Part shown: positions 1-35,104 of the stretch, piece by piece
Numbering within the stretch: position 1 is the first letter of the stretch
How the letters are laid out: each line of letters opens with the position of its first letter
Assembly (NCBI GenBank): GCA_024641505.1
Contig: JAHECY010000040.1
Span: forward strand, 1 to 35,104
Source of the DNA: Gammaproteobacteria bacterium
Lineage (GTDB): Bacteria; Pseudomonadota; Gammaproteobacteria; SG8-11
Reading direction: 5' to 3'
Length of the DNA: 35,104 nucleotides
Notes under the pieces: model-generated
Seen by the model: only the letters and a program-made list of their open reading frames with translations
Told to the model about the DNA's origin: nothing
Databases searched by the model: none
Position numbers and translations under genes: made by a program

Positions 1-1128
1 CGAGACGTCCACTTTACCACCCGGCGGGGAGCAGGCAATGGCGTTTTCCGTGAGATTGCGCACCAGGATCGAGAGCAGGGCGGCTTTGCCTTTGACCATA
101 TGCTGCGTGGCGCAGTGCAGGCCCAGATCGATGTTCTTGGCGAGGGCAATATTGGCGATTTCGGCAATCTGGCTTTCCGTGATCTGACCCAAATCAACAT
201 CCTCAAATTTTATCACCTGGGATTCCGGGTCCAGACGCGCCAGGGTCAGCATTTGTTCCACCACATGACTGGCGCGGTCCGCGCCGGTAATGGCCGCGGC
301 GATGGCGGTTCGGGCTTCGATCGGGTCCGTGGCGCGATATGCCACCTGGGCATGGGTTTTCAGGGCGGCGATGGGAGTGCGTAATTCATGGGCGGCATCG
401 CCAGTGAAGCGCCGGATATTGTTGAAAGCGGTTTCCAGGCGTTCAAACAGGCCGTTGAGGGCCGACACCAGGGGGCGCACTTCCTCCGGTACCCCTTGGG
501 TGCTGATGGGCTGTAAATTATCAAATTCCCGTTTACTCACGTCGCGCGCGATTTTCACCAGGGGCGCCAGCGCGTTGCCCACACTTACCCAGATCAGGGC
601 CGCGAGCAACGGTAGAATCAGGATGATCACGGTGAAAATATGCAGCGCGATGTCATTGCTGATTTGATCACGACGCCGGTGTTCCTCTCCCACCTGTACG
701 TGAATGCCATTCTGTTTATCAAACAGGGCAAATACCCGCCATTTCTTGCCGTCGATGGCGCGGGTCGCGAACTCGTTGACCAGTTCGGTCATCGGCAGAC
801 GTGGCGCGTTGTCGGACCGCACCAGTAACTGTTCCTTACCCCGCCAGATCTGGTAGGCGATCTGTTGTTCATATTTATGTTCCAGCGCGGTAATCTGTTC
901 GTGTGGCTTCTCCGGTTGATCTTGCTGTGCCAGGAAAGCCAGCTGTTCATGCAGCTCATGACTGGACAATGTCAACAGGGCACGCGCCGACTGCGCCAGC
1001 TGTGCATCGAACAATTGTTCCACTTCATCGCGTGTGTTGTAGTAACTACGCAGGGCGGCGAACAGCCAGCCGATAATGATGACCAGCAACAACAGGAGCA
1101 ACAAGCGTTTGCGCAATGACAGATTCAT
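1..1128 (-). CDS. Sensor histidine kinase, QseC/PmrB-like (3' end cut by window)
   Basis: Membrane sensor kinase that should autophosphorylate on histidine and pass the phosphate to the response regulator encoded just upstream. Read on the minus strand from ATG at 1128, the frame stays open for 376 codons to the window edge, so the C-terminal G boxes of the ATPase domain are not seen. Visible parts are a first membrane segment (about residues 8-26), a periplasmic region of about 130 residues, a second membrane segment (about 163-184), a HAMP-like linker, the H box FTGDAAHELRTP with His247, and an N box around RNLTENA (Asn362). The start overlaps the regulator's stop as ATGA, so the pair is translationally coupled. 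The layout (short periplasmic loop, HAMP, HisKA, OmpR-type partner) fits the QseC/PmrB/TctE group; the signal sensed cannot be told. Confidence 0.93.
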   Translation of the reverse strand, partial: MNLSLRKRLLLLLLLVIIIGWLFAALRSYYNTRDEVEQLFDAQLAQSARALLTLSSHELHEQLAFLAQQDQPEKPHEQITALEHKYEQQIAYQIWRGKEQLLVRSDNAPRLPMTELVNEFATRAIDGKKWRVFALFDKQNGIHVQVGEEHRRRDQISNDIALHIFTVIILILPLLAALIWVSVGNALAPLVKIARDVSKREFDNLQPISTQGVPEEVRPLVSALNGLFERLETAFNNIRRFTGDAAHELRTPIAALKTHAQVAYRATDPIEARTAIAAAITGADRASHVVEQMLTLARLDPESQVIKFEDVDLGQITESQIAEIANIALAKNIDLGLHCATQHMVKGKAALLSILVRNLTENAIACSPPGGKVDVS

Positions 1129-1784
1129 GTTTTATCCACGATATAGCCCACACCCCGGATAGTGCGGATCAGTTCGACGCCCAGTTTTTTACGTAAATGA
1201 TGAATATGCACATCCACGGCATTGCTTTCGATTTCATCCTTCCAGGAATAGAGGCTCTCTTCCAGACGGGTGCGTGACATTACCCGGCCGGCGTTTTCCA
1301 ACAGGGTTTGTAAGATAGCGAATTCCCGCGGTGACAGCTCTATGGCCATGCCATCCCGGGTCACCAGATGCGATGCGGGATCAAGCTGGATATTGCGGTG
1401 GATGATGATCGGCAGGCTGCGGCCGCTGCTGCGCCGTAATAACGCCCGGATGCGCGCGCTCAATTCATCGAGATCGAAGGGTTTGACCATATAGTCGTCG
1501 GCACCCCGGTCCAGACCCTGGATACGCTCACTGATGGCGTCGCGAGCAGTAAGGATCAGGACCGGAATCACGGTACCCTGGGTGCGCAACTGATCCAGAA
1601 CTTCAAGGCCGGACATCCGGGGTAAACCGATATCCAGGATAATGGCATCATATTTCTCCGACTGGGTAACGGTAACAGCGGTTTCGCCGTCTTGCACCCA
1701 ATCCACGGCATAGCCGGATTGACGCAGGCCGGTGAGGATGCCGTTGCCTAAAAGTTTATCGTCTTCAATCAATAACAAACGCAT
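1125..1784 (-). CDS. OmpR-family response regulator, QseB/PmrA-like
   Basis: DNA-binding response regulator of 219 residues, the normal length for the OmpR family. The receiver domain shows the acidic pair Asp8/Asp9, the phospho-acceptor Asp51 in LDIGLPRMSG, and the conserved Lys in YMVKPFD. The C-terminal winged helix carries the typical LSPREFAIL and VDVHIHHLRKKLG signatures and ends in IRGVGYIV. It should be phosphorylated by the kinase whose gene overlaps its stop codon by 4 bases (ATGA). A GGA stretch lies about 7 bases before the ATG at 1784. A 140-base gap separates it from the SelO-like gene upstream on the same strand, so it may have its own promoter. The regulon is unknown from this window. 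Confidence 0.95.
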   Translation of the reverse strand: MRLLLIEDDKLLGNGILTGLRQSGYAVDWVQDGETAVTVTQSEKYDAIILDIGLPRMSGLEVLDQLRTQGTVIPVLILTARDAISERIQGLDRGADDYMVKPFDLDELSARIRALLRRSSGRSLPIIIHRNIQLDPASHLVTRDGMAIELSPREFAILQTLLENAGRVMSRTRLEESLYSWKDEIESNAVDVHIHHLRKKLGVELIRTIRGVGYIVDKT

Positions 1785-1924
1785 GTTCTTATCCAGAAAT
1801 AGTTATTGTAGTCATCCGCGTAAGTCTACCGCAGGCCACGATAATTGCCAAAATACATGTAACCGCGTCCACCTGTGCGTTGGACCTTGACAGGCGAGGA
1901 TCAGTATGGGGCCACGGTTGGGTA

Positions 1925-3781
1925 TCAGATTCCTTCGCGGGAGTCTTTTACCACCTTGAGCATGGCGTGGAAAACCTTTTTTGCTTTTAAATTGCGCAAC
2001 CCTGGCGATTGCTTGCCCAGTTTTGTAAAGTATTCCGGCTGCAATATCTGGTGTTCAATGAAATTATTGAATACGCGTTGCATTTCGCCCGCGCCATATT
2101 CACGATAGATGCGTATCATTTTCAGCGTGACTTGAATAATGGCATCGCCAGTGACCCGTTCGTAACGATTGATAAGATTGCTGCGTTCGCTCAATTGCTC
2201 CAACACGGCAGGTTCGCTGTCGCCGGTGATCCGTGCGGTCGCGTTCACCAACGCGCGGTAGGCACGCTGGAACCGGCGAATCGATTGCCGGCGATAGGGA
2301 TGCAGCCGCAAATCATGCGCTTGAGCGTAATCTGATTTCAGGATTTCAATGAAGCTCGGGTAATCCACCATGTCGGTACCCTGTAAATACAACACGGGCA
2401 GTTCCCGCAGAATGTCCCGCATGCAGAACAGTGCGTCACTGGTGATGCCGTCCGTCACTTCATACACTCCCGCGCTGGCTTGGCACCGTTCAAAATAAGT
2501 ATATGCCTTCTGCAGTACCTGCAGTTGTGCAGCCACATCCGGGTTTGTTTGTAGTGCTGTTATCCGATCCCAGGCGTAACCAATGCGATACAGGAGAAAT
2601 TGCGCGCGGCTCTCCTGGTAAATGCGCTCAAATTCCCGAAGGCTGGCATGACCGCGAAAATGATGAATATTGCGTTTCTTTCCACAATCAAGAAAATCGA
2701 CTAGTTGGGCGAAGGTTTGCACGATATAGCGCGCCTTTTTTTTCTGCTCCAGCAACGTGGTGGACATGCGGTCCACGTCGTTATAACGATACTGACGATG
2801 GAACAGGCCGAACTGACGGACGGAGCCATAGTCGATGACGCCGGCGTCCATCAGAATATTGTCACCATCCCAATCCATCCAGCAGAATACATACTCGCTT
2901 TCGTAAAGTGCGCTAGTGCGCGCGAAATCAGCGGTTACCTGATGCAATAAATGATGATGGTAGGCGCGCGGATTCAAGCCGGCAGGCCATATGCCATTGT
3001 CGATCTGGCGCTGGCAATAATAATTGATGATTTGGCGCAGTCCGGACAAGTCGCCCTGTTTGAGATAGCGGAAGATGTGCGCCGGACGCAGTAGATTGCC
3101 GGCGGCCCGCACATTGATACTGGTGCCGTCGCGAAATCCGATAATTGCCAAGGTGCGCTCCGTGGGGATGCCATTGCGGAAAAATATTTCACTGTTGAGC
3201 GCCGCACCCAAACCTTCCTTGAGATCGGCACGACCGCAACCGTAAGATACCGCTTTGTCTCCGGTCTTGAAGAAGCGCCCTTCAATCGCTGTCGCGGGAC
3301 TAAGTGCCGTTGCGCCCGTGCCGCAACTTGATATATCCCACGAGCCATCGGGTCCTTGAAAACAGCCGTTCCAGATGCTGCGCCCGTCACCGGAGGTGCG
3401 ACCAGTCCGGTCCGGATGTTGGAGTTGCAGGTAACGCGTGGCCATGTATTTGTTTGGCCGAATATCCTCTTTCGGGATCCGAGTGTTATATTGGATGTCA
3501 TACTCGTTGATGATGACCAGACTGAAAGTACCCAGGATGGTATCGGCGAGCGTTTTAGTGAGGACCGCCTCGTGATCCTTGGGAATCAGTCCCATGGCGC
3601 GTGCCAGGTTGAAATTGAAATAACACACCGTCCCGCCATGCCGGGTGCGCACATGATAATCAGTGAAACCGTCCGGCACGGCGATCTTAAACGGATGCTC
3701 ACCGTTGATCTCCGCAAACCGGCTGTACCGTACCCGGCGGCTTTCACGGTGATTCGTTGTGGATAAAGTGATATTGCCCAT
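1925..3781 (-). CDS. Divergent SelO/YdiU-like pseudokinase (putative protein AMPylase)
   Basis: A 618-residue protein that by eye resembles the SelO/YdiU family, whose characterised members transfer AMP from ATP to proteins. Family-like stretches are GDGRSIWNG (about 131-139, compare GDGR in SelO), a block at 170-212 containing GCGRADLKEG and LNSEIFFRNGIPTERTLAII (compare the SelO run ending SEAM..LGIPTTRAL), and a metal-binding-like loop GDNILMDAGVIDYG (306-319, compare TDNMSILGLTIDYG). The segment that normally reads LKGAG..PYSR reads SSCGTGATALSP here, so the usual lysine is not apparent. The roughly 300 C-terminal residues look helical and match nothing I recognise. Start ATG at 3781 follows a weak AGGA. 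It is divergent from the gene at 3908. Family membership is inferred from motifs; activity is unproven. Confidence 0.7.
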   Translation of the reverse strand: MGNITLSTTNHRESRRVRYSRFAEINGEHPFKIAVPDGFTDYHVRTRHGGTVCYFNFNLARAMGLIPKDHEAVLTKTLADTILGTFSLVIINEYDIQYNTRIPKEDIRPNKYMATRYLQLQHPDRTGRTSGDGRSIWNGCFQGPDGSWDISSCGTGATALSPATAIEGRFFKTGDKAVSYGCGRADLKEGLGAALNSEIFFRNGIPTERTLAIIGFRDGTSINVRAAGNLLRPAHIFRYLKQGDLSGLRQIINYYCQRQIDNGIWPAGLNPRAYHHHLLHQVTADFARTSALYESEYVFCWMDWDGDNILMDAGVIDYGSVRQFGLFHRQYRYNDVDRMSTTLLEQKKKARYIVQTFAQLVDFLDCGKKRNIHHFRGHASLREFERIYQESRAQFLLYRIGYAWDRITALQTNPDVAAQLQVLQKAYTYFERCQASAGVYEVTDGITSDALFCMRDILRELPVLYLQGTDMVDYPSFIEILKSDYAQAHDLRLHPYRRQSIRRFQRAYRALVNATARITGDSEPAVLEQLSERSNLINRYERVTGDAIIQVTLKMIRIYREYGAGEMQRVFNNFIEHQILQPEYFTKLGKQSPGLRNLKAKKVFHAMLKVVKDSREGI

Positions 3782-3907
3782 TATCCTGTTATCGGAAACT
3801 TATAAAATTTGCTTTAATTACCAGACGTTTAGCAGGAACAGATAAGGTAAAAACTGATGGCGGATTCATGAAGATTTGCGGAAAATGTTATAACTTATTG
3901 AAAACTA

Positions 3908-4312
3908 ATGAATATTGAGAAACCACTATTATTGTCAATCATTGAGGTTGGCGTCACGCCAGACTTGACGGCATTGTACCGGGAATGCGGATTTACCGTG
4001 GAAACCCTGACTTCGATGCGCCGTGCATTGCAATTTATGAAGCGCCACAAACCGCAGGTTATCGTGTGCGAGTTTATCTATTTGCCTACCTACAGCATGC
4101 GTATCAGTAATCTGGAACCGATGTTAGCCGCCCTGGAGCGGTATTGTTATGATCCGGCAATCGTGATTCAGGCAACCACTGAACAACGTATGCAGTTGTC
4201 ACGGTTGGACCTCAGTCGCTGGCGCCACGCAATTGTGTTGCCGGCAGGGGAAGAAGAAACCATTAAACGGTCATTGAAAGCCTGGCGGGACCCGGTACCG
4301 ACTCATACCTGA
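3908..4312 (+). CDS. Hypothetical protein, degenerate receiver-like fold
   Basis: A 134-residue soluble protein I do not recognise by name. The pattern of a hydrophobic strand near the N terminus (LLLSIIEV), a helix, and a second strand PQVIVCEFIYLP recalls a CheY-like receiver domain. The acidic pair is missing, and the position expected for the phosphorylatable Asp is occupied by Glu, so it would not be a normal phospho-acceptor. The Shine-Dalgarno signal before the ATG is poor. It diverges from the SelO-like gene across 126 bases and its 3' end overlaps the convergent thioredoxin-HEAT gene by 10 bases. Function unknown; the receiver-like reading is inference. Confidence 0.72.
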   Translation: MNIEKPLLLSIIEVGVTPDLTALYRECGFTVETLTSMRRALQFMKRHKPQVIVCEFIYLPTYSMRISNLEPMLAALERYCYDPAIVIQATTEQRMQLSRLDLSRWRHAIVLPAGEEETIKRSLKAWRDPVPTHT

Positions 4313-4980
4313 CGTCGTTTCACCAGTAATTTGTCCTGCAACTCGTTTAGTGCCTCGGTGGCGATTTCGCGCACCTGCGCCACTTCGTCGTTGAGACACT
4401 GCTCAAGGTAGGGAATCGCCTCGGCACTTTCGGTAAGTGCCAGGTAGTGGGCGGCATCGGACCGTAACCGCGCATCGGTTGCGGTCAGAATGTTGCCCAG
4501 TTCATGCACGATATTGTGGCTGATACCGGTTCCTTGCAGCCCTTCCAGCAGCGCGGCTATGCCCACACGCACATGGACGTTGGTTTTACTGTCAGCAGCC
4601 AGTTCTGCGACAACTTCGATGAGGCGGTTATCGTCATCGATAAGCGACTCCACTTCCTGTAGTTTGCCGGTCATTAACAACTCATGGAAATAATCCGCCA
4701 TCCCTTGGGTGCTGGCAGCTTTTACACACCAGCTGCGCAATTCCTTAAGCGAGCGCTTGCCCTCAAGACTGAACGGACCAATCCTTACCCAGGGCACGGT
4801 TCGGACATGCAGTTCCGTCGCCCGGTCGGGATGCACGGATACGTTGACCACTTCCAGACGTCCGATTTCCCCATGCTTTACCAGTGTCGACATGGTCGTG
4901 AGCATGGCGTCGCAATGCGAGCAATCCTTGGAGATAAACAACAGGGCGCGGGGCGGGAGCTTGGATTCTTCTTGAGACAT
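4303..4980 (-). CDS. Thioredoxin-fold protein fused to HEAT-like repeats
   Basis: A 225-residue cytoplasmic protein with two parts. Residues about 10-90 look like a thioredoxin or glutaredoxin fold: a strand ALLFIS followed by the redox motif CSHC (Cys20-Cys23) and later a VRTVPWV stretch with the expected cis-proline. The second half (about 100-215) is helical with HEAT-like pairs, for example RSDAAHYLALTESAEAIPYL followed by QVREIATEALNEL. It may be a thiol-disulfide reductase or thiol sensor whose HEAT part binds a partner. There is no signal peptide or membrane segment. The gene converges with, and overlaps by 10 bases, the gene at 3908. The 417 bases upstream contain a large inverted repeat (5025-5089) that could lie in its leader. 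Confidence 0.82.
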   Translation of the reverse strand: MSQEESKLPPRALLFISKDCSHCDAMLTTMSTLVKHGEIGRLEVVNVSVHPDRATELHVRTVPWVRIGPFSLEGKRSLKELRSWCVKAASTQGMADYFHELLMTGKLQEVESLIDDDNRLIEVVAELAADSKTNVHVRVGIAALLEGLQGTGISHNIVHELGNILTATDARLRSDAAHYLALTESAEAIPYLEQCLNDEVAQVREIATEALNELQDKLLVKRRQV

Positions 4981-5397
4981 GGCTTACACTCTAGCTGCTT
5001 GATCGTGAAGTAACAACACAGTTTTACCGAAATGGGTATCAGGTCGCACATTTTTACATGAGATGGATACCCATTGAAGACTATCGGTAGCAACGCTCCA
5101 AAGTTAAATGGTGACGCCGCTAATCCATCCGACCTGCCAGGAGAATCCCGCGAGTGATCCCCCAATACCAAGTGACGCCAGACGTGCCCTTAGGTGCGTA
5201 GCCCGGTGCGGGGTGGCCGCAATGAGATGCAGCAGGCCGCGGGGATGAGCGTCAGGGGAGAGCGCCGACCGGCAATGCCCGGGCAACCATTGCCACGACA
5301 GCATGCGCACTCGATGCCGCGCTTTGTGTTACGCTACAACCACTGAAATATTTCCCGCGTTCCGACGCAAAATCTGCTATCCAAGGTGCGGTCTCCT
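4981..5397. other. Intergenic stretch with no recognisable gene apart from a large inverted repeat
   Basis: Apart from the inverted repeat at 5025-5089 described separately, I see no convincing coding frame here. The stretch from about 5100 to 5340 is G+C-rich and has short open frames on the minus strand, but they lack good ribosome-binding sites and look compositionally random. Confidence 0.5.
5025..5089. repeat. Compound inverted repeat (6 + 10 bp arms)
   Basis: AATGGGTATC (5031-5040) is perfectly complementary to GATACCCATT (5066-5075) across a 25-base loop. Immediately outside it, TACCGA (5025-5030) pairs with TCGGTA (5084-5089) across an 8-base asymmetric bulge. It lies just upstream of the thioredoxin-HEAT gene on the minus strand, so it could fold in that mRNA leader or be a binding or insertion remnant. 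No U-tract follows on either strand, so it is not a typical terminator. Confidence 0.6.
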
Positions 5398-5574
5398 ATG
5401 CCTGACAATCTTCCACAAGCCGTGTTGGTGTTGCTGTGGCTGTTGATCGGCGTGATCCTGGTGGGTTACTTGATCATGCGTCATACCTGGGGCAGCGCAT
5501 TATTTTTTGTGATCCCTTATTACGGCGCGCCGTTGCTATGGCGTCAATTGCGTCACAGACGTTCGTCTCGTTAA
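5398..5574 (+). CDS. Small membrane protein (58 aa)
   Basis: A 58-residue hydrophobic protein with one clear membrane segment (about residues 8-29, rich in Leu/Val/Ile) and a second shorter one (about 33-49), ending in a basic tail RHRRSSR that should stay in the cytoplasm. ATG at 5398 is chosen because AAGGTG lies 9 bases upstream; the GTG at 5386 in the same frame would overlap that ribosome-binding site. No family recognised. It stands alone between the thioredoxin-HEAT gene, which is divergent, and the 96-aa gene at 5780. Confidence 0.62.
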   Translation: MPDNLPQAVLVLLWLLIGVILVGYLIMRHTWGSALFFVIPYYGAPLLWRQLRHRRSSR

Positions 5575-5721
5575 GGCTGGCTGCGGGCTGACGCTGGGTT
5601 CAGATATTCCTCAAGATACCGTGATTTAAACTTTCCCTGCTGGTTCCTTGGTGAGTGCGCACCGTCGCATTCGTTTCCTGGGGGGCTACCCGCATACGCC
5701 GTGGAAATACTGGCTGGTTGC

Positions 5722-5736
5722 TGGCATAGATAATGC
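5722..5736 (+). promoter_or_regulatory. Candidate sigma54 (-24/-12) promoter, imperfect
   Basis: TGGCAT-N5-ATGC matches the sigma54 consensus TGGCAC-N5-TTGC except for two bases and keeps the essential GG and GC at the right distance. It would start transcription near 5748, about 30 bases before the ATG at 5780. No enhancer site was found, so this is only a candidate. Confidence 0.33.
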
Positions 5737-5779
5737 TTGAATATTTGTTAAATCTCAATCCAGTTCAGGGTGAATCCCA

Positions 5780-6070
5780 ATGCGCGAACTCAAGCAATGC
5801 AAGGATTTATACGGGCCACTGTCGGAAAGCAATAAACGTCTACTGCTACAGATGCTGCGGCGGCCCGATGCTGGCGCCTGGCGCATGGCAAAGCGCATTG
5901 TGATAACGGCTGCGCCCATTATCACCCTGGATATGGCCGTAAAAATGGTGGCCCCAGCCTGGGTGAAGTCGGTACCTGATGCCTTTACGGTACGCCGCGC
6001 CATCCTTTATGCGCTGCGGGCACAACGGGAATTTCATGTACGCGAGGCCAGTGGGCGTAATGACGGTTAG
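5780..6070 (+). CDS. Hypothetical protein (96 aa)
   Basis: A 96-residue basic protein of unknown function. The first third is charged and helical, followed by a mildly hydrophobic stretch RIVITAAPIITLDMAVKMV (about 39-57) that is too polar to be a sure membrane segment. The ATG at 5780 has AGGGTGA 6 bases upstream, a good ribosome-binding site, which is the main support for this gene. A sigma54-like element lies about 44 bases upstream. Its 3' end faces the convergent small membrane protein gene at 6105-6359 across 34 bases. Confidence 0.6.
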   Translation: MRELKQCKDLYGPLSESNKRLLLQMLRRPDAGAWRMAKRIVITAAPIITLDMAVKMVAPAWVKSVPDAFTVRRAILYALRAQREFHVREASGRNDG

Positions 6071-6104
6071 ACCGCCGTTGCCAGACACCGGCGATATGCA
6101 AGCA

Positions 6105-6359
6105 CTACTCCAATGTTGACTTCCGTTTAGCCTGCCAGCGGTCCAGTCCCATCCAGGTCAGTTTGGTGACCAATAGTGCCAGCGGCGTGCCATGCATCAA
6201 CAGGTCAAAAATATCGATGGGTTGCGACAGGGTGCCAGCGAGCAGCATATTCAGCTTTTGCCAAAGATGCGGCTCGGGCTGTATCGGCACCAGAGCCAGA
6301 ACGATTGCCACCGGACCCAGTAATGACAACGGTAGTTTATCCAGAAAATTCTTCACCAC
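6105..6359 (-). CDS. Small inner-membrane protein of the type often labelled 'RND transporter'
   Basis: An 84-residue protein with an N-terminal hydrophobic segment (LLGPVAIVLALVPI, about 13-26), the stretch PEPHLWQKLNMLLAGTLSQP, and a second hydrophobic segment around LLMHGTPLALLVTKL. This arrangement matches a family of roughly 80-residue proteobacterial membrane proteins with conserved PEPHLWxKL and PIDIFDLLxHG motifs. They are frequently called RND transporter in databases but are far too small to be one. The gene lies 27 bases downstream of the MBL-fold enzyme gene on the same strand and is probably co-transcribed with it. Function unknown. Confidence 0.75.
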   Translation of the reverse strand: MVKNFLDKLPLSLLGPVAIVLALVPIQPEPHLWQKLNMLLAGTLSQPIDIFDLLMHGTPLALLVTKLTWMGLDRWQAKRKSTLE

Positions 6360-6386
6360 AAGCGATTACTCCGCAAATTCGATGAG

Positions 6387-7799
6387 TTAACTAAGTTCTA
6401 ATGCGTGGAGATCCAGTATCTGATGTTTCTCCGGCACCTTTACGCGGGAAGTCAATGCGGACTCAACCCGCAATTTCAGCGCATCCATGGCTTCCGATTC
6501 ACCGTGCACCAGCATTACCAATGGACTATTGTTGAATCCCCCAAGCCAGCGCAACAGACCCTGTTGATCTGCATGCGCGGAAAACCCTCCCAGCGTGTGG
6601 ACAGTGGCATTCACCTGAATAGTTTCTCCCCACAGTCGTATATGCTTCGCGCCATCCACCAGCTGACGCCCGATGGTGCCTTGCGCCTGAAAGCCAACGA
6701 TCAAGATATGGCAGTTATGACGCCATGCATTGTGTTTTAAATGATGTTTGATGCGTCCGCCATTGCACATGCCACTACCGGCGATGATCACAGCGCCATT
6801 GACCACACGGTTCAGCGCCATGGACTGTTCTGAACTTTCCGTGTAATGGATATTAGGCAGTCCAAACAGCGCCGCTCCATGATTGTGATTGATCAAATCC
6901 AGGGTTTCCGGGTCGTAGAGGTGGGCATATTTTCGGTAAATCTCCGTGGCTTTGATCGCCAGTGGGCTGTCCAGGAACAGCGACCACCGGCTCATGTTCC
7001 AAGCCTGAAAATACTTGGCGAATCCAAACATCAGCTCCTGGGAACGGCCAATTGCAAACGATGGTATGAGAACGTTCCCTTTCTGAATGTCGCGGCTGAG
7101 GAATATATCGCGCATTTCATCCCAGGTTTGTCCCCAAGGCCGGTGCAGTCGATTACCATAGGTGCTTTCCATCAATACCACGTCGGCCTGTCGCAGGCAC
7201 ACTGGATCGCGCAGGATGGGCGCGCCGGCGTGTCCCAAATCTCCGCTGAACACTACGCGGCGTTGCAACGGGCCTTCTGTCATCGTAATTTCAACTATGG
7301 ATGAACCCAGAATGTGTCCCGCATCGTAAAAACAAATGGAAATGCCGGGCAATATCTCCGTGGATTGCTCGTAGGGGTAAGATTGAAATCGGGCCATCGC
7401 CTGCAAAGCTTGTTCCCGGGTATACAGAGGTTCGCGCAGCGGTAGCCCCTTACGCTGCCGTTTCTTGTTTTCCCAGAATGATTCTTTTTCATTGATATAG
7501 GCGGCATCCTGAAACAGGATCGAGCATAATTCTCGTGTCGCATTGTGGGTATGGACGGGTCCTGTGTAACCACGTTTTACCAGCAACGGAATGCGGCCAC
7601 TGTGATCCAGATGCGCGTGAGACAATACCACCGCGTCGATACTGGCGATGTCGAACGGGAAGGCGTCATAATTCTCCGCTTCTTCCTTCGGATTGCCTTG
7701 CCGCAGCCCGCACTCAACCAATATGCGGTGCCCATTGGCGCTCAACAGATAGAGGGATCCGGTAACGGTACGGGCAGCGCCAAGAAACTGTAGGTGCAT
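6387..7799 (-). CDS. MBL-fold / beta-CASP ribonuclease-like protein
   Basis: A 470-residue metallo-beta-lactamase-fold hydrolase with a beta-CASP insertion, related to CPSF73 and bacterial RNase-like proteins that cut RNA using two zinc ions. Visible metal ligands are HAHLDH (His61, His63, Asp65, His66), His162 in AGHILGSS and Asp187 in FSGDLG. Beta-CASP signatures are MESTYGNR (210-217), IPSFAIGRSQE (245-255), GSGMCNGGR (341-349) and GFSAHAD (405-411), followed by LVHGE (430-434). The frame is open far upstream to 8012, but that would run into the divergent inositol-phosphatase gene. ATG at 7799 begins the conserved MHLQFLGAARTVTGS and has GGAGG 11 bases upstream. Likely a cytosolic RNA-processing enzyme, co-transcribed with the small membrane protein at 6105. 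Confidence 0.93.
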   Translation of the reverse strand: MHLQFLGAARTVTGSLYLLSANGHRILVECGLRQGNPKEEAENYDAFPFDIASIDAVVLSHAHLDHSGRIPLLVKRGYTGPVHTHNATRELCSILFQDAAYINEKESFWENKKRQRKGLPLREPLYTREQALQAMARFQSYPYEQSTEILPGISICFYDAGHILGSSIVEITMTEGPLQRRVVFSGDLGHAGAPILRDPVCLRQADVVLMESTYGNRLHRPWGQTWDEMRDIFLSRDIQKGNVLIPSFAIGRSQELMFGFAKYFQAWNMSRWSLFLDSPLAIKATEIYRKYAHLYDPETLDLINHNHGAALFGLPNIHYTESSEQSMALNRVVNGAVIIAGSGMCNGGRIKHHLKHNAWRHNCHILIVGFQAQGTIGRQLVDGAKHIRLWGETIQVNATVHTLGGFSAHADQQGLLRWLGGFNNSPLVMLVHGESEAMDALKLRVESALTSRVKVPEKHQILDLHALELS

Positions 7800-7913
7800 G
7801 ATGAGCATCGCCTCCATGGACAGAATGTTAACGCCACACCGATTGCCAGGGCGTGAACCTTTACTGCATAATGAATTATAATCCGGCCGCGGGAGGAAAT
7901 CCTTATTAAACTT

Positions 7914-8726
7914 TTGACGGATGATCCGGTGCGGGACCGGAAGATCCTTGAGCAGGCGGTCGCGATCGTGCGCGACGCAGGCGACAGCATTTTGTTGCCG
8001 GCATTTTCCCATGTGGATTACTCGCTGAAGCCCGACAACAGCCTATTGACGGAGTCGGATATCGCCGCGCAGCTGTATATCTGCCAGGCATTGCATGATG
8101 CGCTTCCCGAGATAAAGGTACTGGGCGAGGAAATGACCGAGGACGATCAGCGGCGTTTACTGCAGGATTCTACTAAGGAACTATGGTGTCTTGATCCCCT
8201 GGACGGCACCACCAACTTCGCCATGCACGTACCCTATTTCGCTATCTCCCTGGCGCTGCTGCGAGATCGCGAACCGTGTCTGGGAATCGTCTATGATCCG
8301 GTGCGCGCGGAATGCTTCAGTGCGATAGCCGGGCAGGGGGTCTGGTTGAATGGTGCGCCCATGCCGACGCCGGCGCGCATTACGTCACTGGCGGATGCTG
8401 TGGCGCTCGTTGACTGCAAACGCCTGCCGCCCGAAATCGCGATGCGTCTTGCCACCCGGCCTCCGTATCGATCGCAACGAAGTTTTGGATCCGTTGCTCT
8501 GGACTGGTGCTGGTTGGCCGCGGGCCGGGGACAAGTCTATCTCCATGGTAGACAGAAAATGTGGGATTATGCTGCGGGCAGTCTGATCCTTAGGCAGGCC
8601 GGAGGTCAGATGCAATCACTGGCGGGCGATACGCTTCAGGCGTTGGATCTCGAGCCCCGCTCGGCGCTCGCTGCGCTACACACGGATTTGTTCAGTCAAT
8701 GGCGTGACTGTTTAGCCCAGTGCTGA
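7914..8726 (+). CDS. Inositol monophosphatase family protein
   Basis: A 270-residue Mg-dependent phosphatase of the inositol monophosphatase/SuhB/CysQ superfamily. Motifs seen are GEE (71-73), the metal-binding WCLDPLDGTTNF (91-102) and the C-terminal WDYAAGSLI (217-225), all intact, so it should be active on a small phosphomonoester. The exact substrate (inositol phosphate, PAP or a sugar phosphate) cannot be told. The first ordinary start is TTG at 7914, 17 bases after a strong GGGAGG (7891-7896). An in-frame ATT at 7905, exactly 8 bases after that site, would add three residues and may be the true start. It is divergent from the MBL-fold gene, and its 3' end overlaps the convergent gene at 8712 by 15 bases. 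Confidence 0.92.
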   Translation: MTDDPVRDRKILEQAVAIVRDAGDSILLPAFSHVDYSLKPDNSLLTESDIAAQLYICQALHDALPEIKVLGEEMTEDDQRRLLQDSTKELWCLDPLDGTTNFAMHVPYFAISLALLRDREPCLGIVYDPVRAECFSAIAGQGVWLNGAPMPTPARITSLADAVALVDCKRLPPEIAMRLATRPPYRSQRSFGSVALDWCWLAAGRGQVYLHGRQKMWDYAAGSLILRQAGGQMQSLAGDTLQALDLEPRSALAALHTDLFSQWRDCLAQC

Positions 8727-8909
8727 ATCGTGGACACGCGACGTACCAGATTGTGGCCGTGACTGCACAGGCGCCGCTCGATAGGCCCGGTAGGTATTGA
8801 TCAATGCGTGCAAAGCCGCGGCATTGGTGTCAGTTGGGCTATTGACGAAATTGGCGACGCTGCGGTACATCTGCCATAACCACCACTCGGATGCATGCTG
8901 TTCTTCCAT
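8712..8909 (-). CDS. Hypothetical protein (65 aa)
   Basis: A 65-residue soluble protein with an N-terminal MEEQHASEWWLWQMYRSV and a helical, alanine-rich middle. No family recognised. It is kept because the ATG at 8909 has GGGAG 8 bases upstream, and because it lies downstream of the rhodanese gene on the same strand. The stop overlaps the inositol-phosphatase gene by 15 bases (convergent). A strong hairpin at 8939-8973 lies between it and the rhodanese gene. Confidence 0.55.
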   Translation of the reverse strand: MEEQHASEWWLWQMYRSVANFVNSPTDTNAAALHALINTYRAYRAAPVQSRPQSGTSRVHDSALG

Positions 8910-8938
8910 CGTTGTATCTCCCGATAACGTTGTTTTGT

Positions 8939-8973
8939 ATGCGCGTTACCTGCAGGTGCAGGTTAACGCGTAT
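8939..8973. repeat. Strong imperfect palindrome / hairpin (about 15 bp stem)
   Basis: The left arm (8939-8953) pairs with the right arm (8958-8973) with one bulged base and one G-U pair around a 4-base loop; the core arms are CGCGTTACCTGC and GCAGGTTAACGCG. It lies between the rhodanese gene (stop 9082) and the 65-aa gene (start 8909), both on the minus strand. No U-run follows on either strand, so it is a processing, stability or protein-binding structure rather than a classic terminator. Confidence 0.65.
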
Positions 8974-9081
8974 GTTAGTCGGAAAATATGACAGATTTAT
9001 GAAGTGCATGGCGTGTACTCGTCACATGCTATTGAACTTGCTGCGGGAAGTCCACGGCGTGGCAGTGGTGTTGCCACGGTA

Positions 9082-9894
9082 TCAGGGGGCCGCCAGCATT
9101 TCGTAATACCCATTGGCGCCACCGTCCATGAAAAAGTAGTTATCGAGACCGGCTTTTTCGAGAGTGTATTGCAGCCAGCGGACTTGTTTGCCCACCTCAT
9201 CGTAGATCAACAGGGTTTTGCCTTGTTTCTTGGCGCGATCGATATACTTGTGCAGGGTCTTGGCGTCATCCAGACCAACCCGGCGCTCATGTCCGGGAAA
9301 AAAACCGATTGCTTCGCGCTGGTGCAGATCACGCACATCCAGCACCAAGGTGCTGTTGCCGACACGCTTGCCAAACTCCGCGGGTTTGAGCATGTGTTTA
9401 TACAGTTCCGTCTTGCTGATGAGATTTTTCGGATTGATGGGGCTGTCACCCAGCAGCACCGCTTCGCCCGGGTAGGATTTCGCCCAATCGAAGATGCCGG
9501 CATCAAAGGCCATGACATTGTCGATTTTGTGAAATATCGCCTGCCGCACCGCCTTGTAGGATTTCATGCAAGTCTTGCCATTACAATAGAATACGATTGG
9601 TTTGCCGGTTTCCGCCCGAATTTTTGTCAATTCCGCGCCGAAACTCTTACTGGACAGGGATATGTTCAGGGCACCCTTGACGCGCAAGGTGTCATACTCA
9701 TAGGATGAGCGAGCGTCGACAATGACTACGTCATTACGTTGCGCATACAGCTCTTCCAGCTCTACTACTTTAACATCTGAATATTTGGCACGGCCGGGAA
9801 ATTCAGCTTCGGCTTCCGCTTCCGCGGCTGCGCCGGGCAAGCTGACCGTCAGGCCAATCACCAGAGCAGGTAGTGTTCTCATCGTGTTATGCAT
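9082..9894 (-). CDS. Exported tandem rhodanese-domain protein
   Basis: A 270-residue protein with an N-terminal signal peptide (hydrophobic stretch about 8-22, likely cut after GAAA), then an alternating Ala-Glu run, then two rhodanese folds. Domain 1 (about 42-145) has VDARSSYEYDTLRVKGALNI and the active-site loop beginning at Cys104 in FYCNGKTCMKS, so it could bind persulfide. Domain 2 (about 155-268) keeps LVLDVRD and the fold, but the loop reads IYDEVGKQVRW with Asp in place of Cys, so it is probably inactive. A periplasmic sulfurtransferase or sulfur-carrier role is plausible, but the substrate is unknown. GGGGG lies 7 bases before ATG 9894; a second in-frame ATG four codons later is possible. 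Confidence 0.88.
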   Translation of the reverse strand: MHNTMRTLPALVIGLTVSLPGAAAEAEAEAEFPGRAKYSDVKVVELEELYAQRNDVVIVDARSSYEYDTLRVKGALNISLSSKSFGAELTKIRAETGKPIVFYCNGKTCMKSYKAVRQAIFHKIDNVMAFDAGIFDWAKSYPGEAVLLGDSPINPKNLISKTELYKHMLKPAEFGKRVGNSTLVLDVRDLHQREAIGFFPGHERRVGLDDAKTLHKYIDRAKKQGKTLLIYDEVGKQVRWLQYTLEKAGLDNYFFMDGGANGYYEMLAAP

Positions 9895-10032
9895 CGATAG
9901 ACCCCCATGGCAAACTATTCGTCAGGCGAGACAACGGCTCACGTTCCAAATATAACCACGAAGCTTATTAAAACGCAATTTGATGTTGGCATCCAGACGG
10001 CTGGTGTCCGGAGAATTCATGCCAGATATTGT

Positions 10033-10054
10033 CGCCAGAGTTACAAGTCTGGCG
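10033..10054. repeat. Short inverted repeat downstream of the FHA gene
   Basis: CGCCAGA (10033-10039) and TCTGGCG (10048-10054) form a 7-bp stem with an 8-base loop about 85 bases beyond the FHA gene's stop. There is no U-run, so a terminator role for the kinase-FHA operon is weakly supported. Confidence 0.3.
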
Positions 10055-10137
10055 GGCTAGAATGGTGAATGCCCGGTATTGATGTATGCATATGTCATGG
10101 CTGACTTCCGGGTTAGCGGGTGTATTCATGCACTGGA

Positions 10138-10494
10138 TCATTTCTCTTTGAGTAGAATACGGGTGCTCTCATGTCCAATACTTTGTTCATCCACGAACTG
10201 TAATTTGTATTCGCCCAACTGGATGGAATCGTGATGTTTCAGGAGGTAGGGTTTGTCGATGCGGCGGCCGTTGATGAAAGTGCCGTTGGTGCTGCCAACG
10301 TCTTCAAGGGTATAGTCCATGCTGTCATCCATATACGCGCTGGGTTTAATGGCGATACGCGCATGGTTGCTGCTGACTTTTAAATCATTAATTACGATAT
10401 GGTTATCCGGGTGACGTCCGATGGTGAAGGTGCCGCTGGTGAGTGCATATTCGCGCATTGGTTTGACACCGTGGTACTGGACGATTTTAGGCAT
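10138..10494 (-). CDS. FHA-domain protein
   Basis: A 118-residue protein that is almost entirely one forkhead-associated domain, a phosphothreonine-binding module. The conserved signatures are present: GRHPDNHIVIND (about 26-37), the SNH of VSSNHARI (about 41-48), and EDVGSTNGTFINGRRI (about 64-79). No other domain, signal peptide or membrane segment is seen. It lies 72 bases downstream of the CHASE2 Ser/Thr kinase gene, with AAGGG 9 bases before its ATG, so it is the obvious candidate reader of that kinase's phosphorylated targets. An intercistronic hairpin (10518-10540) may lower or tune its expression relative to the kinase. Confidence 0.93.
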   Translation of the reverse strand: MPKIVQYHGVKPMREYALTSGTFTIGRHPDNHIVINDLKVSSNHARIAIKPSAYMDDSMDYTLEDVGSTNGTFINGRRIDKPYLLKHHDSIQLGEYKLQFVDEQSIGHESTRILLKEK

Positions 10495-10517
10495 TTCTGC
10501 GTACCCTTAAAATATTG

Positions 10518-10540
10518 GCCGATCACGCTGTGATATCGGC
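10518..10540 (-). other. Intercistronic hairpin between kinase and FHA genes
   Basis: GCCGATCAC (10518-10526) pairs with GTGAT and CGGC (10530-10540) with a 2-base bulge and a GCT loop. Read on the minus strand it is followed by a weakly U-rich stretch (ATATTTT), so it may act as a partial terminator or mRNA-stability element ahead of the FHA gene. Confidence 0.4.
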
Positions 10541-10566
10541 AGTTGTCGCAAAATATTCAACATGAA

Positions 10567-13053
10567 TTATTTTTTTAACTGCGCCAGGCATTTGTGCAGC
10601 GCTTCCGCCATTTCGGAGCCACTGACGTAGCGTTTATCAGCTTCTTTCTGCAGTGACTTGGCAATGAGGCGACTGATGCAGGGGTTTAGGTTCTTGCGCA
10701 GGCTGGCGGCGCTTGGTGCCTTATTATTGGTGATCTTGTACATGAGATTGGCCAGGGAATCGCCGGCAAAGGGCAACTGCCCGGTCACCAGCTGAAACAT
10801 CGTCACGCCCAGAGAATAGAGATCCGAGCGGCCGTCCAGTTTCTTGCCGGCGACTTGCTCCGGCGACATATAAGAGGGACTGCCGAGGATCAGGCCGGTT
10901 TTAGTTTTACTGTCGTCGGTCAGAAAGGCAATGCCGAAATCGGTTACTTTCACCGACTCCGTGTCGGGATCGTAGATAATGTTGCTGGGTTTGATGTCGC
11001 GGTGTACCACATTGCGTTCATGGGCGTAATCCAGTGCCTGCGCGACGTCAATGGCGATGGTTACCACCGTGCGCAGGGGCAGTAATGCATCATCCCGGGC
11101 ATAGGTGTCCAGGCTGCTGCCGGGCGCGTAGTCCATGGCGATATACGCCAGGTCGTGTTCCTCGCCGGCATCGTAAATGGTAATGATGTTGGGATGGTCC
11201 AGACGTCCCGCCGCTTCCGCTTCCCGAAAGAAGCGCTGCCGTACCTCGTGCAATTCCTCCGCGTCAAACTCCTCCATCAACGACAGGGTCTTGATCGCGA
11301 CCTGACGGCCGATCTTGGGATCAATTCCCAGGTAGACAACACCCATGGCGCCTTGCCCGAGTTCACGTTCAATGCGATAACGGCCCAGCATGGGTTTTTC
11401 CATGGTCTGGCTGTTGGCTACCATGGTGCCGATGACAGTGGCCGCGGCATTGGCGCGTTTACCGGCCACCGTCGGGGGTACCGCCGCGAGATTCTCCATG
11501 CGTGCGGCAATGTCGCGGTAACCGGTGTCGATGGCCGAGATTTTTTCATAAACCTGTATGGCCTTAGCGAAAAAACGGCGCCGCTCCATATCCAAGGCCA
11601 GTTGATACAAAGGTTCACGAAGTTCCGGTCCGATCGGACATTTGGTCAATTCATACAAAGCTTGATCCAGTTGTCCCTGGGTTTGCAGGGTACGCGCCAA
11701 TGCACCCCGGGCATCAATCACTTCCGAAGTAAGCCCGCGCATGCGCTCACGGATTCGTGCATGGCCATAGAGCATCGCCTGTGTTGCCAGGAAAAACGTC
11801 AGTGGCAATCCCAATGGTAACCACGTGTTATGCACGATCAATACTATGACCCAAATATTGATGCCAATGATCAGCAAGACAAGTTGCAGCAACAGCATCA
11901 AGCGCATGCTGCAGCGCGTCACCAGAATATAGAGCACGGCCGCGCATAACACCAACAGCAAACGTTGCGCCAGATAGAACCAGCTCGGCATTTGAATCTG
12001 CAGGTCGCTGGTTAGACTCAACAAGACATCGGTAAGCGGCACGGCGTCCAATGCCATGTTCCAGTGGGGAAGCGATCGAGTAAACTGCGCGTTGCCGTCC
12101 ACTGCGATTATCACCAGCTTGTCCTTGATCACGGATGCCGTTTTTACACCGTTCAGATAATGCGCCAAAGACCATTGGCTGGGTTGCTCGGATTGGACTT
12201 TTAACCGGGGATAAGGGATATATAAATATTCCGGCCCGGTGTGCAGCACCGCCTTGCCAACGGTTATGGTGTTGAGTCCCGACAGGGCTACCTCCGGCAG
12301 CGCAATACCTTTGAACTGTGCCAGTGCATTGAGCGCGAAACCCGGTAACAGTTTGTTGCCATCGGCATACAGAAGTTGAGTGCCGGTGTGGATAAACGCG
12401 CGATTGTCGAATCCCAATGCCTTGCTTGCCGCCAGGAACAAACTGTTCGGTAACGCTGCGGTACGCGGTTTAGCGTCCATGGTGTTAAAAAGCAGGTTGT
12501 TGGCCACGGACATAATACCTGGGGCATATGCCGGATTTTCCAGATAGTAGAAGCTGGGCAAAATGGTTTTGTCTGGCACCTCAGTTTCAAGAGTCAGGGG
12601 CGCAAACAGAATGACATTGCCAGCTTTCTCGATGGCATTTTTCAATGCTTGATCGGGATCCATTTTATTGACCCAACGTTGCAGTTCCGGCTGTAATTTT
12701 TGGGGAAACTCCCCAACCGCGGACCTGAATGCGGTGATGTCAGTAAGGGTCTGGACGTAATTCAGCGGCATCGCGAGAGCAATGGTGCGCGCTCCGTCAC
12801 GTCGCAGTTTTATCAATAGTTGCGCCAGCAGTTGATTGGAAAACAGTTCGTTACCGTAGTGGCTGTAGGAGTCGTCATCGTAAACGATGGTTATCACCGG
12901 GGATCGGTCGACCACCCGCTCCGGCAATAATGGCGCCATCAGCTGATAGGTGGTGGTTTCCAGGGTTTGCCAGGAGAGCGTGTAACTCGCGCTCAGGAAC
13001 GTCAGCAAAAATGCCAGGATCAGGTAAGGGCGCAATGTTATCCTGTTAGCCAC
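10567..13053 (-). CDS. CHASE2-domain Ser/Thr protein kinase
   Basis: An 828-residue membrane kinase. Residues about 8-26 form a first membrane helix, about 30-350 an extracytoplasmic CHASE2 sensor, and about 358-430 hold three further membrane helices, as in other CHASE2 proteins. A helical TPR-like linker (450-525) leads to a C-terminal Hanks-type kinase (about 559-815). All key residues are present: glycine loop GQGAMGVVYLG (567-576), Lys588 in VAIK, Glu611 or Glu613 in the FREAEAAG helix, HRDIKPSN (684-691) and DFGIA (705-709), then GSPSYMSPEQ. It should be an active kinase signalling from the periplasm to cytoplasmic Ser/Thr targets. The FHA gene follows in the same operon. The envelope/ABC operon begins about 1.1 kb away on the other strand. 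Confidence 0.95.
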   Translation of the reverse strand: MANRITLRPYLILAFLLTFLSASYTLSWQTLETTTYQLMAPLLPERVVDRSPVITIVYDDDSYSHYGNELFSNQLLAQLLIKLRRDGARTIALAMPLNYVQTLTDITAFRSAVGEFPQKLQPELQRWVNKMDPDQALKNAIEKAGNVILFAPLTLETEVPDKTILPSFYYLENPAYAPGIMSVANNLLFNTMDAKPRTAALPNSLFLAASKALGFDNRAFIHTGTQLLYADGNKLLPGFALNALAQFKGIALPEVALSGLNTITVGKAVLHTGPEYLYIPYPRLKVQSEQPSQWSLAHYLNGVKTASVIKDKLVIIAVDGNAQFTRSLPHWNMALDAVPLTDVLLSLTSDLQIQMPSWFYLAQRLLLVLCAAVLYILVTRCSMRLMLLLQLVLLIIGINIWVIVLIVHNTWLPLGLPLTFFLATQAMLYGHARIRERMRGLTSEVIDARGALARTLQTQGQLDQALYELTKCPIGPELREPLYQLALDMERRRFFAKAIQVYEKISAIDTGYRDIAARMENLAAVPPTVAGKRANAAATVIGTMVANSQTMEKPMLGRYRIERELGQGAMGVVYLGIDPKIGRQVAIKTLSLMEEFDAEELHEVRQRFFREAEAAGRLDHPNIITIYDAGEEHDLAYIAMDYAPGSSLDTYARDDALLPLRTVVTIAIDVAQALDYAHERNVVHRDIKPSNIIYDPDTESVKVTDFGIAFLTDDSKTKTGLILGSPSYMSPEQVAGKKLDGRSDLYSLGVTMFQLVTGQLPFAGDSLANLMYKITNNKAPSAASLRKNLNPCISRLIAKSLQKEADKRYVSGSEMAEALHKCLAQLKK

Positions 13054-13232
13054 GTTGGATTCAGCATTATTCGGGTTTATAGTTCTAAAAAGACAGCGAT
13101 TCCATGAATGATTGTGGACTAACTGGCGTCCGGCGGCATATTCCTTATCGGCGCTGCGGCGTAATCATTTAAACAGGAATCCCGGTATCCTGACACTTGC
13201 TTGTAATTATTTGATAACGCAGGAAAACAGCA

Positions 13233-13733
13233 ATGGATAATAACGGTAAATCAGATAAATACAAGGGTGATGTGCATGGCGGTGCGGAGCATGCGGCACC
13301 CTATCCGCTGAGTCGTCTGGCACCGCAAATCGGTCTGATCGATCTCGCCCGGGAAATCACTCAAGCGGATAAAGTGATCAATGTCCGAGTCAGTGCAAAA
13401 TTACAGGTACTCGTCGACCAGATCAGGGTACTTCAAGACGAGGCGCGGGCGGTATTGAATGCCGCCGCCCGGGATCAGGAACTACACCAGATACCTTGCA
13501 GTTTCGAGAAAAAACCAGGCAAACTTTACCACTTATACCGCAGGGCCGATGCCAGTCCCTATTTTTCGTTGCTCGCTCCCGCGGAGTGGGGTACTCAGCC
13601 CCCGCATCAATATGTCGATTCCTATACCTTGAACGGTGATATGTCCTGGACGGCCAGTTCAGATGGCGACAGCAAGGATGATACCCATGAGCTAGTGCGC
13701 CGCTTGTTGGCATTTTCCAGTACTGAAATCTGA
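13233..13733 (+). CDS. DUF2452 family protein
   Basis: A 166-residue cytosolic protein matching, from memory, the DUF2452 family. Conserved-looking stretches are PYPLSRLAPQIGLIDLAREI (about 23-42), a helical segment VSAKLQVLVDQIRVLQDEA, and near the C terminus GKLYHLYRR and the YFSLLAPAEWG region. No enzymatic motif is recognised, and the family's role is not known to me. The start ATG 13233 has AGGA 8 bases upstream. It is divergent from the kinase gene (180 bases between the starts) and precedes the lipoprotein operon by about 430 bases, so its membership of that operon is uncertain. Confidence 0.85.
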   Translation: MDNNGKSDKYKGDVHGGAEHAAPYPLSRLAPQIGLIDLAREITQADKVINVRVSAKLQVLVDQIRVLQDEARAVLNAAARDQELHQIPCSFEKKPGKLYHLYRRADASPYFSLLAPAEWGTQPPHQYVDSYTLNGDMSWTASSDGDSKDDTHELVRRLLAFSSTEI

Positions 13734-14166
13734 CAGATGTGTCCGCGCCAGAAGGACCGGGAGGATAATCCCTTGCCATTCGTGGCATTTCCTGTCGGGT
13801 TCTTGTCCATATACAGCAATACCGCACTCGAAAAGGTGGTGCCAAGAGCAAGCGATAAAGCAGTGCAAGACGGCGGGTTATTGCGTTACAGATCACTTTG
13901 CGGTTGTCGGGTCTTGGCGGGAAATTACATCAGGGGATGGATACTGTCCAAATAAACGAAGGTCACGCAGGCAGCATGGACGACCGCGTGCTCAAACGTT
14001 GAGTAATTGAATCACGGTCACAGAATAGCTTCCTGCCCAACTTGCCCTGCTAAAGGGTCGGTAGGGCAAGCCGATAACCTCAGGGCATTGATTACAGGAA
14101 ATTGATACTCCCAGGATGCGATTCCCGGGGGTCGGTAATGATTATTTTCTGACTGGGGAAATCCTG
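13734..14166. other. Intergenic stretch upstream of the envelope/ABC operon
   Basis: I find no convincing gene. A 72-codon plus-strand frame (13737-13955) lacks a ribosome-binding site and looks random. The only clear structure is a perfect 8-bp hairpin at 14041-14070. The operon promoter probably lies here, but I cannot place it. Confidence 0.5.
14041..14070 (+). other. Hairpin in the presumed leader of the envelope/ABC operon
   Basis: CTTGCCCT (14041-14048) is perfectly complementary to AGGGCAAG (14063-14070) across a 14-base loop, about 97 bases before the first gene of the operon. There is no U-run. It may be part of a structured 5' leader; it does not match any riboswitch class I can name. 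Confidence 0.4.
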
Positions 14167-14622
14167 ATGAGAAATACGCGAAGCCCAACTGTTGTGCTCT
14201 GGTTATCAGTTTTCGCAATGTTGATCCTGAGTGGTTGCGCGGCGAATATCGCGGGCGCGGTGCGTCTGGTGGATATGAACAGTCAACCAGTGGAGAGCGG
14301 TAATGTCGAAGGCATTGTCGTCAATATGATCAACACCAGCGCGCCGCTGGAGGAAGCATCATATTCGGTGAAAACCGGAAAAGACGGTAAATTCACCACT
14401 GAGGGCAGCAAACTGAAAGAAGGTACCTATAAGGTCGAAGCCGGCAAGAGCGGCTATTTGACCACCACTGCTACGGTCGAAGTCGGTGGCGGTACCAAAG
14501 AAGTCTTGCTTGAACTCAAACAGATTCCAAAGAAGCAAAGTCGTACCTACCGTAGTTCATCATCCGATGAAGATAAAATTGTCAATCCTGGCGAAGTCAA
14601 TATCCAACCACCGACGATGTAA
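14167..14622 (+). CDS. Small lipoprotein with carboxypeptidase-regulatory-like fold
   Basis: A 151-residue predicted lipoprotein. The signal peptide ends in LILSGC (lipidated Cys24). The mature part resembles one Ig-like/carboxypeptidase regulatory-like domain, with the recurring pattern of small beta strands and TGKDGKFTTEG, YKVEAGKSGYLTT and VEVGGGTKEVLLEL. The tail is rich in Ser, Arg and Pro. ATG 14167 is preferred over an upstream in-frame start because it has GGGGA about 8 bases upstream and begins the signal peptide directly. It is the first gene of the nine-gene plus-strand operon, 68 bases before the mosaic lipoprotein, which carries several similar domains. Likely located in the outer membrane or periplasm. 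Confidence 0.85.
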   Translation: MRNTRSPTVVLWLSVFAMLILSGCAANIAGAVRLVDMNSQPVESGNVEGIVVNMINTSAPLEEASYSVKTGKDGKFTTEGSKLKEGTYKVEAGKSGYLTTTATVEVGGGTKEVLLELKQIPKKQSRTYRSSSSDEDKIVNPGEVNIQPPTM

Positions 14623-14690
14623 CAGGACAAATCAATTTCTTACCCAAGATACTGCTTGAAAGATTTACCGTGCATCATGAGGGAGGGCAC

Positions 14691-17267
14691 ATGAACACCA
14701 TGAGACGCTTGCTGCCGATACTGCTGGCATTGCTGGCCATTGTATCGTGCGCGGAAAAGCCAGTGAACATAACTCTAGAGATAAGCGCCACCTTGTTCGA
14801 CAAACCTCTGGCCGGCGCCAAGGTCAGCGTCGACGGTGAGTCGGTAGGTGTTACCGATGAGAACGGAAGATTACAGGCCGGTCTTGCGAGACTGCGCGGT
14901 CACAAAGGCCGGGTGAAAGTCGTTCTGGATACACCGGACATGAAGGCCAAGCCCTGGGAAGGAGAATACTCCGTCGCCATGGACGAAAAGTCCGACGCGG
15001 TGAGCGTGGCGTTGGATGCGAAGTTGCTGGGATTTGTCACCGTGGTAGTCACCAGCGGAGGCAATCCGTTACCGGATGCCAGCATTCGGCTGAACAAAAA
15101 GGATCTGGGTAAGACCGATGCGGTAGGTGAGTTCGAGTATGCGTTTGATTCCTGGCCTGACGGTGGCATGACTGTTACTGTCTCTAAGGATGACTATGTG
15201 GCGGACAAATTAAAGATTGAGGGAGTTTCCGGGACGCGCATCGCCGTGGACTTATTTGAACGTGCGATCATTCATGTGAAAACGGTAAGAGATGAGAATG
15301 GCCGCAATATTCCCATTGCCGGCGCCTCGGTCTGGTTGGATGGCACTGAGATCGGCGCCACCGATGACGGCGGTAATTTCGTCTACCGCCATAAAGGCGC
15401 GCATGGGAAGGATGCGAAATTAATGATTAAAGTGAGCGATCACGTACCGTCCAGCTGGCAGGGTCAGGTGCATCTGGCCGGAAAATCGGCTATTACCCGT
15501 TTCTTCTTCCCGGAGCAGGCTACGCCCGTGCGTATGGGGATATATGAATTCGTAAGCAATACCGCTAATGTCGACATCAAAGAAGTCATAGCCCGTATCG
15601 AGAACAAGTTTGCGGACACGCTGAGAGAGGAAACGGCTGCTTTCGACATCATTAAAAACGAGGAGCTGAGAAAACTCATCGCCAACGCAAAAACCAATAT
15701 CGACAAATTAAAACATAAAGGTTGGCAGCAAAAGTCGTTGGCGTCCCATATGGACGTATTGGTGCTGGGCAGTGTCAGCAAGGACGACAGCGGTGGTTTC
15801 TTTATTGAGGTGAACATGTTTCGCAGTGATGGCAAGCTAATTATGAGTCACGTGGCGCAAGCCAGCGGCGACAGTAATTGGCGCATCGGTCGTGCGATCA
15901 ATGACATCGTGGAGAACATTGTTGAACGCTACCCTTTTGAAGCGATGATTACTGCGATTTCCGGCAATGAATACAGTATCAATATCGGCAAGAAAATGTA
16001 TCCCGTTGCCGGTGACGACGTGTTCAGCGTGCTCGCTCTGGACAAGGACGCTTCCGGACGCATTACCGGGGAAAGCGATATTGGAACCCTGAAGGTGGAT
16101 AGTCGCAAGGCGAAACATACCGTGATGGTTGAAGAGGGCCTGGCAAAGGACAAGAAGCCTCAGGTCGGTGACAAAGTGGTGCGTTTGGACAGCGCCCAGC
16201 AGAAAACATCGAATTACGTCAGTTTGTCCGTCAAAGGTGGGGTTGACGGCAGCCGCGTGCCGTTATCGGGCGTGAATGTCTATGTCGATAAGAAATGGAT
16301 TGGCGTCTCGGATATGGGGGGCAAGATCGATATTCCCGCGCGTATCGGCAAGGATGTGGATGTGGTGTTGTATCGGCACGGGTTCAAACAGGTGGCTAAG
16401 ACTATCGAGACCGAAAAGAAGGGGCAGTTGTTTGAGTTTGCCATGGATTCATTTAATTCCAATTTGAAAATGGCATCGGATCCCAACGGGGCGAAAGTAT
16501 ATGTGGATGAGCAGGGCATAGGTAATACGCCCTTGCCCGCTGAATATCCGGTACCGCTGGGATTCCATACCGTGCGATTGTCAAAAGGTGGCGACTATCG
16601 CGATTGGGAGGAGGTCATAGAATTCAACAAACACGAAGAAGATTTTACCGGCAGCAACAAGGTCGTGTTGTTCAAGGATTATCTGAAAATCGGCAGTCGG
16701 GCCTATGAAAGCAGCGATGTGGATGCGGCGATCAATGCGTACCGAAGTGCAACCAAGGAACATCCCGATTTTGCGGAAGCGCATCATCGGCTGGCGCGTA
16801 TGTATATGGATGAAAAAGGTGATTATGACGCGGCCATTGGAGAATTTGAGGCGGTCATCGAAGTACCGGAAGTCAAGCAGCTTATCTTGAAACAGTATGC
16901 GGTAGTCTATACCAATCTCGGTCATGCGTATTTTGCCAAGGGCGAGAAGCTGCAGGAAACGGATCAGGATGGGGCGGCGCGTTACTTCGCCAAAGCCGTC
17001 AGTGTGTTGGGTAAAGCGAGGGAAAATGCCAGATTTTTCCCCAACGAAAATTATGATGAAATCATCCATGACACTTATTACTATCTGGCGGTGTCCTATC
17101 ACAACCTGTATATGTTAACTAAGAACGAAGCGGTTAAAAACAATGCGGAGCTTGCCTGGCAGCAGTATTTCGATTTTTTTCCCACGAAACTGGAAGGACG
17201 CGAGGAGTTCATGCGCATCAAGGAAGCGGCGCGTCTGCTGTGGGATCAGATAAAGGATCATGCCTGA
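14691..17267 (+). CDS. Mosaic lipoprotein: Ig-like repeats, CsgG/FlgT-like core, PEGA, TPR
   Basis: An 858-residue predicted lipoprotein (AIVSC, lipid Cys20). In order: three Ig-like or carboxypeptidase-regulatory-like repeats (about 24-115, 113-195, 193-265), each with a pattern like AKVSVDGESVGVTDENGRL. Next comes a CsgG/FlgT-like alpha-beta segment (about 280-420) containing RMGIYEFVS and MDVLVLGSVSKDD, then a small beta domain (about 420-500) ending QVGDKVVRL. A fourth Ig-like repeat (about 507-590) precedes a PEGA domain (about 592-660, SDPNGAKVYVDEQGIGNTPL) and TPR helices to the end. ATG 14691 follows GGGAGGG closely; ATG 14700 is possible. Probably an outer-membrane-anchored periplasmic scaffold or assembly factor. 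The CsgG/FlgT likeness is by eye only. Confidence 0.85.
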   Translation: MNTMRRLLPILLALLAIVSCAEKPVNITLEISATLFDKPLAGAKVSVDGESVGVTDENGRLQAGLARLRGHKGRVKVVLDTPDMKAKPWEGEYSVAMDEKSDAVSVALDAKLLGFVTVVVTSGGNPLPDASIRLNKKDLGKTDAVGEFEYAFDSWPDGGMTVTVSKDDYVADKLKIEGVSGTRIAVDLFERAIIHVKTVRDENGRNIPIAGASVWLDGTEIGATDDGGNFVYRHKGAHGKDAKLMIKVSDHVPSSWQGQVHLAGKSAITRFFFPEQATPVRMGIYEFVSNTANVDIKEVIARIENKFADTLREETAAFDIIKNEELRKLIANAKTNIDKLKHKGWQQKSLASHMDVLVLGSVSKDDSGGFFIEVNMFRSDGKLIMSHVAQASGDSNWRIGRAINDIVENIVERYPFEAMITAISGNEYSINIGKKMYPVAGDDVFSVLALDKDASGRITGESDIGTLKVDSRKAKHTVMVEEGLAKDKKPQVGDKVVRLDSAQQKTSNYVSLSVKGGVDGSRVPLSGVNVYVDKKWIGVSDMGGKIDIPARIGKDVDVVLYRHGFKQVAKTIETEKKGQLFEFAMDSFNSNLKMASDPNGAKVYVDEQGIGNTPLPAEYPVPLGFHTVRLSKGGDYRDWEEVIEFNKHEEDFTGSNKVVLFKDYLKIGSRAYESSDVDAAINAYRSATKEHPDFAEAHHRLARMYMDEKGDYDAAIGEFEAVIEVPEVKQLILKQYAVVYTNLGHAYFAKGEKLQETDQDGAARYFAKAVSVLGKARENARFFPNENYDEIIHDTYYYLAVSYHNLYMLTKNEAVKNNAELAWQQYFDFFPTKLEGREEFMRIKEAARLLWDQIKDHA

Positions 17268-17303
17268 TTACGCGGCGGAATATCGCATGGATATCACTTG
17301 CTC

Positions 17304-18680
17304 ATGAAATGGGTTGCCGCGACCACCGCTACGCTCCTGTTATGCTCCGTACCGGCGGCGGAATTGCCGCCGGCGCCACAGGTCCCGGTGATAAATTCCG
17401 CTCCGGTGAAGCCACAGGTGAATCCGGCAAATGTTTTTCCCGGCTATTCCGCGCCAGTGTCGCCGAGTCTGCCGACAGCGGATGTGGATGGAATCCATAA
17501 CACCGGGAGCGCCAGTGTCGACAAGGCATCGGTGAGCACCAGAGCTGATGATGTGCCCGGTGACGAACCGGTTGCCGTGGGTCCGCCAGCGCTTGTCGAT
17601 GAGGATGTGGTGCCGGTACCGGTGCGTTCCTTATTGAGTGTCATCGTGCCGGGTAAGAACGATGCGCGCCCTGTATGGTCGCCGGACGGCAGCTTGCTGA
17701 GCTTTGAACGCTCGGTAAATGGCAAGCAGGAAATCATGATCAGTCGTCCTGATGGTACGGTTATCAAGAAAATATACTACAAGTCGGCATCGACCAAGAC
17801 GGATATCGGTCTGGCATTACTGTTGCCGGAACTGGCGCAGGCCTCGGAAAGCTTTAATGCCAACCTCGCATGGTCGCCACAGGGCGACCGGTTTGTGTTC
17901 ATGAGTAACGCGGGCGAGGGGAACTATGACCTGTATGTCGATGGCGTCAATGATGACGCTACGGCGCGCCTGACGGACAGTTCTCAGAAAGACGGGCAGC
18001 CCCATTGGTCTCCGATCGGCAACGAAGTGGTGTTCGTTTCAGGACGCAGTGGTAATGCCTTGGTATATACGATGAATCTGGCAACCCGTGAACTCAAGCC
18101 GGTTACCACTGGACTGGAAACTTACCTGTATCCGCGCTGGTCACCGGAGGGCAAGCGGATCAGCGTCATGTATGGCAGCAATTCCAATCATGACATCTTG
18201 ATGATCAGCGGCATGGACGATGGCGCGCATACCGTTACCTCATTGATCGATTGGAGTTATGATGATATCAGTCCCACCTGGTCGCCGGATGGCACCAAAG
18301 TGGCATTTTATAGCAATTACAATTCACGTGGTGACACCGGGAGCTGGTCAATCATGGTGCTTGATGCAGTTGCTGGCGCCAACAACTCGAAACAAGATTT
18401 GATACGGCAGGTGGTGGTGGAGGATGTGGTGCCGGATGTAGCCAGCGGTCCAGCCTGGATGCCGGATTCGCAGCATATCGCATACGTGAAGAACGAAAAG
18501 CATGACTATAATCCGATTTATATCGCCGATATCTCTACCCACAAAAGCAGGAAATTATTCACCGGGACCACCATCAATCACGATCTCAATATTTCGGTGC
18601 ATGGCGTGCTGGCGTTTCGGGCGCAAGTGGATCAATGGGATCACATTTTTCTGGCGGAATTGGCGGGAGTGAAATTGTGA
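17304..18680 (+). CDS. TolB-like beta-propeller protein, exported
   Basis: A 458-residue exported protein with a signal peptide (about 1-20, ending VPAA), a Pro/Val-rich low-complexity linker to about residue 110, then a TolB/PD40-type beta-propeller. The hallmark W-S-P-[DE]-G repeats are clear: VWSPDGSLLSF, AWSPQGDRFVF, HWSPIGNEVVF, RWSPEGKRISV and TWSPDGTKVAF, with a diverged sixth (AWMPDSQHIAY). Proteins of this kind bind partners in the periplasm; TolB itself links Pal and the Tol complex, but this protein lacks the TolB N-terminal domain, so it is not assigned as TolB. ATG 17304 is chosen over TTG 17298 although the ribosome-binding site is weak. Its stop overlaps the next gene's GTG by 4 bases. 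Confidence 0.9.
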   Translation: MKWVAATTATLLLCSVPAAELPPAPQVPVINSAPVKPQVNPANVFPGYSAPVSPSLPTADVDGIHNTGSASVDKASVSTRADDVPGDEPVAVGPPALVDEDVVPVPVRSLLSVIVPGKNDARPVWSPDGSLLSFERSVNGKQEIMISRPDGTVIKKIYYKSASTKTDIGLALLLPELAQASESFNANLAWSPQGDRFVFMSNAGEGNYDLYVDGVNDDATARLTDSSQKDGQPHWSPIGNEVVFVSGRSGNALVYTMNLATRELKPVTTGLETYLYPRWSPEGKRISVMYGSNSNHDILMISGMDDGAHTVTSLIDWSYDDISPTWSPDGTKVAFYSNYNSRGDTGSWSIMVLDAVAGANNSKQDLIRQVVVEDVVPDVASGPAWMPDSQHIAYVKNEKHDYNPIYIADISTHKSRKLFTGTTINHDLNISVHGVLAFRAQVDQWDHIFLAELAGVKL

Positions 18681-20170
18681 ATAGAGGGCTAACAACTACC
18701 CGCAGATGGTCGGTGATGGCGATATTCGTCAGTCTTTTGCTGCAGTTGCAAGTCGCTTCGGCGGAGGTAGATCCCAAGGCGGCGCAGCTCATCATGATTA
18801 ATCGCTACCAGAGCGCGATAAAATTACTGACATCGGGTATGGCACCGGTAGAAGATGAACAGACACAGCTGTTGATGGGGACGGTGTTTTATAAGGATGC
18901 CATGTTGCATCGGGAACTGGCTGCCGCCAGTGCTGAGGTGGTCCCCCGGTACTGGCAAAAACTCGCCGCGGAAACCGGCGCGCAACGCAGCCGTTACGTG
19001 GATTTATTCTCGGGACTGGCGCTGCTGGAAACGGGCCAGGCAAAGCCGGCGATAGCGACATTGAAAAAATTTCTGAGTAACAAGAATCTTTCGGGAAAAT
19101 ATCAGGAAGTGGCACGCGTCAACCTGGGTCTGGCCTACCATCTGGCGGGACATACGACGCAAGCCAGAAAATTGTGGCAACGTATCGACAGTGCTGATCC
19201 GGAGGTCAGAGCGGTACTGGCAGGGGCGTATCAGCGCGCAGGATTGGTCGAGTTCAAGCCTATGGAGCTGATCCAAACTGCGGTGCTGGCGGTCGGTAAA
19301 GATGCGGTCATGTCGCCGTTGGTGCTGGAGAACGCGCTGCTGATCTATGGCGCCGCGAATGCTTATGACAAGGGCCTGGAGTTAATTCGGGATGAAACCG
19401 TCAGCGCGCCCGTATATGTGGAGCAAATCGGCGGCGACAAGACGCTAAATTTCTACAGTATCGCCTTACCGAATCGTATCGCTCGCATCTATTATCTGGC
19501 GAGCCTGCACTATCTACAGGCGGCGCAGCAATCCAATGCTTTTCGCAATGTGGCTCAATATTATTTGGCGGCGGCATATCTGAATTTCGAAGAACACGAT
19601 AAGGCCGTGGCGGCGGTAGCATCGGCAAGAAGTGGCGGTGCGCTGGCGACGGCTTTCGATAATCGGGCCGAAATCATGGAAGTAGCGCTTAAACAATCCA
19701 TTGATAAAAGCTCGCTCCATACGAAATTGATTAGCGAGCTTGCGCATAAATTCAACGGCAAGCCGGAACTGATGGCGGAACTGGTAACGATCTGTACGGA
19801 TTTGAAACTTGATTGCACTCAAGCCATGGTGGCCGCCAAAGCGGAAGCGGAGCGCAGCCAGAGTGAGCGCTATCGCCTGCTGCATTCCGCGCTGGGATTT
19901 TATTATTTACGGCAAGGCAAGAATGCCATGGCGCTGAGCTATCTGGAAACGGGGCGCGACAAGAGCATGAAAAACAAGATGGAAAGCAATGATCCGCTTA
20001 TGCTGGTGCGTCTGGCGCAGCTTTACCTGGACGAAAAAAGTTTCTCCGAAAATTTGGAGATATACTTCGAATTGGGCAAGGAATACCCTGCGGTGCGTCA
20101 AATACAGGAAGCGGTCCAGGGTGTGTATGCCATGGAATTCAAAAGCGCCGGTGACGTGAAAATATTCTGA
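18677..20170 (+). CDS. Exported TPR-repeat protein
   Basis: A 497-residue protein with a signal peptide (hydrophobic stretch MAIFVSLLLQLQVASA, likely cut after ASA) and then almost continuous alpha-helical repeats of TPR type, for example VARVNLGLAYHLAGHTTQARKL and YRLLHSALGFYYLRQGKNAM. GTG at 18677 is chosen: it overlaps the previous stop (GTGA) and has GGGAG about 8 bases upstream, whereas the ATG at 18635 in the same frame would overlap the previous gene by 46 bases. Such proteins are periplasmic protein-protein scaffolds. No enzymatic motif. Position between the propeller and the ABC binding protein suggests it belongs to the same assembly. Confidence 0.87.
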   Translation: MNRGLTTTRRWSVMAIFVSLLLQLQVASAEVDPKAAQLIMINRYQSAIKLLTSGMAPVEDEQTQLLMGTVFYKDAMLHRELAAASAEVVPRYWQKLAAETGAQRSRYVDLFSGLALLETGQAKPAIATLKKFLSNKNLSGKYQEVARVNLGLAYHLAGHTTQARKLWQRIDSADPEVRAVLAGAYQRAGLVEFKPMELIQTAVLAVGKDAVMSPLVLENALLIYGAANAYDKGLELIRDETVSAPVYVEQIGGDKTLNFYSIALPNRIARIYYLASLHYLQAAQQSNAFRNVAQYYLAAAYLNFEEHDKAVAAVASARSGGALATAFDNRAEIMEVALKQSIDKSSLHTKLISELAHKFNGKPELMAELVTICTDLKLDCTQAMVAAKAEAERSQSERYRLLHSALGFYYLRQGKNAMALSYLETGRDKSMKNKMESNDPLMLVRLAQLYLDEKSFSENLEIYFELGKEYPAVRQIQEAVQGVYAMEFKSAGDVKIF

Positions 20171-20202
20171 TACTGAGACTTGACGAAGATGAGGGCTGCG
20201 AC

Positions 20203-21816
20203 ATGAGGCTGATTAAAATAACGATACTGTTTCTGATTCCTGTGTGCATGGGACTGATTACGAGCGCGCATGCGACGTCCAGCAATGATGGTCGTCCGGT
20301 CGGCGGCATGCTGAACTACGGTGAATACGGTCGCCCGGCGACCATAGATCCTATAACCAGCAACGATATGATCGCGCTGCGCATTTCGGAGCTTCTGTTC
20401 AATGGCTTGGTGGGAATCAATGCCAAGCAGGAAATCGTGCCGGAGTTGGCGCAAAAATGGGATGTGTCACCGGATGGCAGTGTCTACACGTTTTATTTGC
20501 GACCGGATGTGAAGTGGCATCCCCGTCCCGGCGAGGAAGCCAAACCGTTTACCGCAAATGATGTGGTGTTTACTTACAACATCATGATGCATCCGAAGAC
20601 CGTGACATCTCTAAAAGTGCGCTATGAATTCATTCAGGAAGCAAAGAAGATCGATGAACATACCGTGCAGTTCATCCTCAAGCGCCCGATACTCAACGCG
20701 TTGGCGAAATTCACTTTCAAGATAATTCCCGAATTTGGTCCGCAAAACAGCCTGTATCTGCGCCGTGATGATCCGTTCGTGCGCAACCCTGTCGGTACCG
20801 GTCCCTACCGCTTGGTGGAAACAACTGCCAATGGCGAAGTGGTAATGGAGGCCAATCAGAGTTATTTCATGGGTCGTCCGCACATCGACAAATTCGTGGC
20901 CAAGCCGTTTGCCGACCAGAACATCATGAATCAGGCATTGATGTTCAACTCCATCGATATGACGGTATTGGTAAATCCACGTGATATCCCGGAACTGCAA
21001 GGCGACAAACGCTATGTACTGCAACCCTATAACGCCTTGTCCTATGCTTTTTTCGGCTATAACACGCGTAACCCTCTGCTGGTCGACAAGCGCGTGCGTA
21101 AGGCATTTACCCTGGCGATCAACCGCGAAGAAATGCTTGATTCCTTTTTTAATTCGCGTGGCACGGTAATCTCGGGACCGTTCGCCCCAGGTAGTTGGGC
21201 TTACAATTTGGACGTGAGGCCCGACCCTTATGATACTGATAGAGCACGGGCGTTATTACAGGAAGCCGGATTCAGTCAGGGAGATGATGGCATTATGGTC
21301 AAGGACGGCAAACGGTTAAGTCTCTCTCTCAAGGTACCGATTGCCAAGGAAAGCGAGGCCACTAAGCGTGTGGTTTTAGCGTTCAAGAACTATCTGAAGA
21401 AAGTCGGTGCGGAAGTCAATGTTGAATTCATGGAGTGGCAAGCCTGGAAGGAAGCGGTATTTCAAAATCATGAATTCGACATCATGTTCGCTTCCTGGGT
21501 GTTCGATGACTCCGCAGATATTTCATCTCTGTTTCATTCCGCGGAAATTGGCCCGTGGAAGAACAACTTCGGCGCCTACTCGAATCCGGAAATCGATGGT
21601 CTGATTGCGGAAGCCAAACTGAGTCTTGATCATGAGAAGAAACGTACTATCTACCGGAAATTGCATGCCATGCTGTCTGAGGAAAGCCCTTATACATTCC
21701 TCTGGACCTTGACAAACTACGCCGGTTACAACAAAAAGATCCGGCACGTCAATATACACCCCTACAAGTTTTTCACTTTCGCCGATAGCTGGTATATTCC
21801 AGAGGGCAAACAATGA
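20203..21816 (+). CDS. ABC transporter substrate-binding protein, family 5 (peptide/nickel type)
   Basis: A 537-residue periplasmic binding protein with a signal peptide cut after SAHA (about residue 24). It shows the family-5 signatures: a start like PATIDPITSNDMIALRISEL, LAQKWDVSPDGSVYTFYLRPDVKWH, FTANDVVFTYN, and RKAFTLAINREEM with the following segment to about residue 330. Members bind di-/oligopeptides, nickel or related ligands; the substrate here is not predictable. It lies 32 bases after the TPR gene and is followed by a strong hairpin before the permease genes, a common way of giving the binding protein a higher level than the membrane parts. Confidence 0.94.
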   Translation: MRLIKITILFLIPVCMGLITSAHATSSNDGRPVGGMLNYGEYGRPATIDPITSNDMIALRISELLFNGLVGINAKQEIVPELAQKWDVSPDGSVYTFYLRPDVKWHPRPGEEAKPFTANDVVFTYNIMMHPKTVTSLKVRYEFIQEAKKIDEHTVQFILKRPILNALAKFTFKIIPEFGPQNSLYLRRDDPFVRNPVGTGPYRLVETTANGEVVMEANQSYFMGRPHIDKFVAKPFADQNIMNQALMFNSIDMTVLVNPRDIPELQGDKRYVLQPYNALSYAFFGYNTRNPLLVDKRVRKAFTLAINREEMLDSFFNSRGTVISGPFAPGSWAYNLDVRPDPYDTDRARALLQEAGFSQGDDGIMVKDGKRLSLSLKVPIAKESEATKRVVLAFKNYLKKVGAEVNVEFMEWQAWKEAVFQNHEFDIMFASWVFDDSADISSLFHSAEIGPWKNNFGAYSNPEIDGLIAEAKLSLDHEKKRTIYRKLHAMLSEESPYTFLWTLTNYAGYNKKIRHVNIHPYKFFTFADSWYIPEGKQ

Positions 21817-21832
21817 TAACCTAACCGGGCAA

Positions 21833-21861
21833 AACCGGTGCACCTGCCGGGTGCACCGGTT
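21833..21861 (+). terminator. Intercistronic hairpin / partial terminator after the binding-protein gene
   Basis: An 11-bp perfect stem (AACCGGTGCAC, 21833-21843, against GTGCACCGGTT, 21851-21861) with a 7-base loop, followed by a weak U-rich stretch (GTTATTCT). It lies 17 bases after the binding-protein stop and ahead of the first permease. It probably attenuates read-through or protects the upstream mRNA from 3' exonucleases. Confidence 0.7.
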
Positions 21862-21884
21862 GTTATTCTGAGAAGGATGGGGCG

Positions 21885-22853
21885 TTGGCGCAATTCGATA
21901 AATATAAACCCGTCATTCTGGTGATTTCCCGGGAATTGCTCCTTACTGCGCTATTGTTGCTAGGTATCAGTATGGTCGTGTTTGCCATATTGTATCTGGC
22001 GCCAGGTGATCCGTTCGCCGTGTTGCTGGGCGGCCAACTGGTCTCGGAATCAGAACGACAGGCATTATTGGAGTCATTGGGACTGCCTTCAACCTGGTAT
22101 GGACAGTATTTCTCCTGGTTGGGCCATATGCTACAGGGGGATTTTGGCAATTCACTGCGCAGCGGGGTGCCCGTGGCCCAGGAATTGGTATCGACGGGGC
22201 TTAATACCCTGTACCTGATTGTCGGCGCCATGCTCGTGACCCTGGGGTTCGCGGTACCGATCGCCATCTATAGCGTCTCCCGGGAACACAGTTTGGCCAC
22301 CTGGTTGATGACCATACTTACCTATATAGTTTCCGCGCTGCCATTGTTCTGGCTTGGTTATATTTTGATCTACTATTTTACCCGTCAGTTGGGGATTTTC
22401 CCCGTGTCCACCAGCTCCGGCAGCGGGGAATCCCTGAACTGGCTGCATCTGGTGTTGCCGGTGCTGTTGCTGGGCATTGGTAATGGTGCGGTGGGGGAAA
22501 TCTTGCGGCACCTGCGCATGGAGTTGCAGCGTGTCATGGACGAGGAATACGTGCGCACGGCACGCGCAAAGGGAGCGCCTGTGTGGCGACATGCGTTCGC
22601 CGAAGGCCTGCTGTTGCCGATAACGGAGATGGTGGCCGCCAAATTGCCTCATTTGTTGGGCGGCGCGATCATTGTCGAACAAGTATTCAACTGGCCGGGT
22701 CTGGGACGCCTTGCCTGGCAAGCGGCATTGGATCGGGATTACCCGGTCATTCTCGCGGTGGCCGTGGTGGCGGCGGCGATGGTGCGCATGGGCAGTTTGT
22801 TGCACAGGTTTGTCTATATTTCAGTCAATCCCCGGGCTTCTCAGGAACATTAG
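21885..22853 (+). CDS. Peptide-type ABC transporter permease (DppB/OppB-like)
   Basis: A 322-residue inner-membrane permease with several hydrophobic helices. Family marks are LYLAPGDPFAVLLGG near the N terminus, the long loop with YGQYFSWLGHMLQGDFGNSL, and the EAA-type cytoplasmic motif around EEYVRTARAKGAPVWRHAFA that docks on the ATPase. The C-terminal part has HLLGGAIIVEQVFNWPGLG. The start is TTG at 21885 with AAGGA 7 bases upstream; no earlier ATG fits. It forms the transmembrane channel together with the next gene, which starts 13 bases after its stop. Confidence 0.93.
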   Translation: MAQFDKYKPVILVISRELLLTALLLLGISMVVFAILYLAPGDPFAVLLGGQLVSESERQALLESLGLPSTWYGQYFSWLGHMLQGDFGNSLRSGVPVAQELVSTGLNTLYLIVGAMLVTLGFAVPIAIYSVSREHSLATWLMTILTYIVSALPLFWLGYILIYYFTRQLGIFPVSTSSGSGESLNWLHLVLPVLLLGIGNGAVGEILRHLRMELQRVMDEEYVRTARAKGAPVWRHAFAEGLLLPITEMVAAKLPHLLGGAIIVEQVFNWPGLGRLAWQAALDRDYPVILAVAVVAAAMVRMGSLLHRFVYISVNPRASQEH

Positions 22854-22866
22854 CAAAGGAATCGAA

Positions 22867-23751
22867 ATGCTGTTTCGGCAATTTCAGGTAGAGATCAGCG
22901 AATCCAATCAATTGTCGTGGTGGCGTACCGCCGGCCGAAAAAACAAGATTTATGTCATCTATGGGCTGGCTGTGGTGTTGGCAGTACTGGTTTCCTATGG
23001 GCTTGGTGCCTTGCACTGGCTGCCGCATGATCCTGACGACATGAATTTCGACAGCTTGATGGCGGGTCCCTTCACCGGCGGTTATCTTCTGGGCACCGAT
23101 TTTATGGGTCGCGATTTGTTGACCCGGTTGATATTGGGTACCCAGGCTTATTTTCTTCCCGGCTTGATGGCAATCGCTATCGCGTTGGTGTTGGGTGCCG
23201 TGCTCGGCGTCAGCGCCGGCTATCGGGGCGGAAGAGTAGATACCGTGGTCGTGTACTGCAATAATTTGATCGACTCGTTTCCGCGTTTGATTCTGGTGTT
23301 GCTGGTCATTGCCGCGTTCAAACCCGATATCTACTACATCATGGCCGTGGTTGGTGTCACTGCCGCGCCCCTGGTCGCATCCCTGGTCAAGGGGAAAGTC
23401 CTGTTTTTACGGCAGAAAAATTTTATCGAATCGGCCATCGCCCTGGGGATTCCCGCCCGGGTAATCATCATCAAGCACATACTCTGGTATAACTGCCGGG
23501 CATTGTTGTTGATTCAGGCCACGCTCGGCATGGCGGAAGCCATACTTATAGAAACCAGTCTCAGTTACCTCGGTTTTGGCGTGCAGGAACCGATTCCGTC
23601 TTGGGGCAATATGGTACAAGCGGGCGCCAATTATTTACTGCAGGGTAATTTCTGGCCCTCCACGGCGCCGGCGCTGGCCATCTTGTTTACCGTGCTGGGG
23701 TTTCATCTGCTGGGCGACGGACTCAATGACATTCTGGAACGCCAACAATGA
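22867..23751 (+). CDS. Peptide-type ABC transporter permease (DppC/OppC-like)
   Basis: A 294-residue second permease. Typical features are the N-terminal cytosolic arm before the first helix (about 35-52), LLGTDFMGRDLLTRLILGT (compare GTDxxGRDxxSR), the periplasmic and membrane segments around LVLGAVLGVSAGYRGGRVD, the EAA-like stretch FIESAIALGIPARVIIIKHI, and LGFGVQEPIPSWGNM. ATG 22867 has AAAGGA 6 bases upstream; the frame is open further upstream, but that would run inside the preceding permease gene. The stop overlaps the next gene's start as ATGA. Partner of the DppB-like protein. Confidence 0.93.
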   Translation: MLFRQFQVEISESNQLSWWRTAGRKNKIYVIYGLAVVLAVLVSYGLGALHWLPHDPDDMNFDSLMAGPFTGGYLLGTDFMGRDLLTRLILGTQAYFLPGLMAIAIALVLGAVLGVSAGYRGGRVDTVVVYCNNLIDSFPRLILVLLVIAAFKPDIYYIMAVVGVTAAPLVASLVKGKVLFLRQKNFIESAIALGIPARVIIIKHILWYNCRALLLIQATLGMAEAILIETSLSYLGFGVQEPIPSWGNMVQAGANYLLQGNFWPSTAPALAILFTVLGFHLLGDGLNDILERQQ

Positions 23752-24863
23752 GTGCCAGCTCCGGACCGCTGTTATTGCAGATACGTGACTTACGGACCTA
23801 TTTTTACTCACAGGCAAAACAGGCTTTTGTGCGGGCCGTCGACGGTGTTGATCTTGCGGTTTTCAAAGGCAGCACCCTTGGCATCGTGGGTGAAAGCGGC
23901 AGTGGCAAAAGCATCACCATGCTGTCAAGTATCGGGCTGGTTACCAGCGCGCCGGGTGTGATCACCGGTTCCGTGATTTTCCAGGATGGGGATAAACCGG
24001 TGAATCTGCTCGGTGGCTTGCCGGACTATGTGTACCTGGAAATTACCGATGGCCGCATTATGGCGGTTCACAAACAACAACCCCAGTGGATGACCCGGGT
24101 GCGGCAAAATCTGAAACCGTACCGCGGCAACAATATCGCCATGATATTTCAGAATCCCAAAGCGGCGATGCACCCTTATCAGACCATCGGCGCTCAGATC
24201 ATGGAAGCGATTCAGTTGCATACTGACATCAAGGATAAGGTGGCGGCACGCCAGATGGCGCTCAACTGGCTGGACCGGGTGCAGATGGATTCACCGCGCC
24301 TGCGTTTCGATAACCATCCTCACGGCCTGTCCGGTGGCATGTGCCAGCGCGCCATGATTGCCATGGCGCTGGCGGCGCAACCTTCGTTGTTGATCGCCGA
24401 CGAGCCCACTACCGGTCTGGACGCGACCATCCAATCGAAAATTGTCGATTTGCTGCTGGAGCTGCGCCAGGACCTGGGTATCACCACTATTTTGATCAGC
24501 CATGATATCAGCGTCATCAAACGCTTGTCCGATGATGTGGCGGTGATGTATGGCGGCCGGGTCATGGAGACCGGTCCGGCGGCTCTGGTGCTGGATGAAC
24601 GCAACGAACAGCGGCACCCTTATACGCACGCGTTGCTGGCGTCTACGCCGCGGCGCGCCAACGCCAATGCCCAGGGCTACTTGCCGGCGATCAAGGGTGA
24701 AGTATGCGACAACATCAATATCCCGGCCGGTTGCCGGTTTTTGAGCCGTTGCCATGCCATCAATGACCGGGTGCGGGACCGGTGTCGACGCATGGAGCCG
24801 GAATTGACGGTGGTGGCTCCCGGGCACCAGGTACGTTGCTGGTTGCGTCAGGAGGATGGCTAG
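23748..24863 (+). CDS. Peptide-type ABC transporter ATPase (DppD/OppD-like)
   Basis: A 371-residue ATP-binding subunit. Walker A is GESGSGKS (48-55), the ABC signature is LSGGMCQR, Walker B is LLIADEPTTGLD, and the switch His is in ISHDIS. The C-terminal oligopeptide-type extension carries Cys residues (GCRFLSRCHAINDRVRDRC) that in this subfamily can ligate an Fe-S cluster or metal. It is longer than usual (about 330) because of an insert of about 35 residues between Walker A and the Q loop (around VNLLGGLPDYVYLEITDGRI to KPYRGN). The start overlaps the DppC-like stop (ATGA). Confidence 0.94.
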   Translation: MSASSGPLLLQIRDLRTYFYSQAKQAFVRAVDGVDLAVFKGSTLGIVGESGSGKSITMLSSIGLVTSAPGVITGSVIFQDGDKPVNLLGGLPDYVYLEITDGRIMAVHKQQPQWMTRVRQNLKPYRGNNIAMIFQNPKAAMHPYQTIGAQIMEAIQLHTDIKDKVAARQMALNWLDRVQMDSPRLRFDNHPHGLSGGMCQRAMIAMALAAQPSLLIADEPTTGLDATIQSKIVDLLLELRQDLGITTILISHDISVIKRLSDDVAVMYGGRVMETGPAALVLDERNEQRHPYTHALLASTPRRANANAQGYLPAIKGEVCDNINIPAGCRFLSRCHAINDRVRDRCRRMEPELTVVAPGHQVRCWLRQEDG

Positions 24864-24865
24864 TC

Positions 24866-25873
24866 GTGACGGATACCATACTTGAAGTCAAAAACCTGGT
24901 GAAGCATTTTCGGCAACGCAAGCGGTTGCTTGCGCCACGCGCCGATACGGAAATCATTCCCGCGGTGGACGACATCAGTTTCTATTTGAGGGCGGGGGAA
25001 ACCCTGGGTCTGGTCGGAGAGTCCGGTTGTGGCAAGACCACCGCGGGTAAGACGATACTTAAGCTGTTGCCGGCGACCGCCGGGCAGATTCTGTTCAATG
25101 GCGAGGATATTACGCATCTGGAGCGACGTCAGTTCCGACCCTATCGCCGTCATATGCAAATGATTTTTCAGGATCTCGACGCCGCCTTGAATCCCAAAAT
25201 GCGCATCCGCGATGTGCTCCAGGAAGCGGTTAAAGTCCATAGTCCTCAACTCAGCAGCGCGGCGGTAAAGGTGCGCGTCGGTGAATTGCTGGACCTGGTG
25301 AATTTGAAACAGAATAAGCTGGTTCAGTTTCCTGCGGAGCTTTCCGGAGGCGAAAAACGTCGTGTCGGCATCGCGCGCACCTTGGCGGTGGAGCCCAAGT
25401 TAATTATTGCCGACGAACCCACCAGCGCCCTGGATGTGTCCATTCAGGCACAGGTCATCAATTTGATGCGTGCGTTGCAAAATCGCCTGGGACTGTCCTA
25501 TTTGTTCATTTCCCACGACCTGCAGTTGGTGGAATTGATCAGTCACAAGGTGGCGGTCATGTACCTGGGGCAGATCGTTGAAATGGGCGTTACTCAGCAA
25601 ATCGCGCGCGCCCCCCGCCATCCCTACACCCGGATATTGTGGTCGTCCCTGGTCAATAAGCGCACGTTGGAAACCACTGCGCCGGTGGTGGCGGGCAATT
25701 GGGGCGTGTATGACTTCGAACGCCCCGCAGCGGGCTGCCGTTTTGCGTCGCGGTGCCCGATTTTTGTGGCTAAAGGTAAACCCAGTGCCTGTACCGACCC
25801 CGCAACCGCCCCGCAGTTGAAAGGCGTGGCGGAAGGTCATCAGGTACGTTGTCACTTTCCCTTGAAAGCCTGA
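24866..25873 (+). CDS. Peptide-type ABC transporter ATPase (DppF/OppF-like)
   Basis: A 335-residue second ATPase, pairing with the DppD-like subunit. Walker A is GESGCGKT, the signature [16 protein letters not shown], Walker [15 protein letters not shown] and the switch FISHDLQLV; the C terminus again has the [11 protein letters not shown]-type Cys region. GTG at 24866 is chosen because GGAGG lies 10 bases upstream and the gene then begins directly with the nucleotide-binding strand ([14 protein letters not shown]). The frame is open upstream, but that would overlap the previous gene by more than 80 bases. Last gene of the nine-gene operon. Confidence 0.94.
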
Positions 25874-25970
25874 GCCGCTGCGCACGCCCGCGGCCAGAAC
25901 AAATGCGGATCAAGTATTTCAAACCCCCATGGTGAACGGCGCGGTCCATGAGACGGGGATGTCGGGGCGG

Positions 25971-25994
25971 CGGCAAGACCGGTCCTGCTTGCCG
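25971..25994 (+). repeat. Inverted repeat downstream of the ABC operon
   Basis: CGGCAAG (25971-25977) pairs with CTTGCCG (25988-25994) over a 10-base loop that itself contains ACCGGT. It lies 98 bases past the last ABC gene and 130 bases before the aminotransferase gene. No U-run follows, so a terminator role is uncertain. Confidence 0.35.
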
Positions 25995-26123
25995 ATCGTA
26001 ATTGACATAACTCCACACCACCACGCCGTGGATAAAATCCCAGTATTCTGCTACACATTGCTTGCGCACGCTGAGCTCACTATACTTCTGGCTTGAAGCA
26101 TCGGCCTTACACGTGAGGATTAA

Positions 26124-27311
26124 ATGGATATCACCAACATCACCAGTTTCGTACCGCCAATCCGGACCCTGATGGGCCCCGGCCCCTCCGATGTGCATCC
26201 TCGCATATTGGCCGCCATGGCGCGCCCCACCATCGGGCATCTCGATCCGCGTTTCGTCGATATGATGGATGAGCTCAAAGCACTTTTGCAGTATGCCTTT
26301 GGGACCAATAATGAACTTACCATTCCGGTCTCCGCCCCCGGTTCCGCGGGTATGGAAACGTGTTTTGTGAATCTGGTGCAACCGGGAGACAAAGTGATCG
26401 TCTGCCAGAACGGAGTATTCGGCGGTCGTATGAAAGAAAACGTCGAACGTTGTGGTGCCACCGCGATCATGGTCGAAGATACCTGGGGTACTGCGGTGGA
26501 TCCCCAGAAGCTGGAGGATGCGCTCAAGTCCCATCCCGATGCCGGTCTTGTGGCATTTGTGCACGCGGAGACCTCCACCGGCGCGCAATCAGATGCCAAG
26601 ACGTTGTGCCAACTGGCGCACCAGTATGATTGTCTCACCATTGTCGATACCGTGACCTCCCTGGGCGGCACGCCGGTGCGCACAGACGAATGGGGCATGG
26701 ACGCGGTGTATTCCGGTTCCCAGAAGTGTTTGTCCTGTACTCCGGGTTTGTCACCGGTCACCTTCAGCGAGCGTGCGGCGGCCCGTATCAAGAGCCGTAA
26801 CACGAAGGTGCAAAGCTGGTTTCTGGATCTGAATCTGGTCATGGCCTACTGGGGTGGTAGCCAAAAGCGCAGCTATCACCATACCGCGCCGGTGAATCCT
26901 TTGTACGGGCTACACGAAGCATTGGTGATATTGAAGGAAGAAGGCCTGGAAAATTCCTGGGCGCGGCACCAACGCAATCATCTGGCGTTAAGGGCGGGCC
27001 TCGAGGCCATGGGTCTCAGCTTTATCGTGCATGAGAGCTATCGATTACCGCAACTGAATGCGGTTACGGTGCCGACGGGTGTCGACGAAGCGGCGGTACG
27101 CCAGCGGTTGCTGCAGGACTTCAGTCTCGAAATCGGCGCCGGTCTGGGGAGTCTGGCAGGAAAGGTGTGGCGCATCGGGCTGATGGGCTACGCCAGCAAC
27201 ATCAAGAATGTCATGTATTGTCTGGGCGCTCTGGACACGGTGTTGTCGGCCATGAAAGCGCCAATCAATGCAGGCCAGGCGATGGCGGCGGCACAACGAG
27301 TGGCTTCCTGA
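26124..27311 (+). CDS. Class V aminotransferase (alanine/serine-glyoxylate type)
   Basis: A 395-residue PLP-dependent aminotransferase of the AGXT/serine-glyoxylate group. Signatures are LMGPGPSDVHPRI (16-28), GHLDPRF (38-44), the ligand loop APGSAGMETC (71-80), Asp175 in IVDTVTSLGG, and the PLP lysine Lys201 in SGSQKCLSCTPGLSPV. The C-terminal IEGAGLG-like stretch reads LEIGAGLGSLAGKVWRIGLMG. It should transfer an amino group between alanine or serine and glyoxylate, as in photorespiratory or C1 metabolism; which donor is used cannot be told. GAGGA lies just before ATG 26124. It is separated from the ABC operon by 250 bases and appears to be a single-gene unit. Confidence 0.92.
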   Translation: MDITNITSFVPPIRTLMGPGPSDVHPRILAAMARPTIGHLDPRFVDMMDELKALLQYAFGTNNELTIPVSAPGSAGMETCFVNLVQPGDKVIVCQNGVFGGRMKENVERCGATAIMVEDTWGTAVDPQKLEDALKSHPDAGLVAFVHAETSTGAQSDAKTLCQLAHQYDCLTIVDTVTSLGGTPVRTDEWGMDAVYSGSQKCLSCTPGLSPVTFSERAAARIKSRNTKVQSWFLDLNLVMAYWGGSQKRSYHHTAPVNPLYGLHEALVILKEEGLENSWARHQRNHLALRAGLEAMGLSFIVHESYRLPQLNAVTVPTGVDEAAVRQRLLQDFSLEIGAGLGSLAGKVWRIGLMGYASNIKNVMYCLGALDTVLSAMKAPINAGQAMAAAQRVAS

Positions 27312-27340
27312 GCAGCCGGCCCGTTTCAGGCAAGTTCCTG

Positions 27341-27354
27341 GCATGCCGGCATGC
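27341..27354. repeat. Perfect 14-bp palindrome
   Basis: GCATGCCGGCATGC reads the same on both strands. It lies 30 bases after the aminotransferase stop. It could be a regulator-binding dyad or part of a weak terminator. Confidence 0.45.
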
Positions 27355-27435
27355 TGCGCTTCACAACGATTTGTGATCGCGCATCGCGCATTGCGCAATC
27401 GACAAGACAATCTCCGAAATTAGCCGGCAATAAAC

Positions 27436-27458
27436 CCCCGCCTTTGTTCAAGGCGGGG
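27436..27458. terminator. Terminator-like hairpin
   Basis: CCCCGCCTT (27436-27444) pairs perfectly with AAGGCGGGG (27450-27458) around a 5-base loop, a very stable 9-bp stem. The plus-strand flank has no U-run; the minus-strand flank reads GTTTATTG, weakly U-rich. It lies about 125 bases after the aminotransferase stop and probably ends that transcript. Confidence 0.55.
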
Positions 27459-27956
27459 CTCGGGTGGTGTGATATTGACGCCGGAGAGGGGCTACATCGT
27501 CAATAATATCCACTGCTGGCGGATCACGAAAATTCTACGCTTTATAAAGCCATTGCCAGCGGCCGGTGGGTAAAGCAATGTCAAGCATGTCTCAAGAATT
27601 GTGAACATCGGTTTTAGCCGAACACGGTAATTGGTATTAATTTGTAACGACTCCCATATCTGGGAATTATCTTCTGACGTGCGATTGGTGCGGCTGCTCA
27701 GGCATGAGTCGAACTCCAGGTCATTACATGGCTGGCGTTGCGGTTCGGAAACTTGCGGGCACGTGGTCTCGGCGCCATGCACGACAACTTCATAGCTGAT
27801 TTTCTGCGTGTGACCTGGAATACCAGCGGTTGCTTGTGAGGCGCCGATATGTCGAGCGGCTTTCATGGTGTCGACGACTGGCGTCTTTGTGGTATTGGAT
27901 AATATATCTATTGGTAAAAACGCTTGCCATAATGTGTTACAGGCTGGTGCTCATTT

Positions 27957-27962
27957 TATAAT
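27957..27962 (+). promoter_or_regulatory. Candidate sigma70 -10 box for the cNMP-HDOD gene
   Basis: A perfect TATAAT lies about 70 bases before ATG 28033. The best -35 candidate is GTTACA at 15-base spacing, four of six matches. The -10 is clear but the -35 is weak. Confidence 0.35.
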
Positions 27963-28032
27963 TATTAACTCGTGATCCAAGGAAAAGAAGCGCTAATATA
28001 GCTGCAGTCACACTTTGGTGGGAGTTTACATT

Positions 28033-29361
28033 ATGGAAACAAAATGCATCAGTCATAAAATGTTGGCTAACTTCAGTCCATTTAACCGGCTCAGTGGAGA
28101 TGAATTGTTTTTGCTGGCGGGGCGCACAGTCGTGGATAAAGCGAGAAAAGGCGAGCAACTGATTAAGGTCGGAGAACACGCTTCCAAGTCACTGTATCTG
28201 CTGCAGGGGAAGGTGATGGTGAAAGCCAGAGACGGGAAAGAAACAATAATCGACACGCGCGATCTTGTGCGCAGGGATCCCATTTCCCATCTGGTGCCTC
28301 ACAATTACGATGTCACCTGCATGTCGGATGTAAGCTATTTTCTGGTGGATCATAATATTATCGAAAGCGTATTGTCGCGCGTTAGTGCATCGACTTACAG
28401 CGCCGAAGAGCACTTCATTGATGAAAGCTGCTTTTCAGAAGAAATTTTCACTGAAATTTATCAAGATCTCATTGAAGATACGTTAAGTTTGCCAAAGCTG
28501 GCGAATCTGGCCGAAGAAATTCAGGTGCGGGTTGAGAGTGACGCGTCTTTCGATACGATTTTACCGCTCTTAATAATGGAGCCTTCAATGTCGGCGTATG
28601 TCATGCGTCTGGCAAACAGCCCGATATTTGCCAGTGCCGGCAAGGTCATTACCATCGGTTCGGCGCTTGAGAAAATTAGCATCAGAGATGAGCTGGGCGT
28701 GATAGTGCATCGTGCAGCCAAGGCGCAATACAAGTCATATGAAAAAAATCTGCATAAGAACCTGTACAAGGTATGGCGCCAAAGTCTGGAAATAGGGGTA
28801 ATTGGCAGCCGTCTGGCGCAACGATCAGGTAGTTTGCATCCTGACACAGTGCTGAATCTAGGTTTGTTCCACAATATCGGAATGTACATGGTCTATTTAT
28901 ATGCCCACCAAAGGCTCAATACCATCAGTGATCACGAATTGCCAAAGACTGTACTGAGGTTGCATAAAGAAGTGGGTAAAATCATCATGAAGAAATGGAA
29001 TTTTCCCACGGAATATATTTTATCAGTAGATGCAGCTGAGGATTGGAGCCGGGTGAATACAAGCGCTATTGACTACCAGGACGCAATTACCTTGGGTAGA
29101 GTGTTAAGTTTTCTTGGGAAGCATCCGAACCAGGATACCTTTCCGGTCAACCTGGAACAATTACCACGTGATATCGGCCAGGTGCCGAGCCTTGCGAAAT
29201 TCGGTTTTACAATGGATAAGCCAAGGGAATTGCTGGAATTTTTGACCGAATGTCGCAGGGCGGTGGCGGCATATCAAAACAATGTAATGGCGTTAACAAC
29301 AACCAGGAGCGCATTGCACTCAGCTCAGAATCGCCAGGTAGCGGGCGCTGGGCGTCGCTAA
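28033..29361 (+). CDS. Cyclic-nucleotide-binding-like and HDOD domain protein
   Basis: A 442-residue cytosolic signalling protein. Residues about 10-115 look like a cNMP-binding (CAP-type) beta-roll, with ARKGEQLIKVGEHASKSLYLLQGKVMV. The middle and C-terminal part (about 145-360) is an HDOD domain, an HD-like fold without metal ligands: SLPKLANLAEEIQ, MEPSMSAYVMRLANSP, IGSALEKISI and LGLFHNIGMYMV. HDOD proteins act in regulation of motility, biofilm or stress rather than as enzymes. ATG 28033 is chosen over a GTG at 28015 because GGAG lies 8 bases upstream. It precedes the GGDEF-EAL gene by 158 bases on the same strand and shares its lower G+C content, so the two may form a signalling pair. 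Confidence 0.9.
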   Translation: METKCISHKMLANFSPFNRLSGDELFLLAGRTVVDKARKGEQLIKVGEHASKSLYLLQGKVMVKARDGKETIIDTRDLVRRDPISHLVPHNYDVTCMSDVSYFLVDHNIIESVLSRVSASTYSAEEHFIDESCFSEEIFTEIYQDLIEDTLSLPKLANLAEEIQVRVESDASFDTILPLLIMEPSMSAYVMRLANSPIFASAGKVITIGSALEKISIRDELGVIVHRAAKAQYKSYEKNLHKNLYKVWRQSLEIGVIGSRLAQRSGSLHPDTVLNLGLFHNIGMYMVYLYAHQRLNTISDHELPKTVLRLHKEVGKIIMKKWNFPTEYILSVDAAEDWSRVNTSAIDYQDAITLGRVLSFLGKHPNQDTFPVNLEQLPRDIGQVPSLAKFGFTMDKPRELLEFLTECRRAVAAYQNNVMALTTTRSALHSAQNRQVAGAGRR

Positions 29362-29459
29362 GGGTAAACCCATTATTATTCTGGCACAAGGCAATCGCCA
29401 TAGGTGATATGCGCCATTATTTGCAATAATTATTAACAATAGGGCTGACGTTACTATCT

Positions 29460-29486
29460 TAAGAAAGCGGGAAATTAAGCCGACAA
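29460..29486 (+). promoter_or_regulatory. Candidate sigma28 (FliA) promoter
   Basis: GCCGACAA (29479-29486) matches the sigma28 -10 consensus GCCGATAA in 7 of 8 bases. TAAG (29460-29463) lies at the -35 position, with exactly the N11 spacing of the TAAAGTTT-N11-GCCGATAA consensus, and matches three of its four core bases. Transcription would start near 29493, about 27 bases before the c-di-GMP enzyme gene. Confidence 0.4.
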
Positions 29487-29519
29487 ATCAGAGATACCTC
29501 TAGATTCGTCACCTAACTT

Positions 29520-32500
29520 ATGTACAAGCGCCGCATACATTCAAAGGCATCGGTACGTCTTGGCGTGATGCCACCGTTGACCGGGCTTGTTGCATTGTAT
29601 GGATCGGAAATTACGCGAGCCGCAAAAATAGCGTGTGATGAGGTAAATGAGAACGGTGGTGTATTGGGCCGTCCGCTGGAGCTCATTATAGAAGATGATG
29701 GCAGTATGCCAGAATTAGCCGTGCCAGCAGCGGAGCGGCTCATCGTTGAATATGGCTGCGTCGCGCTAATAGGTAATTTGCTGTCAAATTCACGCATAGT
29801 CGTGGCGGATCATGTTTCGCTTCCACGAAGGGTGCCATATCTCAACTTTTCGTTTTATGAAGGTAGCATATTTAATCGCTATTTCTTCAATTTTTCAGCG
29901 CTGCCTAATCAACAGATTGACAAAATGATTCCCTATATGGTCAGCCATTTCGGGCCGAAAATGTTTTTTGCCGGCAATAACTACGAATGGCCGCGCGGCT
30001 CTATTGACGCTGCGAAACGCTGTTTGCTGGCACACCACGGCGAAGTCGTGGGGGAAGAATATTTTCCAATTGGCAGTAAGGATTACGCTGAATTAATGCA
30101 AAAGATCGCACTATCCGGTGCCGATGTGTTTGTACCCTACGCTGCCGGCGCGGACCAGATCAACCTGCTGAATCAATTCACCGCCGCTGGTTTAAAGCAA
30201 CGCATGGCCGTGGTCATGGGTCACTATGACGAAGCGATGGTCTCGAATCTTGCGCCTGATGTGCGGGAGGGACTTTATTCCAGTAACACTTATTTTCTCA
30301 ATATCCAAAGTAAAGCCAATCAAGAATATTTGCAGCGGCTGGCCAGGGTGGACGGTGTAAGTGGCATCTGGCCGTTAGGTAATGGCGTAACTACGAATTT
30401 TGGAGAAGGCGCTTACGTATGCGTTCATGCCTTGGCGAAAGCCGGAAACATGGCCGGCTCTCTGGAGGCGGAAAAACTGGTTGAAGCTTTGGAGATGGTC
30501 AAGGTGTCCGCGCCGCAGGGTGAGGTAATAATGGACCCTGTAACCCATCATGCGAGCGTGAATTCCTACCTGGCGAAGTGCGAAAGCAACGGCAGTTTTA
30601 CAATTGTAGAGAAATTTGGATTGATAAATCCTCAAATACCCGAACGCTATCAGCATTCACAACGGCACTCTTTCACGCAAAACCAGCAAGCAGAGACGAA
30701 CACATGCGACGATTGGAAAATACTGTCGATTGTTTCGTTTCCGTTGCCCGGTGCGCGTTCCGCATTGAGTCCCATGGATAGCAAACTGTTCAATATCGGG
30801 GTGGACCCGAAATGCAGCGACGCACTATTCATTAAACTGAAGGAATGCAGCGATGATATTCTAAGATTGAACTGTTCCGGAAGCGATTATGAATTAGAGG
30901 TAAAGCCGGGAGTGGACCAGAATACCAAGGAAAGATTGCTGCTCACGCCTATCGGGTATGGCGGTAAAACGCAATATTTGCTGGTGCGTGGACGGGAAGG
31001 AAGCAGTTTTAGAGGATTCCAGGGAAGTCAGAAAACGGCAGCTGTTAACGCAATAAGCGCGGTGAATGCGTCGCTAGGCGGTAATGAAGGTACCCTCGAC
31101 CATATTCTGGGTGCAACCGATGTCGGGATCGTTGCGGTGGATGAAGCCGGAAAAATTATCAAGGTAAATCGTAAACTATGTGAATTGTTTGGTTTTGCCA
31201 TAGCCGAAATTCAGGGTAAGTCCGTGCACCTTCTGTTACCACCGCATTTGCGAAGCAAGCATGAAAAACACGTTCGAAACTTTGTTGGAGAATCCGTGTT
31301 ACAGCCGCGGATGGCTGGTAATTCGGAAATATCCTGCTATCGAAAAGATGGCAGCTTTTTTCCCGCTGAAACAAGTCTCAGCAAATTCAAGACGGATGCG
31401 GGATGGATTTCAGTCGCCACATTGGCGGATATTTCTCAGCGGAAAAAATTTGAGGAAGATCTGGTCTGGCAAGCGACTCATGATATGCTCACTCAGTTGC
31501 CAAATCGGGTGTTAATCAAAGATCGCCTGGAGAACGCTTTGATGCGTTCCATCCGCGGACGAAATACCGTGGCCCTGATGTTTATTGATGTCGACGAGTT
31601 CAAACTGGTCAATGATAGTTACGGACATGATACCGGCGATCGATTGCTGAAAATCATAGCGGATGAATTGGCAACTCTGATCAGACCTGGCGATACGGTA
31701 GGGCGGTTTGGCGGTGATGAATTTGTGGTGATTTGCGAGCAAATCAACGATGCGCATGCGGTAACGGTGATAGCCGAGCGTATCGTAGACACGATGAGAA
31801 GGCCGATCAGTATCGATGATATCGAGGTATTCGTGTCGGTGAGCATCGGTATCGCAATTGGTTATGGCGCCGTTGACTCAGCGGACGAAATGCTGGGGAA
31901 CGCCGACGCGGCGATGTATAATGCCAAGGCGAGAGGTCGTGATGGCTGGATAGTTTTCAGTGATTCGATGGCGGAGAATTCCAAGAGATTTCTGAAGATC
32001 GCAAATGGATTGCGTGGCGCCATTAAAAATAGTGAATTCTACACGGTGATTCAACCGATTCTCAGTGTAAAAACGGGAAAAATAGTCAGTGGCGAGATCT
32101 TGCTGAGGTGGCGTAGCCAGGATGCCGATATATCACCGGCAGAATTTATTCCTGTGGCGGAGATGACTGGCTCGATTCTGGAAATTGGTAGATGGGTTTT
32201 CGATCAAGCCTGTGGAGTGTTGGGAGCATTGAGGAAAATGTTGCCGGATCAAATGCTTCCACATATTTCCGTCAATGTATCGGCGCGCCAGTTGAGCGAT
32301 GATAGCGTGGTGGATTTTCTACTGAATACCGTGCAGAAACATCGCATTTCCCCGACAAATTTGTCAGTTGAAGTAACTGAAACTGCGCTGATAAGTGATA
32401 TCGAAAAAACAGTAAGTGCGCTGAATAGTATTGGCCGTGCGGGTTTTCTGGTTGCGGTGGATGATTTCGGAACCGGTTATTCTTCGTTAAGCATGCTGAA

Positions 32501-32780
32501 GAAGTTACCGGTGGATACCCTCAAGGTCGACAAGATTTTCGTTGATGATATCGCTCAAAGTGAAGATGCGTATTCCATTGCGTCAGCAATCGTCAGTATG
32601 GCTCATTCATTGGGTTTGAGTGTAACGGCGGAAGGCGTCGAAACAAAACAACAATTAGAGGTGTTGACCGTGCTGGGTTGCGATAACGTTCAAGGGTATT
32701 ATTTTTATCGACCCTTGCCCGTGGAAGAATTTGTGTTGCTTTGTTTGTCGCAAAGTCCTGATGCCAAGATGGTATCGTAA
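29520..32780 (+). CDS. Cytosolic ligand-binding (AmiC-like)-PAS-GGDEF-EAL protein
   Basis: A 1086-residue c-di-GMP enzyme. Residues about 10-370 form a periplasmic-binding-protein type-1 fold (VRLGVMPPLTG...VNENGGVLGRPLELIIEDDGS) close to the amide/urea/branched-chain amino-acid group, yet there is no signal peptide or membrane helix, so it should sense a ligand in the cytosol as AmiC does. A linker domain of unknown type (about 380-500) and a PAS domain (about 525-640) follow. GGDEF is intact (731-735), with an RPGD inhibitory site exactly five residues before it (722-725). The EAL domain reads EIL (859-861) but keeps VNVSARQ, DDFGTGYSS (981-989), LKVDK and AEGVE, so both activities are possible. 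No Shine-Dalgarno is seen before ATG 29520. Composition is A+T-rich relative to the window. Confidence 0.93.
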   Translation: MYKRRIHSKASVRLGVMPPLTGLVALYGSEITRAAKIACDEVNENGGVLGRPLELIIEDDGSMPELAVPAAERLIVEYGCVALIGNLLSNSRIVVADHVSLPRRVPYLNFSFYEGSIFNRYFFNFSALPNQQIDKMIPYMVSHFGPKMFFAGNNYEWPRGSIDAAKRCLLAHHGEVVGEEYFPIGSKDYAELMQKIALSGADVFVPYAAGADQINLLNQFTAAGLKQRMAVVMGHYDEAMVSNLAPDVREGLYSSNTYFLNIQSKANQEYLQRLARVDGVSGIWPLGNGVTTNFGEGAYVCVHALAKAGNMAGSLEAEKLVEALEMVKVSAPQGEVIMDPVTHHASVNSYLAKCESNGSFTIVEKFGLINPQIPERYQHSQRHSFTQNQQAETNTCDDWKILSIVSFPLPGARSALSPMDSKLFNIGVDPKCSDALFIKLKECSDDILRLNCSGSDYELEVKPGVDQNTKERLLLTPIGYGGKTQYLLVRGREGSSFRGFQGSQKTAAVNAISAVNASLGGNEGTLDHILGATDVGIVAVDEAGKIIKVNRKLCELFGFAIAEIQGKSVHLLLPPHLRSKHEKHVRNFVGESVLQPRMAGNSEISCYRKDGSFFPAETSLSKFKTDAGWISVATLADISQRKKFEEDLVWQATHDMLTQLPNRVLIKDRLENALMRSIRGRNTVALMFIDVDEFKLVNDSYGHDTGDRLLKIIADELATLIRPGDTVGRFGGDEFVVICEQINDAHAVTVIAERIVDTMRRPISIDDIEVFVSVSIGIAIGYGAVDSADEMLGNADAAMYNAKARGRDGWIVFSDSMAENSKRFLKIANGLRGAIKNSEFYTVIQPILSVKTGKIVSGEILLRWRSQDADISPAEFIPVAEMTGSILEIGRWVFDQACGVLGALRKMLPDQMLPHISVNVSARQLSDDSVVDFLLNTVQKHRISPTNLSVEVTETALISDIEKTVSALNSIGRAGFLVAVDDFGTGYSSLSMLKKLPVDTLKVDKIFVDDIAQSEDAYSIASAIVSMAHSLGLSVTAEGVETKQQLEVLTVLGCDNVQGYYFYRPLPVEEFVLLCLSQSPDAKMVS

Positions 32781-33021
32781 TCCGTTGTCAACGGGCGATC
32801 GCAGTATCGAGATAATCCCGACTAATTAGCGAATCGTTGTTGCCTTGGACACCGCAGGTTTTGAGTGTCCGTAGGGCGGTTGATATGTGATGTTATGGCG
32901 GAATCATGGTGATTGACACTAATAGCAGCACACTGAGAAACATAAAAAAACCGCGACGGTGCGCCATCGGACCGCAGGGCTGCGATTGATCAGGGGCACG
33001 AATTCGGTTTTCGCCAAGGCG
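32781..33021. other. Intergenic stretch between the GGDEF-EAL gene and the small membrane peptide gene
   Basis: No gene seen. A weak hairpin GGACAC/GTGTCC (32847-32852 and 32865-32870) with a 12-base loop lies about 65 bases after the GGDEF-EAL stop but lacks a U-run. The convincing element is the minus-strand terminator at 32944-32970. Confidence 0.45.
32944..32970 (-). terminator. Intrinsic terminator, minus strand
   Basis: Read on the minus strand: a GC-rich stem CGATGG/CCGTCG (32964-32969 and 32954-32959) with a CGCA loop, then CGG and a run of seven T (32950-32944). This is a good rho-independent terminator. It lies about 50 bases past the stop of the 45-aa membrane peptide gene and indicates a real minus-strand transcript there. 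Confidence 0.68.
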
Positions 33022-33159
33022 CTATTCGGGTGTTACAGATCGTAGATGAATTCGGACAAGCACATGCATTGATGATGCGATAGATATGCAGTGATTGAAA
33101 AAGTAGAGTACTACCAGGATGCCGTAAAATGACAACAGGTTTAACTTTAATTCCGACAT
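33022..33159 (-). CDS. Small membrane peptide (45 aa)
   Basis: A 45-residue peptide starting MSELKLNLLSFYG with one hydrophobic stretch (about 7-35, rich in Leu, Val, Phe, Ile) and a basic C-terminal tail, so probably a single-pass inner-membrane peptide. No family recognised. Support comes from context: GAGGG lies 6 bases before ATG 33159, and an intrinsic terminator follows the stop by about 50 bases on the same strand. A longer in-frame start at 33225 has no ribosome-binding site. It stands alone between the GGDEF-EAL gene and the nirB control region, and is transcribed away from nirB. Confidence 0.45.
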   Translation of the reverse strand: MSELKLNLLSFYGILVVLYFFNHCISIASSMHVLVRIHLRSVTPE

Positions 33160-33569
33160 TTCACACCCTCTTATCATAATCGATGTTATTGGACAGCCGC
33201 GCAACAAATTCACTATTTGTGCCACAGCGTTAACGTGTTGCTCATCGGGCAGATGTCACAGGAGTCGGCGTTTTCGGTGCGCCTGAGTTGCACTTTGCTT
33301 GTGCGTGCGATTTTGAAAATGATGCACTGCCGCGGGCGCTTGCGCCGGCAATGATCGTTGTGCAAACGCTGTGCGTACCAGGTGAATCATCAATGGCGGA
33401 CAGGCCCAGCGTGCTCGGTTTATCCTCGGTCGTCGATGCTCTCGTGATGCGATACCAGGCTCATCAAGTAAAAATTAAATAGCTGTCGACCGAGTTTGAT
33501 GTTCGTTGGACGCCAATCGGCGTTATCACGGCATCAGGATTTACAGTGCGTATTTTGTTTCAGACGCGA

Positions 33570-33586
33570 TGCGCCATAATCAAGCA
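33570..33586 (+). promoter_or_regulatory. Weak second NtrC-like dyad
   Basis: Matches roughly 9 of 13 defined positions of the NtrC dyad TGCACYA-N3-TRGTGCA and lies 73 bases upstream of the better site, close to seven helical turns. Its score alone would not be convincing. Confidence 0.25.
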
Positions 33587-33642
33587 GACACTCATGTGCT
33601 ACCCGGTGTTTCAGCCTCATAAGGAGGCACGACCTGTGGCAA

Positions 33643-33659
33643 TGCACCACCATGATGCG
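33643..33659 (+). promoter_or_regulatory. NtrC-binding-site-like dyad (enhancer)
   Basis: TGCACCACCATGATGCG matches the NtrC consensus TGCACYA-N3-TRGTGCA with two mismatches in the right half. Its centre is about 132 bases upstream of the transcription start predicted from the sigma54 promoter, a usual enhancer distance. Confidence 0.55.
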
Positions 33660-33726
33660 CAACACCTGCGGCCGAGACTTTAGGCTAACTGATTTCCCGA
33701 AACAATAATCGATAAAAAATAAGTAG

Positions 33727-33739
33727 TTACGTGTTGATT
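33727..33739 (-). promoter_or_regulatory. IHF-binding-site-like element
   Basis: On the minus strand AATCAA-CACG-TAA matches the IHF consensus WATCAA-N4-TTR except for one base, with an A-rich stretch (33711-33722) beside it. It sits between the NtrC-like dyad and the sigma54 promoter, where a DNA bend is normally needed. Confidence 0.45.
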
Positions 33740-33756
33740 TTGAAGTAATCTAAAGC

Positions 33757-33772
33757 TGGCACAGCTATTGCG
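33757..33772 (+). promoter_or_regulatory. Sigma54 (-24/-12) promoter of nirB
   Basis: TGGCAC-N5-TTGC is a full match to the sigma54 core consensus, with GG and GC correctly spaced. The predicted start is near 33783, about 23 bases before the nirB ATG. It makes nirB transcription depend on RpoN and an activator, most likely NtrC under nitrogen limitation. Confidence 0.85.
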
Positions 33773-33805
33773 ATAGGGCAACCTGAGTTCTCTAAGAGGT
33801 GCAGC

Positions 33806-35104
33806 ATGAAAGAAAAATTGGTGGTTGTGGGTAACGGTATGGCCGGCATACGTACGGTAGAGGAGTTGCGCACAATTGATGCAGACGCATACGATATCAC
33901 CGTATTTGGGGCGGAGCCTTACGGTAACTACAATCGAATTTTACTGTCACCGGTATTGGCCGGTGACAAAACCATCAACGATATCATGCTCAATACGGAA
34001 CAGTGGTATCACGATAATGGTATAACGCTGCACCAGGGGAATGTAGTGGTCGGAATCGACCGGCACAGACGTTTGGTGCTGGCGGACGATGGTACCACCG
34101 AACCTTACGACCGGCTGCTGTTGGCAACGGGTTCCAATCCATTCATCATTCCGGTGCCGGGCAATGACCTGTCCGGTGTCATCAGTTTTCGCGATATCCG
34201 CGACGTCTACACCATGCTGGACGCTGCGCGTAGCTACCGGCATGCGGTGGTGATCGGCGGTGGCTTGCTGGGTCTGGAAGCGGCGAACGGCCTGCTGCAA
34301 CAAGGTATGGATGTGTCAGTGGTACACCTTACGAATACCCTCATGGAGCGTCAACTCGATAGCGTTGCCGCCGGTATGCTGCGCAAGTCGCTGGAAGAAA
34401 GAGGCTTGAAGTTTCTTATGGCCACCAGTACCGAGGCCATCCTGGGTACTGATCGAGTGTGTGGTGTGCGCTTTAAAGATGGTCTGGAGATACCGGCGGA
34501 TCTGGTGGTGATGGCGGTAGGTATTCGGCCCAATATGGCCTTGGCGCAGCAGTGCGGCCTGTACTGCGAACGAGGCATTGTCGTCAACGACACCATGCAA
34601 ACCTATGATCCTCGAATTTACGCGGTAGGTGAATGCGTGCAGCACCGAGGTGATACCTACGGTCTGGTGGCGCCGTTGTTCGAACAGGCCAAGGTGTGTG
34701 CCAATCATCTGGCGAAGCTGGGATATGCCCGCTATCGGGGATCGGTAACCTCGACCAAGTTGAAAGTCACGGGTATCGACTTGTTTTCTGCCGGTGATTT
34801 CATCGGTGATGAAAGTACTGAAGATATTGTCATGATGGATGCCAAGCGCGGCGTTTATAAAAAGGTGGTGGTCAAGGACAACCGGATACAGGGTGCTGTC
34901 ATGTACGGCGATACGGTGGACGGCGCCTGGTATTTTCAGCTTCTGCGTGACGCTACCGATGTCAGCGATTTTCGCGGCCAACTGATGCTGGGACAGGCGC
35001 ACTTGGGCAATGCCGGCCATGGCGGCAGCAATGCAGCGGCAGCGATGAGCGATGAAATGGAAGTGTGCGGTTGCAATGGCGTGTGCAAGGGCGCGATCAA
35101 GAAA
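33806..35104 (+). CDS. nirB: Nitrite reductase [NAD(P)H] large subunit NirB (3' part outside window)
   Basis: The first 433 codons of a flavoprotein that opens the nitrite reductase large subunit, which reduces nitrite to ammonium using NAD(P)H, FAD, an Fe-S cluster and siroheme. Visible are the FAD-binding VVVGNGMAGIRTVEEL (6-21), EPYGNYNRILLSPVLAG (37-53), LLLATGSNPF, the NAD-binding HAVVIGGGLLGLEAA (146-160), AVGECVQHRGDTYGLVAP (273-290), and the start of a BFD-like [2Fe-2S] domain with Cys421, Cys423 and Cys427 in CGCNGVCKG. The siroheme part lies beyond the window. AGAGGTG sits 4 bases before ATG 33806. The sigma54 promoter directly upstream points to the assimilatory role. A related NAD(P)H-dependent FAD oxidoreductase with a BFD domain cannot be fully excluded without the C terminus. 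Confidence 0.88.
   Translation, partial: MKEKLVVVGNGMAGIRTVEELRTIDADAYDITVFGAEPYGNYNRILLSPVLAGDKTINDIMLNTEQWYHDNGITLHQGNVVVGIDRHRRLVLADDGTTEPYDRLLLATGSNPFIIPVPGNDLSGVISFRDIRDVYTMLDAARSYRHAVVIGGGLLGLEAANGLLQQGMDVSVVHLTNTLMERQLDSVAAGMLRKSLEERGLKFLMATSTEAILGTDRVCGVRFKDGLEIPADLVVMAVGIRPNMALAQQCGLYCERGIVVNDTMQTYDPRIYAVGECVQHRGDTYGLVAPLFEQAKVCANHLAKLGYARYRGSVTSTKLKVTGIDLFSAGDFIGDESTEDIVMMDAKRGVYKKVVVKDNRIQGAVMYGDTVDGAWYFQLLRDATDVSDFRGQLMLGQAHLGNAGHGGSNAAAAMSDEMEVCGCNGVCKGAIKK

Follow-up and report, generated by a model that had tools for sequence, protein, structure and literature searches.

The nirB gene that closes this stretch of DNA is preceded by a short region (33570-33805) in which the initial annotation had recognized a complete NtrC-IHF-sigma-54 control module. 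The question raised by the locus is whether nitrite assimilation is placed there under nitrogen-limitation control. The window, i.e., the whole 35,104-nt stretch that was analyzed, is the entire contig C83 of a 4.78-Mb genome (G000) assembled in 222 contigs. Its end truncates the nirB frame: positions 1-431 of the TIGR02374 profile were matched at the end of C83 and positions 437-788 at the end of C140, with scores of 502.6 and 430 bits, respectively (whole-protein cut-off, 578.35 bits), and the two halves are probably one gene. On C140, the C-terminal half of NirB is followed by a NirD that exceeds its cut-off, and the contig also encodes a molybdopterin oxidoreductase of the nitrate reductase/formate dehydrogenase kind (NasA-like) plus a DmsB-like protein. 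From the evidence given below, it is very likely that nirB belongs to an assimilatory nitrite/nitrate reductase operon of the nirB-nirD-nasA type, transcribed from a sigma-54 promoter under an NtrC enhancer.

Sites upstream of nirB

The features of the region are listed in Table 1. The -24/-12 core, TGGCACAGCTATTGC (33757-33771), is the only exact TGGCAC-N5-TTGC within the window, in agreement with the perfect match first described, and its GG and GC doublets lie 10 bp apart. The sigma-54, NtrC and IHF matrices used for scoring are approximate. On the first of these (maximum, 19.7), the score of the promoter was reached by 0.03-0.2% of random 200-bp sequences. The base following TTGC is G, where A or T is usual. 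Nine exact cores were found genome-wide (4.78 Mb) vs. 10 for a reversed-pattern control, so the core by itself does not stand out at the scale of the genome. The predicted leader, from a start at about 33783 to the nirB ATG, would be 23 nt long. A simple scan of 33181-33805 found no sigma-70-like site; over 32700-33900, two sigma-70-like promoters and two terminators were counted, which is near chance (shuffle means of 1.5 and 1.2, respectively).

Table 1. Features at the nirB end of the window; centers are relative to the predicted transcription start.
Feature	Sequence	Position	Strand	Remarks
Possible distal NtrC-like dyad	TGCACTTTGCTTGTGCG	33289..33305	+	center -486; score 14.4
Weak second dyad of the initial annotation	TGCGCCATAATCAAGCA	33570..33586	+	score 6.0; chance level
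NtrC-like dyad	TGCACCACCATGATGCG	33643..33659	+	two mismatches; center -132; score 14.0
IHF-like site	AATCAACACGTAA	33727..33739	-	12/13; center -50
Sigma-54 -24/-12 promoter	TGGCACAGCTATTGCG	33757..33772	+	sole exact core of the window; score 15.2
Predicted transcription start		33783	+	from the -24 GG by promoter geometry
Likely ribosome-binding site	AAGAGG	33794..33799	+	read from sequence
nirB, N-terminal 433 residues		33806..35104	+	frame truncated by contig end

The principal NtrC-like element has the form of a TGCAC-N7-GTGCA-like dyad and lies within about -90 to -170, at the position and with the two mismatches originally claimed for it. Its score (maximum, 21.5) was reached in 0.7% of random 400-bp sequences and in 0.1% of random 80-bp sequences. 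The weaker second dyad proposed as an additional site was rejected, as an equally good one turned up in 33% of random 400-bp sequences. A dyad farther upstream, second best of the window and stronger than this second dyad of the initial annotation, which overlooked it, is a possible distal site; dyads scoring at least 13 occur in 3% of random 1025-bp regions.

The IHF-like site is present as described (score 9.1; maximum, 14.9), but its motif alone is at chance, with 34 matches of at most one mismatch in the window vs. 27.8 expected. The site appears to be supported instead by its position, by the A+T-rich stretch that holds it (25% G+C across 33701-33756) and by enrichment among relatives. 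The match at nirB has the minority orientation among relatives (6 of 38).

Trans-acting genes and related promoters in the same genome

The genome encodes the proteins on which such a promoter would depend. A search for ntrC and rpoN, proposed as a check on the reading, found both: rpoN as one match (233.8 bits; cut-off, 22.8) and a full-length NtrC (750 bits; cut-off, 558.6). IhfA and IhfB are encoded as well, both over their cut-offs. Frames for glnA and ntrB lie upstream of ntrC, with ntrB adjoining it, as read by position and sequence only.

Similar arrangements precede other genes of nitrogen metabolism in this genome. What we take to be a GlnB/GlnK-type PII gene carries a sister module whose sigma-54 match scores 15.5 and whose dyad, at -131, scores 18.6; its IHF match scores 9.1. 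Upstream of glnA, the module is weaker, with a sigma-54 score of 10.5 and two close dyads of 15.4 and 14.2. Dyads also precede ntrB (sigma-54 score, 9.6) and a gene that is presumably ammonium-transporter-like (sigma-54 score, 10.7). The genome's own glnA and glnK-type promoters thus resemble that of nirB in having a sigma-54 match and NtrC dyads at about -98 to -131, whereas glnA differs from nirB in its weaker sigma-54 match and paired dyads.

Conservation and spacing among nirB upstream regions

Orthologous upstream regions were taken from two sources. In a search of 94 relatives, 45 gave a match at E≤1e-60, and 30 loci, the window included, were obtained; 80 named loci were added. Nine of the 110 upstream regions were dropped because they were >80% identical over the last 200 bp, and 101 distinct regions remained. 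The relatives compared are mostly labelled Gammaproteobacteria. A sigma-54 match of at least 10 bits occurred within 250 bp in 78 of the 100 distinct nirB upstream regions other than that of the window, i.e., in 27 of 29 loci from the genomes of searched relatives and 51 of 71 named loci. In controls, the rate was 4.6% for random sequences; distal regions reached the threshold in 7 of 94 cases, and reverse strands in 3 of 98. Conservation in relatives, on which the original reading had been staked, was therefore found, and for the dyads as well, which cluster as described below. Among the 79 matching loci (window included), the predicted leader had a median length of 47 nt and was under 100 nt in 75. 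In a genome of the same genus (G001), the sigma-54 match scored 17.7, with an IHF match of 13.9 at -48 and a dyad of 12.1 at -108. As the module is conserved in many distant relatives, it can be taken as genuine and is of use in annotation.

In the window, nirB is preceded by a gene (29520-32780, + strand) that encodes a UrtA-like ligand-binding domain joined to PAS, GGDEF and EAL domains, without an obvious signal peptide. This gene is absent upstream of nirB in the close relatives G001, G002 and G004, where other genes are found, and it was dropped as a candidate member of the module. As the upstream gene differs in these three genomes, the module appears to be kept while its neighbors change.

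Twenty-two of the 101 upstream regions had no sigma-54 match of at least 10. Ten proteins encoded upstream of these nirB genes were examined: six were nitrate ABC transporter ATPases, two were AmtB, one was NasA-like and one had no match at 1e-60. By these identities, nine of the 10 nirB genes examined that have no such match follow another nitrogen-assimilation gene.

The spacing of the sites was analyzed in the 76 of 101 loci (window included) that had at least 400 bp of upstream sequence and a sigma-54 score of at least 10. These contained 100 NtrC dyads scoring at least 10, vs. 3.55 expected, and 56 of the 76 loci carried such a dyad between -165 and -85. Dyad positions clustered from -108 to -133, peaking at about -109, -120 and -131, and the interval from -124 to -127 was empty. 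Between about -320 and -161, 29 dyads were found vs. about two expected, so distal extra NtrC sites are common in this family of nirB promoters. IHF matches of at least 8 were present in 38 of the 76 loci (5.9 expected; distal control, 10 of 74), at positions of about -40, -50 and -60.

Outside the main -120 peak, the phase of the dyads agreed with that peak at a period of 10.5 bp (n = 28, p = 2e-5), and the agreement held when the analysis was restricted to genomes of searched relatives, nearly all of different families (n = 9, p = 0.004). Against a smoothed null, p was <0.001 for both sets. These tests do not fully correct for relatedness among the loci. IHF and NtrC positions were not correlated with each other (r about 0.1, n = 28 and n = 23). 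The phasing is accordingly seen for each site separately, and the two sites do not move together.

Antitermination and other layers of control

In some nirB systems a second layer acts on the leader RNA. At the nirB gene of the window, the predicted leader is too short to hold a terminator, and no ANTAR protein was found in G000, an assembly of 222 contigs in which absence is not proof. The same ANTAR search gave matches in 26 of 94 relatives and in none of 14 control genomes. Because the leader is too short for NasT antitermination and the search for ANTAR proteins in G000 was negative, control may rest on nitrogen status alone. We infer that nitrate-responsive antitermination of the NasR/NasT type is absent here and that the operon senses nitrogen status and not nitrate.

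In the searched relatives, the only two loci without the promoter (G052 and G059) lie directly downstream of a nitrate-transporter ATPase gene, and an ANTAR gene lies 4.4 and 3.6 kb upstream of nirB, respectively. No ANTAR gene occurred within 30 kb on the same contig at any of the 27 promoter-bearing loci of searched relatives, several of whose contigs are short. Unlike the promoter-bearing orthologs, NirB-like genes in five genomes (G019, contig C32; G040, C109; G049, C24; G056, C128; G085, C17) have an ANTAR (NasT-type) gene no more than about 2.1 kb away; these NirB-like genes are only 35-39% identical to that of the window.

An Rfam scan of 32500-34200 gave no match up to E = 5. FNR boxes with at most three mismatches numbered 18 in L002 vs. 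12.2 expected; within 33570-33805, none had fewer than three mismatches, all of those there having three.

Proposed mechanism and alternative explanations

What the sequence shows directly is the set of sites with their spacing and conservation, together with the trans-acting genes and the sister modules elsewhere in the genome. Phosphorylation, binding, looping and the start site at nirB are predicted. Under nitrogen limitation, phosphorylated NtrC would bind the dyad at -132, perhaps aided by the distal dyad at -486, and IHF would bend the A+T-rich stretch around -50. The NtrC oligomer, brought to the promoter by looping, would then spend ATP to open the closed complex of RNA polymerase and sigma-54 at -24/-12, and transcription would begin near 33783, giving a 23-nt leader ahead of the nirB ATG. 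The conservation, the trans-acting genes and the sister modules all support the nitrogen-limitation control initially proposed for nirB, which stands as a prediction.

Some of the evidence would also suit a chance assembly of weak motifs, with nirB transcribed from another promoter: the IHF motif and the rejected second dyad are at chance when taken singly, and exact sigma-54 cores are no commoner in the genome than the control pattern. However, all three elements are conserved at fixed spacing in distant relatives and the simple scan offered no sigma-70-like promoter in their place, which makes chance assembly extremely improbable. If the sigma-54 promoter is real, its main activator might still be an enhancer-binding protein other than NtrC. 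The genome has several candidates, since TIGR01818 was matched at nine places with E below 1e-50 (NtrC included) over most of the profile or its central part. Only one of these proteins exceeds the NtrC cut-off, however, and the dyad both fits the NtrC consensus and recurs before the PII-type gene, glnA, ntrB and the nirB genes of relatives. A different main activator is accordingly very unlikely, if somewhat less so than chance assembly.

A less distant alternative is that control by NtrC is joined by a second layer (NasT-type antitermination, FNR or NarL) that adds a response to nitrate or oxygen. Such layers have been reported for the nirB operons of Pseudomonas and Escherichia coli (PMC12830290), and a gene for one could be missed in an assembly of 222 contigs. 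The short predicted leader, the lack of an ANTAR match in G000, the lack of an FNR-like site with fewer than three mismatches and the empty Rfam scan argue against it, and we consider a second layer unlikely. NtrC acting through sigma-54 is the reading that we prefer.

A broader reading of the comparative data can be put forward tentatively, as possible rather than probable. Gammaproteobacterial families may keep the NtrC and IHF sites of nirB on one face of the helix, with shifts by whole turns (-109/-120/-131 and -40/-50/-60, respectively); the lineage of the window may lack nitrate-sensing antitermination and respond to nitrogen status alone; and orthologs located behind nitrate-transporter genes may lack the sigma-54 promoter, with a NasT-type gene close by.

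Relation to known systems

The nirB promoter is a further case of a well-known kind of control. The closest parallel is nirBD of Pseudomonas, where a sigma-54 promoter activated by phosphorylated NtrC likewise precedes an assimilatory nitrite reductase operon, and where expression is reported to need NtrC/sigma-54 plus NasT acting on a leader RNA, nalA (PMC12830290). The leader RNA and NasT add nitrate control in that system, in contrast to the nirB gene of the window with its short predicted leader and no ANTAR protein found. The nasB gene of Pseudomonas stutzeri is described as an NtrC-dependent nitrite reductase gene with a sigma-54 promoter (PMC8443478), and Burkholderia cenocepacia has nitrite reductase genes that are reported to depend on NtrC (PMC5491218). 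The NtrC regulon is described in a comparative study as taking in nitrate/nitrite assimilation genes in alpha- and betaproteobacteria (PMC5343134); the extension to nitrite reductase is shared with the window, whose relatives are mostly labelled Gammaproteobacteria. In Pseudomonas putida, nirB and nirD were reported to rise under nitrogen limitation by 13- to 17-fold in the wild type and by 5- to 7-fold in an rpoN mutant, and their regulator is listed in that report as not determined (PMC7801951). As the rise occurs in the rpoN mutant too, sigma-54 need not be the sole route.

Spacing of an activator site by about 11 bp relative to a sigma-54 promoter has a precedent in the enhancers of Vibrio qrr genes, 61 natural examples of which had loop lengths that cluster about 11 bp apart (PMC4740811). 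The activator there is LuxO and the genes are others, whereas the activator at nirB would be NtrC. The phasing of about 11 bp across families appears to be a modest addition to what is known of this kind of promoter. No published description of the nirB promoter in these lineages was recognized in the open-licence literature. The analysis provides a confident prediction that assimilatory nitrite reductase is under nitrogen control in little-studied lineages, which are mostly represented by metagenomes only. In addition, the comparative set forms a natural series for gauging how strongly helical phasing constrains the placing of enhancers and IHF sites at sigma-54 promoters, and it allows nirB promoters with a nitrate-sensing antitermination layer to be told from those without.

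Other features of the window

Repeats in the intergenic region consisted of one two-copy, 19-nt family only. The top-scoring NtrC-like dyad of the window (18.4) lies at 21839-21855, where a short gap separates the frames 20203-21816 and 21885-22853, and could equally be a hairpin. On the - strand, the frame 10567-13053 encodes a CHASE2 sensor domain fused to a serine/threonine protein kinase, and the frame 1925-3781 encodes a 618-aa protein with weak similarity to SelO/YdiU proteins.
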